Shown: piece after piece, positions 1-64,000 of the stretch
How positions within the stretch are numbered: the stretch's first letter is position 1
How the letters are laid out: the number at the start of each line of letters is the position of its first letter
Assembly: GCA_018268835.1 (NCBI GenBank)
Contig: JAFDVU010000002.1
Span: 1 to 64,000, forward strand
Length of the DNA: 64,000 nt
Origin: Acidobacteriota bacterium
Lineage (GTDB): Bacteria; Acidobacteriota; Terriglobia; Bryobacterales; Bryobacteraceae
Direction: 5' to 3'
The notes under the pieces: model-generated
What the model was told of the DNA's origin: nothing
Database searches by the model: none
The model's input: only the letters and a program-made list of their open reading frames with translations
Program-made: the position numbers and the translations under genes

Positions 1-285
1 TCGCGGTACGAGGGTTTCGGACTGCCGCCGCTGGAAGCCATGGCGTGCGGCACCCCGGTGGTCACCAGCAACGTGAGTTCGCTGCCGGAGGTGGTGGGCG
101 ACGCCGCCGTCCAGGTGAACCCGGAGAACGTGTTCGATATTGCTCGCGGCATCAAAGAGGTGCTGCTCGACGATGCCGTGCGCGCCACATTGATCCGGCG
201 CGGGCGGGAGCAGGCAGCGCGCTTCAGTTGGGACTGGACCGCGCGCCAGGTGCTGGAGATTTACGAGGAAGCCGCGCGCCAGTAG
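1..285 (+). CDS. Glycosyltransferase, C-terminal fragment (gene starts before the window)
   Basis: The reading frame is open from base 1 and ends in TAG at 283-285, so only the last 94 residues are present. They begin SRYEGFGLPPLEAMACGTPVV, the E-x7-E nucleotide-sugar binding motif of GT-B family 4 glycosyltransferases, followed by the usual SSLPEVVGDAA loop and a closing helix that ends in ARQ. The enzyme would transfer a sugar from an activated donor in the cytoplasm. The internal ATG at 40 is not the start, because conserved sequence continues upstream of it. It converges with bshC, 8 bases away. Donor and acceptor cannot be told from this fragment. Confidence 0.9.
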   Translation, partial: SRYEGFGLPPLEAMACGTPVVTSNVSSLPEVVGDAAVQVNPENVFDIARGIKEVLLDDAVRATLIRRGREQAARFSWDWTARQVLEIYEEAARQ

Positions 286-293
286 GCGCCGCG

Positions 294-1868
294 TTACACC
301 ACCATCAGTCGATGGTCGGGACAGTCGAGATCGATCGCCTGGTAGATGTCCCCAATCAGGTCCGCTCCGTGCCTGGCCACGAACGGCACCATGGAGTAGA
401 GGCGCTCCTGCAGCGTCCGCTCGGGATAGATCAGCCCCCACAAGGACGCCGCGCCGGCAGCCGCGCGCTCGTCGCGGCGCAGAGCTTCTCTGGCGGCCTT
501 GCGGCCCATCTTCTCCATCTGGTGGCGAATCTTCTTCGCGCTCCGGTCGAGCGCCCGCGCCAGCGTGGGGTCGAAGCCGGTGAGTTCCGCCCGCAAGCGC
601 GCGACCGCCGCGTCCACCGCCGCCTGCGCTTCGGCCGCGGTAGCGTGCAGCGATTCGGGAATCAGCCGCGCGGCGATGCGTTCGCGCAACGCCGTCTCGC
701 CGGGGAAGAAGTCGGCCAGCGACAGTTGGTATCGCTCCATCAGTTTCGCGGCGTGGCTGTCCAGCAAGGTGAAGCCCGTGCGAGGCACGGCCACAGGCTG
801 CCGCCCCAGCAGGATGCGGTAAATCGCGGCCGACTGCGCCAGGTAGGCGACCTCCGCCGGTCCGCCGATGTAGGCCACGGTGGGCAGCATCGAATCCTGA
901 ATCACCGGACGCAGCAGTGCGTTGGGCGAGAGGGCGGCGGCGCGCCCTGCGAGTTCCGCGGTGGTGAAGCGGCGCGCATGGTGCGTGTAATCGGTCCCGT
1001 TGCGGCGCAACCCCAGGCGCTTGCCGTCGTCGAGCAGGAAGAACAGCGACGTGCTTTCCTCTACGTGCACCTGCGTGTGATATCCCGCGGCGGCCAGTTC
1101 CCGGTTCCGTTCGAGCACCGCGGCGGTGAGCACCGGCGCGGCTTCCACGGCGCGGCGCAGCGCGGGCGCGGCCAGTTCGCGGAACTCCGGCAGTAGCGGG
1201 TCCAAATAGAGAATGTCGAACTTCTTCAGCAGGCTGCGCAGCAGCGCCTGAAACGCCTGCCCCATGGTGGCGCCCTCGCGGTAGGCGGCTTCCACTTCCC
1301 CGACAGCCTCGTCCGCGAAAGGCAGCCCGGTGAGCGCCGCGCGCAGTTCCTCGACCGGCGGATTCTCCAGCGTCACTCCGCCGACCGGCTGCTCCGCCGA
1401 CGCGCGCCGCATCTCCAGGCGCCGCGCCCGGTGCCCGGCGTCGAACACCCAGGCGTGATTGACCTCGGCGAAATCGTGATCTTCGGTCGCCAGCCAGAAT
1501 ACCGGGACCGCCGGAATTCCGTTGTCGCTCAGCCACGCGGCCAGTTTCACCGCGTGCAGCACTTTGTAGACCGTGTAGCAAGGCCCCGAAAACAGGCCCA
1601 CCTGCTGCCCGGTGACCACCGCCACGGTGCCCGGCCGCGCCAGTTTCTCCAGCGCAGCGCTGCCGGGATTCTGCACGCGGAACGCTTCCACCAAGCGCGC
1701 GCGCCTCTCCGCCGGAAGATCCGCTTGCGCCGCCGCGGCGCGGTAGCTTTCCAGGTCGCGGAGAGGATGGGGATAGAAGGAAGCAGTGCGGTCAGGGTGG
1801 TACAGGACGTCCGTGAACAGCCGCGAGGTATTGGGCAGGTCGCTCTGGCGGACGCATTGACAGTGCAT
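294..1868 (-). CDS. bshC: Putative cysteine ligase BshC (bacillithiol synthesis)
   Basis: This 524-residue protein is of normal BshC length. It shows the family hallmarks: an N-terminal LPNTSRLFTDVLYH stretch (residues 11-24), TGQQVGLFSGPCYTVYK (86-102), PVFWLATEDHDF (122-133), and a long C-terminal coiled-coil helix around residues 400-450. BshC adds cysteine to glucosaminyl-malate in the last step of bacillithiol synthesis, a cytosolic low-molecular-weight thiol. The gene lies 49 bases downstream of rseP on the same strand and is probably read from the dxr promoter. No bshA or bshB is visible in the window. The ATG at 1868 is chosen because the family N terminus begins directly after it. 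Confidence 0.93.
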   Translation of the reverse strand: MHCQCVRQSDLPNTSRLFTDVLYHPDRTASFYPHPLRDLESYRAAAAQADLPAERRARLVEAFRVQNPGSAALEKLARPGTVAVVTGQQVGLFSGPCYTVYKVLHAVKLAAWLSDNGIPAVPVFWLATEDHDFAEVNHAWVFDAGHRARRLEMRRASAEQPVGGVTLENPPVEELRAALTGLPFADEAVGEVEAAYREGATMGQAFQALLRSLLKKFDILYLDPLLPEFRELAAPALRRAVEAAPVLTAAVLERNRELAAAGYHTQVHVEESTSLFFLLDDGKRLGLRRNGTDYTHHARRFTTAELAGRAAALSPNALLRPVIQDSMLPTVAYIGGPAEVAYLAQSAAIYRILLGRQPVAVPRTGFTLLDSHAAKLMERYQLSLADFFPGETALRERIAARLIPESLHATAAEAQAAVDAAVARLRAELTGFDPTLARALDRSAKKIRHQMEKMGRKAAREALRRDERAAAGAASLWGLIYPERTLQERLYSMVPFVARHGADLIGDIYQAIDLDCPDHRLMVV

Positions 1869-1917
1869 GGCGGGAACAGTCTGTAGATGTCGCGGCGCGG
1901 TGGAAAGTTGCGGCGTT

Positions 1918-3246
1918 TCAGCCCGCGATCAGGATCTTGGAGATGTCGTTATAGATCACGAACGCGACAATCACCATGATGCACACGAATCCGACCTGAA
2001 AGACTTTCTCCTTCACCTTAAGGCTGAGATCGCGCTGCATCAGCATCTCGACCAGCAGCATGAGAATCACACCGCCGTCCAGGATCGGAATCGGCAGCAG
2101 GTTGAAAATGGCCAGTTGCAGGCTGACCATGGACATAAGCGTGAGGAAGGACGAAGCACCTTCGCGCGCCGCTTCTCCCGCCATGACCCCAATTCCAATC
2201 GGCCCGGAGAGGTTCTTCGAAGAAATGCGCCGCTCCAGCATGCCCTTGAGGAACTGCACCATCAGGGTCGCGCCCTTGAAGTTGTGGCGCACCGATTGCA
2301 CCACGGCTTCGGGGAGCGCCAGCCGCGTGGTGATCAGGTGGAGCTTTTGCTGCGGTCCGACACCGATCATGTAGCGGGCCGGCGTGTCGAGGTGCGAATA
2401 CTCGGGCGTGACCGACACCGTGTAATGCTTCCCGACGCGTTCGTATTCGATCTCGATCGGTTTGCCGCCGGAATTCTTGGTGATCTCCTGGAATTTGATC
2501 TGCGAGTGAATCGGCATGCCGTTCACCGCAACAAGCACGTCGCCCTTGCGCAACCCGGCCTTGTACGCCGGCATGGTGGGCTCTACCGTGGCGAGTTCGA
2601 TCTCGCCGCGCTCGTCCCATCCGGCCATGCCCACGCCGGAGCGCTCGCCCATGGTCGGCGTGACCACGGTATCGAAGCGCTTGCCGCCGCGCTGGATCGT
2701 GAGGTACATCGGCTTGTATGCGCCGGTGACCTCAGCCAGGCCGACATCTTCCCACGTCGGATTGTTCTGGCCGTTGAGCCGGACGATCAGGTCGTTGTCC
2801 TGGATTCCCGCCTTGGCCGCCGGAGAGTCCGGCATCACGTGCCCGATGACCGCCTTCAGATCTTCATCGGAGACCCGCTGGTATTCCACCATGTACAGAC
2901 CGGCCACCAGCCCGATAGCCAGCAGCAGGTTCATGAAGGGTCCGGCGAAGGCGATGATCAGACGTTGCCACCGGGGCTTGCCCAGGAAAGAGCGGGGATC
3001 GTCGATGTTCTCATCGGTGGCCTGTTCACCGGCCATCTTCACGTAGCCGCCGAACAGGATCAGCGACACCCGATAATCCGTCTCGCCGCGGCGGAAGCCG
3101 AACAGGCGCGGCCCGAATCCGAAACTGAAGGCCTCCACCTTCACATCGAAGAACCGGGCGGCCCAGAAATGGCCCAGCTCGTGGATCATGATCATGACCC
3201 CGATCAGCACGAGCAGCCACAAAAAGTTTTCACCGAACTGCAGCAT
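1918..3246 (-). CDS. rseP: RIP metalloprotease RseP (site-2 protease)
   Basis: This is a 442-residue inner-membrane zinc protease that cuts transmembrane segments, classically anti-sigma factors. The active-site HELGH is at residues 22-26 inside the first membrane helix, and FGGYVKMAGE follows near residue 66. Two PDZ domains occupy roughly residues 115-290 (for example the GLRKGDVLVAVNG stretch in the second). The second catalytic motif is LLPIPILDGG near residue 388, with closing membrane helices after it. It starts 6 bases after the dxr stop, which fits the common dxr-rseP pairing and translational coupling. No anti-sigma factor substrate is encoded nearby. Confidence 0.96.
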   Translation of the reverse strand: MLQFGENFLWLLVLIGVMIMIHELGHFWAARFFDVKVEAFSFGFGPRLFGFRRGETDYRVSLILFGGYVKMAGEQATDENIDDPRSFLGKPRWQRLIIAFAGPFMNLLLAIGLVAGLYMVEYQRVSDEDLKAVIGHVMPDSPAAKAGIQDNDLIVRLNGQNNPTWEDVGLAEVTGAYKPMYLTIQRGGKRFDTVVTPTMGERSGVGMAGWDERGEIELATVEPTMPAYKAGLRKGDVLVAVNGMPIHSQIKFQEITKNSGGKPIEIEYERVGKHYTVSVTPEYSHLDTPARYMIGVGPQQKLHLITTRLALPEAVVQSVRHNFKGATLMVQFLKGMLERRISSKNLSGPIGIGVMAGEAAREGASSFLTLMSMVSLQLAIFNLLPIPILDGGVILMLLVEMLMQRDLSLKVKEKVFQVGFVCIMVIVAFVIYNDISKILIAG

Positions 3247-3252
3247 ATAGTG

Positions 3253-4446
3253 TCAAGCCGTCACGGGGCTCGCCGAGCGGGCCGCCGCCAGTTGCCCGGC
3301 GAGCGCACGCGACTCCCGGTCCGCTTCCAGGATATCGCCAATCGTGCGCGGTGTGGTGGGGGTCATGCGAGTGAGCGTCTCCTCGACCACCGCCGCGATG
3401 GCGGTGAAGCCGATGCGTCCCCGCAGGAATGCCTCTACCGCGACCTCATCCGCCGCGTTTAACGTGCAGGTAGCGCTGCCGCCCGCCTCCTGGCAGCGGT
3501 AAGCCAGATTGAGCAGCGGGAACTTGTCGAAGTCCGGGGGCAGGAACTCCCATTGCCGCGCCTGCCTCCAGTCGATCTTCGGCACCGGCGCCCCGGAACG
3601 CTCCGGAAACGTCAGCGCGTACTGGATCGGCATCCGCATGTCGGTTGCGCACACCTGCGCGATCACGCTGCCGTCTGTGTACTCGATCATGGCGTGCACG
3701 CTCGACTGCGGGTGAACCACCACATCCACCTGCGAGGGGGCGAAATCGAACAGCCAGCAGGCTTCGATCACCTCGAACCCTTTGTTCATCAGGGTCGCGC
3801 TGTCGATCGTGATCCGGTTCCCCATCTTCCATGTTGGATGATTCAGGGCCTGAGCCGGAGTCACAAATGCCAGCGCCTCTTTGGGTGTGTTGCGGAACGG
3901 ACCACCCGACGCGGTCAGGATCAGCTTGCTCACCTGCTCGCGATTTCCCGCGCGCAGGCACTGGTGGGCGCCATTGTGCTCACTGTCGATGGGCAGCAGG
4001 TCGGTCTTATGCCGCCGCACCGCCTCCATGACCAGCGCCCCGCCCGAGACCAGCACTTCCTTATTCGCCAGCCCCACCCGCTTGCCCAGGCGGATGGCCT
4101 CGTAGGTGGCCTCCAGACCGGCTATCCCCACGATGGCCGAAACCACGATATCGACCTCGGGAGCGCGCACCGCTTCCACCCGCGCCGCGTCGCCCCAGGC
4201 CAGTTGTGGCCATTCCTGCCGCGCCAGTCCGGCGGCGGAGAGGGCCTCGGCAAGCGGGGGCAGGGAGGATTCCGCGGCGACGGCTACGAAGCGCGGACGG
4301 AATTCGACAATCTGGCGGGCCAGGACTTCCACATTCTGTCCCGCGGCCAGGGAATACACCTGGTAAAGGTGGCGGTTGCGCCGAACCACGTCGAGGGTGT
4401 TGGTGCCGATCGACCCGGTAGAGCCCAGCACGGAGAGGGTTTTCAT
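3253..4446 (-). CDS. dxr: 1-deoxy-D-xylulose 5-phosphate reductoisomerase
   Basis: This enzyme makes 2-C-methyl-D-erythritol 4-phosphate with NADPH, the committed step of the MEP isoprenoid pathway. From the ATG at 4446 it is 397 residues, typical for the family. It opens with the nucleotide-binding motif LGSTGSIG (residues 7-14) and carries NKEVLVSGG, the metal/substrate motif PIDSEHNGAHQCL, and ASGGPFR. An in-frame start at 4548 would add 34 non-conserved residues and lies upstream of the apparent promoter, so it is rejected. First gene of the probable dxr-rseP-bshC operon. Confidence 0.96.
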   Translation of the reverse strand: MKTLSVLGSTGSIGTNTLDVVRRNRHLYQVYSLAAGQNVEVLARQIVEFRPRFVAVAAESSLPPLAEALSAAGLARQEWPQLAWGDAARVEAVRAPEVDIVVSAIVGIAGLEATYEAIRLGKRVGLANKEVLVSGGALVMEAVRRHKTDLLPIDSEHNGAHQCLRAGNREQVSKLILTASGGPFRNTPKEALAFVTPAQALNHPTWKMGNRITIDSATLMNKGFEVIEACWLFDFAPSQVDVVVHPQSSVHAMIEYTDGSVIAQVCATDMRMPIQYALTFPERSGAPVPKIDWRQARQWEFLPPDFDKFPLLNLAYRCQEAGGSATCTLNAADEVAVEAFLRGRIGFTAIAAVVEETLTRMTPTTPRTIGDILEADRESRALAGQLAAARSASPVTA

Positions 4447-4457
4447 GCGCGCAAGTG

Positions 4458-4466
4458 GAATTATAC
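4458..4466 (-). promoter_or_regulatory. Extended -10 promoter of dxr, almost leaderless
   Basis: The minus strand reads TGGTATAAT: a perfect -10 hexamer at 4463-4458 preceded by the extended TGG. Only 11 bases separate it from the dxr ATG at 4446, so a transcript starting about 7 bases downstream would have a leader of about 4 bases. No Shine-Dalgarno sequence is visible. No good -35 box at 16-18 bases. Confidence 0.6.
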
Positions 4467-4574
4467 CATTCAGTTCGCGGAACTTCTGCGTAAATTGAGG
4501 CGAGGCGCCAGGCGGCAAAATGTCCGGGTTTGTGTCGGAAAATACCAAATTCTGGATTTGGTGAGGTCGAGAGG

Positions 4575-4735
4575 AAGGAACTAACCCTTTCGGGCGCCGG
4601 GGAGGATTGCTTCAGGGGTCTTTTATTTAGAGGTTAGTCTCGCTTTGGTGGGAGTTGCCTCCCCGGCTTGATTCCAATAATAGAATATTCCATTTCTGGA
4701 AGCAACAGTTTTTTTACGCTTTTTTGTATCAGTTT
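4575..4735 (+). ncRNA. Candidate structured RNA in the dxr upstream gap
   Basis: Four paired segments alternate here: ACTAACC (4580-4586), GCCGGGGAGG (4596-4605), GGTTAGT (4632-4638) and CCTCCCCGGC (4658-4667). The first pairs perfectly with the third (7 bp) and the second with the fourth (10 bp), which gives a pseudoknot topology. A competing local hairpin GGGAG-TTGC-CTCCC (4650-4663) would use part of the last segment. Runs of T (T7 near 4709-4717 and T6 near 4720-4727) follow on the plus strand. No plus-strand gene adjoins it. The function is unknown and no known RNA family was recognised. Confidence 0.25.
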
Positions 4736-4736
4736 G

Positions 4737-5630
4737 TCATTTGGGTACCACTTCGACCCCGGCCATGTCCTCCAACACCTTGATTGTGGAGCAGATATCC
4801 TCTTCTCCATGGCCTTCCGCGATGGCCATCTGGAAAAGCTGGCGGGTCAGCCCGGTGAGCGGCAGCGGCACACCCAGTTCCTGTCCGGACTCGAGCATCA
4901 GACCGATGTCCTTATGCATCCACTTGACACTGAAGTTGGTGGCAAAGTTCCGGGCGAAGACGAACGGCGCCTTATAAGCGATCAGACCGCTCTTGGCGGC
5001 GCTGTTGTCCAGAATCTCCAGCATCAGTTTGGGATCCATCCCGCCCTTGGTGGCCAGCACCATACCCTCATTGAACGCCATCAGGATATTGGAGAGCACC
5101 AGGTTCTGGGAGAGCTTGGCCTGCAGCCCCATGCCCTGGGCGCCGCAGTAGAAGAGCCGCTTGCCCATGGGTTCGAAGAAGGGGCGCACGCGCTCGAACA
5201 CGGCCGGGTCTCCACCCACCATGATGGTGAGGGTTCCTCCCTCGGCTCCCGGCGTCGATCCGGTCACCGGAGCGTCCAGGAAATCGACGCCTTTGGTCTT
5301 TAGGGCGGCGGCGATGGCGCGGCTCGCGCTGACCGCGACCGTACTGCAATCGGCCACCGCCATCCCGGCGCGCACGCCTTCGATGATGCCGTCTTTGCCC
5401 AAGATGACGGTCTTCGCCATCTCGGTGTCGCCCACGCACAGGAAGATCACGTCAGCGTTCTCCGCGACTTCCCGCGGGGTCGCGCAGAAGCGGGCCTTCT
5501 CCTCCGCGGCCAGCTTGCGGGCCTTATCGGACGTGAAGGACCAGACGGCGACCTCGTGTCCGGCGCGCAACAGGTTCCGCGCCATGGGATATCCCATCAG
5601 CCCAAGTCCGAGAAATCCAAGTTTTGCCAT
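4737..5630 (-). CDS. NAD(P)-dependent beta-hydroxyacid dehydrogenase (3-hydroxyisobutyrate dehydrogenase family)
   Basis: From the ATG at 5630 this is a 297-residue cytosolic oxidoreductase. It has the Rossmann motif GFLGLGLMGYPMA (residues 5-17), the substrate motif DAPVTGSTPGAEGGTL (119-134) and the catalytic lysine K172 in GLQAKLSQN (168-176). Members oxidise 3-hydroxyisobutyrate, tartronate semialdehyde or related small hydroxyacids, and some reduce succinic semialdehyde or glyoxylate; the substrate cannot be fixed from sequence. The longer frame back to 5714 adds a basic, non-conserved tail and passes through the probable promoter, so it is rejected. The gene stands alone; no valine-degradation genes are nearby. 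Confidence 0.88.
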   Translation of the reverse strand: MAKLGFLGLGLMGYPMARNLLRAGHEVAVWSFTSDKARKLAAEEKARFCATPREVAENADVIFLCVGDTEMAKTVILGKDGIIEGVRAGMAVADCSTVAVSASRAIAAALKTKGVDFLDAPVTGSTPGAEGGTLTIMVGGDPAVFERVRPFFEPMGKRLFYCGAQGMGLQAKLSQNLVLSNILMAFNEGMVLATKGGMDPKLMLEILDNSAAKSGLIAYKAPFVFARNFATNFSVKWMHKDIGLMLESGQELGVPLPLTGLTRQLFQMAIAEGHGEEDICSTIKVLEDMAGVEVVPK

Positions 5631-5639
5631 AGATCCAAA

Positions 5640-5645
5640 ATTGTA
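5640..5645 (-). promoter_or_regulatory. -10 element of the hydroxyacid dehydrogenase gene, almost leaderless
   Basis: The minus strand reads TACAAT nine bases before the ATG at 5630, so transcription starting about 7 bases downstream would leave a leader of about 2 bases. A weak GGA lies just before the start. No -35 box is convincing. Confidence 0.4.
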
Positions 5646-5802
5646 TCGCGTGCGGCGATCGAAGGCCCTGGCCGGGAGGTCGCAGCGGAAACGCATCGCG
5701 CCGCGCTGGATCATCTTTGCAGTTACTCCACCCGAAGATCCGCAAAATGGTCCGGCAGTCCCGCCGGTTCAGAGCGGCGGAACGCGTTCCTCGACCCCGG
5801 CA

Positions 5803-5811
5803 TGGTACGCT
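5803..5811 (+). promoter_or_regulatory. Possible extended -10 promoter of the O-antigen ligase gene
   Basis: TGG followed by TACGCT, 30 bases before the ATG at 5842. It matches the extended -10 pattern seen at several other genes here, but the hexamer is imperfect and no -35 is seen. Confidence 0.3.
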
Positions 5812-5841
5812 TAGGCCTTGAGGACCGCATAGGTGGCCGGC

Positions 5842-7269
5842 ATGGGGACCCAAATCAACTCGGCGCACGGCCCGGCGGTGGCCGCTACGGCCGACGAGCA
5901 ACTTCGTGCGGCCGAAATCAGCGATCCACTCCGGCAGTTCGCGTTTCGTTTCTCGCTGGTGCTGATCTTTCTGCGTTTCAGCCTGGCCCAGTTCATCCTG
6001 ACTTACCTCACGGACCGGAATCTCTATCTTCTGTATTTCTTCGGCCTGCCCGCGCTGATCGGTGTTGTTTTGAATGGCGGAATCCGCCGGACGTTTGAGT
6101 CCCGCGCGGCCTGGTTCTGGGCAGGCTATGCGCTGTGGTTGATCGTCGCCCTTCCGTTCAGTGTCTGGAGGGGCGGCTCCATCCCTATCATATGGGGCTT
6201 TCTGCGCGCCGATTTTCCAACCCTGCTGGTGATCGGCGGGCTGGGCATGACGTGGCGCGAATGCCGTGCAGTACTGCACACGATCGGGTGGGCCGCGGTC
6301 GTCAGCACGTTAGCCGGACCGATTTTCGATAAGGATGTCGGTCCCGACCGGGTTGGGCTGGCGTTCGGTACGGTGGCGGACCCCAACGATTACTCGGCGC
6401 ACCTGTTGCTGGTACTCCCATTTCTGCTGTGGGTGGTCTTCAGTTCGAAGTCCACAGTGCTTCGTGCGCTGGCGCTCTGCGGGCTGGGCGGCGGCATGCT
6501 GGTCATCGTCAGGACCGCTTCGAGAGGTGCGGCGGTGGCGATTTTTGTGGCGATGCTTTTTTTCCTGTTCCGGGCCACCTCGCGGCAGCGGATTGCGATG
6601 CTGCTGATACTGCCGATTGGCGGACTCGTCATACTGGCAGCCTCGCCCCATGCGGCGCTGGATCGGATGATGTCGGTGGCGGCGCGCAGTTCCGGGGACT
6701 GGGCCGTCGAAACCGATGAATCCGCCATGTCGCGCTTCTATTTACTGAAAAAGAGCATCGAGTACACCCTGAAATTTCCCCTTTTTGGAGTTGGCGCCGG
6801 CCAGTTTCAACTCTATGAAGGGGAGAACAATGCGATCATCGGTACGCACGGAATGTGGCATGAATCCCACAACACGTATACCCAGGCTTCCAGCGAGTGC
6901 GGCATTCCGGCATTGATCTTCATGTTGGGCGGCCTTGTTTGTTCGTGGCTTTCCCTTTCGGCGGTTCACCGCAAGGCACGTGAGCGAATCGACTGCCAGG
7001 ACATCCAGAGTGCCGCCTTCTGCGCCTTGCTCAGCATGGTGGGATTCTGTACCGCAGCGACGTTCCTGAACTTCGCGTACTCGATGTATTTGCCCGCCAT
7101 TAGCGGCATCGCGATCGTGTTGGCCCGCTGTGCGTCTTACGAGGTGCAGGTCAGGGCCACGGCCGGGCCGCCGCTGCCAGTTGCTTTCGCACCCTGGGCG
7201 ATGCCGGCGCCGGCACGCCGTCGCGCCGTGAAGACCGGGTTGCCCGACCGTCAGGCGAAGACCCTGTAA
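5842..7269 (+). CDS. O-antigen ligase / Wzy-type polymerase family membrane protein
   Basis: From the ATG at 5842 this is a 475-residue inner-membrane protein with about ten to twelve hydrophobic segments, from FSLVLIFLRFSLAQFILTYL near residue 40 to YLPAISGIAIVLARC near residue 420. A large periplasmic loop around residues 280-340 contains FPLFGVGAGQFQLYEG and GTHGMWHESHNTYTQ, the loop pattern of Wzy_C proteins (WaaL ligases and Wzy polymerases). It would polymerise repeat units or attach glycan to an acceptor. AGGTGG at 5831-5836 is the ribosome site; a GTG at 5833 would overlap it. A decayed second copy of its 3' end follows directly. Confidence 0.82.
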   Translation: MGTQINSAHGPAVAATADEQLRAAEISDPLRQFAFRFSLVLIFLRFSLAQFILTYLTDRNLYLLYFFGLPALIGVVLNGGIRRTFESRAAWFWAGYALWLIVALPFSVWRGGSIPIIWGFLRADFPTLLVIGGLGMTWRECRAVLHTIGWAAVVSTLAGPIFDKDVGPDRVGLAFGTVADPNDYSAHLLLVLPFLLWVVFSSKSTVLRALALCGLGGGMLVIVRTASRGAAVAIFVAMLFFLFRATSRQRIAMLLILPIGGLVILAASPHAALDRMMSVAARSSGDWAVETDESAMSRFYLLKKSIEYTLKFPLFGVGAGQFQLYEGENNAIIGTHGMWHESHNTYTQASSECGIPALIFMLGGLVCSWLSLSAVHRKARERIDCQDIQSAAFCALLSMVGFCTAATFLNFAYSMYLPAISGIAIVLARCASYEVQVRATAGPPLPVAFAPWAMPAPARRRAVKTGLPDRQAKTL

Positions 7270-7274
7270 CCGGC

Positions 7275-7479
7275 GTTTTGCGCCCTGCTGACCCTTGTGT
7301 TTTGTATCGCCGTCACTTCTTGAAGTTTGCATGTTCGATAATGTTCGATATATTTACCCGCTATTGGCGGCATCGCGATTCTGATCTCGCGCTGCGTGCA
7401 AGAGGAGATTTCACGTAGAGCCGCCGCCGGCGCCTTGGGCCGCGCGCTCACGCCCCCCTGGCCCGCGGGGCGGGCCTAA
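7275..7479 (+). pseudogene. Decayed 3' end of a second O-antigen ligase gene
   Basis: This stretch after the ligase stop aligns with the ligase's own 3' end (about 7015-7140). The best part, from 7351 to about 7398, reads YLPAIGGIAILISRC against YLPAISGIAIVLARC in the intact gene, roughly 79% identical in DNA by eye, and ends in TAA at 7477-7479. The frame is broken by an exact 10-bp tandem duplication (ATGTTCGATA at 7331-7340 and 7341-7350) and a 1-base deletion upstream. It is therefore the remains of a tandem paralogue or partial duplication. Confidence 0.75.
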
Positions 7480-7587
7480 GTATCAGAGCGAGTGTTCTCC
7501 CTCGCGGAATCCGCGCCGGGCCGTTACCAGTGGTCTCGTGTTCCCTTCCGGACGGAAGAGTAAATCGTGATCGCGGTTCCCACCGGA

Positions 7588-7596
7588 TGTTAGAAT
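7588..7596 (+). promoter_or_regulatory. Extended -10 promoter of the acyltransferase gene
   Basis: TGT followed by TAGAAT (7591-7596), with the ATG at 7633 and GAGGGT about 9 bases before the start. No clear -35. It lies in the 363-base gap after the ligase gene, whose other content is the ligase remnant. Confidence 0.45.
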
Positions 7597-7632
7597 CTGC
7601 GGGATGAAGCACGCCATCCTGAGGGTGCGCAA

Positions 7633-8688
7633 ATGAGTGAGCCATTGACCTCGCTGCTGCCCCACCCGGTCGGCGAGCCGGCTTCGTCGTTCCGCTCCGA
7701 TAGCTCCAATCTGGACCTGATCCGCGCGGTCGCTGTCCTATCCGTCTTTTTCGCTCACCTGAATGACATCATTACCCGCCGTTATAGCAGCCTGGGGTGG
7801 CACTTTGCCCAAATGGGGGTGTTGATCTTCTTCGTCCATACCAGCATGGTGCTCATGCTTTCCTTGGAGCGGACGAAGTTGCGCGGGAGAGCTCTCTTCG
7901 GATCGTTTTACCTGCGCCGCGCTTTCCGACTGTACCCGCTCAGCATGTGCTGCGTGACATTCGCCATGATTCTTAGCCGTGCACCGCAGCTCGACGCAAC
8001 GGTGCGCCACTGGCGGTGGACCGAGTATATCTCCAATATGGCCCTAACAGTAAATCTGACTTACACGGACATCATGGTTGGCGGGCTTTGGACCCTCCCG
8101 TTGGAAATGCAGATGTACCTCACACTGCCGCTCCTGTTCCTGATAGGCAGGGCCCGTCCCACGCTGGTGCTGGTGATCCTGTGGGTTATTTCGATTCCGG
8201 TGGCAATCCTCCAACCTCACGTCAGCGGCCGATTGAGCGTCCTCGGTTACACGCCGTGTTTCCTCGCCGGTGTGATTGCCTGGAAGCTCTCACTTTCAGC
8301 GCCGCGCCGTTTCCCGGGTTGGCTGTGGCCCGCCGGATTTCTCGCCACGTGGCCGTTCTTTCTTGTGGCAGAGCACGATAACAGTATGTCCTACCGCTGG
8401 GCCTTCTGCCTTGCTCTGGGTTTATCGATCCCGCACTTTCGGGAGATCCGGTTCGGTCCGCTGCGGGCCGCGGCCCACCTCATTGCCAAGTACAGCTACG
8501 GAATCTACCTGTCTCACGTGGCGGTGATCATGTGGAGCTTTGGCCTTCCGGTGCCGGCGGCCGCCAAATGGGCAGTGTTCCTGCTGACGGCCACTGTCGT
8601 CCCGGTGATGATGTATCACGGCATCGAACGCCCGATGATCCTGGTAGGACAGAGAGTTACGGAAGCCATCTGGAATAGGTCGTCCTGA
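7633..8688 (+). CDS. Acyltransferase 3 family membrane protein (OafA/YrhL type)
   Basis: This 351-residue inner-membrane protein has about ten hydrophobic segments. The first carries the family motif NLDLIRAVAVLSVFFAHL (residues 26-43) with the probable catalytic histidine at 42; YLRRAFRLYPLS follows near residue 95, and a late YGIYLSHVAVIMW is also typical. Such proteins move acetyl or other acyl groups onto surface sugars. It lies within the polysaccharide cluster and so probably decorates the same glycan. The donor and position acylated cannot be predicted. Its stop is 22 bases from the convergent methyltransferase gene. Confidence 0.88.
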   Translation: MSEPLTSLLPHPVGEPASSFRSDSSNLDLIRAVAVLSVFFAHLNDIITRRYSSLGWHFAQMGVLIFFVHTSMVLMLSLERTKLRGRALFGSFYLRRAFRLYPLSMCCVTFAMILSRAPQLDATVRHWRWTEYISNMALTVNLTYTDIMVGGLWTLPLEMQMYLTLPLLFLIGRARPTLVLVILWVISIPVAILQPHVSGRLSVLGYTPCFLAGVIAWKLSLSAPRRFPGWLWPAGFLATWPFFLVAEHDNSMSYRWAFCLALGLSIPHFREIRFGPLRAAAHLIAKYSYGIYLSHVAVIMWSFGLPVPAAAKWAVFLLTATVVPVMMYHGIERPMILVGQRVTEAIWNRSS

Positions 8689-8710
8689 GAGGTAATATCA
8701 GCAACATGCG

Positions 8711-9427
8711 TCACTTTCTGGCAACGCTCGTCAGATACATACCGTAACCAGACCACCCCCGCAGGTTTCGCCACGCATCGCGCAAGCCAATCGTGGAGAG
8801 GGCGAGATTCAGCTTATGAGAGTTGAGGAGGCGCTGGAAACCGAGCTTGCCACAGCCGGGAACCACCGAACCTCGATAGATCACCTGAAAGCCGCACTCG
8901 CGTAACAAGTCATGCAGTTGTCTGGGGGTCACGGGCATTTCGACAGGCTGAATCTCCCATACCGCTTTCCTAACCTCGGCCGGAATAGAGTTCAGGACAT
9001 TCAGGTTTGGAGTCGTCATGATCAGATGTCCGCCCGGCCGCAGTGCCCGGTAAACCACGCCGAGATAATCGGTTTTGTTCCGAACGTGCTCCAGGACCTC
9101 CTGGCTAACCACAATGTCGAACGTGCCGGCATCGGGCTGCCACCTGGTGGCATCCGCGCACACGAATTGAGCACGCGGATAGAGGGCGGCGGCCCGCTCG
9201 ACCGCTATGGGCGAAAGATCCACACCAACCGTCGGGCCAAGGGCACTGAGAATGCCGGTCAGCCAGCCGGCGCCGCATCCCAGGTCGCAGATCCGAGGGC
9301 TATTCAACTCGATTAAGCGGATGGCGTTCAGGATGAACACGCAGCGCTCCAGTCCGTAGAGGTTGGCATACTGGAACGAGCCCCATCGCTCGTTATAGTA
9401 GTCGGCATCCTTGTCCACGGGTTGCAT
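8711..9427 (-). CDS. Class I SAM-dependent methyltransferase
   Basis: From the ATG at 9427 the protein is 238 residues. It has the SAM-binding motif ICDLGCGAGW followed by VGVDLSPIAVERAA, and VSQEVLEHVRN, GGHLIMTTPN and a UbiG/Coq3-like C terminus with HDLLRECGF. It likely methylates a small molecule or glycan; it resembles the methyltransferases common in O-antigen and lipid-linked sugar clusters. The longer frame to 9511 adds a glycine/proline-rich tail upstream of the promoter and is not chosen. It is transcribed divergently from the flippase gene. The acceptor is unknown. Confidence 0.85.
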   Translation of the reverse strand: MQPVDKDADYYNERWGSFQYANLYGLERCVFILNAIRLIELNSPRICDLGCGAGWLTGILSALGPTVGVDLSPIAVERAAALYPRAQFVCADATRWQPDAGTFDIVVSQEVLEHVRNKTDYLGVVYRALRPGGHLIMTTPNLNVLNSIPAEVRKAVWEIQPVEMPVTPRQLHDLLRECGFQVIYRGSVVPGCGKLGFQRLLNSHKLNLALSTIGLRDAWRNLRGWSGYGMYLTSVARK

Positions 9428-9435
9428 ACCTTGCC

Positions 9436-9444
9436 AGTCTAGCA
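9436..9444 (-). promoter_or_regulatory. Extended -10 promoter of the methyltransferase gene, almost leaderless
   Basis: The minus strand reads TGC followed by TAGACT. Eight bases separate the hexamer from the ATG at 9427, giving a leader of only about 2 bases. There is no Shine-Dalgarno at useful spacing. Confidence 0.5.
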
Positions 9445-9543
9445 AGCCCGCTCCGCCGGCGCCGCCCGGGCCCGCCGGGTGCGTACAAACCGGACTACGG
9501 CCCCCGGACACCCTCGAAAAAGCGCATCGTCAAGTGATGAAAT

Positions 9544-9552
9544 TGCTAAACT
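9544..9552 (+). promoter_or_regulatory. Extended -10 promoter of the flippase gene
   Basis: TGC followed by TAAACT, about 68 bases before the TTG start at 9620. It forms a divergent pair with the methyltransferase promoter about 100 bases away. Confidence 0.4.
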
Positions 9553-9619
9553 GTAGGGGTCTCGCCAGCCTCTAACCACGACTCGAGAAGGGCATCCCGG
9601 GGGTGCCTGCGGAGAGAGT

Positions 9620-11161
9620 TTGCAACCCAGCGAATCTGAGCGCGCCTCAGGGCAGAAACCTGTTCCCACACTCACACAGCGGACTGTCGGGGGTGCGGGG
9701 TGGTCGGCGCTGGCCAACATCTCCCGCCAGGTTTTGGCGTTCGCCGGTGTGGCCGTATTGGCGCGGCAATTGGGGCCCGGCGCCTACGGCCTGATGGGAA
9801 TGGCGGCCACGGCCACCTCCCTGCTGGCCAACTTCCGCGATCTCGGCACGGCGGCCGCGGTCATTCAGCGGCCAACCGTCAACCGCGATCTACTGTGCTC
9901 GCTTTTCTGGGTCAACCTGGGGTTTGGCGCGCTGCTGACTGTGACGGTCGCCCTGGCTTCCGGCCCCGTCGCATGGTTCTTTCACACCCCACAGATTGCG
10001 CGAATCCTCCAGGTACTATCCCTGTCGTTCCTGGTCCAATCCGCCGGCACCGTGCACAATGCCCTCCTGAATCGGGAGATGCGTCTCAAGGCCACGGCCA
10101 TGGTGGACGCGATCTCAGCCCTCGCGGGATATGCCGTGGCGATCCCGATGGCGTTGCGCGGATTCGGAGTGTGGAGCCTCGTGACGGCCAACCTGGTGTC
10201 TCCGCTGATATCCACCCTTCTCTATTGGGCTGCGTCCGGCTGGAGACCTTCTCTGACGTTCAAAGGCCGGGAGATCCGAAGTGTGGCCGGCTTCAGCCTG
10301 AACCTGTCCGGCTTTGGCCTGGTGAACTACTTTGCCCGCAACGCTGACAATGTCATCGTCGGCCGCTATCTGGGGGCAGGCCCTCTGGGCAACTACCAGA
10401 TGGCCTACAACCTGATGATGTATCCGATCCAGAACGTCACCTCCACACTGAGCCAGGCGCTGCTGCCGGCGTTTGCCAAAATTCAAGGTGAGGACACTCG
10501 TTTTGCCGACGCTTATGTCCGTTCGTGCTCACTTATCGCATTGATCACCTTTCCGCTGATTGCCGGCATGGGCATTGTCGCCAAGCCGCTGGTAAGCGCC
10601 GTACTCGGACCCAAATGGATTCCGGTAGTCCCGATCTTTCAAATCCTGGCGCCGGTGGGGGTGATCCAGTCGGTCCAAAGTACGGTCGGATTGATTTATG
10701 TTGCCAAAGGGCGCACTGCCTGGATGTTGGGTGTCGGAATGTCTACGACAGCGGTGTTTGTCGCGGCGTTTATGGTGGGCGTTCGGAACGGCACTACCGG
10801 GGTGGCTGCCGCGTACGGCATTGCATACGTCCTGGTTCTTTACCCGGCGCTGGCGGTCCCATTTCGTATGATCGGCCTCCCTGTGGCGGAGTTTGCCCGC
10901 AAACTCGGGCCTCAACTCGCCATCACCGGGGCCATGGTATTGGCGTGCGGCGGGTTTCAATGGCTGCTCTCCGCTTTAGGGGTTCGCAACGCGTGGGCTC
11001 AACTCCTGTCCACTGTCGGAGTCGGGGTGGTAACTTACGTGTCGCTCATGCGGTGGTTCCAGCCGCCGGCCGTGTACTATGCGGCGGAGACATTCTCGCA
11101 CCTGGATCTAGCCATCGCCCGCCGCGCGGCAAGTCTTTTCCGGCGGATGATGGGAGCGTAG
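9620..11161 (+). CDS. Polysaccharide flippase, MOP superfamily (WzxC/lipopolysaccharide transporter type)
   Basis: The 513-residue protein carries about fourteen hydrophobic segments. WSALANISRQVLAFAGVAVLARQLGPGAYGLMGMA near residues 29-63 and the later ARNADNVIVGRYLGAGPLGNYQMAYN are the standard signature of this family, which carries lipid-linked oligosaccharide repeat units across the inner membrane. The start is TTG at 9620 behind GGAGAG at 9611-9616; no ATG lies earlier in the conserved part. With the ligase/polymerase upstream it completes the core of a Wzx/Wzy-type export route. The substrate glycan is unknown. Confidence 0.9.
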   Translation: MQPSESERASGQKPVPTLTQRTVGGAGWSALANISRQVLAFAGVAVLARQLGPGAYGLMGMAATATSLLANFRDLGTAAAVIQRPTVNRDLLCSLFWVNLGFGALLTVTVALASGPVAWFFHTPQIARILQVLSLSFLVQSAGTVHNALLNREMRLKATAMVDAISALAGYAVAIPMALRGFGVWSLVTANLVSPLISTLLYWAASGWRPSLTFKGREIRSVAGFSLNLSGFGLVNYFARNADNVIVGRYLGAGPLGNYQMAYNLMMYPIQNVTSTLSQALLPAFAKIQGEDTRFADAYVRSCSLIALITFPLIAGMGIVAKPLVSAVLGPKWIPVVPIFQILAPVGVIQSVQSTVGLIYVAKGRTAWMLGVGMSTTAVFVAAFMVGVRNGTTGVAAAYGIAYVLVLYPALAVPFRMIGLPVAEFARKLGPQLAITGAMVLACGGFQWLLSALGVRNAWAQLLSTVGVGVVTYVSLMRWFQPPAVYYAAETFSHLDLAIARRAASLFRRMMGA

Positions 11162-11164
11162 TCC

Positions 11165-11402
11165 GTACTGTCCAGGGCGACGGTGCCGGCTCCCGCTCGC
11201 TTCCAGTTGAATCAGTTGCGTTCCGCAACGATCCATGAACCGCCGGAGCGCGAACTCAGTGTAGCGGTAGTAACCGTGCGGAGTTTCATGCAGCCAGTGG
11301 TAGAACGGGACGTTCATCAGTAACTTACCGCCGGGGGAGAGCAGCCGCGCGATTTCGCGGCAGACGGCCTCCGGCTCCGGAAGGTGTTCCTTAAGTTTGT
11401 GT
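11165..11402 (-). pseudogene. Remnant of a SAM-dependent methyltransferase
   Basis: In one minus-strand frame the peptide reads EHLPEPEAVCREIARLL, then SPGGKLLMNVPFYHWLHETP and HGYYRYTEFALRRFMDRCG. This is the second half of a class I methyltransferase (the EHL motif through the C-terminal helix). An in-frame stop lies a few codons upstream near 11403, the SAM-binding first half is absent, and the C-terminal end goes out of the expected sequence. It lies between the flippase and a glycosyltransferase in a 350-base stretch that holds no intact gene. A GC-rich inverted repeat (GCGCGC on both arms) lies near 11456-11475. Confidence 0.7.
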
Positions 11403-11511
11403 CATACCACGCGGCGACCAATCCGCCCTCGGGTTCGCATCGGTGGAGGAGAGTCCGCGCGCCCCGTGGCGCGCGCATGCCGGCGAGGTGGCGATCCGCC
11501 CATCGCCCAGG

Positions 11512-12741
11512 CTATTCAGCAGTCGCGATTGCGTCCAAATACCGGCGGCACGTCCGATCCCAACTCCAGTTTGTAACCGCTCGCTCGTGCCAGGCTTGAG
11601 CCAGCCTGTCCGCAGTCGCGGTGTCGGTCAGCAGCAACCGCATGGCCCGCTCGAGTTCGACCGGATCTTCGACCGGAACCACCAGTCCGGTCTTCTGGTG
11701 TTCGATCATCTCAGGAATACCGTTCACGGGGGTAGTCACAACGGGCAGGCCAAGCGCGCCCGCCTCCAGCAAGACGACCGGGAATCCTTCGGCCCGCGAA
11801 GGCAAGACGAAGATATCCGCGCCGGCCATGATCTCAGGCATGCGCTCATGCGGGACGCCGACGTGGACCTCGACGCTGTGGTCCAATGCAAGATCCGATA
11901 TTTGGGCGCGCACTTTCTCTAATTCCGGTCCAGGTGCCCCGACCAGCACCAGAAAAGCGTCAGGAACGCTCTGCTTGAGAATTTGAAACGCACGGAGAAG
12001 AATATCCTGAGCCTTCTTGTGCTCGAATTTGCCAACGTGCAGAATGCGATGCCCCCTCTGCCGGTTCCGCGCGGCGCCCTCGAATAGCCGAATACTCATT
12101 CCATTGTGGATGAATGTCACGCGCGCGGTCGGTGCAAACAGGCATATGCTGCGCGCCATGGCTTCCGAACAGGCTACTGTGAGGTTCGCCCTGGTGATCA
12201 GGTGGCGCCACACGGCGCGCGGGAGGCCCCTCATTCGGCCAATTGCTACGATATCCGCCCCGTGAAACGATAACACCAGCTTGCCGCGGAACAGCCCCAT
12301 GGCCCGCAGGAGGAGGGGCATGAATACATTCAGATCCGGAAAATGAGCGTTGATCACCTCGATCCTGCGTTCCCGCAAGAAGGAAGCAAAGGTCTTTACG
12401 TCCGACGGCAGAGTGGATAGGAACGACAGAAAAGAGCGCAAGACTCTTCCGGCGACGAAGGGCGCCCTGAGACGGAGGTTGACAATCTCAATGCCTCTTA
12501 CGGGGGAGGGCTGAGGAGAATAATCCCAGGTTGTAACGGCGATCGCCGGGTGGTAGTCGCCCTGGTCTCGCAGTTGCTCGGCCAGGCTCAATACCACTTC
12601 ATTAACGCCTCCGGTCGCGGAAACCGGCCAATTCAAGAGCAAGAGGTATCCGGCGGCGGGACCGCGCTCATCGCGCGGATGCGGGTGCCGGGCGGCGTGT
12701 GGTTCAAACTGGGAAAAAGCCATCGAATCGCCCGATTTCAT
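11512..12741 (-). CDS. Glycosyltransferase family 4
   Basis: This GT-B enzyme is 409 residues from the ATG at 12741 (a second ATG at 12723 also fits). An N-terminal acceptor domain holds LLLLNWPVSATGGVNEVVLSLAEQL. The C-terminal donor domain has ILHVGKFEHKKAQDILLRAF, VGVPHERMPEIMAGADIFVLPSRAEGFPVVLLEAG with the E-x7-E pair, and TPVNGIPEMI. It transfers a sugar from a nucleotide donor to a lipid-linked acceptor at the cytoplasmic face. It is divergent from the next glycosyltransferase, with a 171-base gap. Sugar specificity is unknown. Confidence 0.92.
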   Translation of the reverse strand: MKSGDSMAFSQFEPHAARHPHPRDERGPAAGYLLLLNWPVSATGGVNEVVLSLAEQLRDQGDYHPAIAVTTWDYSPQPSPVRGIEIVNLRLRAPFVAGRVLRSFLSFLSTLPSDVKTFASFLRERRIEVINAHFPDLNVFMPLLLRAMGLFRGKLVLSFHGADIVAIGRMRGLPRAVWRHLITRANLTVACSEAMARSICLFAPTARVTFIHNGMSIRLFEGAARNRQRGHRILHVGKFEHKKAQDILLRAFQILKQSVPDAFLVLVGAPGPELEKVRAQISDLALDHSVEVHVGVPHERMPEIMAGADIFVLPSRAEGFPVVLLEAGALGLPVVTTPVNGIPEMIEHQKTGLVVPVEDPVELERAMRLLLTDTATADRLAQAWHERAVTNWSWDRTCRRYLDAIATAE

Positions 12742-12912
12742 GCCTGCTCACAACAGCCTCGCGTGCATCGGCAACCAGAGTTTGTCGCACCGTGACCAGC
12801 GTAGCATAGGCACTCTTGCGGTCAGTCGGGCGCGCCCCGCTACCCTGAGGCGAGGGGCACTTGGCCATCTGATACCATAGCTTTCGGAGTTTTTCAGGGC
12901 GCCACAGACCGT

Positions 12913-14169
12913 TTGAATCCGCCACCGAAATCCCGCTGCGGCATCGCGCTCGCCTACTTGGCGGGCACTTACCCTTCCGTCTCGACAACATTCATCCTAC
13001 GGGAAATCATGGAAATGCGCGCCAGAGGCTTTGCCATCCAGACCGCTTCCATCGACTTTCCCGATTGGGACGGCGGCGAATGCGGCAGCGCGGAAGCAGA
13101 TGAAGTCGCCCGCACCTTTTATGTCAAACGCCGCGGCGCGGCCAGGATTCTCGGCGATCACGCCGCGTGTTTTCTTCGCCGGCCTCTGCGATATCTCTCC
13201 GGATTCGGGCTCGCGCTTCGTCTGGCGGGGTTGGACCTGCACGACGTTGTGCTGCACCTGGGCTATTTTGCGGAGGCTGTGGTGTTGGGGCGGTGGATGG
13301 AACGAAGCGGCCTCGCGCACCTGCATGTGCACTTCGCCAACGCTTCCGCCACCGTTGCCCTGCTTGCCCGAAGTGTCTACGGCTTCGAATACTCCATCAG
13401 GATCCACGGTAGCGACGAATTCTACGGTGTTGCCCACTATCGTTTGCCGCAGAAGGTCTCCGGCGCCTTGTTCGCGTGCTGCATCGGTTGGCAATGCCGC
13501 AGCCAGGTGATGAAAGCAACTCCGCCGGAGGAATGGGAAAAGCTCGATGTCTGCCGGCTGGGTGTCGATCCCAATCTGTTCCGGGGAAGGGAGGGCGCGG
13601 CCCCTCGGGGCACGTTCGAGATCCTCTGCGTCGCACGGCTCGTCCCCGCAAAAGGGCAAAGCATCCTTCTGGCCGCAGCGGCAAAGTTGATCGAGCGCGG
13701 CCGGAAAATTCACGTGAGTCTGGTAGGCGATGGCCCCGGGCGCGCTATGTTCGAGGCTTTGACGGCAAGGTTGCAGATCGGCGGGCACGTCACGTTTCAC
13801 GGGTCGATCACGCAGGATCGGATCCGCGAGTATCTGGAACGCGCCGATGTCTTCGTGCTGCCCAGTTTCGCCGAGGGAATTCCTGTGACCCTGATGGAGG
13901 CGATGGCGATGGAGATTCCTTGTGTAAGCACGCTCGTCGGCGGCATCCCGGAGTTGATTCAGTCGGGCGTCAACGGCATCCTGGTGCCGCCCTCCGATCC
14001 GGACGGGCTGGCGGACGCCATTGCCAATCTCATGACGGATCCGGCGTTGCGCGCGCGTCTGGGTAGGGAAGGGCGATGTACCGTTGTCTCGTCCTACAAC
14101 CTACGGAAGAATGTGGAGGAACTGGCGGCGATTTTCGACCGGCGCCTTTCGGCCGGCACGCGGCAGTAG
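12913..14169 (+). CDS. Glycosyltransferase family 4 (colanic-acid type)
   Basis: This 418-residue GT-B enzyme starts with IALAYLAGTYPSVSTTFILREI, a pattern shared with WcaL/AmsK-like colanic acid glycosyltransferases. It continues with HLHVHFANASATVALLARSV, the donor-domain opening ILCVARLVPAKGQSILLAAA, then LERADVFVLPSFAEGIPVTLMEAMAMEIPCV and the VGGIPELIQSGVNGILVPPSDP loop. The start is TTG at 12913; the ribosome site is weak. A possible extended -10 (TGA then TACCAT) lies at 12870-12878. It probably adds one sugar of the same repeat unit as its neighbours. Confidence 0.9.
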   Translation: MNPPPKSRCGIALAYLAGTYPSVSTTFILREIMEMRARGFAIQTASIDFPDWDGGECGSAEADEVARTFYVKRRGAARILGDHAACFLRRPLRYLSGFGLALRLAGLDLHDVVLHLGYFAEAVVLGRWMERSGLAHLHVHFANASATVALLARSVYGFEYSIRIHGSDEFYGVAHYRLPQKVSGALFACCIGWQCRSQVMKATPPEEWEKLDVCRLGVDPNLFRGREGAAPRGTFEILCVARLVPAKGQSILLAAAAKLIERGRKIHVSLVGDGPGRAMFEALTARLQIGGHVTFHGSITQDRIREYLERADVFVLPSFAEGIPVTLMEAMAMEIPCVSTLVGGIPELIQSGVNGILVPPSDPDGLADAIANLMTDPALRARLGREGRCTVVSSYNLRKNVEELAAIFDRRLSAGTRQ

Positions 14170-14202
14170 ACTGTCCGTTTTTCGACGTGTAGAAGCGCTC
14201 GG

Positions 14203-15900
14203 TCAGTGCGGCTCGCCGTCCGTCGCCGCCCACTTGGTCAGTAGTTCGCGATTGGCTTGGCTTTCCGCCAGGCGAAGGAATCCGTCCATGCCAACCTGGA
14301 TCCTCCGGTCCCTATCGAGTTGACCGAAAGCCGCCGGCAGGTCAGACCAGTGGATCCGACGGTCATCCCCTTCCACCCATCGCCAGCGGGCTTCCGGCCG
14401 GTTGGCCAGCAAACGCTCGGACACCCACACCTCCCTGTCTTGCGCCCACTGCGCTAGTGTGCTCTCCGCAAAGACCGTTCGCCACTGGGCGGTTCGCCGG
14501 TTGGCAATGGTGACCGCGTCCTGGACGCGGAAAGCGAGCCTTGCCAGACTGTTGTCCAGCGGGTGGGTGGTGGAGGCGAGAATCATCTCATCCGTGTATG
14601 TTACTACGAAGACGAGTGCTTCAGGTTGAACGTTGTTATTCAGCGCTTGTATTCTAAGTTTCGCCTCTGCTACGCGAGGATCTCCAGAGATCTGGCTATT
14701 CGCCGTCAAGTTGTACACTGTGTAACCAACTAAGAGGAGGGCTACTAGCCCAGACGGAATGGCGTGGGAGGAAGCCTTGTCCAGGACAACGGCAACTGCG
14801 AGATATGCAAACGGAAACACCGGAAGGAAGCGCTCGGGAGAGCTTGGTTCGAATACCGTGATGGAGAAAAGAAGTAAAGGAAGACCGCCAGCAACCAGTA
14901 TGAACAGTACTACGCGGTGCTCTCTCCAAAGGATCAAAAGTGCGGCACCAATTCCAAGATAAAATGCCGCGAGTTTAAGGCCCAGTGTGAACATCAGCGT
15001 CGAGACGTGGACTGGATTATAGGGATCGCGAAAAAGCCAGCGCTTCAACAAAACGGTTTCATCGCCAAAGTCCCAAACGGCGCGAGGCAGGCCGGTCACA
15101 GCTCGCATCGCGGTCGCCGACTGTGACCAGCCGTTATCCGATTCTCGTACCCATTGGGGCAGTTGGCTCACGTTCCGGATGCCGTTTGCGGCGGCACCAG
15201 TGGCAAAGAGAAAGAATGCCGATACGGCAACCGACACCAAAAACGTAAAGATCAGTCGGCGCCGGCACACACTCCCATCGATCACCGCTGCCACCGCTGC
15301 CGAGTCTTTTGGAGGCCAACGATACAACACAGCCAGCATTCCAAGTCCGGTAAAGCTGTAGGGGAACCAGAGAGCGCACGCTACCGCGAACGAAACTCCA
15401 GCAAGGAGAGCGTGCCCGTGTCCGCCCCCAGGGAGCCTGACGGCTGTCGTCAGCAATAAGAGTGTTATTATCGAAAACACCAGTGCCGGGATGTAAGGTG
15501 CACCAGAGTGGCAGTAATTGAGATAGGCAGCAGAGCAACTCATTGCGAACACGGCCGCCCACGCGACCTTTGCACGGACCACTTTCCGGAGTAGGAGCAT
15601 CAGGAGCAAGAGGGCCGCGGCGGAACAGACGACATTCGTCTGGATGAGAAAGCGATCCACGGTCTGAGCGGGGTCATCGCCGAATGATTGTGCGTACCAG
15701 TGACCGCAAAACAAATAGCCAACGAATCCCCAGGGGCGCCACAGGAGATGACCAAACTCCCAGAACTGCGCCTCGCGCCCCTCCGCGTGGTCGATTACCT
15801 CACGCGCATAGCGAGTCGTGTCGCCGATGTAGCCTGGCGAAGTCATGAGATAGCATGCCATGAAAGAAAGGAGGAGTGTCAGGTAGGCTGTTTTTCTCAT
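14203..15900 (-). CDS. Polytopic membrane protein, possible GT-C type glycosyltransferase
   Basis: From the ATG at 15900 the protein has 565 residues. The first 390 contain about ten to eleven hydrophobic segments, beginning with a signal-anchor-like MRKTAYLTLLLSFMACYL followed by an acidic first loop (GYIGDTTRYAREVIDHAEG). A soluble C-terminal domain of about 150 residues follows. This layout is that of GT-C enzymes (dolichyl-phosphate-mannose-type and PMT-like), but I see no decisive catalytic motif. By eye it is less GC-rich than its neighbours, which may reflect transfer. An alternative start at 15930 would add ten residues. Convergent with the preceding glycosyltransferase. Confidence 0.6.
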   Translation of the reverse strand: MRKTAYLTLLLSFMACYLMTSPGYIGDTTRYAREVIDHAEGREAQFWEFGHLLWRPWGFVGYLFCGHWYAQSFGDDPAQTVDRFLIQTNVVCSAAALLLLMLLLRKVVRAKVAWAAVFAMSCSAAYLNYCHSGAPYIPALVFSIITLLLLTTAVRLPGGGHGHALLAGVSFAVACALWFPYSFTGLGMLAVLYRWPPKDSAAVAAVIDGSVCRRRLIFTFLVSVAVSAFFLFATGAAANGIRNVSQLPQWVRESDNGWSQSATAMRAVTGLPRAVWDFGDETVLLKRWLFRDPYNPVHVSTLMFTLGLKLAAFYLGIGAALLILWREHRVVLFILVAGGLPLLLFSITVFEPSSPERFLPVFPFAYLAVAVVLDKASSHAIPSGLVALLLVGYTVYNLTANSQISGDPRVAEAKLRIQALNNNVQPEALVFVVTYTDEMILASTTHPLDNSLARLAFRVQDAVTIANRRTAQWRTVFAESTLAQWAQDREVWVSERLLANRPEARWRWVEGDDRRIHWSDLPAAFGQLDRDRRIQVGMDGFLRLAESQANRELLTKWAATDGEPH

Positions 15901-15978
15901 GGCCTGAATTGTGACGAACCGCGCGCACACCTAGAGTCAAGGTATGTCCAGCCTCATCGAAGTCGTCCTATCGAGTGT

Positions 15979-16236
15979 AACACGGGCTCGGCCAGAGGCG
16001 CTGGGACACTCTTGTCTCATGCCAACGGCAAGCGCCGCAGGGTCTACCCCCGCTGGGCCACGCCGTTCGAACTCCTGCAGGAGTCGCTGCACTGCGCAGC
16101 TTGCCTGCGGCCCGCGGTCACCTTAGCGGAACTACAGGCGCTGGCCGGCTCTCAATCCGACACCGAAGCCGCGCTGGCCATGCAGCAGGCCAAGCGCAAA
16201 CTGCTCGGCCGTTTGAAAGGCAAACAAACTGCATGA
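15979..16236 (+). pseudogene. Remnant of a transposase/integrase C terminus
   Basis: The frame ending at TGA 16234-16236 contains ANGKRRRVYPRWATPFELLQ, then LRPAVTLAELQALA and SDTEAALAMQQAKRKLLGRL. This resembles the extreme C terminus of DDE integrase-type transposases, in which a WxTPxExL motif follows the catalytic core. No DDE core, inverted repeats or target duplication could be found around it, so it is a fragment. It marks the boundary between the polysaccharide genes and the hydrogenase maturation operon. I recognise the family only from its tail. Confidence 0.5.
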
Positions 16237-16579
16237 ACCCTCCTGGCGCGGCGCCTTCCGCTGGTCGGCGGTCGGCAGCACACTCCGATCGGGAGAAAAA
16301 CAAACAAACCCCTTCTTAGATGGAAAACCCCTCGGCCCCGAAGCTCTCCGAATACCCTCAGAAAGGAACCTCGGCTCCGCCCCTACCTCAGCCTCCGTTC
16401 AGGCTCATCCTTCGATGAGAAAATGCTGATCGGCACGGTGCACTACGGCCCGCATGCTTGGACAATCCCCCGGTTATGTGGTTATCGTGGGGGTGGAACC
16501 CGTCGAGGTTCTCACCGGCATCGGTTCATCGCATCCCGGCGAACCGCCCGGCCGCGCAGTAAGCGCAGGAGTGGACACC
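16237..16579 (+). other. Intergenic stretch before hypC, no gene seen
   Basis: This 343-base region holds no convincing reading frame, RNA or repeat. A stretch near 16300-16420 reads like non-coding debris downstream of the transposase remnant. AGGAG at 16568-16572 is the hypC ribosome site. TTGGAC at 16459-16464 followed by A/T-rich TTATGT about 15 bases on could form a weak promoter, but this is not firm. Confidence 0.4.
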
Positions 16580-16840
16580 ATGTGCCTGGCAGTTCCAGGT
16601 AAGATCATCGACACCGAGGAGATGGACGGCATCCGGCTGGGCCGCGTCCAATTCGGCGGCATCACCCGCCAGGCCTGCCTGGATTTCGTCCCCGAAGCCC
16701 AAATCGGCGATTACGTGATGGTCCACGTGGGCTTCGCCATCAGCCGGGTGGACGAGGACGAGGCCCACCGCACGCTTGAACTGCTCCGGTCCTTGGATCT
16801 GCTCGCCGGGGAACTCGGACCGCCGCCGGAGACCCCGTGA
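16580..16840 (+). CDS. hypC: [NiFe]-hydrogenase maturation chaperone HypC
   Basis: This small protein of 86 residues begins MCLAVPGKI, in which the cysteine right after the initiator methionine is essential in HypC. It then has [19 protein letters not shown]. HypC carries the Fe(CN)2CO unit between HypD and the hydrogenase large-subunit precursor. The start at 16580 is set by the MCLAVPG motif and by AGGAG eight bases upstream; the frame is open further upstream but unrelated to the family. Its stop overlaps the hypD GTG (GTGA). First gene of hypCDEABF. Confidence 0.95.
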
Positions 16841-17946
16841 AGTACATCGACGAGTATCGCGAGGAGGGCATCGCCCGGTCGCTGGCCGCGCGGATCGCGC
16901 GCCGCGCCACCCGCCCCTGGTGCCTCATGGAAATCTGCGGCGGCCAGACCCACACCATCATGCGCTATGGCCTGGACGACCTGCTGCCGGCAGGACTTCG
17001 CCTGGTGCATGGCCCCGGCTGCCCGGTCTGCGTGACCCCGCTGGAAACGGTGGATAGGGCCATCGAGATCGCCTCGCGCCCGGACGTGACCTTCGTCTCT
17101 TACGGCGACATGCTGCGCGTGCCCGGCTCGAAGCTCGACCTGTTCCGCGTGAAGGCGGCCGGCGGCGACGTGCGCGTAGTCTACTCCCCGATGGACGCGC
17201 TGGCGCTGGCCCGCGCCCGCCGCGGGCGCAAAGTAGTGTTCTTCGGCATCGGTTTCGAGACCACGGCGCCGGCCAACGCCATGGCCGTCTTTCAGGCGCG
17301 CCGCGAAGGGCTGGACAACTTTTCCATGCTGGTGTCGCACGTGCTTGTGCCGCCGGCGATCCGCATGCTGCTCTCTTCGCCGCGCAACCTGGTCCAGGGT
17401 TTCATCGCGCCCGGACACGTCTGCACCGTCGTGGGCTGGGAAGAGTACGAAGCGCTGGCGCGCGATTTCCGCGTGCCCATCGTGGTCGCCGGATTCGAGC
17501 CCGCCGACCTGCTGGAATCGGTCCTGATGCTGGTGGCGCAACTGGAAGAAGTCCGCACCGAGGTCGAAAACCAGTACGCGCGCAGCGTGCGCCGCGAGGG
17601 CAACGTCGCGGCGAAGGACATGATCGGGCGCGTCTTCGAAGTCTGCGACCGCAAGTGGCGCGGCATCGGCACGATCCCCGGCAGCGGCCTGCGCCTGCGC
17701 CAGGAATTCGCCGCGCACGACGCGGAGAAACTCTTCGGCGTCGGCGGCATCTCGGCTGAAGAGCCGCCGGAGTGCATCAGCGCCGAAGTGTTGCAGGGCC
17801 TGAAGCGCCCCACCGATTGCCCCGTGTTCGGACTCGCCTGCACGCCGGAGCACCCCATGGGCGCGCCCATGGTCTCCAGCGAAGGCGCCTGCGCGGCGTA
17901 TTACCAATACCGCCGCCACTCGATCCCGCGGGAGAAGGAAGCCTAG
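16837..17946 (+). CDS. hypD: [NiFe]-hydrogenase maturation scaffold HypD
   Basis: HypD is the iron-sulfur scaffold on which the Fe(CN)2CO group of [NiFe]-hydrogenase is assembled with HypC and HypE. The protein has 369 residues and carries the conserved cysteine motifs [16 protein letters not shown] near residues 30-45 and [10 protein letters not shown] near 66-75. [17 protein letters not shown] and [15 protein letters not shown] follow. The C-terminal part has [20 protein letters not shown] and a final [18 protein letters not shown]. It starts with GTG overlapping the hypC stop. No key motif is missing. Confidence 0.97.
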
Positions 17947-19008
17947 ATGGCCGACGATCCCAGACCCTTCGATAGCTGGACCTGCCCGGCGCCGCTCTCC
18001 GGCGGCGGACAAGTGCTGCTCGGCCATGGCAGCGGCGGCAAACTCTCCGCGGACCTGGTACGCGATCTGTTCCTGCCCGCCTTCCACAATCCCGCGCTGG
18101 CCCGCATGGACGACCAGGCCATCCTCGCCATCAATGGTCTGCGCCTGGCCTTCACCACCGATTCCTTCGTGGTCAAACCGCTGTTCTTCCCCGGCGGCGA
18201 CATCGGCTCGCTGGCTGTCCACGGCACCGTGAACGATCTGGCGATGGGCGGCGCGCAGCCGCTGTTTTTGAGCGCGGCCTTCATCATCGAAGAGGGCCTG
18301 CCCATGGAGACACTCGAGCGCATCGTCGCCTCGCTGCGAAGGGCCGCCGCCGATGCCGGCGTGCAGGTGGTCACCGGCGATACCAAGGTGGTGGAAAAGG
18401 GAAGCGGCGACGGCATCTTCATCAACACGTCCGGCATCGGCGTGGTGCCGGACGGCGTGGCTCTCTCGGCCGATCAGGCTCGCCCGGGCGACCGCATCCT
18501 GCTCAGCGGCGCCATCGGCGATCACGGCATCGCCATCCTCGCGCAGCGCGAGGGCCTCGAATTCGAAAGCACCGTGGCCAGCGATTCCGCGGCACTGCAC
18601 ACGCTGGTTGCCGGTATGCTCGGCGCGAGCAAGGAAATCCGCTGCCTGCGCGATCCCACCCGCGGCGGCGTCTCCAGCGCGCTCAACGAAATCGCCGGGC
18701 AATCCGGGGTGGGCGTGGAACTCGACGAGCGCGCCATCCCGGTACGCGAAGAGGTCAGGGGCGCGTGCGAACTACTCGGCCTCGATCCCCTTTACGTCGC
18801 GAACGAAGGAAAGTTGCTGGCCATCGTCGCGCCCGAAGCGGCGGAGAGCGTACTCTCCGCCATGCGGCGTCATCCGCTGGGCGCGCAGGCGGCCATCGTC
18901 GGCAGCGTGAGCGCCGCGCATCCGCGCACGGTCACGATGCGTACCGTGGTCGGACCCACCCGCATCGTGGACATGCTGGCGGGCGACCAGTTGCCGCGGA
19001 TCTGTTGA
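17947..19008 (+). CDS. hypE: [NiFe]-hydrogenase maturation enzyme HypE
   Basis: The 353-residue protein belongs to the PurM/SelD-like ATP-binding superfamily. It starts with the glycine-rich LLGHGSGGKLSADLV motif and has DDQAILAINGLRLAFTTDSFVV, GDTKVVEKGSGDGIFINTSGIG and DPTRGGVSSALNEIA. It ends in LPRIC, the C-terminal PRIC motif whose cysteine is carbamoylated by HypF and dehydrated to thiocyanate. The ATG follows the hypD stop with no gap. All features needed for activity are visible. Confidence 0.97.
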   Translation: MADDPRPFDSWTCPAPLSGGGQVLLGHGSGGKLSADLVRDLFLPAFHNPALARMDDQAILAINGLRLAFTTDSFVVKPLFFPGGDIGSLAVHGTVNDLAMGGAQPLFLSAAFIIEEGLPMETLERIVASLRRAAADAGVQVVTGDTKVVEKGSGDGIFINTSGIGVVPDGVALSADQARPGDRILLSGAIGDHGIAILAQREGLEFESTVASDSAALHTLVAGMLGASKEIRCLRDPTRGGVSSALNEIAGQSGVGVELDERAIPVREEVRGACELLGLDPLYVANEGKLLAIVAPEAAESVLSAMRRHPLGAQAAIVGSVSAAHPRTVTMRTVVGPTRIVDMLAGDQLPRIC

Positions 19009-19011
19009 CCC

Positions 19012-19359
19012 ATGCACGAACTGTCCATCGCCGATTCGGTCCTCGAAGCCGTTCGCGCCGAAGCCGGCCGTCATCCGGGCGCGGTCCCGGTGAAGATTGG
19101 GCTACGCATCGGCGAACTCGCCGGCGTGGATCCCGATGCGCTCACGTTCGGCTTCCAGGCACTCACGGCGGGGACCCCATGGAACGGGCTGGCGATCGAG
19201 ATCGAAAACACCCCGCGCCGCCATCGTTGCCCAACGTGCGCGACCGAGTTTCGCGTAGTGGAGTACCGCAGCGGCTGCCCCGCGTGCGGCGCCGCCCGCA
19301 CCGAGTGTATCGGCGGCGACGAACTGGAACTGGCGTACGTCGAATTGGAGGAACCGTGA
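19012..19359 (+). CDS. hypA: Hydrogenase nickel-insertion protein HypA
   Basis: HypA helps HypB deliver nickel to the hydrogenase large subunit. The 115-residue protein starts MHELSI, whose His2 binds nickel, and its zinc site is formed by RCPTC (about residues 72-76) and CPACG (about 89-93). It lies 3 bases after hypE and overlaps hypB by four bases (GTGA). Confidence 0.96.
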   Translation: MHELSIADSVLEAVRAEAGRHPGAVPVKIGLRIGELAGVDPDALTFGFQALTAGTPWNGLAIEIENTPRRHRCPTCATEFRVVEYRSGCPACGAARTECIGGDELELAYVELEEP

Positions 19360-20027
19360 ATCGAGTCGAAGTCGAAAAGAAAGTCCTGAGTGAGAATGAT
19401 CGCATCGCCGCCGATCTGCGGCGGCGTTTCAAGGAACACGGCGTCCTCTGCCTGAACCTCATCAGCTCGCCGGGCGCCGGCAAGACCTCGCTGCTCGAGC
19501 GCACGCTCGAAGGCTTCCCTTCCGCTGAACGCGTCGCCCTGCTGACCGGCGACATACAGACAGATAACGACGCAACGCGCCTGGCGCGCGCCGGCTTCCC
19601 GGTGAAGCAGATCACCACCGGCGGCGCCTGCCACCTGGACGCGCGCATGATCGAGCGCGCGCTCGAGGGCTGGCGCCTCGAAGACCTCGACCTGCTGTTG
19701 ATCGAAAACGTGGGCAACCTGGTCTGCCCCTCCAGCTACGATCTCGGCGAAGAGGCCAAGATCGTGGTGCTCAGCGTGGCCGAGGGCGAGGATAAGCCGC
19801 TCAAGTATCCGTCCATCTTCTTTAAGAGCGTGCTCCTGGTGCTCAACAAGGTGGACCTGCTGCCCTACGTGCCTTTCGATATCGCGCGAGCCCGCGAATA
19901 CGCCCGCCGCGTGCATCCCGGCATGGAGATCGTGGAGGTCTCCTGCACCACCGGCCAGGGGCTGGACGACTGGCGCGCCTGGCTCGAGAAGCGCCGTGCT
20001 GCATCACGCATCAAAGTGACCGCATGA
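19356..20027 (+). CDS. hypB: Hydrogenase nickel incorporation GTPase HypB
   Basis: From the GTG at 19356 this is a 223-residue SIMIBI-class GTPase. It has the P-loop SSPGAGKTSLLE (about residues 37-48), GDIQTDNDATR, the metal-site motif TTGGACHLDARM, IENVGNLVCPSSYDLGE and the NKVDLLPY specificity motif. There is no histidine-rich nickel-storage stretch at the N terminus. The TGA at 20025-20027 sits inside the left copy of the 7-base duplication that flanks the repeat insertion. The preceding ATG overlap (ATGA at 20024-20027) appears to be the original hypF start. Confidence 0.95.
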   Translation: MNRVEVEKKVLSENDRIAADLRRRFKEHGVLCLNLISSPGAGKTSLLERTLEGFPSAERVALLTGDIQTDNDATRLARAGFPVKQITTGGACHLDARMIERALEGWRLEDLDLLLIENVGNLVCPSSYDLGEEAKIVVLSVAEGEDKPLKYPSIFFKSVLLVLNKVDLLPYVPFDIARAREYARRVHPGMEIVEVSCTTGQGLDDWRAWLEKRRAASRIKVTA

Positions 20028-20218
20028 CCGCTTTGGTAGCGTCGGCCTCCCGGCCGACCTTGGCTGGCGAAGACGTGCCGACCTGCGAGGACGGAGGCCC
20101 GAACGCTTGGGGTGCGCCGCCGATCGAGATCAGCATGCAATGGGAGATTGCGGTTCGATCCAAAGGTCGGCCGGAGGCCGACGTTACAACAGGCCAGGAG
20201 GCCTGCGCTACTGACCGC
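20025..20218 (+). mobile_element. 180-bp palindromic repeat element with 7-bp target duplication at the hypB/hypF junction
   Basis: The element spans 20032-20211 and is flanked by direct repeats TGACCGC at 20025-20031 and 20212-20218. Its ends are related inverted repeats: GTAGCGTCGGCCTCCCGGCC at 20036-20055, and GGCCGGAGGCCGACGTTAC at 20169-20187. A third related arm, GGCCAGGAGGCCTGCGCTAC, closes the element at 20192-20211. No transposase is encoded. Removing the element plus one repeat (187 bases) restores ATG-ACC-GCG-CGT in frame with hypF and an ATGA overlap with hypB, which strongly supports insertion. It looks like a MITE or REP-type repeat. Confidence 0.8.
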
Positions 20219-22484
20219 GCGTAAACGCATCCACGTCTCCGGCATCGTCCAGGGCATCGGCTTCCGCCCGTTCGTCTACCGACTCGCACGCCGTTGCGGA
20301 CTCACCGGCTTCGTGCGCAACACCTCCGACGGAGTGGTCGCCGAAGTCGAAGGCGATCCCCCCGCGATCGAGCGCTTCCTTGCGGCGCTGGCCGGCGAGC
20401 ATCCTCCCTTCGCTCACATCCACTCCACCAACGTCACCGCGATCGAGCCCGCCGGCGACCGCGACTTCACCATCGGCGAAAGCGGCGATGCCCCGGATCA
20501 GTTCGTGCTTGTCTCGCCCGACCTCGCCACCTGCGACGATTGCCGCCGCGATTTCACCAACCCGCGCGACCGCCGCTCCGGCTATCCCTTTACCAACTGC
20601 ACCAATTGCGGCCCGCGCTACACCATCATCCTCGACATCCCGTACGACCGGCCCGCCACGACCATGCAGCCGTTTCGCATGTGCCCCGCATGCCGCGCCG
20701 AATACCAGGACCCCGCCGACCGCCGCTTCCACGCGCAGCCCAATGCCTGCCCCGAGTGCGGCCCCAGCCTGACGCTCGAAACCGCGGGCGAACCCCCGCT
20801 GCACGGCAACGCCGAGGTGCTGCGCGAAGCGCGCCGCCTGTTCGCCGCGGGCGCGATTGTGGCTATTCGCGGACTCGGTGGCTTCCAACTGGCCTGCGAC
20901 GCCGAAAACCCCGATGCCGTCCGGCGCCTGCGCGAACGCAAGCGCCGCAGTGGCAAGCCCTTCGCCCTGATGGCGCGCGACCTCGCCGCCATCGAGCGCT
21001 TCTGCGCCGTCTCGGCAGAGGATCGCCGCGCGCTGGAAGGCGTCGCCCGGCCGATCGCGATCCTGCCGCGCCGCGCCGGCGACGGCATCCCGCACGAAGT
21101 CGCGCCCGGCAACCGCACGCTCGGCGTGATGCTGCCCTATACGCCGCTGCATCACCTGCTCTTCGAGGACGCCCCCTACCGCGTGCTGGTGATGACCAGC
21201 GGCAACCTGAGCGAGGAGCCGATCGTCACCGGCAACCGGCAGGCGCGCGAACGCCTCGCCCCGCTGTGTGAGGCCATCGTGCTCCACGATCGCGAGATCT
21301 ACATGCGGGTGGACGACTCCGTGGTGCGCACCTTCGAAGGCCGCGCCCGCGTACTGCGGCGCTCGCGCGGCTACGCGCCGTACCCGGTGGACCTCGGCGC
21401 GGAAGCCGTCGAAGTGCTCGCCTGCGGCGGCGAGTTGAAGAACACCTTCTGCCTCACCAAGGGCCACCATGCGCTGCTCAGCCAGCACATCGGCGATCTG
21501 GAAAATTACGAGACTCTCGACTTCTTCCGCGAAACGCTCCACCAGATGAAGAAGCTCTTCCGCGTGGAGCCGCGGGTCGCCGCCTACGACCTGCACCCCA
21601 ATTACCTCAGCACCCGCTTCGCCCTCGAACTCGACGGCGTCGCGAAGACCGCGGTGCAGCACCACCACGCACACATCGCCGCCTGCATGGCCGAGAACCA
21701 CCTGCGCGATACCGTCATCGGCATCGCCTTCGACGGCACCGGCTACGGCACCGATGGCGCCGTTTGGGGGGGCGAGTTCCTGGTCGCGGACCTCACCGGC
21801 TTCGAGCGGCGTGCGCACCTGCGCTACGTGCCGCTCGCCGGTGGCGACCGGGCCATCCGCGAACCATGGCGCGCCGCCCTGGCGCACCTCACCGGCGCCT
21901 TCGGCGAAGGGACGCTGCCCGATCTCCCGCTGTGGAACGCGATCCCGCCGAAAAAAGTGGACCTGGTCCGCACCATGCTCCGCCGGAGCGTCAATACGGT
22001 GCCCACGTCCTCCTGCGGACGCCTCTTCGATGCCGTGGCCTCGCTGCTCGGCCTGCGCCACGAAGTCACCTACGAAGGCCAGGCGGCAATCGAACTCGAA
22101 GCCATCGCCGCCGCCGGTATCGCGGGCTCCTATCCCTTCGACATCGCGGAGACCGCCCCGTGGCAGATCGATCCGTGCGCCACGATTCGGGCGATCGTGG
22201 CGGCGCTCGGCCGCGGCGACCCGGCGGCAGCGATCTCCGCGCGCTTCCACAATACCGTCGCCGCGATGATCCTCGAAGTCGCCCTCCGCGTGCGCGCCGC
22301 CGAGCGCCTGAACCGGGTATGCCTGAGTGGCGGCACCTTCCAGAACGTCTACCTGCTCACCCGCGCGCTCGAGGGACTGCGCAGCGCGGGCTTCGATGTC
22401 TATTTGCACTCGCAGGTGCCGCCCAACGACGGCGGTCTCTCGCTCGGCCAGGCGGCCATCGCCAACGCCCGCTACTGTCCGTGA
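20112..22484 (+). CDS. hypF: Carbamoyltransferase HypF with its start displaced by a repeat insertion
   Basis: HypF makes the cyanide ligand precursor by carbamoylating the HypE C-terminal cysteine from carbamoyl phosphate. From TARKRIHVSG at 20214 onward it is normal: acylphosphatase domain with GIVQGIGFRPFVYR, zinc-finger motifs CDDCRRDF, CTNCG, CPACRAEY and CPECG, a YrdC-like domain with RRSGKPFALMARDL and MTSGNLSEEP, and a Kae1-like domain with HHHAHIAACMAENHL and GIAFDGTGYGTDG. The original ATG was separated from it by the 187-base insertion, which is out of frame. The remaining in-frame starts are GTG 20112 and TTG 20148 inside the element, or CTG 20211 exactly where the ATG used to be. 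It overlaps the convergent hydrolase gene by 13 bases. Confidence 0.93.
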   Translation: MRRRSRSACNGRLRFDPKVGRRPTLQQARRPALLTARKRIHVSGIVQGIGFRPFVYRLARRCGLTGFVRNTSDGVVAEVEGDPPAIERFLAALAGEHPPFAHIHSTNVTAIEPAGDRDFTIGESGDAPDQFVLVSPDLATCDDCRRDFTNPRDRRSGYPFTNCTNCGPRYTIILDIPYDRPATTMQPFRMCPACRAEYQDPADRRFHAQPNACPECGPSLTLETAGEPPLHGNAEVLREARRLFAAGAIVAIRGLGGFQLACDAENPDAVRRLRERKRRSGKPFALMARDLAAIERFCAVSAEDRRALEGVARPIAILPRRAGDGIPHEVAPGNRTLGVMLPYTPLHHLLFEDAPYRVLVMTSGNLSEEPIVTGNRQARERLAPLCEAIVLHDREIYMRVDDSVVRTFEGRARVLRRSRGYAPYPVDLGAEAVEVLACGGELKNTFCLTKGHHALLSQHIGDLENYETLDFFRETLHQMKKLFRVEPRVAAYDLHPNYLSTRFALELDGVAKTAVQHHHAHIAACMAENHLRDTVIGIAFDGTGYGTDGAVWGGEFLVADLTGFERRAHLRYVPLAGGDRAIREPWRAALAHLTGAFGEGTLPDLPLWNAIPPKKVDLVRTMLRRSVNTVPTSSCGRLFDAVASLLGLRHEVTYEGQAAIELEAIAAAGIAGSYPFDIAETAPWQIDPCATIRAIVAALGRGDPAAAISARFHNTVAAMILEVALRVRAAERLNRVCLSGGTFQNVYLLTRALEGLRSAGFDVYLHSQVPPNDGGLSLGQAAIANARYCP

Positions 22485-23359
22485 GTGACTCGCGGCCAGA
22501 TCGTGAAGTCGCGCAGATACACGCGCTCGGGCTTGCCGTGCATCGCTTCGAGCGCCGCCTGCAGTTCCAGCAGATTGCCGCGCGAAAGGGCCAGCGGGTG
22601 CTCGTGCGGCTGATAGCGCGTCCCGATCGGATAATCCACAAACGGCGTGTCCGATTGTTCGATGTGGCAGCCCACAACGTGCGCCACGGGCCGCGTCGCG
22701 GTGAACTCCACCAGGCGCCGCGTGCTCGCCAGATACGCCTCGAAATCGGTCACGTATAGCCGCCCCGGATACAGATGATCGCCCGTATGCAGGATGCCGG
22801 TGGGGCGGTCGTAATAGGCCACGTGCGCCGCCTGGTGTCCGGGGATCGGGATCACGTCCACGACGCGACCGCCCAGGTCGAGCGCGCCGATCGACTCCGG
22901 CCACTTCGCGATGCCGAACGCCGCGCTCTCCGCTTCCACCGTCGCCGGCACCACCGTGGTACCGGGTTCGCCGGCGAAGCCCCGATCGCCCGCGGTGTGA
23001 TCGCCGTGCGCGTGGGTGTGTACCACGAGCAGCGGGATGCGCTCGCGCTTTTCACGCGCCAGCCAGTTCGCGATCAACTTGCGCGTCACCGCGGCTGCAT
23101 CGCTCGCTCCCGCGCCGGTATCGATCAGCAGCGCTTTCTCACTTCCGAACAGCAGGTACAGGAACGGCTTCTCGTAGTGCGTGCAGCCGCTCTCCCGCAG
23201 GATGTAGAGGTTGGGATTGTATTCGTGAATCTGCCAGTCCGGGACCTCCATGCAGTTCGGACCGCCGGTGATCCAGGCAGACGGAAAGGTGCCCTGCTCG
23301 ACGGCCGGTTGGGCGGAGAGCAGGGCTGCGAAACAGACCAGGACCGAAAGCCTGATCAC
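22472..23359 (-). CDS. Exported metallo-beta-lactamase-fold hydrolase
   Basis: The 295-residue protein starts with GTG at 23359 and a signal peptide (MIRLSVLVCFAALLSAQ). The metal motif HTHAHGDH covers residues 114-121 and contains the HxHxDH dinuclear zinc site. LIDTGAG near 79-85, PGHQAAHVAYYD, GDHLYPGR and a late GCHIEQS supply the other ligands typical of the fold. It probably acts in the periplasm on an unknown ester, lactone or phosphoester. It begins 3 bases after the stop of the TonB-dependent receptor and is likely cotranscribed with it. Substrate cannot be inferred. Confidence 0.85.
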   Translation of the reverse strand: MIRLSVLVCFAALLSAQPAVEQGTFPSAWITGGPNCMEVPDWQIHEYNPNLYILRESGCTHYEKPFLYLLFGSEKALLIDTGAGASDAAAVTRKLIANWLAREKRERIPLLVVHTHAHGDHTAGDRGFAGEPGTTVVPATVEAESAAFGIAKWPESIGALDLGGRVVDVIPIPGHQAAHVAYYDRPTGILHTGDHLYPGRLYVTDFEAYLASTRRLVEFTATRPVAHVVGCHIEQSDTPFVDYPIGTRYQPHEHPLALSRGNLLELQAALEAMHGKPERVYLRDFTIWPRVTHGQ

Positions 23360-23362
23360 GCT

Positions 23363-26300
23363 CTAAAACTCGTAGCGCAGCGCGAACTGCATCACGCGCG
23401 CCGGAGCCGTTGCGGTCAGTTCTCCGAACGTCGCCGGGTTGGCCAGGCTGAGGTTCGGCGTCATGAAGTTGACGTGGTTGAAGGCATTGAACGCCTCGCC
23501 GCGCAACATCAGGCGGTGCCCTTCGAACGGCATTTTGAAGCTCTTGCTCAAGGATGCGTCGAAGTTCACCGAGCCCGGCACGCGCACTATGCCGCGCGTC
23601 CCCACAGTCCCCGGATCCTGCCCGGTGAACGAATTCACCGCGCCGGTCATCTGGAAGATGCTCGGGATGCCATTCTGGTCGCTGAAGACGTGGTTCGCGG
23701 GCAGCGTGGCTCCCGGCTTGAGGATCGCGATCGCCGAACTCAGGTAGTTGGTCGGATAGATGCCCGAGTTGAGAATGTTGGCCGGAGTGCCGGTTTGCAG
23801 CGTACCGAGGAAACCGATCTGCCAGCCGCCCGCCACCGCATCCAGCCACTTGGGCGCGGACTTCAAGAACCGCTTGTTGCGCCCGAACGGCAGTTCGACC
23901 ACCGCGTTGGTTGTCACGCTGTGGCGGATATCGAAATCGCTGGGACCGCGGTAGCCGTTGGGATTGAACGCATCCTGAACCCCGGCGCCGCCGCTCTCCG
24001 AACCCGACACGTTGTCCATCGAGTGGCTCCACGTGTAGTTGAAGTCGAAGCCCCAGCCGTTGGATACCGGCCGGCGCAGCACCAGTTGCAGCCCGTTGTA
24101 GCCGCTTCTGCCGGCGTTGGTCCAGGTGACCATACCCGCCGCCTGATTGGCGAAGAACGTGTTGCATCCGAACACGCTGATGCAGCTCCCGTTGGTCTGG
24201 CGCAGGCGGTCCATGTCGTTCAGCGCATCCAGGTCGCTGCCCGCGTAGGTACCGTAGACCGTGTAGAAGTAGTTGGCCGAGGCGCTCCCCGCGAACTTGT
24301 AGTTCTTCGCGCCGGGGAAGAGATTCTCGAAGAAGCCGATCTGCGGAATGAGGTTCGGATTGGCCTTCACCATCGCCGGCGTCACGCCGCTATCGTAGAT
24401 GCGTTTCAGCGTGGTGCTGGCCTGCGACCAGGTCTGGCCACTCTTCGTATCCCTGAAGAGCGTGAGCGGCTGGCCGTAATCCTGCTGCATCAGGCCCTTG
24501 TGGCTCAGGCGCCCGATGTAGCCCACTTCGAGCGTCATGCTCTTGGGGAGCGGACGGTCGTAGCTGAAGTTCAAGAGGTATTCGTAAGGGGCTTTCAGGT
24601 CGCTGGCCACGGCGGTGAACGAACTGAAGCCGCCCACCACCAGCGGCGGCGTGTACGGGAAGCCACCGGAGGGCGCCGCGGGCAGCGCGGGCAGCGCGCC
24701 GCCGGTGTAGCGGAACCCGGTGGTGAAGTCCGTGTTGAGCGGTTGCGAAACCTGTGACGCCAGCCCCGGCGATCCGGACGTGGCGAACGCGTTCGCCATG
24801 CTGTTGCCGTAGTGATCGTAGATCACGCCGGCTCCGGCGCGGATCACGCTGCCCTTGCCGAGCAGGTGACTGAACGCATCGTCGGCGTCCGGCGACCACG
24901 CCACCGAAAGGCGCGGCGCGAAATTGTTATTGTCGCGCGGGAACCAGCCCGGACCATGGTTGACCGGACCGCCCAGGTTGTAGGTGATGGTCGAGTCCGG
25001 CAGCGCGTATCCGGGGATGCCCACCGCCTGCCCGCCCACGCGGTCGGCGAAGTACTGGCTGATCGAAACCGTCGGCACCACCTGCACGCCGTTGCGCTCG
25101 TAGGGCACCTGGTCGAGCGAATATCGCACACCGTAAGTAACGGTGAGGTTGCGCGTCCACTTGAAGGTGTCCTGCGCGTAGAACTCGTACTCCTGCGTGC
25201 CGAAGCTTTTCACCACGCCGTTGCCGAAAGGAATCGCCTTGCCGTCCGCGCCGAAGTTGTAAGTGGCGCCGTACTGGTTGATGATGCCGAACAGCGGCCC
25301 CAGGGCGTTGGTCACGTTGGTGCCGCTGGAGAGCTTGACGTCGGCGCCGTAGCGCGACTGCACCAGCGACAGCACATTGGCCGTGATATCGCCGCCCAGC
25401 CCCAGCAGGGTGTTGCGGCTGAAGCTGTAGTTGGGCAGGTTGTTGAACGCGGTGCGGTCGTTTTCGATGATCCGGACGTTGGTGCCGAACTGCACCGTGT
25501 GCCGTCCCTTGGTCCAGGTGAGGTCGTCGGTGAGGTTGGTCACCGGCGAGACCCTCTGCGAAGCGCGCGGCGCCGGCGTGAGCGCGGCGAAGTAGAACGT
25601 CGGGATAACGGTGGAATTGCCCGTTGTGGCCAGGCCCAGCCGCGTGTAGCCGTAACCGGCCACGTTCACCAGGTGCGGCGTGATCACCGCCGTGTAGCGC
25701 GCCGCGAAGCCGCGGGAGTTGTCCAGAGTCTTGGCCACCGCGCCCTGCCCGGGGAACTGAGCCAGGGTGGAATCGTTGCTGTTGCCGGCCAGCGTGCCGC
25801 GCAGCATCAGGGTGTGCCTGCCGGCGGAGTCGAGGTTGAAATCCATGCGCGCCACGTACGCGCGGTTGTTCAGGCTCTGCGGCGCGTTGAAGCGCAGCAC
25901 GTTGAAGTTCAGCCCCAGGTCCGGTGACGAACGCGGATCGTTGCCCGCCGGGTACTGCTTGAACAGGTTCATCATGTAGTTGTTGATGCCCTGATGCTGC
26001 GGATCCACGGCCAGGACGTCGGCCGCGCTGAGATCGGCCACCGTGCCGTTGCTCAGCGCCACCTTCACGATGCCCTGCTTGTACGTCTCACTGGGCACCG
26101 TGCGCGTAACGGCACTGCCGGAACGGTCCTTGCGGTCCTCCCAGTTGAAGAAGAAGAAGGCGCGATTCTTGATGATGCGCCCGCCCACCGACGCGCCGTA
26201 CTGGTTGCGCACCAGCGGCGTGCGCGCCACGCCGGCGCGGTTGTTGAACCAGCTATTAGCGGCGGTGTAGGTGTTGCGCATGAATTCGTAGAGCGATCCG

Positions 26301-26995
26301 TGGAACTGGTTGGAGCCGCCCTTGGTCACCAGCGACACCTGGCCGCCGGCGCTGCGCCCCTGGTCGGCGCCCAGGCCGGCCACCGTGGTGCGGAACTCCT
26401 GCACCGAATCGAGCGGCACGGGCAGCACGGCGCTGAAGCCGGCCACGCCCTCCTGGTCGTTCACGTCCACGCCGTCCAGCGTGACGTTGTTCTGGTCGGG
26501 ACGCGCGCCCAGCACCTGGCCGGTAGGCGCGACGCCGGGCTGCAGGCTGAGTAGCGCCACTACGTTACGCGTTTGCAGCGGAATGGTTTTGATCTGCGTC
26601 TCCGTGAACGGATTGCCCACGCTCGCGTTCTGCGTGTTGATGGCCGAAGCCTCCGCGGTGACGTTGACGGTCTGGGTGACCTCTCCGACCTCCATTTTGA
26701 TATCGAGCGTCGCCGGTGTATCGATCTGTAACCGGACCTGCGCGGCGAACGTGTGGAAACCTGGCCGCTCGGCCGTTATTTTGTAAGACCCCGGCGGGAC
26801 CTGGGGGAAGCTATACCCGCCCGCGGCGTCGCTGACGGTTTTGCGCGCCGCCGAGGTGCTGACGTTGGTCAGCGTGACCACGGCGTCCGGAATGACGCCG
26901 GATTGAGTGTCCGTTACGACTCCCTGCAAAGAGCTGGTCTGCGCCGCCAGCGGGAGCGCGCAGAAGACGAGCGTTGTGAGAAAACGAGACAACAA
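23363..26995 (-). CDS. TonB-dependent outer-membrane receptor with carboxypeptidase-regulatory-like domain (Oar type)
   Basis: This 1210-residue outer-membrane protein starts with a signal peptide ending in LPLAAQ (about residue 19). Next comes a CarboxypepD_reg-like domain (about 22-110: LQGVVTDTQSGVIPDAVVTL, GGYSFPQVPPGSYKI). A plug with RPDQNNVTLDGVDVND near 165-180 follows, then a long beta-barrel closing in FALRYEF with a terminal phenylalanine. Such Oar-like receptors are greatly expanded in Solibacter-type Acidobacteria and usually import or bind large substrates. The start is TTG behind GGAGGG. A -35/-10 pair lies upstream. The substrate is unknown. Confidence 0.9.
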   Translation of the reverse strand: MLSRFLTTLVFCALPLAAQTSSLQGVVTDTQSGVIPDAVVTLTNVSTSAARKTVSDAAGGYSFPQVPPGSYKITAERPGFHTFAAQVRLQIDTPATLDIKMEVGEVTQTVNVTAEASAINTQNASVGNPFTETQIKTIPLQTRNVVALLSLQPGVAPTGQVLGARPDQNNVTLDGVDVNDQEGVAGFSAVLPVPLDSVQEFRTTVAGLGADQGRSAGGQVSLVTKGGSNQFHGSLYEFMRNTYTAANSWFNNRAGVARTPLVRNQYGASVGGRIIKNRAFFFFNWEDRKDRSGSAVTRTVPSETYKQGIVKVALSNGTVADLSAADVLAVDPQHQGINNYMMNLFKQYPAGNDPRSSPDLGLNFNVLRFNAPQSLNNRAYVARMDFNLDSAGRHTLMLRGTLAGNSNDSTLAQFPGQGAVAKTLDNSRGFAARYTAVITPHLVNVAGYGYTRLGLATTGNSTVIPTFYFAALTPAPRASQRVSPVTNLTDDLTWTKGRHTVQFGTNVRIIENDRTAFNNLPNYSFSRNTLLGLGGDITANVLSLVQSRYGADVKLSSGTNVTNALGPLFGIINQYGATYNFGADGKAIPFGNGVVKSFGTQEYEFYAQDTFKWTRNLTVTYGVRYSLDQVPYERNGVQVVPTVSISQYFADRVGGQAVGIPGYALPDSTITYNLGGPVNHGPGWFPRDNNNFAPRLSVAWSPDADDAFSHLLGKGSVIRAGAGVIYDHYGNSMANAFATSGSPGLASQVSQPLNTDFTTGFRYTGGALPALPAAPSGGFPYTPPLVVGGFSSFTAVASDLKAPYEYLLNFSYDRPLPKSMTLEVGYIGRLSHKGLMQQDYGQPLTLFRDTKSGQTWSQASTTLKRIYDSGVTPAMVKANPNLIPQIGFFENLFPGAKNYKFAGSASANYFYTVYGTYAGSDLDALNDMDRLRQTNGSCISVFGCNTFFANQAAGMVTWTNAGRSGYNGLQLVLRRPVSNGWGFDFNYTWSHSMDNVSGSESGGAGVQDAFNPNGYRGPSDFDIRHSVTTNAVVELPFGRNKRFLKSAPKWLDAVAGGWQIGFLGTLQTGTPANILNSGIYPTNYLSSAIAILKPGATLPANHVFSDQNGIPSIFQMTGAVNSFTGQDPGTVGTRGIVRVPGSVNFDASLSKSFKMPFEGHRLMLRGEAFNAFNHVNFMTPNLSLANPATFGELTATAPARVMQFALRYEF

Positions 26996-27083
26996 TTGAC
27001 CCTCCTACACAGGTTGATTTCGGCTTGGTGTCTCGGACGGGGAAGGCGCTCCGACTTGGAGCGAAAAGACCCAATTTGTTGAA

Positions 27084-27112
27084 GGATAAGTTAGAGTTGG
27101 GTGGTGGGTCAA
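27084..27112 (-). promoter_or_regulatory. Candidate -35/-10 promoter of the TonB receptor gene
   Basis: The minus strand reads TTGACC (27112-27107), a 17-base spacer and TTATCC (27089-27084). This leaves a leader of about 80 bases before the TTG at 26995. It is one of the few -35-bearing promoters seen here. Confidence 0.4.
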
Positions 27113-27267
27113 ATCAAAATCTTAGATGCGGGAGATAAGTGGGCCGGAAATCCGAAAGCCCGATATCCGCGCGCGTCACCGCCGCGCGGGCACGGCTCTA
27201 CAACGTGCTGAAACCACGAGACGGCGCACCTGAGTCAGCCGTGTTTTGACGCTACTTTCGCGGGCCG

Positions 27268-28812
27268 CTATGCGATCAGATCGTGGAGGACGTTGCCGGC
27301 CACGTCGGTCAGCCGGAAATCCCGTCCGCTGTACCGGTAAGTCAACTTAGTGTGGTCAATGCCGAAGAGATAGAGAATCGTGGCGTGGATATCGTGTACG
27401 TGCACCGGCTTTTCGATCGCCTTGAAGCCGAAATCGTCGGTGGCGCCGTAGATTGTCCCCCCTTTGACCGCGCCGCCGGCCAGCCACATGGTGAAGCCGA
27501 ACGGGTTGTGGTCGCGCCCGCGCTTGACGCTGGCATTCGCCGCCCCGCCCACCTCGCGCACCGGTGTACGCCCGAATTCCGAGCCGCAGACCACCAGCGT
27601 GTCCTTCCACAGCCCGCGCGACTTCAGATCCTTGATCACCGCCGCGAACGCCTGGTCGGACGCCCTGGCGTTGACCTTGTGGGCGAAGATGTCGGCGTGC
27701 GCGTCCCACGGGTCGCCCTTCGAATAGTAGACCTGGGTCATGCGCACACCCTTTTCTGCCAGCCGCACCGCCATCAGGCTGCCGCGCGCCACCGGTCCCG
27801 GGCCGTAGAGATCCAGCGTGGCCTGCGACTCCTTCCGCACGTCGAACACGTCCGGCGCTTCGGTCTGCATGCGGTAGGCGGTCTCCATGCTCTTGAGCAC
27901 TGCCTCCACCCCCTGGTCCGCCCCGGTCTCTTCCTTGCGGATGCCTTCCAGTTTCTGCAGCAGGTCCATTTCCCGCGTCTGCTGCACCAGGGTGAACTTG
28001 GGGTTGTTCACGTAGCTGATCAGCTTCCTGGGATCGAAGCTCTTCTCGATTGTGACCTTCTTCTTGTCCTTGCCATCCTTCGACATGCCGGCGGGCGCCA
28101 TGTCCTCGCCCGTCATTTCGCCGTCCATGCCCTCGCCATCGGCCGCGGTCTCCACACGGTTCGAAATGTAAGTGCCCTGGTGGATGGCGGGTAGAAAGCC
28201 GTTGCTCCACAAGGGGGGCCCCACGGTGGTGGGCACATCCGGACAAAGCACGACGAAGCCGGGCAGGTTCTGGTTCTCCGTGCCCAGCCCGTAGGTAAGC
28301 CACGCGCCGATGGATGGGCGGCCCGCCTGGTTGGCGCCGGTGTTCATCATCAGGCACGAGGGTTCGTGATTGGGGATCTCGGTGTAGACGCTGCGGACCC
28401 AGCACACGTCGTCGGCCACGCCGCCCAGGTTCGGCCACAACTCGCTCAAGTCCATCCCGCACTGCCCGTACTTTTTGAATTCGAACGGCGACTTCATCAG
28501 CTCGCCGGTACGGCGCTCGGTCTTGATTGTGCCGCCGGGCAGCGGCTTTCCATCGTACTTGCTCAGCATCGGCTTGGGGTCGAAGCTGTCGATGGCGGAG
28601 CAGCCGCCGTTCATGAACAGGAAGATGACCCGCTTGACGCGCCGCGGATGGTCCAGGTGCGCGGCGCCCGGGTTGCCGCCGCCGTCCGCGCTCACGCCCG
28701 CGCGCGCCAGCGAGTCCCCCAACATACCGGCGAACGCCATCATGCCGAAGCCGTTGCCGATGCGGCGCAGCGCCTCGCGCCGCGTCGATGGATTCCCGGA
28801 TTTGTGTGTCAT
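27268..28812 (-). CDS. DUF1501 family protein (sulfatase-like, Tat-exported)
   Basis: This 514-residue protein has an N-terminal twin-arginine-type signal (TRREALRRIGNGFGMMAFAG, about residues 10-29). The typical DUF1501 body follows: VKRVIFLFMNGGCSAIDSFD, NHEPSCLMMNTG, ARASDQAFAAVIKDLKSRGLW, LVVCGSEFGRTP and RGRDHNPFGFTMWLAGGAVKGG. The fold belongs to the alkaline phosphatase/sulfatase superfamily, but true substrates are not known. It follows the PSD1 cytochrome gene by 31 bases, a pairing seen throughout Planctomycetes and Acidobacteria. No cysteine or serine formylglycine motif of canonical sulfatases was recognised. Confidence 0.9.
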   Translation of the reverse strand: MTHKSGNPSTRREALRRIGNGFGMMAFAGMLGDSLARAGVSADGGGNPGAAHLDHPRRVKRVIFLFMNGGCSAIDSFDPKPMLSKYDGKPLPGGTIKTERRTGELMKSPFEFKKYGQCGMDLSELWPNLGGVADDVCWVRSVYTEIPNHEPSCLMMNTGANQAGRPSIGAWLTYGLGTENQNLPGFVVLCPDVPTTVGPPLWSNGFLPAIHQGTYISNRVETAADGEGMDGEMTGEDMAPAGMSKDGKDKKKVTIEKSFDPRKLISYVNNPKFTLVQQTREMDLLQKLEGIRKEETGADQGVEAVLKSMETAYRMQTEAPDVFDVRKESQATLDLYGPGPVARGSLMAVRLAEKGVRMTQVYYSKGDPWDAHADIFAHKVNARASDQAFAAVIKDLKSRGLWKDTLVVCGSEFGRTPVREVGGAANASVKRGRDHNPFGFTMWLAGGAVKGGTIYGATDDFGFKAIEKPVHVHDIHATILYLFGIDHTKLTYRYSGRDFRLTDVAGNVLHDLIA

Positions 28813-28843
28813 AAGAGTCCCCTTGTGTTTCCCGTAATGAATC

Positions 28844-31800
28844 TCAATCGATGAACAGAAATTCGCTGGAGCTGAGCAGCACCTTGGCGTACCGGCCCCA
28901 CGCGGTGGGTTCGTATTTCACGGGCGGAGGACCCGCCGGTGCCGCGCCGCGGCGTCCGCCGAATCCACCGGCTCCGAATACGCCGCCCATCATTCCCATG
29001 CCCATGCCCCCGGCGTCCGCGTTGGCGCCCGCGCCGCCTTCGGCCGCTGCCGGATCGGGCTTGGCCGCGTCGCTGACGGCCGGCCTCATGCCGGCCCCGC
29101 CGCGCCCGGCGCCGGGATCGGCGGGCTTGTTCTTGTTTTCCTCGTACTCCTTCATCGGCTCCGAGCGCAGGTAATCCAGCCCCAGCTTGATCTCCTGCTC
29201 GCTCGGATCGCGGCCGTAGACCAGTTGGTAAACCTTGCGGATGCGCGCGCGGTTATCCGGCTCGCCGGCCACGCGGCGCGCCAGCGCTTCGGCTTCCACC
29301 TGCATGAAGTCGCTGTTCATGAGGAACAGCCTCTGCAGCGGAACCGTGGTGGTGTACCGCTTCTCGGCGCTGATGTTGGGCGCCGGAAAATCGAAGAGTT
29401 GCAGGTATTCGTCGAGCTTGTAGCGGCTGACCTTGCCGTACACCGTGCGGCGCGTGAAGGACGGGGTCAGGTCGCGCGACGGTCCGCCGGGCATCTCGTC
29501 GAGGTTGCCCGCGACCTTGAGCACGGCGTCTCGCAACTGCTCGGCCTCCATGCGGCGGCGCGTGAAGTGCCAGTAGAACCGGTTGCCGGAGTCCTTGGCG
29601 GCGTCAGAGGCGTCGTCCTCGGCGCTCAACTGATACACCGCGCTCAGCATGATCTCGCGGTGCAGTTTCTTGAAGGACATTCCGTTCTTCACGAAGCTGC
29701 CGGCCAGGTACTCGAGCAACTCGGGATTGGTGGGACGTTCCCCGGTGGTGCCGAAATTACTCGGCGAATCCACGATCCCGGTGCCGAAGTGCCACTTCCA
29801 GATGCGGTTCACGATGACCCGCGTGGTGATCGGCTGCTTGAGGATGTCGTCGGCCAGTTCCAGCCGGCCGCTGCCCTTCTTAAAGGGCTGAGGGTCGCCC
29901 TCGGAGAGGATGCTGAGAAAGTGCCGCGGGACCTCGGGGCCGAGGTTCTGCGGATTGCCGCGCAGGGCCAGTTGCAGGTCCACCGGATTCTCCGCGTCGC
30001 ACACGCCGTGGATGTAGGTGTAACCCGGCTCGATCTTCTTGCGCGCGGCGTCGATATCGTTGCGCAGTGCGGTCAGCTTGGCCTGCGCTTCGGCGCCGCT
30101 GCGGCTCTCCAGCCCCCAGCCGCGGAACAGCAGCACGCCCGGCTTGCCCGCGCGCGTGCCCATCGCCATCATCAGGACCGGGTCTTCGTTGTCGCGCAGT
30201 TCGCGCTGGAACATTTCGATCCAGAAGTTGTTGTCCTCCTCGGAGAGGTTCTTCAGGCGCAGCCCGCAGTTCTGGCAGAAGTCGTCGTTGGTGATGAACT
30301 CGTTGGGCTCGTTTGCGCGCTTCTTCTTCCGGGTGCCGGTGATGGATTTGTCGATGATGATCTCGTTCTCTTCGTTGAGTTCGTTGTGCGCCAGCATCAC
30401 CCGCACTACGTTCTCCTGGAATTCATCGGCCAGTTTCTTGGCCTCGGCGTTGCCGCCTGCCCCGCCGCCGCGCCGTCCGCCGCCGGCGAGCGCGCCCACG
30501 ATCCCGCCGGGCGCTCCGGCCTCGGGCTTGGCAGCCTCTGCGTCCGCCGGAGTCACGCCACCGCGTCCCCCGCGGCCTCCGCCCGGAGCGCTCGCGCGCT
30601 TGATCATGGCCTGCCACGCGTCTTTGTAGTGGTACTTGTCCGTGGACTTGCCCATGTAGGCGATCCAGCGGTCGAGCAATTCGTAATCCAGCTTGCGATT
30701 CTCCACCACCGTCTCTTTATCGTGCTTCTGCGCGACTACTTCGTAGACCGCCTCCAGATAGGCCGAAGTCTTCAGCGCGAGAGCTTGAGACATCTCGTTG
30801 CTCAGGTTCGTCTGCATCGCCTGCAGAATCTTCTGCTTCTGCTCGATCTCGTCTTCCACTTTGGTCTGCTCTTCGATTACGGCCTTGGGCGCCTGGGGAT
30901 AGCGGTGGTAGATGGTGTTCAGGAAGACGCCGGCGAGCGCGTAGTAATCGGTCTGCGGGATGGGATCGTACTTGTGGTCGTGACAGCGGGCGCAGGCCAC
31001 GGTCAGGCCGAGGAACCCGCGAGTGACCACGTCCACGCGGTCGTGGCGCTCGTCGGCGTGAGTGACTTCCACCGCGCCGTTGTCGTAATACCACGGGCCG
31101 AGCCCTAGGAATCCGGTCGCCGGCAGCGTCCGGTAGCGCGACTTCGCGTCCAGCAGGTCGCCCGCGAGTTGATCCCGGACGAAGGCGTCATACGGCATGT
31201 CGTCGTTGACGGCCTGGATCACCCAGTCGCGGTAGAGGTAGGCGTTCGGGTACGGGTGGTAGCCGCGCGGATTCGGGTTCAGGCTGCGGTAGTCGTCCTC
31301 GCCGTAGCGAGCCACGTCCAGCCAAAGGCGCCCCCAGCGCTCGCCATAATGCGGTGAAGCGAGAAGACGGTCCACCACCTTGGCGAAGGCATCGGGGGAG
31401 GTGTCTTTTTCGAAGGCGGCGGTCTCTTCCGCCGTGGGCGGCAACCCGGTGAGATCGAAATACGCGCGTCGGATCAGGTCGCGCCGGTTCGCCGGCTTTA
31501 CCGGCTTGAGCCCTTCGTGTTCCATTTGTGCCAGCACGAAGCGGTCGATATCGGTCTTGGCCCAACGCGCGTCCTTGACTGTGGGTGGGGCCGGATTCTT
31601 GAGCGGCAAAAGCGACCAGAACTTGCGGCGCTCCGGGGCGATGACGTATTTGCCCGCGCTCTGCGCCGGCGCGTTCGCGGCGGCGGTCTTCGGCCACACG
31701 GCGCCGGCTTTAACCCATGCGGCCAGGGCATCCACCTGGTCTTTGCTGAGTTTGCCGCCCATCGGCATTTTGAGCGAGCCGGTCTGCTGCACGGCGGTGA

Positions 31801-32056
31801 CGAGCAGGCTCTTATCGGGATCGCCGGGCACAATCGCGGGGCCGCTCTTGCCACCCTTCAGCATGTCTTCGCGGCTGTCCAGCCGCAGTCCACCGAGCTT
31901 GGAATCGGTGTGGCAACTGTAGCAACTGGTGGCCAGGATGGGCCGGATCCTACTTTCGAAGTAGTCCGGAGACGCGGCCGGATTCTGCCCGTGCAGCGCA
32001 GGAAGTATGGCGAGGGAAAGAGATAGCCCGGTTAAGCGCAGGTAAATAACAGACAT
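28844..32056 (-). CDS. PSD1 and Planctomycete cytochrome C domain protein (DUF1549/DUF1553)
   Basis: The 1070-residue exported protein begins with a signal peptide (to about residue 23). A PSCyt1 cytochrome domain carries heme motif CYSCH (45-49) with the distal methionine probably in LKMPMGG. The DUF1549 domain (PSCyt2) has KTDIDRFVLAQMEHEGLKP, RDLIRRAYFDLTGLPPTAEE and ACARCHDHKYDPI. The DUF1553 (PSD1) domain near the C terminus has RVIVNRIWKWHFGTGIVDSP and HREIMLSAVYQLS, and ends in LLSSSEFLFID. Two low-complexity inserts are unusual: a glycine/arginine/alanine stretch around 485-545 and a glycine/methionine/alanine stretch around 980-1050. Between them lies an extra CQNC motif. Function in the family is unproven. 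Confidence 0.9.
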   Translation of the reverse strand: MSVIYLRLTGLSLSLAILPALHGQNPAASPDYFESRIRPILATSCYSCHTDSKLGGLRLDSREDMLKGGKSGPAIVPGDPDKSLLVTAVQQTGSLKMPMGGKLSKDQVDALAAWVKAGAVWPKTAAANAPAQSAGKYVIAPERRKFWSLLPLKNPAPPTVKDARWAKTDIDRFVLAQMEHEGLKPVKPANRRDLIRRAYFDLTGLPPTAEETAAFEKDTSPDAFAKVVDRLLASPHYGERWGRLWLDVARYGEDDYRSLNPNPRGYHPYPNAYLYRDWVIQAVNDDMPYDAFVRDQLAGDLLDAKSRYRTLPATGFLGLGPWYYDNGAVEVTHADERHDRVDVVTRGFLGLTVACARCHDHKYDPIPQTDYYALAGVFLNTIYHRYPQAPKAVIEEQTKVEDEIEQKQKILQAMQTNLSNEMSQALALKTSAYLEAVYEVVAQKHDKETVVENRKLDYELLDRWIAYMGKSTDKYHYKDAWQAMIKRASAPGGGRGGRGGVTPADAEAAKPEAGAPGGIVGALAGGGRRGGGAGGNAEAKKLADEFQENVVRVMLAHNELNEENEIIIDKSITGTRKKKRANEPNEFITNDDFCQNCGLRLKNLSEEDNNFWIEMFQRELRDNEDPVLMMAMGTRAGKPGVLLFRGWGLESRSGAEAQAKLTALRNDIDAARKKIEPGYTYIHGVCDAENPVDLQLALRGNPQNLGPEVPRHFLSILSEGDPQPFKKGSGRLELADDILKQPITTRVIVNRIWKWHFGTGIVDSPSNFGTTGERPTNPELLEYLAGSFVKNGMSFKKLHREIMLSAVYQLSAEDDASDAAKDSGNRFYWHFTRRRMEAEQLRDAVLKVAGNLDEMPGGPSRDLTPSFTRRTVYGKVSRYKLDEYLQLFDFPAPNISAEKRYTTTVPLQRLFLMNSDFMQVEAEALARRVAGEPDNRARIRKVYQLVYGRDPSEQEIKLGLDYLRSEPMKEYEENKNKPADPGAGRGGAGMRPAVSDAAKPDPAAAEGGAGANADAGGMGMGMMGGVFGAGGFGGRRGAAPAGPPPVKYEPTAWGRYAKVLLSSSEFLFID

Positions 32057-32159
32057 ATCGGCATCGATCCAGTAACCCTAAGTGCAACGCTACAGGGGGT
32101 ACGATGCCTGACGAGGGCAGACAGTGGTCCGGCAAGGGCCGCTGAAACTCTTGTCCGCA

Positions 32160-32168
32160 ATTCTAGCA
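32160..32168 (-). promoter_or_regulatory. Extended -10 promoter of the PSD1-DUF1501 operon
   Basis: The minus strand reads TGC followed by TAGAAT (32165-32160). The leader to the ATG at 32056 would be about 97 bases. Confidence 0.5.
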
Positions 32169-32318
32169 TTGGCGCGCGCGATGTCAAGTGCGGAAAGCAC
32201 CGAGTGCCTGCTGGCGCGCTCCTGCAAAGAGGTCCCGCAGACCCTCGGCGGAAGATGAAACGCGCACCGTGGGGGAGTGTCGCGGAGCGTGATTGCGGGT
32301 CAAGATCCCGGTTGACTC

Positions 32319-32327
32319 TGCTATACT
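32319..32327 (+). promoter_or_regulatory. Extended -10 promoter of the beta-propeller pair
   Basis: TGC followed by TATACT (32322-32327). The leader to the ATG at 32408 would be about 74 bases, with AGGTGA at 32394-32399 as ribosome site. Confidence 0.5.
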
Positions 32328-32407
32328 GACCAAAACTCAGAGGCTGCGCTGCCTCCCTCCGTCCTGTCCCACGGAATTCTTATTCCCGACCAATAGGTGA
32401 AATCGAT

Positions 32408-33418
32408 ATGCGAAAGCTGACGGCACTCGGCCTCCTGTTTGTTGCCGCCTGCGCGGCGGGAGGGGAGCGGAAAGAACCCAATGGATCGTCCACGGCGCGA
32501 CCCGCCGGTGGCGTTCGCACGCCCGGTATCCAGATCCCGTTTGCGTCTCTCCAGAGCGATCTGACTTTCGAGATGGACGCTCCCGCAAAGTGGATCGCGG
32601 TGACCGATGCGCTGTGGCTCCCGGCAAAGGATTCGCTACTGCGCATCGACCCGAAGTCCAAAGAGAGCAAATTCGGCGACCCGGTCACCGGACTCAACCA
32701 GCCCTGCGCCGGCGTGGTGAGCGCCTTCAAGAGCCTGTGGGCGCCGGATTGCGGCAGCGGCGGAATCGCGCGCATCGACCCGAAGTCCGGCAAGGTGACC
32801 GCCATGCTGGCTTTCGGCGCTTACGCCGCGCGCCCCGGCATCGCGGCCGATTCCGACAGTGTGTGGGTGCTGGCGGACGACCGCGGCACGCTGGTACGCA
32901 TCGATCCCGCGCAGAACCTGGTGGTGGCCGGCCTGCGCGTCTCCCCCGACTGCGGCTCGTTGCTGAACGCGGCATCCGCGCTGTGGATGGCCTGCCCGGC
33001 GGAGAACAAGATCGTTCGCATCGATCCGGAAACAAACGTCGCGACGAAGACCATCGATGTCTCCGCGCGGCCATCGGCGCTGGTCTTCGGCGAAGATGCC
33101 CTCTGGGTGCTGTGCGAGAAGGAGGGCAAGATCGACCGCGTGGATCCCAAGACCGGCAAGGTCACCCACACGATCGAACTCGGCGCGCCCGCTGCGGGCG
33201 GCAGCCTCGCCATCGGCGAAGGGTCGCTGTGGGTGAGCATGCCCGGATTCCCGATCACCCGCATCGATCCCGCAAGCGAAGCCGTGGTGCAGCAGTTCTT
33301 TGGTGCGGGCGCCGGCGCGATTCAGGCAACGTCCGGTGGCGTCTGGCTGGCCGATTCCCGCACCGGCAAACTGCGCGAGTTCGACCCCAGGCGGATCGCC
33401 GCGACCCTGGCCGAGTAA
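32408..33418 (+). CDS. Predicted lipoprotein with a beta-propeller (virginiamycin-B-lyase-like / YVTN repeats)
   Basis: The 336-residue protein has a lipoprotein signal peptide with lipobox VAAC (cysteine about residue 15), so it is likely membrane-anchored and periplasmic. The rest is about seven repeats in which an entry of the type ALWVLCEKEGKIDRVDPKTG recurs with the core RIDP, and it ends in GGVWLADSRTGKL. This is the repeat pattern of Vgb-like and YVTN beta-propellers. The catalytic histidines of true Vgb were not identified, so binding rather than lyase activity is as likely. A paralogue follows after 6 bases and the two are surely cotranscribed. Confidence 0.72.
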   Translation: MRKLTALGLLFVAACAAGGERKEPNGSSTARPAGGVRTPGIQIPFASLQSDLTFEMDAPAKWIAVTDALWLPAKDSLLRIDPKSKESKFGDPVTGLNQPCAGVVSAFKSLWAPDCGSGGIARIDPKSGKVTAMLAFGAYAARPGIAADSDSVWVLADDRGTLVRIDPAQNLVVAGLRVSPDCGSLLNAASALWMACPAENKIVRIDPETNVATKTIDVSARPSALVFGEDALWVLCEKEGKIDRVDPKTGKVTHTIELGAPAAGGSLAIGEGSLWVSMPGFPITRIDPASEAVVQQFFGAGAGAIQATSGGVWLADSRTGKLREFDPRRIAATLAE

Positions 33419-33424
33419 CCCGAT

Positions 33425-34462
33425 ATGAACCGACCATTCGCATTGACTCTGCTGGCACTGAGCCTCGCCATGGTGCTGCCCTCACAGGAGAGCATGCCGG
33501 CCCCGCCGGCGCCGAAGAAGGGTGGAGCGCGTCCCCCTCGCCCCGGCGTCAGCGACCTGTCCGTAAAGCACGAGATGAGCGCCATCAGGCCGGTGGCTGT
33601 GATTCCGATCCCCGGAACGCCGGACTGGCAGGTGATGACGGAGGATTCCGTGTGGGTCGCCAACGGCCCAAAGAATTCTATCCACCGCATCGATGTGAAG
33701 ACTAACCGGCAAACCCCGATCGAGGTAGGCAGACGTCCGTGCTCCGGCCTCGCCGCCGGATTCGGCAGCGTGTGGGTGCCGCTGTGCGGCGATCGCCCCG
33801 GCGCGGAGAACGGCGCAAAACCGGCGCTCGCCCGCGTGGACGCGAAGACCAACCGCGTAACGGCGACCATTCCCATCGGCCCGGCGAACAGCGAGGGCGG
33901 CATCGTGGCCGGACCCGAAGCGGTGTGGATGGTGAGCGACATCAAGGGCACGCTGGCTCGCATCGACCCGGCGACCAACACGGTCGCCGTGGAGATCGCG
34001 GTGGCGCCCGGTTCGGTGGCCGCGGTCTACGCCGACGGCGCGGTGTGGGTGAGCAGCCCGGAAAAGAGTGTCGTCACGCGCGTCGATCCCAGGACGAATA
34101 CCGCCACGGACACCATTCCGGTCGGCCCCGGTCCGCGCTTCCTCACGGTGGGTGCGGGAAGCGTGTGGACGCTCAACCAGGGAGATGGGACCGTGTCGCG
34201 CGTGGATACCGCATCGCGCAAACTGGTGGCGAATATCGCCTGCGGCATCCCGGGCACGGGCGGCGAGATCGCCTTCGGCGACGGGGCGGTTTGGGCCACC
34301 GTCTTCCAGATTCCGATCACCCGCATCGACGCCGCGGCCAATCGCGTCACGGGACAGTGGGTGGGTCCGGGCGGCGACTCAATACGGGTTGCGTTCGGCT
34401 CGGTGTGGCTGAGCGACCTGCGCGGACAGGCCGTGTGGCGGATCGACCCGAAAGACATGTAG
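33425..34462 (+). CDS. Exported beta-propeller protein, tandem paralogue of the preceding lipoprotein
   Basis: The 345-residue product has a signal peptide (MNRPFALTLLALSLAMVLPS) followed by a low-complexity proline/lysine/arginine linker. A beta-propeller of about seven repeats follows, with units such as VWMVSDIKGTLARIDPATN and SVWTLNQGDGTVSRVDTA. It ends in VAFGSVWLSDLRGQAVWRID, parallel to the end of its neighbour. Unlike the neighbour it has no lipobox, so one copy seems anchored and the other soluble. The function is not known. An inverted repeat GGGGC/GCCCC (34467-34482) without a T-run follows the stop. Confidence 0.7.
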   Translation: MNRPFALTLLALSLAMVLPSQESMPAPPAPKKGGARPPRPGVSDLSVKHEMSAIRPVAVIPIPGTPDWQVMTEDSVWVANGPKNSIHRIDVKTNRQTPIEVGRRPCSGLAAGFGSVWVPLCGDRPGAENGAKPALARVDAKTNRVTATIPIGPANSEGGIVAGPEAVWMVSDIKGTLARIDPATNTVAVEIAVAPGSVAAVYADGAVWVSSPEKSVVTRVDPRTNTATDTIPVGPGPRFLTVGAGSVWTLNQGDGTVSRVDTASRKLVANIACGIPGTGGEIAFGDGAVWATVFQIPITRIDAAANRVTGQWVGPGGDSIRVAFGSVWLSDLRGQAVWRIDPKDM

Positions 34463-34495
34463 AGAAGGGGCCGGCAAGCCCCTGAGCGCAGAGTA

Positions 34496-34501
34496 TATAA
34501 T
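34496..34501 (+). promoter_or_regulatory. Possible -10 box before the HExxH protein gene
   Basis: TATAAT, 17 bases before the GTG start at 34519. There is no TG extension and no -35. GGAG at 34508-34511 is the ribosome site. Confidence 0.35.
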
Positions 34502-34518
34502 GCCAGTGGAGTTGCGCC

Positions 34519-35145
34519 GTGTCTGCGCGCCTGCTGGCTACGTTAAGCCTCGTGCTCGGTTGCGCGTCCGCCTGGGCGGATACGGAACTCGTGGTGTATC
34601 TCAAGACTTCTCCGGCCCAACCCGCTGTCACCGTGAACTACATGAAGCGGGAACTCGCCGCGCTCATGCTCACCGCGGGCTACCGCGTGGAGTGGGGCAA
34701 GGACAGCGACTCGCTCAACCTGGTGGTGGTCGAACTCAACGGCACCTGCGCTTTGCCCGCCGGATACTCCGGACCCATGGATCCGCCGCGGACGGCCGCG
34801 TCGCTGGCCTTCACCAGCGTGACTGACGGACAGGTGCTTCCCTTCGCCAAGGTGAACTGCGCCGCGCTCACGCGTTCGCTGGCCGGCCCGCTTTCCGGCG
34901 CCGCCGCCGCGCAGCGCGACTACTTCTATGGGCGGGCCATGGCCCGCGTCATCGCGCATGAGTTCTACCACATCCTGATGCAAACCACCGGGCACTCACG
35001 CTCCGGCGTGTCGCAGAGCTGTTTCTCACCCGCGGACCTGGTGAGCGAGCGCTTCTCCTTCGAAGGCGCGGTAGTCGCGCAGATGCGGCGTCCGCAACCC
35101 GCGCCGGCGGCGGTCTCCGACAGCGACGACGCCTCCGGCCGCTAG
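34519..35145 (+). CDS. Exported protein with HExxH zinc motif, family not recognised
   Basis: This 208-residue product starts with GTG at 34519, behind GGAG, and has a signal peptide cleaved near residue 20 (ASAWA). The only clear functional motif is HEFYH at residues 147-151, with a further histidine at 159 (GHS), inside ARVIAHEFYHILMQTTGHS. This fits a zinc-binding site of a small metallopeptidase-like protein, though the third-ligand spacing does not match the metzincin consensus. Two cysteines (residues 77 and 114) precede it and a third is at 168. The C terminus is proline/alanine-rich. It may or may not be cotranscribed with the propeller genes. No family assigned. Confidence 0.65.
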   Translation: MSARLLATLSLVLGCASAWADTELVVYLKTSPAQPAVTVNYMKRELAALMLTAGYRVEWGKDSDSLNLVVVELNGTCALPAGYSGPMDPPRTAASLAFTSVTDGQVLPFAKVNCAALTRSLAGPLSGAAAAQRDYFYGRAMARVIAHEFYHILMQTTGHSRSGVSQSCFSPADLVSERFSFEGAVVAQMRRPQPAPAAVSDSDDASGR

Positions 35146-35214
35146 CCGGAATTCTCCCGTTCCCTCGCTGATTCCCTCCATAGAAAACTTTTTCGCGCGC
35201 TCCCCGACGCTCTC

Positions 35215-35223
35215 TGCGATACT
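35215..35223 (+). promoter_or_regulatory. Possible extended -10 promoter of the guanidine operon
   Basis: TGC followed by GATACT (35218-35223), giving a leader of about 148 bases before the ATG at 35378. I searched that leader for the conserved boxes of guanidine-I, -II and -III riboswitches as I know them and did not find them. No other known leader element was recognised. Confidence 0.35.
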
Positions 35224-35377
35224 GGCCGTGATGTCAGTCTCCGCATCGGGCCTTGGAACTCACGCAAAGATCGCACTGCGGGTCTTCCTGCGCCTGACCG
35301 CGATGGACGTTTGCTGCGGCCCTCCCTCCCTGGCCTGAAGTTCCCTTCTTAAATCGATCGACGAAAGGAATTTGGAA

Positions 35378-36094
35378 ATGAGCGATACGCCCATTCTCTG
35401 GGAGGAGACCGTCCCGGGCGGCGCAACGTGGTCCCACGTACTCAAACGCGGCACCGCACTGCGCCTCACCGATATCGAGGGCGGCGCCAACGCCGGCGCC
35501 CTCTTCTACAACTTCGAATGTCCGGTGGAACGCTACAACATGGCGGACACCCTGAAGGCGCAGCACATCGCGCGCCTCACCTCGGGCTTCGTCCTGTACT
35601 CGGACATGGGGCGCGTGCTGTGTTCCCTCACCGCCGATAGCGTGGGCTGGCACGACCCCGTTGGCGGGTGCTCCAATGCCGCGCTCGTCGAAGCGCAGTA
35701 CGGACGCGCCACCTACCAGGACTGCCGCAACGGCTATCACAAGAACGCGCTGGATGGATTCCTGGTGGAACTCGGCAAGTGGGGGCTCGGTGCGCGCGAC
35801 CTGGTGTCGAACGTGAATTTCTTCAGCCGCGTGGACGTCGCCGAAGACGGCTCCATGAGCTTCCACGACGGCAACTCCAAGGCGGGCGATCATGTGGAAC
35901 TGAGGGCCGAGATGAACGTGCTGGTGATCCTCAACACCTGCCAGCATCCGCTCGACCCCGGGCCCAAGTACGCGCCCAAACCGGTCCATCTCGCCCTCCG
36001 CCGCGTGCAGGCGCCCGGACCCAACGACCCCTGCCGCATTTCGCGCCCCGAGAACGCGCGCGGCTTCACCCTCACGGAGAGGTATTTCCTATGA
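35378..36094 (+). CDS. DUF1989 protein, urea carboxylase-associated protein 1 (carboxyguanidine deiminase subunit)
   Basis: This 238-residue cytosolic protein is of the UAAP1 type. From the ATG at 35378 (AAAGGAA upstream; a TTG at 35372 is less likely) it reads [31 protein letters not shown], with [34 protein letters not shown] and [23 protein letters not shown]. Conserved His, Cys and Glu residues in these motifs fit a metal site. In guanidine users the two DUF1989 proteins form the deiminase that turns carboxyguanidine into allophanate and ammonia. It overlaps the next gene by 4 bases (ATGA). Confidence 0.9.
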
Positions 36095-36735
36095 TTGCCA
36101 GTTCGATCAAGCGGGATCTCGCCCAGGCCGTTTATAACGAAATCATTCCGGCCGGCGAGCCCTGGGTCTATGAGGTGCGCCAGGGGCAGATTCTGCGCAT
36201 CGTGGACCTGCACGGAAACCAGGCGGTGGACACCCTGTTTTACAACGCTCACGATTATTCAGACCGTTACAGCGCGCAGGACACCATCCGCCACCAGAAG
36301 AACCTCTATCTCACCACCGGATCCAAACTCATTTCGACGCGCGGTACCGTGCTGCTGACGATCGTCGACGACACCTGCGGACGGCACGACACCCTGGGCG
36401 GTGCCTGCGCCAACGAAAGCAACATGGTGCGCTACGCGATTGAGAAGCGTTTCATGCACGCCTGCCGCAGCAGTTTCCTCAAGGGACTGATCGATTGGGG
36501 GCGCGGCATGGAGAAGCGCGACATCACCAGCAACATCAACTTCTTCATGAACGTGCCGGTGACTCCCGAGGGGCAGCTTACCTTCGCGGACGGCATCTCC
36601 GAACCCGGTAAATACGTGGAACTGCGCGCCGAAACCGACGTCTTGTGCGCCATCAGCAACTGCCCGCAGCTCAACAATCCGTGCAATGCCTACAACCCGA
36701 CTCCAATTCAGGTGTTGATCTGGGACCGCGATTGA
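36091..36735 (+). CDS. DUF1989 protein, urea carboxylase-associated protein 2 (carboxyguanidine deiminase subunit)
   Basis: The 214-residue product is a paralogue of the preceding gene. It contains [65 protein letters not shown] and [25 protein letters not shown], the UAAP2 pattern, including the same Cys/His/Glu constellation. The two proteins act together as carboxyguanidine deiminase. It overlaps both neighbours: ATGA with the upstream gene and TGATG with the carboxylase start, so the three are translationally coupled. Confidence 0.9.
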
Positions 36736-39700
36736 TGTTCGGCAAAGTACTCATCGCCAACCGCGGCGCCATCGCCTGCCGAATCATGCGCACGCTGCGC
36801 GGCATGGGAGTGGCCTCGGTGGCGGTGTACTCCGCGGCGGACCGCCATTCGCTGCACGTGCGCATGGCGGACGAAGCCGTGGAGATCGGTCCCGCGCCCG
36901 CGGCGCAGAGCTATCTTTCGGTGGAGGCAATTCTGCGCGTTGCCGCCGAACGCGGGGCGGAGGCGATTCATCCGGGGTACGGTTTCCTCAGCGAGAACGC
37001 CGAATTCGCCGAAGCCTGCGCGCGCGCGGGAATCGTCTTCATCGGTCCGACGCCTGAACAAATGCGGCAGTTCGGCCTCAAACACACGGCGCGCGAGATC
37101 GCCCGCGCCAACGGCGTGCCGCTGCTGCCCGGCACGGACCTGCTGAATTCGCCCGCGGAGGCCGCGGACGCGGCGCGCGCGATCGGCTACCCGGTGATGC
37201 TGAAGAGCACGGCCGGCGGCGGCGGCATCGGGATGCGACTGTGCCGCGGCGAAGCCGAGCTATCCGCGGCGTACGAAGCGGTCGAGCGGCAGAGCCGCGC
37301 GGCCTTCGGCTCCACAGGCCTGTACCTGGAGAAACTCGTCGAGCACGCGCGCCACATCGAGGTGCAGATCTTTGGCGACGGCGCGGGCAACGTGATTGCG
37401 CTCGGCGAGCGCGATTGTTCGGCGCAGCGGCGCAACCAGAAGGTGATTGAAGAAACTCCCGCCCCCGGACTCGCGGGGGCGACCCGCGCGGCGCTCTTCG
37501 ATGCGGCGGTGCGACTCGGCCGCGCCGTGCGCTATCGATCCGCCGGCACGGTCGAGTTCATCTACGACGCCGGAACCGGCGCGTTCTATTTCCTGGAAGT
37601 GAACACGCGCCTGCAGGTGGAGCACGGCGTCACCGAAGAGGTCGCCGGGATTGACCTGGTGGAGTGGATGGTGCGGCAGGCGGCGGGCGAGGCCGTATTA
37701 ACAGAAGTCTCCCCCTCGGGTGCGTCGATTCAAGTGCGGCTGTACGCGGAAGATCCGGCGCGCGACTTCCAGCCGAGTTCGGGAACCCTGGGCGAAGTGG
37801 CGTGGCCGGCGGACGCGCGCGTGGAAACGTGGATCGAGTCCGGCAGCGAGATTACCCCGTACTACGATCCAATGCTGGCCAAGATCATCGTGCGCGGAGC
37901 GGATCGCGCGCAGGCCCTGGCGCGCCTGCGCGAGGCCTTGGCCGGATGCCGCGTGGCGGGGATCGAAACGAACCTGGAGTACCTGCGGCAGGTGGCCGAC
38001 GACGCGGCGTTCGCGCGCGGCGGCGTGACCACCTCCTTCCTGCGCACGTTACCCTATCAGCGGCGCGCGGTCGAGGTGATCGACGCCGGCGTGCAGACCA
38101 CCGTGCAGGATTATCCCGGGCGGCTGGGCTACTGGCACGTGGGCGTGCCGCCATCGGGACCGATGGATGCGCTCGCCTTCCGCGCGGCCAACCGGCTGGT
38201 GGGCAATCCGGATGGGACCGCGGCTCTGGAGATCGCGGTAATGGGGCCGGCGTTGCGCTTCGCCTGCGAGGCCACGATCGCGCTCACGGGCGCGGATTTC
38301 GACGCGCGGGTCGATGGCGATCCCCTCCCGCGCTGGCGCGCCGTGACGGTGCGCGCCGGCGCGACGCTCGCGATGTCCACCGCGCAGGGCAGCGGCGCGC
38401 GCGCCTATCTGGCGATCTCGGGCGGCATCGACGTACCAGAATACCTGGGCAGCCGCGCAACCTTCATCCTCGGCAAGTTCGGAGGGCACGCCGGCCGTCC
38501 GCTGCGCGCCGGCGACGTGCTGCACCTGGCGACGCTGCACGCGCACGCGCCGGCGGCGGAGTTGACGCCACCGCGCTACACCGGGCACTGGGATATCGCG
38601 GTGCTCTACGGTCCGCACGGCGCGCCGGATTTCTTCACCGCCGAAGACATCGCGACGTTTTTCGCCGCGCGCTGGAAGGTACATCACAATTCCGACCGGA
38701 CCGGCGTGCGGCTGATCGGTCCCAAGCCGGTGTGGGCGCGCAAAGACGGTGGCGAAGCGGGGCTTCACCCCTCGAACATTCACGACAACGCTTACGCGAT
38801 CGGGACCGTGGACTTCACCGGCGACATGCCCGTAATCCTGGGCCCGGACGGACCCAGTCTCGGCGGCTTCGTCTGTCCGGCGACGATCGTCCACGCCGAA
38901 CTCTGGAAGATGGGGCAGTTGCGCCCGGGCGACACCGTGGGGTTTCACGCGGTGACTCCGCAAACGGCGGCGGCCCTCGAAGACGAGGTCGAACGCTACC
39001 TGGCGCACGGCGGCGCGCTGCGCGGAACGGGGATAAGCCACGCGGATGCGGCACCGGCGGCGCCGGTCTTGCGCTCCGCGCCCGGCGTGGTCTGCCGCGA
39101 AGCCGGCGACCGCAACCTGCTGGTCGAGTACGGCGCGAACGTGCTCGATCTCAACCTGCGCTTCCGCGTCCACGCGCTCGAACAACTCCTGCGCGCGGCG
39201 GGACTCGCGGGCATCCTGGACCTCACGCCGGGAGTGCGGTCGCTGCAGATCCACTACGACCCGCGCCGCCTGCCGCGCGCGGAACTGCTCGTCGCGCTCG
39301 ACGATTGCGAACGCCGGATACCGGACCTCGACGATATCTCCGCGCCTTCGCGCACGGTCCACCTGCCGCTCTCCTGGGAGGACCCTGCGACTCTGCTGGC
39401 GATTCGCAGGTACATGCAGTCTGTGCGGCCGGACGCTCCGTGGTGCCCGAGCAACATCGAGTTTATCCGCCGCATCAACGGGCTCGGCAGCGTGGATGAG
39501 GTCAAGCGCATCGTCTTCGACGCGTCGTACCTCGTACTCGGGCTGGGCGATGTCTATCTCGGCGCCCCCGTGGCGACGCCCGTGGATCCACGCCACCGCC
39601 TGGTCACCACCAAGTACAATCCGGCGCGCACCTGGACGCCGGAGAACGCGGTGGGCATCGGTGGCGCGTACCTGTGCGTCTACGGGATGGAAGGCCCCGG

Positions 39701-40280
39701 CGGGTATCAGTTCGTCGGGCGCACGGTGCAGATGTGGAACACATGGCGCGGTTCGCCGCCCTGGCTGCTCCGCTTCTTCGACCGCATCCGTTTCTACGAG
39801 GTGAGCGCGCCGGAACTGGCGGAGATCCGCGAAACATTTCCCCGCGGCGGCTACCCGCTGCGCATCGAAGAGGGTGTGTTCCGGCCGCGCGAGTACCACG
39901 CGTTCGCCGATTCGATCCGCGAGAGCGCGTCGGCGTTCAAACGCACCCAGCAGGCGGCATTCGAAGCCGAGCGCGAGCGCTGGGCCGCGGCCGGCGTGGA
40001 TCGTTTCGAAGCGCCCGCGGAGTTGGAGCCCCGCGCGGTGCAGGATGCGGTTCCGGAGGGCTGCCGCCCGGTGGTTTCGCCGGTGAGCGCCAGCGTGTGG
40101 AATGTAGCGGTGGAGGCAGGCCAGCGCGTGCAGGCCGGCCAGAAGTTGATTGTGCTGGAGGCCATGAAGATGGAAATCGCCGTGGCCGCACCGCGCGCCG
40201 GCGTGGTGGAGCGGCTCAACTGTGCGCCCGGCGCGCTGGTGACCGCGGGACAGAGCCTGGTGACTCTGCGGGACCTGTGA
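36735..40280 (+). CDS. uca: Biotin-dependent urea/guanidine carboxylase
   Basis: From the ATG at 36735 this is a 1181-residue cytosolic enzyme. The biotin carboxylase half (about 1-450) has FGKVLIANRGAIACRI, the ATP-grasp loop KSTAGGGGIGM and FLEVNTRLQVEHGVTEE. The KipI/KipA-like carboxyltransferase region follows (about 460-1090: GVQTTVQDYPGRLGYWHVGVP, and later PGVRSLQIHYDP and PSNIEFIRRINGL). A biotinyl domain ends the protein, with VLEAMKMEIAV placing the biotin on lysine 1145. It carboxylates guanidine (or urea) at the cost of ATP. The adjacent DUF1989 pair, absent from plain urea pathways, argues for guanidine. The residue that separates guanidine from urea enzymes was not located. Confidence 0.93.
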   Translation: MFGKVLIANRGAIACRIMRTLRGMGVASVAVYSAADRHSLHVRMADEAVEIGPAPAAQSYLSVEAILRVAAERGAEAIHPGYGFLSENAEFAEACARAGIVFIGPTPEQMRQFGLKHTAREIARANGVPLLPGTDLLNSPAEAADAARAIGYPVMLKSTAGGGGIGMRLCRGEAELSAAYEAVERQSRAAFGSTGLYLEKLVEHARHIEVQIFGDGAGNVIALGERDCSAQRRNQKVIEETPAPGLAGATRAALFDAAVRLGRAVRYRSAGTVEFIYDAGTGAFYFLEVNTRLQVEHGVTEEVAGIDLVEWMVRQAAGEAVLTEVSPSGASIQVRLYAEDPARDFQPSSGTLGEVAWPADARVETWIESGSEITPYYDPMLAKIIVRGADRAQALARLREALAGCRVAGIETNLEYLRQVADDAAFARGGVTTSFLRTLPYQRRAVEVIDAGVQTTVQDYPGRLGYWHVGVPPSGPMDALAFRAANRLVGNPDGTAALEIAVMGPALRFACEATIALTGADFDARVDGDPLPRWRAVTVRAGATLAMSTAQGSGARAYLAISGGIDVPEYLGSRATFILGKFGGHAGRPLRAGDVLHLATLHAHAPAAELTPPRYTGHWDIAVLYGPHGAPDFFTAEDIATFFAARWKVHHNSDRTGVRLIGPKPVWARKDGGEAGLHPSNIHDNAYAIGTVDFTGDMPVILGPDGPSLGGFVCPATIVHAELWKMGQLRPGDTVGFHAVTPQTAAALEDEVERYLAHGGALRGTGISHADAAPAAPVLRSAPGVVCREAGDRNLLVEYGANVLDLNLRFRVHALEQLLRAAGLAGILDLTPGVRSLQIHYDPRRLPRAELLVALDDCERRIPDLDDISAPSRTVHLPLSWEDPATLLAIRRYMQSVRPDAPWCPSNIEFIRRINGLGSVDEVKRIVFDASYLVLGLGDVYLGAPVATPVDPRHRLVTTKYNPARTWTPENAVGIGGAYLCVYGMEGPGGYQFVGRTVQMWNTWRGSPPWLLRFFDRIRFYEVSAPELAEIRETFPRGGYPLRIEEGVFRPREYHAFADSIRESASAFKRTQQAAFEAERERWAAAGVDRFEAPAELEPRAVQDAVPEGCRPVVSPVSASVWNVAVEAGQRVQAGQKLIVLEAMKMEIAVAAPRAGVVERLNCAPGALVTAGQSLVTLRDL

Positions 40281-40289
40281 GGATGGACG

Positions 40290-42059
40290 ATGGAACTCGA
40301 TCTGGGTTCGTTGCGGGAGTTGTATAAATCCGGCCGGGCCACGCCGTCGGACGTGATCGCGGCCGTGTACGAAAAAATCGCGTCGGGCCCTGCGGAGCCG
40401 GTATGGATCTCGCTGGTGCCGCGCGAAAAATCCATGGCGCGGGCGCGCAAGCTGGAGCGCGATCCGCTGGCCGCGGTGCGGCCGCTCTACGGCGTGCCGT
40501 TCGCTATTAAGGACAACATCGACCTGGCCGGCGTGCCCACCACCGCCGCGTGCCCGGCCTACGGGTACACGCCCGGCCACAGCGCGGCCGTGGTGCAGAC
40601 GCTGATCGACGCCGGCGCAATCCCCATCGGCAAGACCAACATGGATCAGTTCGCCACCGGACTGGTGGGCACGCGCTCGCCTCACGGCGCCTGCTCCAGC
40701 GTGTTCGATGGGCGATACATTTCGGGCGGCTCGAGTTCGGGTTCGGCCGTGGCGGTGGCGTCCGGCATGGCCGCCTTCGCGCTCGGCACCGATACCGCCG
40801 GCTCGGGACGCGTGCCCGCGGCGTTCAACGGATTGATCGGCCTGAAGCCCACGCGCGGCACGTTGAGTACGCGCGGCGTAGTGCCGGCGTGCCGCACGCT
40901 GGACTGCGTCAGCGTGTTCGCGCGCACCTGCGACGACGCGCAGACCGTGTGGAGCACGACGCGCGGCTTCGATCCCGAAGATCCGTATTCGCGCGCGCCT
41001 CGCGCCGGCGAGGATGCGGCGCCGTGGCTGGCCGGCGATTTCGTCTTCGGCGTGCCCGCCGCCGCGCAACTGGAATTCTACGGCGATAAGAGCGCGGCCT
41101 CCCTCTACGGCGCCGCCATCGCCCGCCTGGAATCGCTCGGCGGCCGCAAGGTCGAGATCGATTTCTCCCCGTTCCGCGCCGCCGCGGCGCTGCTCTATTC
41201 AGGGCCGTGGGTGGCCGAACGCTACGCAGCCATCCGCGACTTCATCGAACAGCATGGCGCCGAGATGAATCCCGTGGTGCGCGGAATTATCGAGGGCGCC
41301 CGCCGGTATACCGCCGCCGATGCGTTCGCCGCCGAGTACACACTGCGCGACTTGCGCCGCGCCGCCGAAACACAATGGGAACGGATGGACGTGCTGGTGC
41401 TGCCCACCGCGCCGACCATCTATACCCACGAGGAGGTGGCCGCGGATCCGCTCCGCCTCAACACTAACCTCGGCTACTACACCAACTTCGTCAATCTGCT
41501 GGACCTTGCCGCGGTCGCGGTGCCCGCCGGGCGGCGTCCCGACGGGCTGCCGTTCGGCATCTCCTTGATCGGTCCCGCGTTCAGCGACGAAGCCATCCTG
41601 ACGCTGGCGGGCCGCTATTGCGATTCCCCGGTGGCGCGCGAATCGGAGTGTCCGCCGGGCTGCGTGGCGGTGGCGGTGGTCGGAGCGCACCTTTCCGGAC
41701 AGCCGCTCAACTGGCAACTCACGGAGCGCGGCGCAAGGCGGTTGAGGGCGTGCCGAACCGCGCCGGAATACCGGCTGTATGCGCTGGAAGGCACGCGGCC
41801 GCCCAAGCCCGGACTGGTCCGCGACGATTCCTTCCGCGGCCCAGGAATCGAGGTGGAGGTCTGGGCCATCCCGGAACATCAGTTCGGCGGATTCGTCGCC
41901 GCCGTGCCCGCGCCGCTCGGAATCGGTAACGCCGTCCTCGACGACGGCGAACAGGTCAAGTGTTTTATCTGCGAACCCCGCGCGATTCAGGGCGCGCAGG
42001 AGATTACCCGCTTCGGCGGCTGGAAGCATTACCTGAACCAGCCGCTATTAACGCGGTAG
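40290..42059 (+). CDS. atzF: Allophanate hydrolase
   Basis: This 589-residue enzyme hydrolyses allophanate to ammonia and CO2 in the cytoplasm. The amidase-signature domain shows the Ser-cisSer-Lys triad at K74 (GVPFAIKDNID), S148 (GGSSSGSAVAVASG) and S172 (GTDTAGSGRVPAAF). The spacing of 74 and 24 residues equals that known for AtzF. A second C-terminal domain from about residue 440 (GAHLSGQPLNWQL to AIQGAQEITRFGGWKHYL) is the decarboxylating/accessory domain of full-length enzymes. It begins 9 bases after the carboxylase stop and is in the same operon. It processes the product of the DUF1989 deiminase. Confidence 0.95.
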   Translation: MELDLGSLRELYKSGRATPSDVIAAVYEKIASGPAEPVWISLVPREKSMARARKLERDPLAAVRPLYGVPFAIKDNIDLAGVPTTAACPAYGYTPGHSAAVVQTLIDAGAIPIGKTNMDQFATGLVGTRSPHGACSSVFDGRYISGGSSSGSAVAVASGMAAFALGTDTAGSGRVPAAFNGLIGLKPTRGTLSTRGVVPACRTLDCVSVFARTCDDAQTVWSTTRGFDPEDPYSRAPRAGEDAAPWLAGDFVFGVPAAAQLEFYGDKSAASLYGAAIARLESLGGRKVEIDFSPFRAAAALLYSGPWVAERYAAIRDFIEQHGAEMNPVVRGIIEGARRYTAADAFAAEYTLRDLRRAAETQWERMDVLVLPTAPTIYTHEEVAADPLRLNTNLGYYTNFVNLLDLAAVAVPAGRRPDGLPFGISLIGPAFSDEAILTLAGRYCDSPVARESECPPGCVAVAVVGAHLSGQPLNWQLTERGARRLRACRTAPEYRLYALEGTRPPKPGLVRDDSFRGPGIEVEVWAIPEHQFGGFVAAVPAPLGIGNAVLDDGEQVKCFICEPRAIQGAQEITRFGGWKHYLNQPLLTR

Positions 42060-42103
42060 ATCGGCTGTATAAACAGAATCGGCGCGGCGATGCCGGCCGC
42101 CGA

Positions 42104-42112
42104 TGGTAGAAT
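42104..42112 (+). promoter_or_regulatory. Extended -10 promoter of the ABC transporter genes
   Basis: TGG followed by TAGAAT (42107-42112), about 75 bases before the ATG at 42187. It suggests the transporter can be transcribed apart from the catabolic genes. The 60-base leader was checked for a guanidine-type riboswitch; none convincing. Confidence 0.45.
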
Positions 42113-42186
42113 TCTGAAATAGCTTCAGGGCCCGGTAGCCACTGATCACAGTCCGCCACGCGCGCGGCTCAACCGTGGGACTTGCG

Positions 42187-43230
42187 ATGCTCTGGCGCTT
42201 CTCTGCACTCATCTTTCTCGCCGCTTCCGCTTTTGCGCAGAAGCCTGCTTTCACCGTGGGCTGGTCGGTTTACGCCGGCTGGACCCCCTATCATTACATG
42301 AACCGCTCCGGCATCCTGCGTAAGTGGGCGGATAAGTACGGAATCAATATCAAGGTGCAGCGGTTCGACTACGCGCCTTCCCTGGACGCCTTTGTGGCCA
42401 GGAACATCGACGCCTGCACCATGACCAACATGGAAGCGCTCGATATGCCCGCCGCTTCGGGCGTGCCCACTACGGCAATTCTCATAGGCGATTACTCCAA
42501 CGGCAATGACGCGGTACTGGCGCGCGGCGGACTTCAGTTGAAGGATCTCGCCGGCAAGAAGATGTTGCTGGTGGAGAAGACGGTTTCCGAATACCTGTTC
42601 GACCGCGCCATGACGCTCAACGGTCTGCGCGATCAGATCAAGCGCGTGCGCATGATCAACACCAGCGATTCCGATGTCGCCACGGCCTTCATCGGCGACA
42701 ACAGCGCGTCCGCCGTGGTCACCTGGAAGCCGATGGTGTCGCAGATCGCCCGGCAGAAGGGCGTGCAATCGCTGTTCAACTCCTCGCAGATTCCTGGCGA
42801 AATCCTGGACCTCACGGTGGTCCGCACCGACGTGCTCGACCGGCCCGACGGGGCGGGAAAGAAGTTCGCCATGGCGCTGGCCGGGGCCTGGTACGAGATG
42901 CTCGGCCGGATGCACGACGACCGCGTCCTGGCGGCCATCGCCGAAGGCAGCGAAGATACCCCGGCCTCCTACAAGGAGCAACTCAGCACGACGAAGATGT
43001 TCTACCTGGCGAAGGACGCGGCGGCGTTCGGCTCCTCTCCAGACCTCAAGCAGAAGATGGCGCTGGTGCGCCAGTTCTGTTTCGATCACGGCCTGCTCGG
43101 CTCCAACACGCGCTCGGTGGACGACGTGGCCATCAAATATCCCGACGGCTCCGTGCAAGGGAAAAAGGATCGCGTGCGCTTCGTCTTCGACGTGAGCTTC
43201 ATGCAGATGGCCGCGCAGGGGAGGCTCTGA
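42187..43230 (+). CDS. ABC transporter substrate-binding protein (urea carboxylase-associated)
   Basis: From the ATG at 42187 the 347-residue product has a signal peptide ending ASAFAQ (about residue 18) and a periplasmic binding domain of the NMT1/SsuA type: FTVGWSVYAGWTPYHYM, the hinge-near DACTMTNMEALDMPAASG, SNGNDAVLARGG and LVEKTVSEYLFDRAM. This matches the class associated with urea carboxylase loci (I recall TIGR03427). With the operon context it probably binds guanidine or a guanidino compound. A GTG at 42175 could extend it by four residues. The permease starts 2 bases after its stop. Confidence 0.88.
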   Translation: MLWRFSALIFLAASAFAQKPAFTVGWSVYAGWTPYHYMNRSGILRKWADKYGINIKVQRFDYAPSLDAFVARNIDACTMTNMEALDMPAASGVPTTAILIGDYSNGNDAVLARGGLQLKDLAGKKMLLVEKTVSEYLFDRAMTLNGLRDQIKRVRMINTSDSDVATAFIGDNSASAVVTWKPMVSQIARQKGVQSLFNSSQIPGEILDLTVVRTDVLDRPDGAGKKFAMALAGAWYEMLGRMHDDRVLAAIAEGSEDTPASYKEQLSTTKMFYLAKDAAAFGSSPDLKQKMALVRQFCFDHGLLGSNTRSVDDVAIKYPDGSVQGKKDRVRFVFDVSFMQMAAQGRL

Positions 43231-43232
43231 CC

Positions 43233-44090
43233 ATGTCCGCCGGGTTCCTGCTGATTCACGCCAGGCCGGGACGCGTTTGGTCCTTCGCGCTCTCCTGGCT
43301 TCTGTTCGCCGCCGGCATCGGCGCCTACCTGTGGGTGTCGCACGCGCGGCATCTCGACAATCCCGAGGACCGCGTCACTCCCACCCTGACCCAGATGGCC
43401 AAGGGCATGTACGGCGCGGTAATGCGGTCCGCGGAAGAGGACGAACCCACGGCGGATGACGCCGGTTTCCGGACCAGGCTTACCCACAGCATGCTGTGGA
43501 AAGACACCTGCGCCAGCGGCCGCCGCTTCTTCTACGCGCTCGCGCTGCTGATCCCGGCGGTCATTCTCGGACTGCACATGGGCCTGTTCCCGTATGTGGG
43601 GCAGTTCTTTCTCCGCTTCGTCTTGTTCTTCGATAAGATCATCGCGCTTTCGCTATTGCCGATCCTGTTCATCGCGTTCGGCATCGACGAGCTTTCGAAG
43701 GTCATGCTGATCGTCATCGGCGTGACCCCGACCATCATCCTGGATACTTTCAACCTCACCCGCGGCGTTCCCGGCGAGCAGGTCGTGAAGGCATTCACAC
43801 TCGGCGCGGGCGATTTCGACGTGGCCTACCGGGTGGTGCTCCGCCAGATTGCGCCGCGCGTCCTCAACTCGATCCGGCTCAACCTCAAGGCGGTGATGCT
43901 CTTCCTCTTCGCCGGCGAAATGATCGCCTCCACCGACGGCCTGGCATACCGCATCGCGCTGCTGCGCCGCCACATGGGGATGGACGTGATCATTCCCTAC
44001 GTGCTGTGGGTGGCGCTCCTGCTGTTCCTGGTGGACTTCGGGATGCGGCTGCTGAACCGCACGCTGCATCCGTGGTTCGAGGAGGCGTGA
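43233..44090 (+). CDS. ABC transporter permease
   Basis: The 285-residue inner-membrane protein has one N-terminal hydrophobic segment (residues 15-35), a soluble stretch of about 70 residues, and then five to six membrane helices. Its EAA-like cytoplasmic loop GVPGEQVVKAFTLGAGDFDVAYRVVLRQIAPRVL lies near residue 190 and docks with the ATPase. The ATG is 2 bases after the binding-protein stop. It would form the channel for the ligand of the preceding protein. The N-terminal extension before the first conserved helix is typical of urea carboxylase-associated permeases. Confidence 0.9.
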   Translation: MSAGFLLIHARPGRVWSFALSWLLFAAGIGAYLWVSHARHLDNPEDRVTPTLTQMAKGMYGAVMRSAEEDEPTADDAGFRTRLTHSMLWKDTCASGRRFFYALALLIPAVILGLHMGLFPYVGQFFLRFVLFFDKIIALSLLPILFIAFGIDELSKVMLIVIGVTPTIILDTFNLTRGVPGEQVVKAFTLGAGDFDVAYRVVLRQIAPRVLNSIRLNLKAVMLFLFAGEMIASTDGLAYRIALLRRHMGMDVIIPYVLWVALLLFLVDFGMRLLNRTLHPWFEEA

Positions 44091-44905
44091 TGGCGATGCC
44101 GCTGATTCAGATCGAAAGCGTATTCGTGGCCTACGGCAACCCGCCGCGCGCGGTGCTGGCCGGGATCGATCTTGAAATCGAGGAGGGCTCCTTCGTCTGC
44201 CTGCTGGGCCAGACCGGGTGCGGCAAGAGCACGCTGCTCAGGCTGGTGCTGGGCAGCGAGCGTCCCCTGCGCGGGCGCATCCTGATCGACGGGCGCGAAC
44301 ACCATCAGCCGGATTCCACCCGCGGCTACGTGCCGCAGCGCTACGCGCTCTTTCCCGACCGCACCGTGCTGGACAACATCACGTTCGGTCCCGAGGTAAG
44401 CGAATTCGGGCTCGCCGGGCGTCTGCGGCCTGCGTTTTACCGGCGGCGCAAGGAATTGCGCGACGAGGCGTTTCACTATCTCAGGCGCATCGGCCTGCGC
44501 GAGAGCGACGCGTCCAAGTATCCGCACCAACTCTCCGGCGGCATGCAGCAGCGGGTAGCCATCGCCCAGGCGCTGATCAACCGCCCGCGCATTCTGCTGA
44601 TGGACGAAGCCTTCAGCGCGCTCGATTCCGGCACGCGGCGCGAAATGCAGTCGCTGGTGCGTGAATTATGGAAGAGCACCGGGACCACGCTCCTGTTCGT
44701 CACCCACAATATCGACGAAGCGCTGCGCCTGGGTACGCGCGTCGTCGTGCTTGCCCGCGAAGCGCCGGAGCTGGGGTCGCGCATCGCCATGGATCTGGCG
44801 GTGCCGGACCCGTGCGCGCAGGAAGACATCCCTTCGCTCATGGACCGCCTGGAACGCGTCTCCTGCCCGGCGGAAGCCGGCGGCACGGTCACCCTTTCGG
44901 TATAG
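44090..44905 (+). CDS. ABC transporter ATP-binding protein
   Basis: The 271-residue product carries the Walker A motif GQTGCGKST (about residues 40-48), Q-loop YVPQRYALFPDRTV, ABC signature LSGGMQQRVAIAQAL and Walker B ILLMDEAFSALD, followed by a switch histidine in VTHNIDEAL. It powers uptake by the preceding permease. Its ATG overlaps the permease stop by one base (GATGG). It is the last gene of the cluster. About 750 bases without a conserved gene follow. Confidence 0.95.
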   Translation: MAMPLIQIESVFVAYGNPPRAVLAGIDLEIEEGSFVCLLGQTGCGKSTLLRLVLGSERPLRGRILIDGREHHQPDSTRGYVPQRYALFPDRTVLDNITFGPEVSEFGLAGRLRPAFYRRRKELRDEAFHYLRRIGLRESDASKYPHQLSGGMQQRVAIAQALINRPRILLMDEAFSALDSGTRREMQSLVRELWKSTGTTLLFVTHNIDEALRLGTRVVVLAREAPELGSRIAMDLAVPDPCAQEDIPSLMDRLERVSCPAEAGGTVTLSV

Positions 44906-45250
44906 TCCCCCGCCCCGATTTGGCGTTACCCCCTTCTCGACCACCCGGCTGCCCCCTGTAAGTGAGTGAAATATGGACATCTATTTCTGGTGCTCTCTTC
45001 AAGGCCGCCGGTGCTGAGCCAATCGGCGAACTTGTGAAAGCAGCGCGGGAGGTATTCGTCCATGCCTGCGCAGGCACACGCTGAAGAATGGGGGGAGGCG
45101 AGTTTGCAGCGGGCACGTTGTCGAGGCCGGCGCGCGTAGGCGGTCAGCGCTTCCTGGCCGCGCACCGGAGCGCGGCCGGGTGCGGCTGCAGTACCGGGGT
45201 CCCAAACTCAAGTTGTCGCACGGGTTAAACGTACCAGCCTATCGGGGTCT

Positions 45251-45305
45251 GGAATTTAGGCCTTGACACACGGTTGAATGTGCCTAAAGATCAAAGCGTA
45301 ATTCC
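45251..45305 (+). repeat. Inverted repeat surrounding a candidate promoter
   Basis: GGAATTTAGGC at 45251-45261 is mirrored by GCCTAAA (45282-45288) and AATTCC (45300-45305). Between the inner arms lies TTGACA (45263-45268), with TAAAGA 16 bases later at 45285-45290. Such geometry fits an operator over a promoter, or an RNA hairpin if read through. Confidence 0.4.
45263..45290 (+). promoter_or_regulatory. Candidate sigma70-type promoter upstream of the PilZ gene
   Basis: TTGACA, 16-base spacer and TAAAGA. This is the best -35 match in the window. The leader to the PilZ ATG would be about 350 bases. Confidence 0.4.
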
Positions 45306-45409
45306 AGCAACATTAGATCTTAATAAGACGTAACCTCTTTCAGGTCGCAGTACCTGAATCACCGGATATTCCCGTTCATAGGGATCCGGGAAGAAAAAAC
45401 GGGGGAGCC

Positions 45410-45445
45410 ATGATCATCATGGTTTCGGAGGACCCCGAGGTTTGA
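45410..45445 (+). CDS. Possible 11-codon leader peptide
   Basis: GGGGGAG is followed after two bases by ATG and eleven codons (MIIMVSEDPEV) ending in TGA at 45443-45445. The start lies in the palindrome CCATGATCATCATGG (45408-45422). The TGA overlaps a TTG (45442) that opens a longer frame running into the PilZ protein, so coupled translation is possible. The spacing of the ribosome site is short and the assignment is weak. It may instead be the start of a decayed gene. Confidence 0.22.
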   Translation: MIIMVSEDPEV

Positions 45446-45651
45446 GAAGGACCCTCACTGCGGCTCCTCCGGATTCTCTTGCGGCAAGGCGGCCTCGTCC
45501 GCACAACACCAGGAAAAACAGGCCTGATTCAATATCTCTGGGTTGGGCAGAATTGCAGCACCACCGTTTGAGCGCGGCTAGTCGCCGCCGGACTGCGGAT
45601 CCGGCTGGTGGGGCCGCGGCGGTACTTCGAGAAGAGGTCTCAATCCGGGAC

Positions 45652-46005
45652 ATGGTCAAAGAACGAAGGAGCGCACAACGGTATCCCGTACGCCTCGGAC
45701 TTGACTACCGCGCTTTCGGCAGGGACCATTCAGTATCGGCCGGAACGGGAACCACGTTGAACATGAGCAGCCGGGGACTGTTCATTCATACGACGAACCC
45801 CCTCGCCCGCAGCGGGATGATCGAGATCTCGGTGCACCTGCCCGAATCGACCGGTGGCGAGCGCGCCGCCAATCTCGTGATCCTGGGCCAGGTGGTACGG
45901 GCGGACGCGGGAGGCGCGGCGATACGCATCCTGCGCCACGGCTTCTTTCGTGTGGACGTCCTGGAGCGGACCAGCCACGTTCCGGTGGAAGAGCCCGGCT
46001 TCTGA
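45652..46005 (+). CDS. PilZ domain protein, possible c-di-GMP sensor
   Basis: From the ATG at 45652 the protein has 117 residues and is a single PilZ domain. It has ERRSAQRYPVRLGLDYR (an RxxxR-type c-di-GMP binding motif, here RRSAQR) and the second motif region GTTLNMSSRGLFIHTTNPL, in which NMSSRGLF corresponds to the D/NxSxxG motif. It would bind c-di-GMP in the cytoplasm and act on a partner. The frame is open back to TTG 45442 but that part is low-complexity and unlike the family. No partner gene is next to it. Confidence 0.82.
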   Translation: MVKERRSAQRYPVRLGLDYRAFGRDHSVSAGTGTTLNMSSRGLFIHTTNPLARSGMIEISVHLPESTGGERAANLVILGQVVRADAGGAAIRILRHGFFRVDVLERTSHVPVEEPGF

Positions 46006-46214
46006 ATCCCGTAGGCGCGCCTGCGGGCGGCGCTCAACACCCCGGGGCGTCTGCCAGATGAAGGTCGGGCGCCAGGCGGCGGGCGCCGAAAACCTCGAAG
46101 CCGCGCTGGCCAGGGACCCGAAAACTGACCGAGACGGAAATCGGCTGGTAGCCGGCCGGCGAAAAAAAATGAGCGCCCGGGCGCGGCCGGGGCACTACTG
46201 TACCTCAGGTCCCC

Positions 46215-47735
46215 ATGGCGCTTTTCAAAACCCGCAGCGCTGCCGTGTATGGTATCGACGCGCACCTCATCGACATCGAGGTGGACATGTTCAGCCAGGG
46301 CAATGCCCGCGATTCGGTGATGGTCGGCATGCCCGATGTGGCGGTGCGCGAAAGCCGCGAGCGCATCAAGAGCGCACTCACCAATTCCGGCTTCGGGTAC
46401 CCGAACAAGCGCATCACCATCAACCTGGCACCGGCCAACGTGCGCAAGGAAGGCGCGGGGTTCGACCTGCCGGTGGCGCTGGGCATCCTGGGTGCGATGG
46501 GGGCGGTGCGCGACCAGGAGCAGTACCTTTCCACCGGCGAACTCTCGCTCGACGGCGCCATCCGCCCGGTCCGCGGCGCGCTGCCCATGGCGGTGTGCGC
46601 GCGCCAGCGGGGCATTCCCAACCTGCTTGTGCCGGCGGAGAACGCGGCGGAAGCGGCGGTGGTGGACGGGGTAAAGGTCTACGGTGTGCGCTGCCTGGCG
46701 GAGACGGTGGCGCTGCTGAATCGTCCGCAGGAGTTCGCGCCCGCGGTGCCCGCGCTCAACAGCCATTCCGCGGACGGGCCGGCGGCGCCCGACTTCGGCG
46801 AAGTGCGCGGCCAGACCATGGCCAAGCGGGCGCTCGAAGTGGCCGCCGCGGGGGCGCACAACGTCCTCATGATCGGCCCGCCGGGGTCGGGCAAGACCAT
46901 GCTGGCTAAGCGACTGGCCGGCATCCTGCCGCCGCTCACCTTCGAGGAGGCCATCGAGACCACCAAAATCCACAGCGTGGCCGGCATCCTGCGTTCCGGC
47001 GCGGGACTGTTGCATGACCGGCCGTTCCGCGCGCCGCACCACACCATTTCCGATGCGGGACTGATTGGCGGCGGATCGGGCATGCCGCGGCCGGGCGAAG
47101 CCAGCCTGGCCCACCACGGCATCCTCTTCCTCGACGAATTCCCCGAGTTCCCGCGCGACGTGCTGGAGATCCTGCGCCAGCCGCTGGAAGACGGCGCGCT
47201 GACCATTGCCCGCTCCGCGATGACTGTGCAGTTCCCTTCGAACTTCATGCTGGTGGCGGCGATGAACCCGTGCAAGTGCGGGTTCTACGGCGATAGCACG
47301 CGCGAGTGCCGCTGCACGCCAGGGCAGATCCAGCAGTACCTGGGCAAAATCAGCGGGCCGCTGCTGGACCGCATCGATATCCACGTGGAAGTGCCGGCGG
47401 TTCCGTTCAAGGAATTGCGCGGGGCGACCGAGGCCGAGTCGTCGGCTGAAATCCGGGCGCGCGTGGAACACTCCCGCGAGGTACAGCGGGGGCGGGGGTT
47501 CTACAACGCCCGCATCCCGGCGCGGGAGATCCGCGGGATCTGCGCGCTGGACGATAGCGGCGAACGTACGCTCGAAATGGCGGTCCGGCGGATGGGGCTT
47601 TCCGCCCGCGCCCACGACCGCATCCTCAAGGTGGCGCGCACGGTGGCGGACCTGGACCAAGCCGCGAAGGTCGGGGCCAAGCACGTTGCCGAGGCGGTCC
47701 AATACCGCAGCCTCGACCGCAATTACTGGAACTGA
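46215..47735 (+). CDS. comM: ComM/YifB family Mg-chelatase-like ATPase
   Basis: This 506-residue AAA+ protein has an N-terminal Lon-protease-like domain ([55 protein letters not shown]). The ATPase core carries Walker [15 protein letters not shown] (about residues 220-233), Walker [13 protein letters not shown] and sensor [11 protein letters not shown]. The C-terminal Mg_chelatase_C domain holds [18 protein letters not shown]. ComM is a hexameric helicase that promotes branch migration in natural transformation. The start is set by [19 protein letters not shown]. It stands alone and no other competence gene is in the window. Confidence 0.95.
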
Positions 47736-47811
47736 CGGCGGTCCCTACTCTCGATTTCCAAGGGTGGCCACGGACCACCCATGGCAAGGCACCATCGTTT
47801 CGAAGTCGGTG

Positions 47812-48555
47812 CTACGATTTGCCCGCCCGTCGCCGCCGGACGCCGAGGCTCAAGCAGACCAGCGCGGATCCGGTGAGTAGGAGGCTGACCGGTTCCGGTG
47901 TGCTGACGATGGATGTGCTGGCGGCAAGTTCAGGGCCGAAGGTGGTCCCGAACGAGAAATTCACGTTGTTGGCCACGGTCAGCGGAGTGATATGATCGCC
48001 CTGAAACACAAAGACCGCTTTCCCGTCGAAAAAGGGATTGTGTGGACCGTTACCTTTGATTGAGCCATTCGCCGTGGAGTACGGTGTCGCTGCGGGACCG
48101 GTGCCCGGCCCGAGGATGCCTTCGGAAGGTCCGTACTGGGTAGTGACGCCCGCCCCGCAAATCGTGCAAAGCAGGTACGATCCGTTGTGCACGTTCGGAA
48201 TTGCGGAATTGTATACGCCAAATCCCCAATCCGGCTGTTGCGTCCCGGTGTAGTCGTGAACGCCGCCGTTAGCATCGACAGTGATGAGGCGCCCGTCGCC
48301 GACGACGGAATTCACGGGTCTGAGGGATGGCGACGGATCGGCAGCCGGGTTCGCCAGCTCGAACATGAAATCCGTCAGCAGGGTACCGGCGTCATGGGCC
48401 GGAGTCGTGTTGGTCAGGGTCACGGTCAGGGACCCATAGGAAAACTCAAAGTTGGCTGTAGCGCCTAGGGCTCCTGTCAGCGTCACCAACTGGTTGGCTC
48501 CGAGAAGGGGCGCGGACGCCAAAATCAGTGTCGCGATCTTCAAGCAGTGCTTCAA
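47812..48555 (-). CDS. PEP-CTERM sorting domain protein
   Basis: The 247-residue exported protein has a signal peptide (LKIATLILASAPLLGA) and a C-terminal PEP-CTERM anchor: TPEPVSLLLTGSALVCLSLGVRRRR, in which the PEP motif precedes a hydrophobic helix and a basic tail. Exosortase would process it. The middle has no recognised domain but includes NGSYLLCTICGAG (about residue 130). The start is TTG at 48555, seven bases after GGAGG; an ATG three bases upstream is out of frame. A -35-like TTGACC is visible about 60 bases upstream. No exosortase gene is in the window. Confidence 0.8.
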   Translation of the reverse strand: MKHCLKIATLILASAPLLGANQLVTLTGALGATANFEFSYGSLTVTLTNTTPAHDAGTLLTDFMFELANPAADPSPSLRPVNSVVGDGRLITVDANGGVHDYTGTQQPDWGFGVYNSAIPNVHNGSYLLCTICGAGVTTQYGPSEGILGPGTGPAATPYSTANGSIKGNGPHNPFFDGKAVFVFQGDHITPLTVANNVNFSFGTTFGPELAASTSIVSTPEPVSLLLTGSALVCLSLGVRRRRAGKS

Positions 48556-48838
48556 TTCATTTCCTCCGAGTGGCTTAACTCTGTTCCTTGTCTGGAGGTT
48601 AGAAGACCGCGTTTGCTTTGGTCAATGGTTCAACCCTCTCTATGGGTACTGGTATCGTTCGCAAAAAACGGGAGGTTTGACGGACCGAGGCGATGGTGTG
48701 TGGTATTGAAGACGAAAAATGTGGCTCAAATCTAGTACCTTTCTCTCAAATCTTGCTCATCCTTCCCAGGAAATCCCGCCAAGTGTTCCAGTACGCGACT
48801 GAGCCCGCGAGGTTGATCGCCGCAAAGAGGCCCCGCGC

Positions 48839-48844
48839 TATGAT
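48839..48844 (+). promoter_or_regulatory. -10 element of the PhyH gene, leaderless
   Basis: TATGAT lies six bases before the ATG at 48851, so transcription would begin at or within a base of the start codon. No Shine-Dalgarno. A TTGATC at 48813-48818 is 20 bases upstream, too far for a normal -35. Confidence 0.45.
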
Positions 48845-48850
48845 CAGCCC

Positions 48851-49831
48851 ATGGACTCCATCCTCGGCATTCCCCGGCTCCGGCATCTGTGGACCCGCCT
48901 GACTCAGGGCCGCACGACGCCTGGCGCAACCGCCGCGTCCGAGGGTTGGGACCTGGACAACACCCTGCTGGGCGGGCTGGGAATCGGGCTCTTCGAGACG
49001 ATGCGCTACGTGTACGCCGAAGCTCCGTCTTTCGAAGAGTTTGAACGCTGGATCCTGGAGGCCAATGGCGGCGCCATCGCCCCGGAGAGAATCGCCCGCC
49101 TCAAGGCCGCTCTCGCCGGCGAGCTGCCACCAGGCGGACCCCTTCCCGAGCCGGCGCTGTCCGCCTCGGACCTCGCGTTCTTCGAAGAGCACGGCTACGT
49201 GATTTTGCACGACGCGGTCCCGCCCGAGGTCTTCACGGCGGCCGAGCGCGCGATCTGGAAGGCCGTCGGGGCCGACCCTGGGCGTCCCGACACCTGGTAC
49301 CGCGGGCCGCAGGGCCACAGCATCTGGGTGCCGCTGCTGAGACATCCGGCGCTGAACGCCGCGCGCGAGTCCAGGCGCATCGTCGCCGCCTTCTCCCAGC
49401 TGTGGGGGCGCTCCGACCTGTGGCCCACCATCGACCAGACCGGCTTCAACCCGCCCGAACGGGAGGGCTGGCGATTCCCCGGTCCGCACCTGCACTGGGA
49501 CATGAGCCTGCAGCAGCCGATCCACTTCGGACTGCAAGGCATCCTCTACCTGACCGATACCGAGCCGGAGCAGGGCGCCTTCACGTGCATCCCGGGCTTC
49601 CACCGGCGCATCGAGGAGTGGCTGGCCGCCCTGCCGCCCGATGCCGACCCCCGGCTGGTGGACTTGCGCCCCCTAGGGCCGGTCCCCATCGCCGGGCGGG
49701 CGGGAGACCTGATCATCTGGCACAACGCGCTGCCCCACGGCAGCAGCCCCAACCGGACGCGGAAGCCGCGTATTGTGCAGTATCTTACCCTGCGTCCGAC
49801 TACCTGGCCGTACGCGCGGCAGTGGAAGTAA
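48851..49831 (+). CDS. Phytanoyl-CoA dioxygenase (PhyH) family protein
   Basis: The 326-residue protein is a predicted Fe(II)/2-oxoglutarate oxygenase. The iron site is H215 and D217 in HLHWDMSLQQPIHFGLQG and H296 in HNALPHGSSPNRTRKPRIVQ; the arginines following H296 would bind 2-oxoglutarate. LTDTEPEQGAFTCIPGFHRR is the typical central motif. Members hydroxylate fatty acyl-CoAs, natural-product intermediates or amino acids, so the substrate is open. The first 100 residues are less conserved. The ATG is directly downstream of a -10 box. Confidence 0.85.
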   Translation: MDSILGIPRLRHLWTRLTQGRTTPGATAASEGWDLDNTLLGGLGIGLFETMRYVYAEAPSFEEFERWILEANGGAIAPERIARLKAALAGELPPGGPLPEPALSASDLAFFEEHGYVILHDAVPPEVFTAAERAIWKAVGADPGRPDTWYRGPQGHSIWVPLLRHPALNAARESRRIVAAFSQLWGRSDLWPTIDQTGFNPPEREGWRFPGPHLHWDMSLQQPIHFGLQGILYLTDTEPEQGAFTCIPGFHRRIEEWLAALPPDADPRLVDLRPLGPVPIAGRAGDLIIWHNALPHGSSPNRTRKPRIVQYLTLRPTTWPYARQWK

Positions 49832-49857
49832 CCGGCGGCGGTGGCGCGCGCATCGTG

Positions 49858-49866
49858 TGTTAGCAT
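49858..49866 (+). promoter_or_regulatory. Extended -10 promoter of the membrane-spermidine-synthase-like gene
   Basis: TGT followed by TAGCAT, 20 bases before the ATG at 49887, leaving a leader of about 14 bases. Confidence 0.4.
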
Positions 49867-49886
49867 GGAGCGTCTCCGCGTCGGCC

Positions 49887-51929
49887 ATGTGGTTCTATTC
49901 GGTCACGATCTTTCTGTCCGCTTTCCTCTTGTTTGAGGTTCAACCGGTCATCGCCAAAATCATTCTGCCGTGGTTCGGCGGCTCCTCCGCGGTGTGGAGC
50001 ACGTGCATGCTCTTTTTCCAGATCGTGCTCCTGCTCGGATACCTCTACGCCCACTGGCTCAACTCCCTGGCGCCGCGCCGCCAGGCGACGATCCACAGTG
50101 TGCTGCTGGCGGCCGGACTTGCCTCCCTGCCGATCATTCCCTCGGCGTGGTGGAAGACGCACGGCCTGGGACAGCCGTCGCTCACCATCCTGGCGCTGCT
50201 CGGGGTCACGGTGGGGCTGCCCTATTTTCTGCTCTCCTCCACCAGTCCGCTGCTGCAGGCCTGGTACGCGCGCACCCACACGAGCGGCATGCCCTACCGG
50301 CTGTTCGCGCTATCCAATTTCGCTTCGCTGCTGGCGCTGCTCACCTATCCTTTTGTGGTAGAGCCGAATCTGCCCTCCCACATCCAGGCGATGGCGTGGT
50401 CGGCGACGTTCGTGGGGTTCGCCGGCATCTGTGGATGGACCGCGTGGCGGACCGCGGGACAGGCCGGCGGCGCGCGATCCGAAGCGGCTCCCGAAGCCGA
50501 GGCCGGCCCCGCTCCGGGCCTGTTCACGCGACTGGCCTGGCTGGGGCTCGCCGCCTGCGCCTCCATCCTGCTGCTGGCAGTGACCAATCACCTGACGCAG
50601 GATGTCGCCGCCATTCCCTTTCTGTGGATTCTGCCGCTGACGGTGTACCTGCTCAGCTTCATCCTCTGCTTCGAGATGCCGCGTCTTTACCACCGCGCCT
50701 TCTTCGTGCCTCTGCTGATCGCCTCGCTGTGGTTCATGGCGGACAGGGTGTGGCTGTTCCACGCGCATATGTCCGCGCGGCCGGTGATCACGCTGCTGAC
50801 TCTCGGTCTGTTCGTGTGCTGCATGGTGTGCCACGGAGAACTTGCCCGCCTGAAGCCGCACCCCAGGCACCTGACGTCGTTCTACGTGCTGGTATCGCTG
50901 GGCGGCGCGGTGGGCGGGGTTTTCGTGGGGCTGGTGGCGCCGAACCTCTTCCACGCGTATTACGAGTTCCCGATCGGGCTGTGCCTGACGTCGCTGGTGC
51001 TGGCCGCGGTCTTCACGCGCGCCCTGTGGAACGTGGCCGAGCCGGGTTGGAAGTGGGGCGGCATCGTCCCGCTCTCGGTGCTCCTGGGGGGCTTCCTGTA
51101 CTTCAACGTGGCGATTATGCGCCAGATGGTGGAAGGCTACCTGATGGCGACGCGCAACTTCTACGGGCAGTTGCGAGTCAACCAGGAGGGCGATCCGCGC
51201 TTCGACGAGGATGCGGAGATCCGCCTGGTCCACGGCACCATCAACCACGGCGAGCAGTTCGTCCGCGAGCCGTATCATCGCCAGCCGGTGACGTACTTCT
51301 GCCCCGAATCCGGCATCGGGCGCGGCATGAAGGCGCAGGAGGGGCGGCCGCGCCGGATCGGCATCCTCGGGCTGGGATGCGGCACCCTGGCGGCCTACGG
51401 ACGCGCCGGGGACACGCTGCGCATCTACGAGATCAACCCGCAGGTGATCCAGATCGCCGACCGCTACTTCACGTACCTCAAAGATACGCCGGCGAAGGTG
51501 GAGATCGCGGTTGGCGACGGGCGGCTCGTGCTCGAGTCCGAGCCGAGCCAGCAGTTCGACATGCTGGTGATGGATGCCTTCAGCGGGGATTCCGTCCCCG
51601 TGCACCTGATCACGAAGGAGGCCTTCGCGACTTACTTCCGCCACCTGAAGCCCGGTGGCATCCTGGCGGTGAACATCTCCAACGCCTATCTCAACCTGGA
51701 GCCGGTAATGGAGCGGGCGGCGAACGCCTTCGGCAAGGTCGCCTTAGCCTACGACTACGTCCCCGACGACGACACTTACTGCTTCTCCTGCTCCTGGGCG
51801 TTGATCATGAACCGGGAAGTAACCCAAGCCCATCCCGAACTGCTGCAAAACGCCAAGCTCCTCAAGCCCGGGCGCCTATTCCGGGTGTGGACGGACGAGT
51901 TTTCGAATATGTTCAGTATCCTGAAGTGA
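49887..51929 (+). CDS. Fused polytopic membrane protein / spermidine synthase-like domain
   Basis: From the ATG at 49887 the protein has 680 residues. The first about 430 residues contain roughly ten to twelve hydrophobic segments (from WFYSVTIFLSAFLLFEVQPVIAKIILPWF). The C-terminal soluble part carries a Rossmann domain with RIGILGLGCGTLAAYG, LRIYEINPQVIQIADRYF, AVGDGRLVLESE and DMLVMDAFSGDSVPVHLITKEAF. This is the usual 'fused MFS/spermidine synthase' architecture found in many Acidobacteria. No activity has been firmly established. True polyamine synthesis is doubtful because these proteins keep the aminopropyltransferase fold without a proven substrate. The longer frame to 49773 is not conserved. 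Confidence 0.85.
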   Translation: MWFYSVTIFLSAFLLFEVQPVIAKIILPWFGGSSAVWSTCMLFFQIVLLLGYLYAHWLNSLAPRRQATIHSVLLAAGLASLPIIPSAWWKTHGLGQPSLTILALLGVTVGLPYFLLSSTSPLLQAWYARTHTSGMPYRLFALSNFASLLALLTYPFVVEPNLPSHIQAMAWSATFVGFAGICGWTAWRTAGQAGGARSEAAPEAEAGPAPGLFTRLAWLGLAACASILLLAVTNHLTQDVAAIPFLWILPLTVYLLSFILCFEMPRLYHRAFFVPLLIASLWFMADRVWLFHAHMSARPVITLLTLGLFVCCMVCHGELARLKPHPRHLTSFYVLVSLGGAVGGVFVGLVAPNLFHAYYEFPIGLCLTSLVLAAVFTRALWNVAEPGWKWGGIVPLSVLLGGFLYFNVAIMRQMVEGYLMATRNFYGQLRVNQEGDPRFDEDAEIRLVHGTINHGEQFVREPYHRQPVTYFCPESGIGRGMKAQEGRPRRIGILGLGCGTLAAYGRAGDTLRIYEINPQVIQIADRYFTYLKDTPAKVEIAVGDGRLVLESEPSQQFDMLVMDAFSGDSVPVHLITKEAFATYFRHLKPGGILAVNISNAYLNLEPVMERAANAFGKVALAYDYVPDDDTYCFSCSWALIMNREVTQAHPELLQNAKLLKPGRLFRVWTDEFSNMFSILK

Positions 51930-51942
51930 GGGCGGAAGGCCT

Positions 51943-51973
51943 CATCTTCTAACTTCTCAACTTCTAACTTCTC
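51943..51973. repeat. Short direct repeat between convergent genes
   Basis: CTTCTAACTTCTC occurs twice in a row with a two-base junction. It lies between the convergent stops of the spermidine-synthase-like gene and the AAA ATPase gene. No function apparent. Confidence 0.5.
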
Positions 51974-51974
51974 G

Positions 51975-53258
51975 CTACTCCTCCACTCCCGCTTTTGTCT
52001 TCGCGAAGTAGAGCCCCACGGCCCGGTCGATGTTGGGTTTGGTCATGCGGACCGGGCGGCCTTCGTATTCGCTGATGGCCTTCACCAGCTTGTAGACGTC
52101 CAGGGGGTAGCAGGCGCGGAGGTGTTTGGCACCGGAAGCAAAGCAGCGCTCGCGGAGGTATTCGGCGCAGCCCGGTTCGGTCGGCGCCTGGAAGTTCTGC
52201 ACCACGCGCTGAAAGATCTTATCGAAGATTTCGGGACTGACGTTTTCCACCAGCACCTTGGTCTGGATGCGGCGCAGGAAGGCTTCGTCGGCCAGGTCGT
52301 GCGGGTCCAGGTTGGTCGAGAAGACCACCATCAGTTCGAACGGCACCTGAAACTTCATTCCGGATGCCAGCGTGAGGTAGTCCACGCGGCGGTCGAGCGG
52401 CACGATCCAGCGGTTCAGCAGGTCGCGCGGCGCCAGCATCTGCCGCCCGAAGTCGTCGATCACCAGGATGCCGTTGTTGGCCTTCATCTGGCAGGGGGAG
52501 ATGAACACCCGCGTGGCTTCGTCTAGTTGCAGTTCCAGCATTTCGCGCGAAAGTTCGCCGCCCACCGTGATGCAGGGGCGCTCGCACACCACCCAGCGCT
52601 GATCCATCAGATCGTCGTGGTACGGAACCTTGCGGTGCACGACCGGGTCGAACAGAGTGACGATGTGCCCGTCCACTTCCACCGCATACGGCACCACGAC
52701 GTGATCGTGATAGATGCGCAGGATGCGCTCGGCAATGCTGGTCTTGCCGTTACCCGTGCCGCCATACAGGAAGAGCGACTGGTGGCCGATCAGCGAGGGC
52801 CCGAGCGAGTCCAGCAGGTTGTCCGGCATCACCAGGTCCTCGAAGGCGCGCCGCAAGCTCTCGCGGCTGAGCCGCACCTTCGCCGCCTGCGCCTTGACGA
52901 TGCGCGTGTAGTCCTGGATACTGACCGGCGCCGGCCCCACGTACTGGCAGACTTCGTTGCGCGCCGATGCCAGGTTCCGGCCCGCGGCGGTGAGGTTGAA
53001 GGAGTAGTCGTTCCCCGTCATGCCCTTGACTTCGAGCAACTGCTGCTGGCGGAACTGGTGGAACATGATTTCCAGCACCGGGAAGGAGAGCTTGAGCGAT
53101 TCGTGCAGCGCTTCGAGCGTGCCCGCCCCGTGCAGCCAGAGATAGCGCAGGATCAGGTCGGCGATAACCGCCCGCGGGATTCCCAGATCCTCCAGACGGT
53201 CGGGCACATTCGGCCAGCACTCCTGGCGGGCAATCTGGGGGATGGCAGGTGCGGTCAT
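51975..53258 (-). CDS. Orphan AAA-type ATPase with N-terminal winged-helix-like domain
   Basis: This 427-residue cytosolic protein begins with a helical, winged-helix-like region (about 25-100: IADLILRYLWLHGAGTLEALHESL, then KGMTGNDYSFNLTAAGRNLA). The ATPase core has Walker A GGTGNGKTS (166-174), Walker B ILVIDDFGRQ (264-273) and a sensor-like VVFSTNLDPHDLADEAFLRRI with an arginine finger candidate. The C-terminal lid includes RACYPLDVYKLVKAISEYEGRP. This is like ATPases annotated in Acidobacteria and Planctomycetes without a known partner. No adjacent pilus, secretion or toxin gene is present. Role unknown. Confidence 0.72.
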   Translation of the reverse strand: MTAPAIPQIARQECWPNVPDRLEDLGIPRAVIADLILRYLWLHGAGTLEALHESLKLSFPVLEIMFHQFRQQQLLEVKGMTGNDYSFNLTAAGRNLASARNEVCQYVGPAPVSIQDYTRIVKAQAAKVRLSRESLRRAFEDLVMPDNLLDSLGPSLIGHQSLFLYGGTGNGKTSIAERILRIYHDHVVVPYAVEVDGHIVTLFDPVVHRKVPYHDDLMDQRWVVCERPCITVGGELSREMLELQLDEATRVFISPCQMKANNGILVIDDFGRQMLAPRDLLNRWIVPLDRRVDYLTLASGMKFQVPFELMVVFSTNLDPHDLADEAFLRRIQTKVLVENVSPEIFDKIFQRVVQNFQAPTEPGCAEYLRERCFASGAKHLRACYPLDVYKLVKAISEYEGRPVRMTKPNIDRAVGLYFAKTKAGVEE

Positions 53259-53385
53259 TCGATCAGCAGCTTACACCATGGCCCGGGTAGCTACCAGTAC
53301 GACAATAGTTATCCCCCGGCCGATGCCGAAGGTACGCTACGTGCGGCGGGGCGCAGCCGATCCGCCCGAGCAACGCAGGACCGGG

Positions 53386-55083
53386 TTACTCACGGTGCAG
53401 AAAGTCGAAATCGCAGCCCAGGTGTGCCTGTGTCACGTGATCCAGGAACAGCTTGCCGTACCCGCGGGTGTAATGCGGATCCGCCGGCTTCAGCCGCGCG
53501 CGGCGGCGCTCCAATTCCTCCAGTCCGACGTGCAGTTCCAGGTTGCGCCGCGACACGCTCAACGTGATCCGGTCGCCCGTCTCCACCAGGGCGAGCGGTC
53601 CGAGGATGGCCGATTCCGGCGAGACGTGCAGCACCACGGTTCCGAAACTGGTCCCGCTCATGCGCGCGTCGGAGATGCGTACGCAATCGGCGATTCCGCG
53701 CTCGAGCAGCACCTTTGGCATCGGGATGTGGCCCCATTCCGGCATTCCCGGCGCGCCCTTCGGCCCGCAGCCCTTCATCACCAGCACCGTGTCGCGGTCC
53801 AGCGGCAGATCCATGGAATCGATGGTGTCGTGCATCTGCTGGTAAGTTTCAAACACGTAGGCCGGTCCGGTGTGTTCGCACAATTCGGGCGACGCGGCAG
53901 TCTGCTTGAGCACCGCGCCGTCCGGACACAGGTTGCCGCGCAGCACCACCGTGCCGCCTTCGCCGAAAATGGGCTCGCCCAGGGGGCGGATCACCTCGCG
54001 GTTGTGGCACGGCGCCGCGCCGACGTTCTCCGCCACGCTGCATCCGTTCACCGTGAGGTTGGCGCCGTGCAGCAGCGGCAGCAGTTCGCGCATCACGGCG
54101 GGCACCCCGCCCGCGTAGAAAAAGTCCTCCATCATGTTCTTGCCGCTGGGCCGGACGTCCACCAGGAACGGGGTGCGCCGCGAGATGCGGTCGAAATCGT
54201 CGAGCACGAGTTTGTGCGGTGTCCGCCCCGCGATGGCCAGCAGGTGTACGACGGCGTTGGTCGATCCGCCCACCGCCATGTCCACCGTGATGGCGTTTTC
54301 AAAGGCCTCGCGGGTGAGGATCTTCGAGGGCGCGAGTTCTTCCCGCACCATCTCCACGGCGCGCCTGCCGCTGGCCTCGGCGATGGCCAACCGCCGCGCG
54401 TCCGGCGCCGGAATCGCCGCCGCGCCGGGCAGCGACATGCCGAGCGCTTCGGCCACGATCGCCATCGTGGACGCGGTCCCCATCACGGTGCAGTGCCCGG
54501 TGCTGCGCACCATGCAGCCTTCGATCTCGAGCAGTTCTTCCGGCGAGATACGGCCCAAACGGTATTGGTCGAAGATCTTACGCCCGTCGGTGCCCTGCCC
54601 GATGATGGCGCCGCGGTAGTTTCCCGCCAGCGACGGGCCTCCGGTCACCACCAGCGCGGGCACGTCCGCCGACGCCGCGCCCATCAGCATCGCCGGCGTG
54701 GTTTTGTCGCAGCCGGAGAGCAGCACCACGCCGTCCACCGGGTTGGCGCGGATCGATTCCTCCACGTCCATCGCCATCAGGTTGCGGAACAGCATGGTGG
54801 TGGGCTTCATGAACTGCTCGCCCAGCGAGATCACGGGGAATTCCAGCGGGAAGCCGCCCGCCGACCACACGCCGCGCTTCACCGCGTCCGCGACCACGCG
54901 CAGGTGGGAGTTGCAGTTATTCATCTCGCTGAAGGAGTTGCAGATGCCGATCACCGGCTTGCCGTGGAACGCTTCGCGCGAGACGCCGAGGGCGCGCACG
55001 TTCGCCCGCCGCGAGAAATTGTAGTATTCCTTGCCGTTGAACCAGTTGTAGCTGCGTAGCTTGGTGGGATCGTCGAGTGCCAT
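53386..55083 (-). CDS. IlvD/Edd family dehydratase, probably a sugar-acid (arabinonate/xylonate-type) dehydratase
   Basis: This 565-residue enzyme keeps the iron-sulfur cysteines C57 (ICNSFSEMNNCNSH), C125 (LLSGCDKTTP) and C198 (TGHCTVMGTAST). Their spacing of 68 and 73 residues equals that I recall for L-arabinonate dehydratase, whose cluster is [2Fe-2S]. The catalytic serine motif DARMSGTSFG lies at 472-481. It would convert a sugar acid to a 2-keto-3-deoxy acid, or possibly dihydroxyvalerate if it serves branched-chain synthesis. The opening LRSYNWFNG is the sugar-acid branch pattern. It ends 127 bases from the ATPase start. No aldolase or sugar dehydrogenase is adjacent. Confidence 0.87.
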   Translation of the reverse strand: MALDDPTKLRSYNWFNGKEYYNFSRRANVRALGVSREAFHGKPVIGICNSFSEMNNCNSHLRVVADAVKRGVWSAGGFPLEFPVISLGEQFMKPTTMLFRNLMAMDVEESIRANPVDGVVLLSGCDKTTPAMLMGAASADVPALVVTGGPSLAGNYRGAIIGQGTDGRKIFDQYRLGRISPEELLEIEGCMVRSTGHCTVMGTASTMAIVAEALGMSLPGAAAIPAPDARRLAIAEASGRRAVEMVREELAPSKILTREAFENAITVDMAVGGSTNAVVHLLAIAGRTPHKLVLDDFDRISRRTPFLVDVRPSGKNMMEDFFYAGGVPAVMRELLPLLHGANLTVNGCSVAENVGAAPCHNREVIRPLGEPIFGEGGTVVLRGNLCPDGAVLKQTAASPELCEHTGPAYVFETYQQMHDTIDSMDLPLDRDTVLVMKGCGPKGAPGMPEWGHIPMPKVLLERGIADCVRISDARMSGTSFGTVVLHVSPESAILGPLALVETGDRITLSVSRRNLELHVGLEELERRRARLKPADPHYTRGYGKLFLDHVTQAHLGCDFDFLHRE

Positions 55084-55144
55084 CGAGCCCCATTGTCACG
55101 CAATTCGGGGTGCGGCGGCGACGCCGGAACGCGCCGCCCGCGGC

Positions 55145-56158
55145 TTACTCCGGCAGTTGCGCCGGAGCGGCGATCTGCTGCCAGCCCTCGCCGCCGAGGG
55201 CCTTGAGGAATTCGACCAGGTCGCTTTTGTCCCGCGCGGTGAGGTGCAGCGGCTTGATCGCCGGATCCAGGTTTCGGTTCGGGATGCCACCCTTGTCGTA
55301 GAACTCGATGACATCGGCGAGGGTCTTGAGGGAGCCATCGTGCATGTAGGGCGCGGTGTGTTCGATCTCGCGCAGCGTCGGCGTCTTGAACGCGCCCCAG
55401 TCGCGCGGGTCCCTGGTGACCGCAAATCGACCGGCGTCGGGATCGGGACGGTCCGTGCCGATGCCGAGATTGTGGTACGAATTCAAAGTGAAGTTCGCGC
55501 CCTCGTGGCACTGGTCGCACTTGGCCTTATTGACGAAAACGTTCATGCCGCGGACCTGCGCGGCGGTCATTGCCTGCCGATCGCCGGCCAGGTAGCGGTC
55601 GTAGGGCGCGTTGCCGCTGATCACCGTGCGCTCGAAGCAGGCGATGGCCTTGACGATGCGGTCCAGATCCACCGCGTCGCTACCGAAGGCGGCGGCGAAC
55701 CGCGGCCGGTAGCCGGCGATCCCGCGGATGCGCGCGACCGCCGCCTCGTGGGTCATCCCCATCTCGACCGGGTTGGCGATGGGCCCCTTGGCCTGCTCTT
55801 CGAGCGATGCGGCGCGGCCGTCCCAGAATTGCGCCATGCCGAAGACGCGGTTGATCACGGTGGGAGCGCTGCGGGTGCCGTGCTGTCCCTTGATGCCGGT
55901 GGAGACGGGCGCGCCGTCCGTAAACGCGGCTTTGGGGTCGTGGCAGGAGGCGCAGCTTACCGTGCCGTCGGCGGAGAGGCGCGCATCGAAGTAGAGCAGG
56001 CGGCCCAGTTCGGCCTTCGCGCGCGAGTAGGGATTGCCGGCCGGCCAGAACACCGGAGGCAGCCCTCTGGGCGGCTTCGGTGGGGCGTCCGCCGCGCGGG
56101 CCGGAAACCAAAAGACCCCAAGTGCGAGCGCCCAGGCCAGGATCCTGCCGCGGAACAT
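55145..56158 (-). CDS. Di-heme cytochrome c peroxidase / MauG family protein
   Basis: From the ATG at 56158 the 337-residue protein has a signal peptide ending near ARAADA. The two heme motifs are CASCH (69-73) and CDQCH (214-218). It also has NPYSRAKAELGRLLYFDARLS, TRSAPTVINRVFGMAQFWDGRAASLEEQ and FKTPTLREIEHTAPYMHDGSLKTL, the standard signature of bacterial cytochrome c peroxidases and MauG-like enzymes. It acts in the periplasm, either reducing hydrogen peroxide or oxidising a partner protein. The 4-base gap to the upstream small exported gene suggests a functional pair. Confidence 0.92.
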   Translation of the reverse strand: MFRGRILAWALALGVFWFPARAADAPPKPPRGLPPVFWPAGNPYSRAKAELGRLLYFDARLSADGTVSCASCHDPKAAFTDGAPVSTGIKGQHGTRSAPTVINRVFGMAQFWDGRAASLEEQAKGPIANPVEMGMTHEAAVARIRGIAGYRPRFAAAFGSDAVDLDRIVKAIACFERTVISGNAPYDRYLAGDRQAMTAAQVRGMNVFVNKAKCDQCHEGANFTLNSYHNLGIGTDRPDPDAGRFAVTRDPRDWGAFKTPTLREIEHTAPYMHDGSLKTLADVIEFYDKGGIPNRNLDPAIKPLHLTARDKSDLVEFLKALGGEGWQQIAAPAQLPE

Positions 56159-56162
56159 GGTG

Positions 56163-56705
56163 CTACTTCGTGAGGCCCTGCACGTAGATGGCGTTATAGC
56201 CGTGGACGCTGGCCTCGGTGCCGCTGACTTCGACGATGTGGCCCATGTGCTCGGAGGCGGACGCACGCGCATCCACGCCGCCGTCGCGCCGCGGGTCGTG
56301 CTCTTCCGGCATCAGCATGTAGAGCGCGCCGGTGCGGGTGAGCAGGCCGATGGGCTGGCCGTTGTTCACGCACTTCTGCCCGCAGGCGCGATGCTTTTCA
56401 CCGTGCTTGCCGAGTTGGAGGTAGCACGAAAAGTCGACGATCTCCCCGACCGCGGTGATCGGCCGCCCCGGTTGCGGCTTGCTGTTGACGCCCGCCGCGA
56501 CTGTGGTCTGGCTCCACGGCTCAGCCGGCTTCACGCCGATTTTGGCCATGGGCTTGTCCCACGTGCCGCCGTCGGCGCCCACGGTCATTTCCGGGTGCAG
56601 AATGCCGCTCTTGGGCGCTGCTTTGGGAGCTTCCTTTTTCTCCTGCGCCACCAGGCCGATGGCCGCAAGAATAGCGATAGCCGTAACGGTTGCTTTGCGT
56701 TTCAC
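56163..56705 (-). CDS. Small exported protein paired with the di-heme peroxidase
   Basis: From the GTG at 56705 (AGGGGA upstream) this is a 180-residue product with a signal peptide ending LVAQ. A lysine/alanine/proline linker follows, then a domain with AVGEIVDFSCYLQLGKHGEKH and the paired cysteines CGQKC (about residue 109), and GALYMLMPEEHDP. I do not recognise the family; the cysteine-rich segment could bind metal or form disulfides. Its stop is four bases from the peroxidase start, so both are read together. It could be the substrate or electron partner of the peroxidase, which is inference. Confidence 0.7.
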   Translation of the reverse strand: MKRKATVTAIAILAAIGLVAQEKKEAPKAAPKSGILHPEMTVGADGGTWDKPMAKIGVKPAEPWSQTTVAAGVNSKPQPGRPITAVGEIVDFSCYLQLGKHGEKHRACGQKCVNNGQPIGLLTRTGALYMLMPEEHDPRRDGGVDARASASEHMGHIVEVSGTEASVHGYNAIYVQGLTK

Positions 56706-56781
56706 GGTGTTCCCCTCTGTGAGAATGTAGCACACCCGGCGGGCGGGACACGCGCGCTCGCCGTGGTTCAGCGGAAACCGT

Positions 56782-59010
56782 TTACTCCCCGGCGTGCGGG
56801 CGCGCCACTTCGTCGCGCACTTCCACGAGCACGTCGGCGGCGCGCCCCGCGGACAGGTCGCGTTCCAGGCGGCGCAGAGCCACTCCGATCACGTCGCGAT
56901 GATGCAGCGCGGCGCCGGGACCCTGCGCGCTCAAATCCAGCCACAGGCGGTGCACCCGGTCGATGTCCTCCGGCCAGAGGCGCGGCGGATGCGGGCCGAG
57001 GTTGAAAAATGTCGGATCCTTGGCTTCGGAAACCAGTTCGAGCGAGAGCGACGGGCGCGGCGCGGGCAATTCCTCCCACGCCTGGCCCACCACCTGGCCC
57101 TGTTCCGAGGCGGTATAGCGGGGCGAGAGTCCCATCACAATGCGGGAAGAGCGCAGCCGCGCCGCGGTCTGCACCACGGTGCGGATGGGGTCGGTGCCTG
57201 GCACTACCATCAGTTCGACGTGCTTGCCTGCCTTCTCCGCGAGCGTGACCACGCTGGAAAACAACTGCTGCTCGGCCCGGGAGAAGATCTGATCGACCTC
57301 CAGCGTGTCGCCCGCCTTGGGGTTCAGCATGCGGACCGACAGCACCACGATATCCATCTTGCGCGTGTCGGTCTTGGCGAGAATGCGCTCCAGGTGGAAC
57401 AAGCGATTCGGATTGCGGATGGCGACGAGCACGTTGCCGGGTCGGACGCGGACGGTGTCCGGCGTGACTTCGGGGTGGGAATCGAGGAGGAACTTCTCGA
57501 GTTCGCCGTGCTGTCCGCCGCCGTGGCGGCGCCGGTTGGCGCGCTCGGAGAGTTCGAACACCGTGAAGAACGCTAGCGTGAAGCTGACGCCGGAAATGGT
57601 GGCGACCTTTTTGGTCATGACATTGACGATGGCCAGCAGGAACAGCATCAGGGTCACCAGCGCCAGACCCAGCGGGATTTCTGTATTGCCGACGCGGAAG
57701 TTAAGCGGCACCTTCCACTCGCGCGCATTGGGCAGCTTGTAGCGCAGCACGAGCACGGAGAGGCCCTTCATGGCGAAGCTCCAGACCACGCCGAACGCGT
57801 ACGCTTCGCCCAACATGTAGACGTCGCCGCGGCTGATCAGGATCGTGACCAACTGCAGGATCACGATCAGGTTGATCATGCGGTTGGTGGTGCCGAACTT
57901 GCGGTGCGGGTGGCGGAACCAGTCGGGCAGCACCCCGTCCTCGGCCACGCGATTGAGCACGCCGTTGGAACCGATGATCGCGGTATTGACGGCGCCGGCC
58001 AGAATCAGGGTACCAACCAGCACGACGAACGCGTGGAACAGCAACTTCAACGGGGTGGGGCCCACCAGGTACATGGAGAGGCCGCCGATCAGGTTGTCCA
58101 GGAAGCCCTTGCGCGCCGAGTCGGGAATGATCATCACGGCGAAGAAAGAGACCAGCGAAGTGAACAACAGGCTGTAAAGGAAGATGACCAGGCCGGCGCG
58201 CTCCAGGTTCTTGAGCTTGGGATGCGCGATTTCGCGGTTCACCTGGGCCAGGCTCTCCTCGCCGCTCATCGCCAGCAGGGAATGGCCCAGACCCACCAGG
58301 ATTGCCAGCAGGGTGAAGGCGCGCACCAGGCTTTCCGGCAGCCAGCCGACGCTCTCCGGATTGAGTTGCAGGTTGCCGCGGGTGGGCAGCGGCGGCAGAT
58401 GCGCTCCGCCGGGCTGCACGGCCAGTGTGACGCAGCACCAGACAATCAGGATCACCACCATGACGGTAGTGATCTGCATGATGCGCAGCGCCTTCTCGCT
58501 GGACTCGTGCATCCCGATAATGTTCTTGCGCCAGAAGTAGACGGTGACCACGGCGGCAAACAGAGCGGCAAAGCCGGGCGGTGAAACGTGCCAAGCCGGG
58601 CGATGGAAATAATCGCCGGCTTCGTTGATGAGTCCGCCCAGGTAGAGCCCCGCGCTGACGCCGCTGATGGGGCCGGTGAGCACGTAATCGAACATCAGGG
58701 CCGACACCGAAAACTTGGCCAGAGTGCCGCCCATGGCTTCGCGCACGACGCGGTATACGCCGCCGCGCACGAACATGCTGCAACTCTCAATGTAGATGGC
58801 GCGGACCGCGTAGGAAAAGAGCATGATCGCCAGGATGAACCACGGCGCGGACTTGCCTACCGCGGTTTCGGCGATGCCTCCGACGTAGTAGGCGCTGCTG
58901 GCGAGATCGCTGAGCACAATTGCCGCGGCGCGCCAGAAGGAAATGAAGGAAAGCATTACGGTTCCGGCAACGACGACTTTTGTCGTTACGGACCGATCGG
59001 CGGGGGTCAA
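56782..59010 (-). CDS. APC-type amino acid permease with C-terminal soluble domain
   Basis: The 742-residue protein begins with about twelve hydrophobic segments (to about residue 500). These contain GTVMLSFISFWRAAAIVLSDLASSAYYVGGIAE, MSGEESLAQVNREIAHPKLKNLERAG and AGAVNTAIIGSNGVLNRVAEDGVLPDWF, the pattern of amino acid/polyamine permeases of the KUP/YdgF-like branch. A soluble C-terminal region of about 230 residues resembles universal stress/UspA-like domains (RMDIVVLSVRMLN as KMDIVVLSVRMLN here, and LRSSRIVMGLSPRYTASEQGQ). It probably imports an amino acid or cation and may be controlled by the tail. A family paralogue with a stress-domain tail is known in several phyla. Substrate unknown. 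Confidence 0.82.
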   Translation of the reverse strand: MTPADRSVTTKVVVAGTVMLSFISFWRAAAIVLSDLASSAYYVGGIAETAVGKSAPWFILAIMLFSYAVRAIYIESCSMFVRGGVYRVVREAMGGTLAKFSVSALMFDYVLTGPISGVSAGLYLGGLINEAGDYFHRPAWHVSPPGFAALFAAVVTVYFWRKNIIGMHESSEKALRIMQITTVMVVILIVWCCVTLAVQPGGAHLPPLPTRGNLQLNPESVGWLPESLVRAFTLLAILVGLGHSLLAMSGEESLAQVNREIAHPKLKNLERAGLVIFLYSLLFTSLVSFFAVMIIPDSARKGFLDNLIGGLSMYLVGPTPLKLLFHAFVVLVGTLILAGAVNTAIIGSNGVLNRVAEDGVLPDWFRHPHRKFGTTNRMINLIVILQLVTILISRGDVYMLGEAYAFGVVWSFAMKGLSVLVLRYKLPNAREWKVPLNFRVGNTEIPLGLALVTLMLFLLAIVNVMTKKVATISGVSFTLAFFTVFELSERANRRRHGGGQHGELEKFLLDSHPEVTPDTVRVRPGNVLVAIRNPNRLFHLERILAKTDTRKMDIVVLSVRMLNPKAGDTLEVDQIFSRAEQQLFSSVVTLAEKAGKHVELMVVPGTDPIRTVVQTAARLRSSRIVMGLSPRYTASEQGQVVGQAWEELPAPRPSLSLELVSEAKDPTFFNLGPHPPRLWPEDIDRVHRLWLDLSAQGPGAALHHRDVIGVALRRLERDLSAGRAADVLVEVRDEVARPHAGE

Positions 59011-59119
59011 AATGAAAGTCTCCTAGAGTACAATTTTGTGCGGCTCAGGGGTTAAGAAGTCGCTTAGAAGGCGTAAAGAATTCATTAGGACGCCCCGCGA
59101 AGCACGGATTCCGACGCGC

Positions 59120-59128
59120 TGGTATGAT
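59120..59128 (+). promoter_or_regulatory. Extended -10 promoter of the Gfo/Idh/MocA gene
   Basis: TGG followed by TATGAT (59123-59128), with the ATG at 59161 and GGAGG at 59152-59156. Confidence 0.45.
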
Positions 59129-59160
59129 TGGGGTGTAAACCACGTTTTCCCGGAGGTCCC

Positions 59161-60456
59161 ATGGCGGACGAAATGAAGAGGCGAGACTTTTTGAAGGCGG
59201 CCGCGATCGCCGCCGGTCCGGCGGTCATCTCGGCGCGCGGCGCGAATGACAAGATCAATATCGGCTGGATCGGCGTTGGCACGCGCGGCAACGCGGCCAT
59301 CGACTGGCTGCACACCGCCGCGCCGAACGACGTGCAGATCACGAGCATCTGCGATACCTACGACGGGTACATCGCGCGCGCCAAGGATCGAGTCAAGACC
59401 ATTTGGGGCAACACGCCGGACGCGTACAAAGACTTTCACGATCTGCTTGCGAAGAAGGATATCGACGCGGTTTACATCATGACGCCGGAGCACCTCCACC
59501 ACGAGATGGCGGTCGCAGCGCTTAAGGCGGGCAAGCACGTCTACGTGGAAAAGCCGCTGGCGCACACCATCGATGAGGGCTTCGACATCGTCAAGGTGTG
59601 GGAGCAATCGAAGAAGATTTGCCAGGTCGGCACGCAGAACCGCAGTTCGTCGTTGTACAAGAAGGCGAAGGAACTGATCCAGCAGGGCATGGTGGGCGAC
59701 GTACATTTCGTGCGCGCGTTCTGGTACCGCAACGGGCTTCCCGACCAGCCCTCGTGGCGCTACGTGATTCCGGCCGACACGAATACGCAGAATACGGACT
59801 GGCCGCGATTCCTGGGTCCGGCGCCGAAGCGGCCGTGGGATCCGCACCGCTACTTCCAATGGCGCCTCTACTGGGATTATTCGGGCGGCATTTCGACCGA
59901 CCTGCTCGTGCACCAGACCGACATCGTCAACTTCATGCTTAGTAAGACGGTGCCGGCGAGTTGCATCGCCAGCGGCGGCGTCTACCGCTGGACTGTGAAC
60001 GACGACCGCGACGTCCCTGATACCCTGAGCGCGATCTACGACTACTCCGATAAGCTGCAGGTCAACTACAGCTGCTACCTGGGCAACGAGTACTTCGGCT
60101 ACGGCGAAGAGATCTGCGGCAACGAAGGCACCATCCGGGTGATGAACCGGACCGACCTGTATTTCGAACCGGAGACGTACAACTCGCGCCGCCCGGGCGC
60201 GCAGAACCGCGCGCCGGAGCCGATCCGCTCGCGCAAGGCGCTGCACATCAACGGTCCCGAGGAGTACAAGGAAGTCGACGGCGCCATCAATCACTTCAAG
60301 AACTTCATCCAGGCGATTCTCGGCAAGGAGCAGGTGATCGCTCCGCCGCCGGTCGGGCAGCAGGCCGCCATCAGCGGCCACATGGCCACCCTGGCGTACA
60401 AGAACCAGAAGAAAGTCCTGTGGGACGACGCCAACCGTAAGGTGCGATACATCTAG
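59161..60456 (+). CDS. Gfo/Idh/MocA family oxidoreductase, Tat-exported
   Basis: The 431-residue product starts with a twin-arginine signal (MKRRDFLKAAAIAAGPAVIS, residues 5-24). A Rossmann domain with IGWIGVGTRGNAAIDWL (about 34-50) follows, and the family motif EKPLAHT (130-136) places the catalytic lysine at 131. The C-terminal part shows GGISTDLLVHQTDIVNFML and GAINHFKNFIQAILGKEQ. Secreted members of this family usually act on sugars or glycosides with tightly bound NAD(P). The start is set by GGAGG five bases upstream of the ATG; the frame open to 59128 is rejected. It is followed by a membrane protein gene after 13 bases. Confidence 0.9.
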   Translation: MADEMKRRDFLKAAAIAAGPAVISARGANDKINIGWIGVGTRGNAAIDWLHTAAPNDVQITSICDTYDGYIARAKDRVKTIWGNTPDAYKDFHDLLAKKDIDAVYIMTPEHLHHEMAVAALKAGKHVYVEKPLAHTIDEGFDIVKVWEQSKKICQVGTQNRSSSLYKKAKELIQQGMVGDVHFVRAFWYRNGLPDQPSWRYVIPADTNTQNTDWPRFLGPAPKRPWDPHRYFQWRLYWDYSGGISTDLLVHQTDIVNFMLSKTVPASCIASGGVYRWTVNDDRDVPDTLSAIYDYSDKLQVNYSCYLGNEYFGYGEEICGNEGTIRVMNRTDLYFEPETYNSRRPGAQNRAPEPIRSRKALHINGPEEYKEVDGAINHFKNFIQAILGKEQVIAPPPVGQQAAISGHMATLAYKNQKKVLWDDANRKVRYI

Positions 60457-60469
60457 CGCGCGTCTTCCC

Positions 60470-61495
60470 ATGGCTGCCAGCGCCACAGCGCCCGCGCCCT
60501 CCGGCGCGGGCTTTTCTTCCAGGTGGATCATCGGCCGGAGCGTGGACCTTGGGCTGGTGATCGGCAGCGCGCTGGCGGGGTACGTCTACCTGCTCCTGTT
60601 CACCGCGCTGCACGTGAAGGCATCCTGCCTGTGGTGGTTCTGGAGCATCGCCTTCGACGGCACCCACATTTTCGCCATGACCACCCGCACGTACTTCGAC
60701 CGCGAAGCGCGGGCGCGGAACGCGCGGCTGTTCTGGGGCAGCGCGGCGGTGTTCTTTCTGTCGGGTCCGCTGCTTGTGCTGGCCGGGCAGAAGGGACTGC
60801 TCGCGCTATCGGTCGGGGTGTGGGCATATTATCACGTGATCCGACAGCACTACGGGTTCATGGTGCTGTACAAGGTGAAGAATCGCGACCTCGGTCGGTT
60901 GGATAACGCGCTGGATCGCTTGCTGCTGGGCGTGATGACGGTCGCGGCGCCGTTCCACCGCTTCTTCATCCACCACCCCGAGGAACTCGGCCTGAAGCTG
61001 GCGTTCCCGCGCTTCGAGCCCGCGATGTGGGCGATCGTCGCGGCCACCGGCGTGGCGTGGCTGGCGCGGCAGTGGATGCGCTATCGCGCGGGCGAAGCCG
61101 CGGACCTGCCCAAGTACCTGCTGCTGCTGGCCGTGATCCCGCTGCACTTCGTCACGTTTGCGTACCTGAGCTGGCAGGCGGCGGTGCCCACCGTGACCAT
61201 CGTGCACAACCTGCAGTATCACGCGCTGGTGTGGTTCCACAACCGCAACCGTTACGGCGGCGATGCGCGCTTCGGACGCGTGCCCGCGGCAGTGAGCCGG
61301 AGCCTGGCGGCGTATCTGGCGATCGGCCTCGCCTTCAGCCTGCTCTACCGCGTCCCGGGATTCGAACTGGGACAGGTGAGCGACCTCGCCTTCGGCCTCT
61401 TCTGCGGTTTCGGCCTGACGCACTACTACCTGGACAGCCGCATTTGGCGCGTGCGCCACGACCCCGGGCTTCGGCAGGCGCTGCAACTGGCATAG
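60470..61495 (+). CDS. Histidine-rich polytopic membrane protein, family not recognised
   Basis: This 341-residue protein has about eight hydrophobic segments. Histidines sit in a repeated pattern at membrane edges: DGTH (63-66), YHVIRQHYGF (H122, H127), HRFFIHH (H163, H168, H169), H226, HNLQYHALVWFH (H246, H251, H257) and FGLTHYYLDSRIWR near the end. This resembles the histidine clusters of membrane di-iron hydroxylases and desaturases, but the spacing does not match a family I know. A catalytic metal site is an inference. It lies 13 bases after the Gfo/Idh/MocA gene and may act on the same compound. Confidence 0.6.
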   Translation: MAASATAPAPSGAGFSSRWIIGRSVDLGLVIGSALAGYVYLLLFTALHVKASCLWWFWSIAFDGTHIFAMTTRTYFDREARARNARLFWGSAAVFFLSGPLLVLAGQKGLLALSVGVWAYYHVIRQHYGFMVLYKVKNRDLGRLDNALDRLLLGVMTVAAPFHRFFIHHPEELGLKLAFPRFEPAMWAIVAATGVAWLARQWMRYRAGEAADLPKYLLLLAVIPLHFVTFAYLSWQAAVPTVTIVHNLQYHALVWFHNRNRYGGDARFGRVPAAVSRSLAAYLAIGLAFSLLYRVPGFELGQVSDLAFGLFCGFGLTHYYLDSRIWRVRHDPGLRQALQLA

Positions 61496-61500
61496 CGCCA

Positions 61501-64000
61501 TCAGCGCCGCGCCCAGATGCGCACGAACGAGCTGCCGACGTACACCGCGTCGTTCGCCCCCGCGCCCGGATCGGGGACGAACAGGTTCACCTGCATGACG
61601 CCGGCAACCTGCCCCACCGCGGCCCCGAAGAACGCCGGGGGCTGCACCGTGCCGTTCACCGAGATGATCGGCTGGAACAGCGGAGCGACGTCGGGCGTCG
61701 TGTTCACCGCCCCATCGATCGAGGGCGGGTTGGTCTGCCCCGCCCCGGTCAGGTAGAGCGCGACCACGCTCTCCACCGGCGCCGGGTTCGTCTCCGAATT
61801 CGCCGTGCCGTCCGGATTGGCCACGGCGAAGACGTCGATGTTCTGCGTGGTCACCGGCACGCTGTAGAGATTGGAAACCTGCCCCAGGTAGCTCAGCTGC
61901 ACTTCCGCCGACGTGGCGCCGTCAAGCGCGAAGGGCGCCAGGCACACGATTTCGCCGGCTTGTACCGAGACGAGTTGGGCGGCGATGCCGTTGAAGGTGA
62001 CCCGCACGCCCGCGATCTCCGGCAGCACGTGCGCCGGCGCGGACACAGCGTCGGCCCGGGTGGCGGGTCCGATGCCGCGGCCCTTCAGCCGCATGGCCTG
62101 TCCCGGTGCGATGGCGAACGGAATATAGGCGGGCACCATCGGTTGCCCACCGCCGAAGTTGACGATGGAATCGATCGCGATCGCCGGCGTCCGGCTGGCA
62201 TCGACACCGCCGATCAGGGCCGCATTGCCGGACTTGTCCGGCGGAGTCAACGGGACCGCAAGAAAGACCGTCCCGCCTGGACCGGGCGCGACGGCTGCCA
62301 CATCCGCCACGATGCTGGACGAGATCAAACGCGAGCCCGAGGAATCCAGTGCCGCCAGGAATCCGGGGTTGCCCCCCGGCACTCCCAGGCCAGGCAGGGG
62401 TATCACCGTGGGGAAGTTACTTGAGGCCGTCCGTCCGGTCATCCAGATATTACCCATCGAGTCCACAGTTACCCGGCTGACATAGTCCAGACAGGCTCCA
62501 CCAATCGCGGCGGTGAGAGCGGGAGCCGCCGCGCCAGGGCTGAACTTCATGACGAAACCGTGGTCGTTGGGGCTATAGGTACTGAAGAAACCGAACGCCG
62601 GCGGGCAGCCGCTCAGCACGCTCCGGTAGGCCCCGGGCGTGGTCTGGACCGTACTCTCGCCACCCACCACGACGTTGCCTTGTGCGTCCAGCGCGATGCC
62701 GTTCACGGTTCCCTGGTTGCCGCCGCCCACGAAGGTGGAATACAGCACGCGGTCGCCCGCGGCGCTCAGCCGCGTGACAAAACCCGAGTTGAAGATCGCG
62801 GGAAAGGAGCCGTACATCGCATCGGCCGTCACCGGAAAGTCCGTGGAGTAAGTAGTGCCGCCGATCCATGCCGCGCCGCTCGAGTCTACCGCTACATCGT
62901 AAGCCGCGTCGCCGCAGGATCCGGCGAGGTAAGTCGCGTAAAGATATGCGGACGCATCCGCCTTAAGCTTGAGGGCGAACCCATGGGTGGGAATCTGCAC
63001 CTGCGCGCCGAATAAATAGCTGGGCGGGAGGGTCCGGGTACACGGCCCGGGCACCGCTGGCACGGCCGCGTCCGGCGTGACCGGGACGGTGGTCCCGGCA
63101 TCCGCCGCGCCGACGACCACGACATCGCCGGACGCGTCCACCGCCAGGCCGTTGGGCCGCAGTCCGCCGAGCAGGGTGGAATAGACCAGCGCCGAGCCAT
63201 CGCCCTTGACCTTGGCGACGAAGCCGGCGGTATCCGCATTGAAGCCGCTGCCGGCCGCGCCCGCGGTCACCGGAAACATGCGCGACTGCGTTGTGCCGGC
63301 GACGTAGACATCGCCCGCCGCATCCACCGCGATGCGCGCCACGCTGCCCGCACCCAGATAAGTCGCGAACAGCACCCGCCCGAGCCCGGGGTCCAGTTTG
63401 GCCAGGAACACCGTCGGCGAGACCGTACCCGCCAACCAGACGCCGGCGGGCGTGGCGAATACCGCGCCGATCGTTCCGCTGGCCACGATTTTCCAGGTGG
63501 TACCGCCGTCGTAAGTGGCGTAGACGTTGCTCGAGTCGCCGGCGAAAACCACGGAAGAATTCACCGGAGACACGGCCACGGACTGCCACGACCCCGCCCC
63601 CGCCGCGAGCACCTTCTGAAACGACGCGCCGCCGTCGGTGCTCTTCTGTACCCCGGCGGCGTTTACCAGCCACACCGTCGAGGCGGCGCGCGGGTCCACC
63701 GCGATGGCGTGCACACCGGCGGAGCCGATGCCCGCGGCCGCCTGCCAGGTCGCGCCCCCGTCGGTGCTCTTCATCAGGGGAGTGTAGAAGGTGGTCGCGT
63801 ACGCAATGTCCGGCTGCGAAGGCGCGATCGCAAACCCGGTGGGGCTGGTGGCTCCGGAAGGCGCCTGTGAGGCCGGGACCGCGACCGGTTGCCAGGAAGC
63901 GCCCGCATCCGTCGTGCGCACCAGCACCCCGCTGCCCGTGAACGCGTACACCCGCTGGGGATTGACCGGGTCGATGAAGATCCGCGAAGCCGCCGGCGGG
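61501..64000 (-). CDS. Exported repeat protein with SBBP/BNR-like repeats and TIGR03437-type C-terminal domain (start outside the window)
   Basis: The reading frame is open across the end of the window: upstream of 63951 it continues IDPVNPQRVYAF. The visible part has over 830 residues. The N-terminal part has BNR-type units such as KSTDGGATWQ and DAGASWQPVAVPA. The middle has SBBP-type repeats (VAVDSSGAAWIGGTTYSTDFPV, GIALDAQGNVVVGGESTVQT). The last about 210 residues (VTFNGIAAQLVSVQAGEIVCLAP to QVNLFVPDPGAGANDAVYVG) form the Solibacter-type domain known as TIGR03437. It is likely a large surface or secreted protein. The start, signal peptide and total length are beyond the window. Confidence 0.85.
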   Translation of the reverse strand, partial: PPAASRIFIDPVNPQRVYAFTGSGVLVRTTDAGASWQPVAVPASQAPSGATSPTGFAIAPSQPDIAYATTFYTPLMKSTDGGATWQAAAGIGSAGVHAIAVDPRAASTVWLVNAAGVQKSTDGGASFQKVLAAGAGSWQSVAVSPVNSSVVFAGDSSNVYATYDGGTTWKIVASGTIGAVFATPAGVWLAGTVSPTVFLAKLDPGLGRVLFATYLGAGSVARIAVDAAGDVYVAGTTQSRMFPVTAGAAGSGFNADTAGFVAKVKGDGSALVYSTLLGGLRPNGLAVDASGDVVVVGAADAGTTVPVTPDAAVPAVPGPCTRTLPPSYLFGAQVQIPTHGFALKLKADASAYLYATYLAGSCGDAAYDVAVDSSGAAWIGGTTYSTDFPVTADAMYGSFPAIFNSGFVTRLSAAGDRVLYSTFVGGGNQGTVNGIALDAQGNVVVGGESTVQTTPGAYRSVLSGCPPAFGFFSTYSPNDHGFVMKFSPGAAAPALTAAIGGACLDYVSRVTVDSMGNIWMTGRTASSNFPTVIPLPGLGVPGGNPGFLAALDSSGSRLISSSIVADVAAVAPGPGGTVFLAVPLTPPDKSGNAALIGGVDASRTPAIAIDSIVNFGGGQPMVPAYIPFAIAPGQAMRLKGRGIGPATRADAVSAPAHVLPEIAGVRVTFNGIAAQLVSVQAGEIVCLAPFALDGATSAEVQLSYLGQVSNLYSVPVTTQNIDVFAVANPDGTANSETNPAPVESVVALYLTGAGQTNPPSIDGAVNTTPDVAPLFQPIISVNGTVQPPAFFGAAVGQVAGVMQVNLFVPDPGAGANDAVYVGSSFVRIWARR

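Follow-up and report, generated by a model that had tools for sequence, protein, structure and literature searches.

The junction between hypB and hypF, read here within a window of 64,000 nucleotides (the whole stretch of DNA that was analyzed), quite likely represents an ATGA overlap of the two genes into which a cluster of GTAG REPs, of the kind mobilized by RAYTs, was inserted with a 7-bp duplication, so that HypF is now probably made from CTG 20211 by way of an AGGAGG carried in the third REP of the cluster. Loss of the original ATG and the 7-bp duplication are both well supported, and the inserted element at 20032-20211 is a REPIN plus one extra REP rather than a stand-alone transposon. 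REP insertions are usually regarded as extragenic and neutral, and the history of an insertion can seldom be read because empty sites are missing; at hypB/hypF the junction of the ancestor is open to reconstruction, and relatives allow it to be checked. The kind of system is already known from REPs, REPINs, and RAYTs, including REPs at the N termini of open reading frames (PMC3733652). What is new is that the junction could be reconstructed, that 7 bp were duplicated locally, and that a REP possibly supplies a ribosome-binding site.

As it stands, hypB occupies 19356-20027 of the plus strand, with a GTG start and a TGA stop at 20025-20027, and encodes a protein matching PF02492 (CobW/HypB/UreG, E 1.8e-21) with up to 84% identity to HypB homologues. 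Two plus-strand copies of TGACCGC (20025-20031 and 20212-20218) enclose 180 bp that split the junction, an arrangement proposed by the sequence-only reading and borne out by direct inspection of the sequence. Chance repeats of 7 bp at points 180 bp apart are found at about 0.02% of random placements in the window, or 0.09% when 0-4 nucleotides of slop are allowed. Read from CTG 20211, the hypF frame is intact to 22484 (plus strand) and matches TIGR00143 with E 6.6e-230 and 765 bits; together with the Pfam matches this gives the full domain set of HypF, comprising acylphosphatase, zinc-finger, YrdC, and Kae1-like domains. A third plus-strand TGACCGC, missed in the earlier reading, is directly legible at 20017-20023 within the final hypB codons and makes the left flank near-tandem (GTGACCGC-A-TGACCGC, 20017-20031), which leaves room for another insertion history.

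When the flanks are joined without the element, HypB ends in ...IKVTA* and overlaps HypF as MTARKRIHVSGIVQGIGFRPF, with HypF beginning MTARKRIHVSG. The former hypF start is thereby placed at 20024-20026 (plus strand), where an ATG overlaps the hypB stop as ATGA. This reconstruction, already offered from the sequence, now has the backing of two relatives, recovered by searching for neighboring HypB and HypF genes among genomes of the family, in which the arrangement is free of the repeat (GCATGACCGCG... and GCATGATCGCC...). In genome G189 (locus L172) the junction reads GCATGACCGCGGCGGTCACGCGG and HypF MTAAVTRKRIAISGIVQGVGF, quoted also as GCATGACCGCGGCGGTC; in G152 (L169) the corresponding sequences are GCATGATCGCCCGCCGTCAC and MIARRHLHVAGIVQGVGF, quoted as GCATGATCGCCCGCCGT. 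Both keep the ATGA overlap and the HypF N terminus. In most other relatives HypF starts some 9-10 residues ahead of the GxVQGxGF motif, with a few slightly longer, and the TIGR00143 match begins at residue 7 when numbering is taken from CTG 20211. Together, the empty-site homologues, the register of the relatives, and the start of the TIGR00143 match indicate that the right flank is authentic HypF and that the position of the ATG is sound. The hypF loci of the same genus are poor empty-site controls because the neighbors of hypF differ there, and a scan of contigs for HypF added more distant relatives only.

The element itself is made up of three palindromes with GTAN heads. REP1 (20036-20058, plus strand), identified by family scan, reads GTAGCGTCGGCCTCCCGGCCGAC with its head facing outward. 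REP2 (20166-20187, minus strand), GTAACGTCGGCCTCCGGCCGAC, is an exact family match followed on its own strand by the family tail CTTTGGATCGAACCG, which is conserved over about 25 nucleotides in 63 copies, and REP3 (20189-20211, minus strand), GTAGCGCAGGCCTCCTGGCCTGT, matches the family with one mismatch. REP1 and REP3 carry GTAG heads, placed 0-2 nucleotides before the palindrome as in GTAG (or GTRG) REPs, and REP2 carries GTAA; copies elsewhere in the genome mostly have GTAG or GTAC. REP1 and REP2 form an inverted pair (20036-20187, plus strand) for which folding predicts a single long hairpin, as is typical of a REPIN, with -96.9 kcal/mol for RNA of the whole element. The likeness to published REPINs (PLoS Genet 2011, PMC3116915) lies in the two inverted REPs with a spacer, predicted as a hairpin in a single strand, whereas here a third REP is added, the spacer has diverged, and there is a single full copy. 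No second copy of the REP1/REP2 pair with its spacer occurs in the genome; within the element no promoter or intrinsic terminator was found, and it matches no known RNA family.

Across the host genome the two REP types are present in at least 94 and 73 copies, figures that are lower bounds because repeats probably break this draft assembly of 367 contigs, in which several REP matches fall at contig ends. REPs at or near such ends are seen, for example, in C10, C85, C168, C195, C217, C316, and C318. Reversed control patterns for both types gave no match in the genome, and the first type, which is sharply bounded at GTA and carries the conserved tail CTTTGGATCGAACCGGAATC, is missing from 236 further genomes belonging to the family. 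There are 68 partial matches to the element across the genome, the best covering 67 of 182 bases at 91% identity. A search for further copies of 20032-20211 with flanking 7-bp repeats recovered its component repeats in abundance and neither a second full-length composite nor 7-bp repeats at the other sites tested. On contig 153 (L097), REP copies at 6592 and 6864, about 270 bp apart, have like flanks, as though one stretch, REP included, had been copied.

Placement of these REPs, as judged with a crude gene caller, is extragenic in the manner of GTAG REPs: 41 lie in convergent gaps, 37 in codirectional gaps, and 4 in divergent gaps, with 3 inside predicted open reading frames, 2 of which are doubtful regular-expression matches. 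They often touch the upstream stop, and the TAG of GTAG is frequently that stop codon. Within codirectional gaps (L062-L157) the head points towards the nearer gene, in 11 of 12 cases near stops and 13 of 16 near starts (Fisher p 0.0003, with thresholds picked after viewing the data). The hypF cluster fits this layout, its GTAG starting 8 nucleotides past the hypB stop and its CTAC ending at the hypF start; because the junction overlaps, a REP landing beside the stop necessarily meets the next start, which accounts for the start codon being struck. The placement had been called unusual, a judgment that must be softened, as REPs here habitually abut coding ends and REPs at N termini of reading frames have been published, as have REP-given stop codons (PMC3733652). 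The GTAG-tagged families described there (Di Nocera et al. 2013, PMC3733652) share the GTAG head, the short GC-rich palindrome, the high copy number, the preference for convergent and codirectional gaps, the head TAG serving as upstream stop, and some sites at N termini, but at the locus studied here the insertion lies in a start-codon overlap that could be reconstructed precisely, homologues provide the empty site, and 7 bp are duplicated. Elsewhere in the genome, a cluster of four REPs (L068 1118-1385; contig 22, 45617-45884) comes immediately after a reading frame for the large subunit of a NiFe hydrogenase and seemingly gives that frame its stop codon.

The genome encodes one Y1 transposase, which is a RAYT: it has the HuH motif and the catalytic tyrosine, with the motifs NHVH and YIEGNP, and matches the family model NF047646 at 82.5 bits against a cut-off of 80. 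The gene (L061 1267-1872, contig 354) is flanked by GTAGGGTAGGCCTCCGGCCTACC and the inverted GTAGCGTCGGCCTCCTGGCCGACC, with a GTAG REP on one side and an inverted REP bearing the REP1 stem on the other, so that the REPs of the hypF cluster are of the type surrounding the resident RAYT. The unit fits into an operon at the ccmB/ccmC junction, where ccmB ends inside the left REP (its terminal VLVG* kept) and the RAYT TGA overlaps the ccmC ATG as ATGA. No target repeat like TGACCGC surrounds the unit at this site. RAYTs of relatives within the genus and beyond (L231, L232, L233, L234, L237) likewise have GTAG REPs, whose stems differ and whose CCTCC loop is shared; the complement of this loop is a Shine-Dalgarno sequence. 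A Y1 transposase gene with an HuH motif lying between inverted GTAG REPs resembles a REPtron (RAYT/TnpA-REP; PMC2817692, PMC8266576), but here the RAYT is remote from hypF, and a 7-bp duplication such as that at hypF is not expected from this class of enzyme.

Origin of the duplication is therefore the point at which alternative histories have to be weighed. A genome-specific REPIN with a third REP would have entered the ATGA overlap in an event that doubled TGACCGC, and the junction before insertion would be expected to read ...GCATGACCGCGCGTAAACGC, containing ATGACCGCG. The IS200/IS605 kin of RAYTs make no larger target duplications (PMC2817692), and the doubling more probably arose when the REP cluster was captured by template switching or by inexact repair of a strand break, rather than in the normal RAYT reaction. 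Among the seven clusters with outward heads on both sides, a direct repeat is found at the hypF cluster only (7 bp), the other six sharing at most 4 bases, and at 92 single-sided REP sites the longest shared words are those of random pairing, with no excess of duplications. Since it is absent from these sites and from the RAYT unit, the duplication is genuine but local and not a signature of the family. The main rival, an unlikely one, is that RAYT insertion was clean: TGACCGC would first have been expanded by slippage (ATGACCGCTGACCGCG), and the REP cluster would then have entered a CT between the copies (GACCGCT^TTGGTAG ... CTACT^GACCGC). The near-tandem TGACCGC at 20017-20031, the cleavage of TnpA-REP at CT beside a REP (PMC8266576), and the lack of duplication at other REP copies and the RAYT unit are all in keeping with this history, but two events are required, the intermediate would already be without an in-frame hypF ATG start, and the REP family shows no CT for cleavage conserved at a set spacing ahead of GTAG. 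Under this history no close strain would carry the empty site ATGACCGCGCG. The inverted ends and the direct repeats, seen together at this single site, would suggest a DDE-transposase MITE that ends in GTAG...CTAC and duplicates 7 bp of its target. This reading has been largely refuted and is very improbable, given that no second full-length copy exists, that other copies have no target duplications of fixed length, that the number and order of the REP modules change freely, and that these REPs are of the kind found at the resident RAYT unit. From the earlier view of a mobile repeat, what survives is insertion of a repeat family with a real 7-bp duplication; what is not borne out, on the same evidence, is its implied picture of a transposon that duplicates 7 bp as it inserts. 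Very improbable, too, is an assembly artefact joining unrelated REP-bearing contigs: the assembly is a draft with REPs at contig ends, but hypB and hypF each stand on the proper side and follow the order expected, and joining the flanks restores exactly the ancestral junction found in relatives.

The old ATG now opens a leader reading frame of 66 codons (20024-20224, plus strand) that ends in TAA at 20222-20224, 11 nucleotides past CTG 20211-20213, overlapping the HypF frame; it has no Pfam match. A TAG at 20037-20039 closes the HypF frame upstream, and translation thus confirms both the new stop and the restriction of HypF starts to GTG 20112, TTG 20148, and CTG 20211. CTG starts are rare. 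The CTG (plus strand) nonetheless has a modest edge as the candidate start, since it stands where the ATG stood, in agreement with the N-terminal register of relatives and the beginning of the TIGR00143 match. REP3 places a Shine-Dalgarno-like AGGAGG (20196-20201, plus strand) 9 nucleotides before this codon, and its anti-SD duplex of -10.3 kcal/mol is the strongest among the starts tested and is equalled at 1.7% of the CTGs in the window. In the predicted fold REP3 is a separate hairpin with AGGA in its loop and the CTG mostly unpaired. The former ATG, with anti-SD pairing of just -3.6, probably relied on coupling to hypB; ribosomes reading the leader could, on terminating, reinitiate at the CTG and so perhaps assist its use.

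Initiation at GTG 20112, or at TTG 20148, would give HypF an arginine-rich, REP-encoded extension of 33 or 21 residues, respectively, and is possible, if less likely than the CTG. In favor of the GTG, this codon is widely used for initiation, the GGAGG upstream of it pairs almost as well as the AGGAGG before the CTG (-9.5 against -10.3 kcal/mol), the reading frame of HypF runs open from 20040, and other bacteria are known to have protein segments encoded by REPs (PMC3733652). This GGAGG is, however, more widely spaced (about 14 nucleotides), the GTG is inside the predicted long REPIN hairpin, and relatives have no such extension, while the purine run before the TTG is just about 2 nucleotides away. 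Annotation may nevertheless call HypF from GTG 20112 and so acquire a spurious REP-encoded N terminus. That the insertion disabled hypF, leaving a recent pseudogene or very weak expression, appears quite improbable: the ATG and the coupling to hypB are gone and a very stable hairpin lies between the genes, but the frame is intact over 757 residues. Moreover, hypF is the sole full HypF copy in a genome with NiFe-hydrogenase large-subunit genes, which favors its continued use.

The reconstructed junction opens a direct way of asking whether a new ribosome-binding site, brought by a REP hairpin, can take the place of a start codon and its coupling. Family-wide selection for such supply is not evident among the REPs of this genome, where orientation near starts fits but GGAGG is too far from most predicted starts; for this reason use as a Shine-Dalgarno sequence is argued for hypF alone. 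As a tentative and rather doubtful extension, REPs with CCTCC loops might act as portable translation signals that, when transcribed in reverse, would present (A)GGAGG within the loop of a hairpin. A REP landing at an overlapping junction would then both break coupling and supply a ribosome-binding site, yielding at this locus a CUG-initiated hypF whose translation may depend on its leader.
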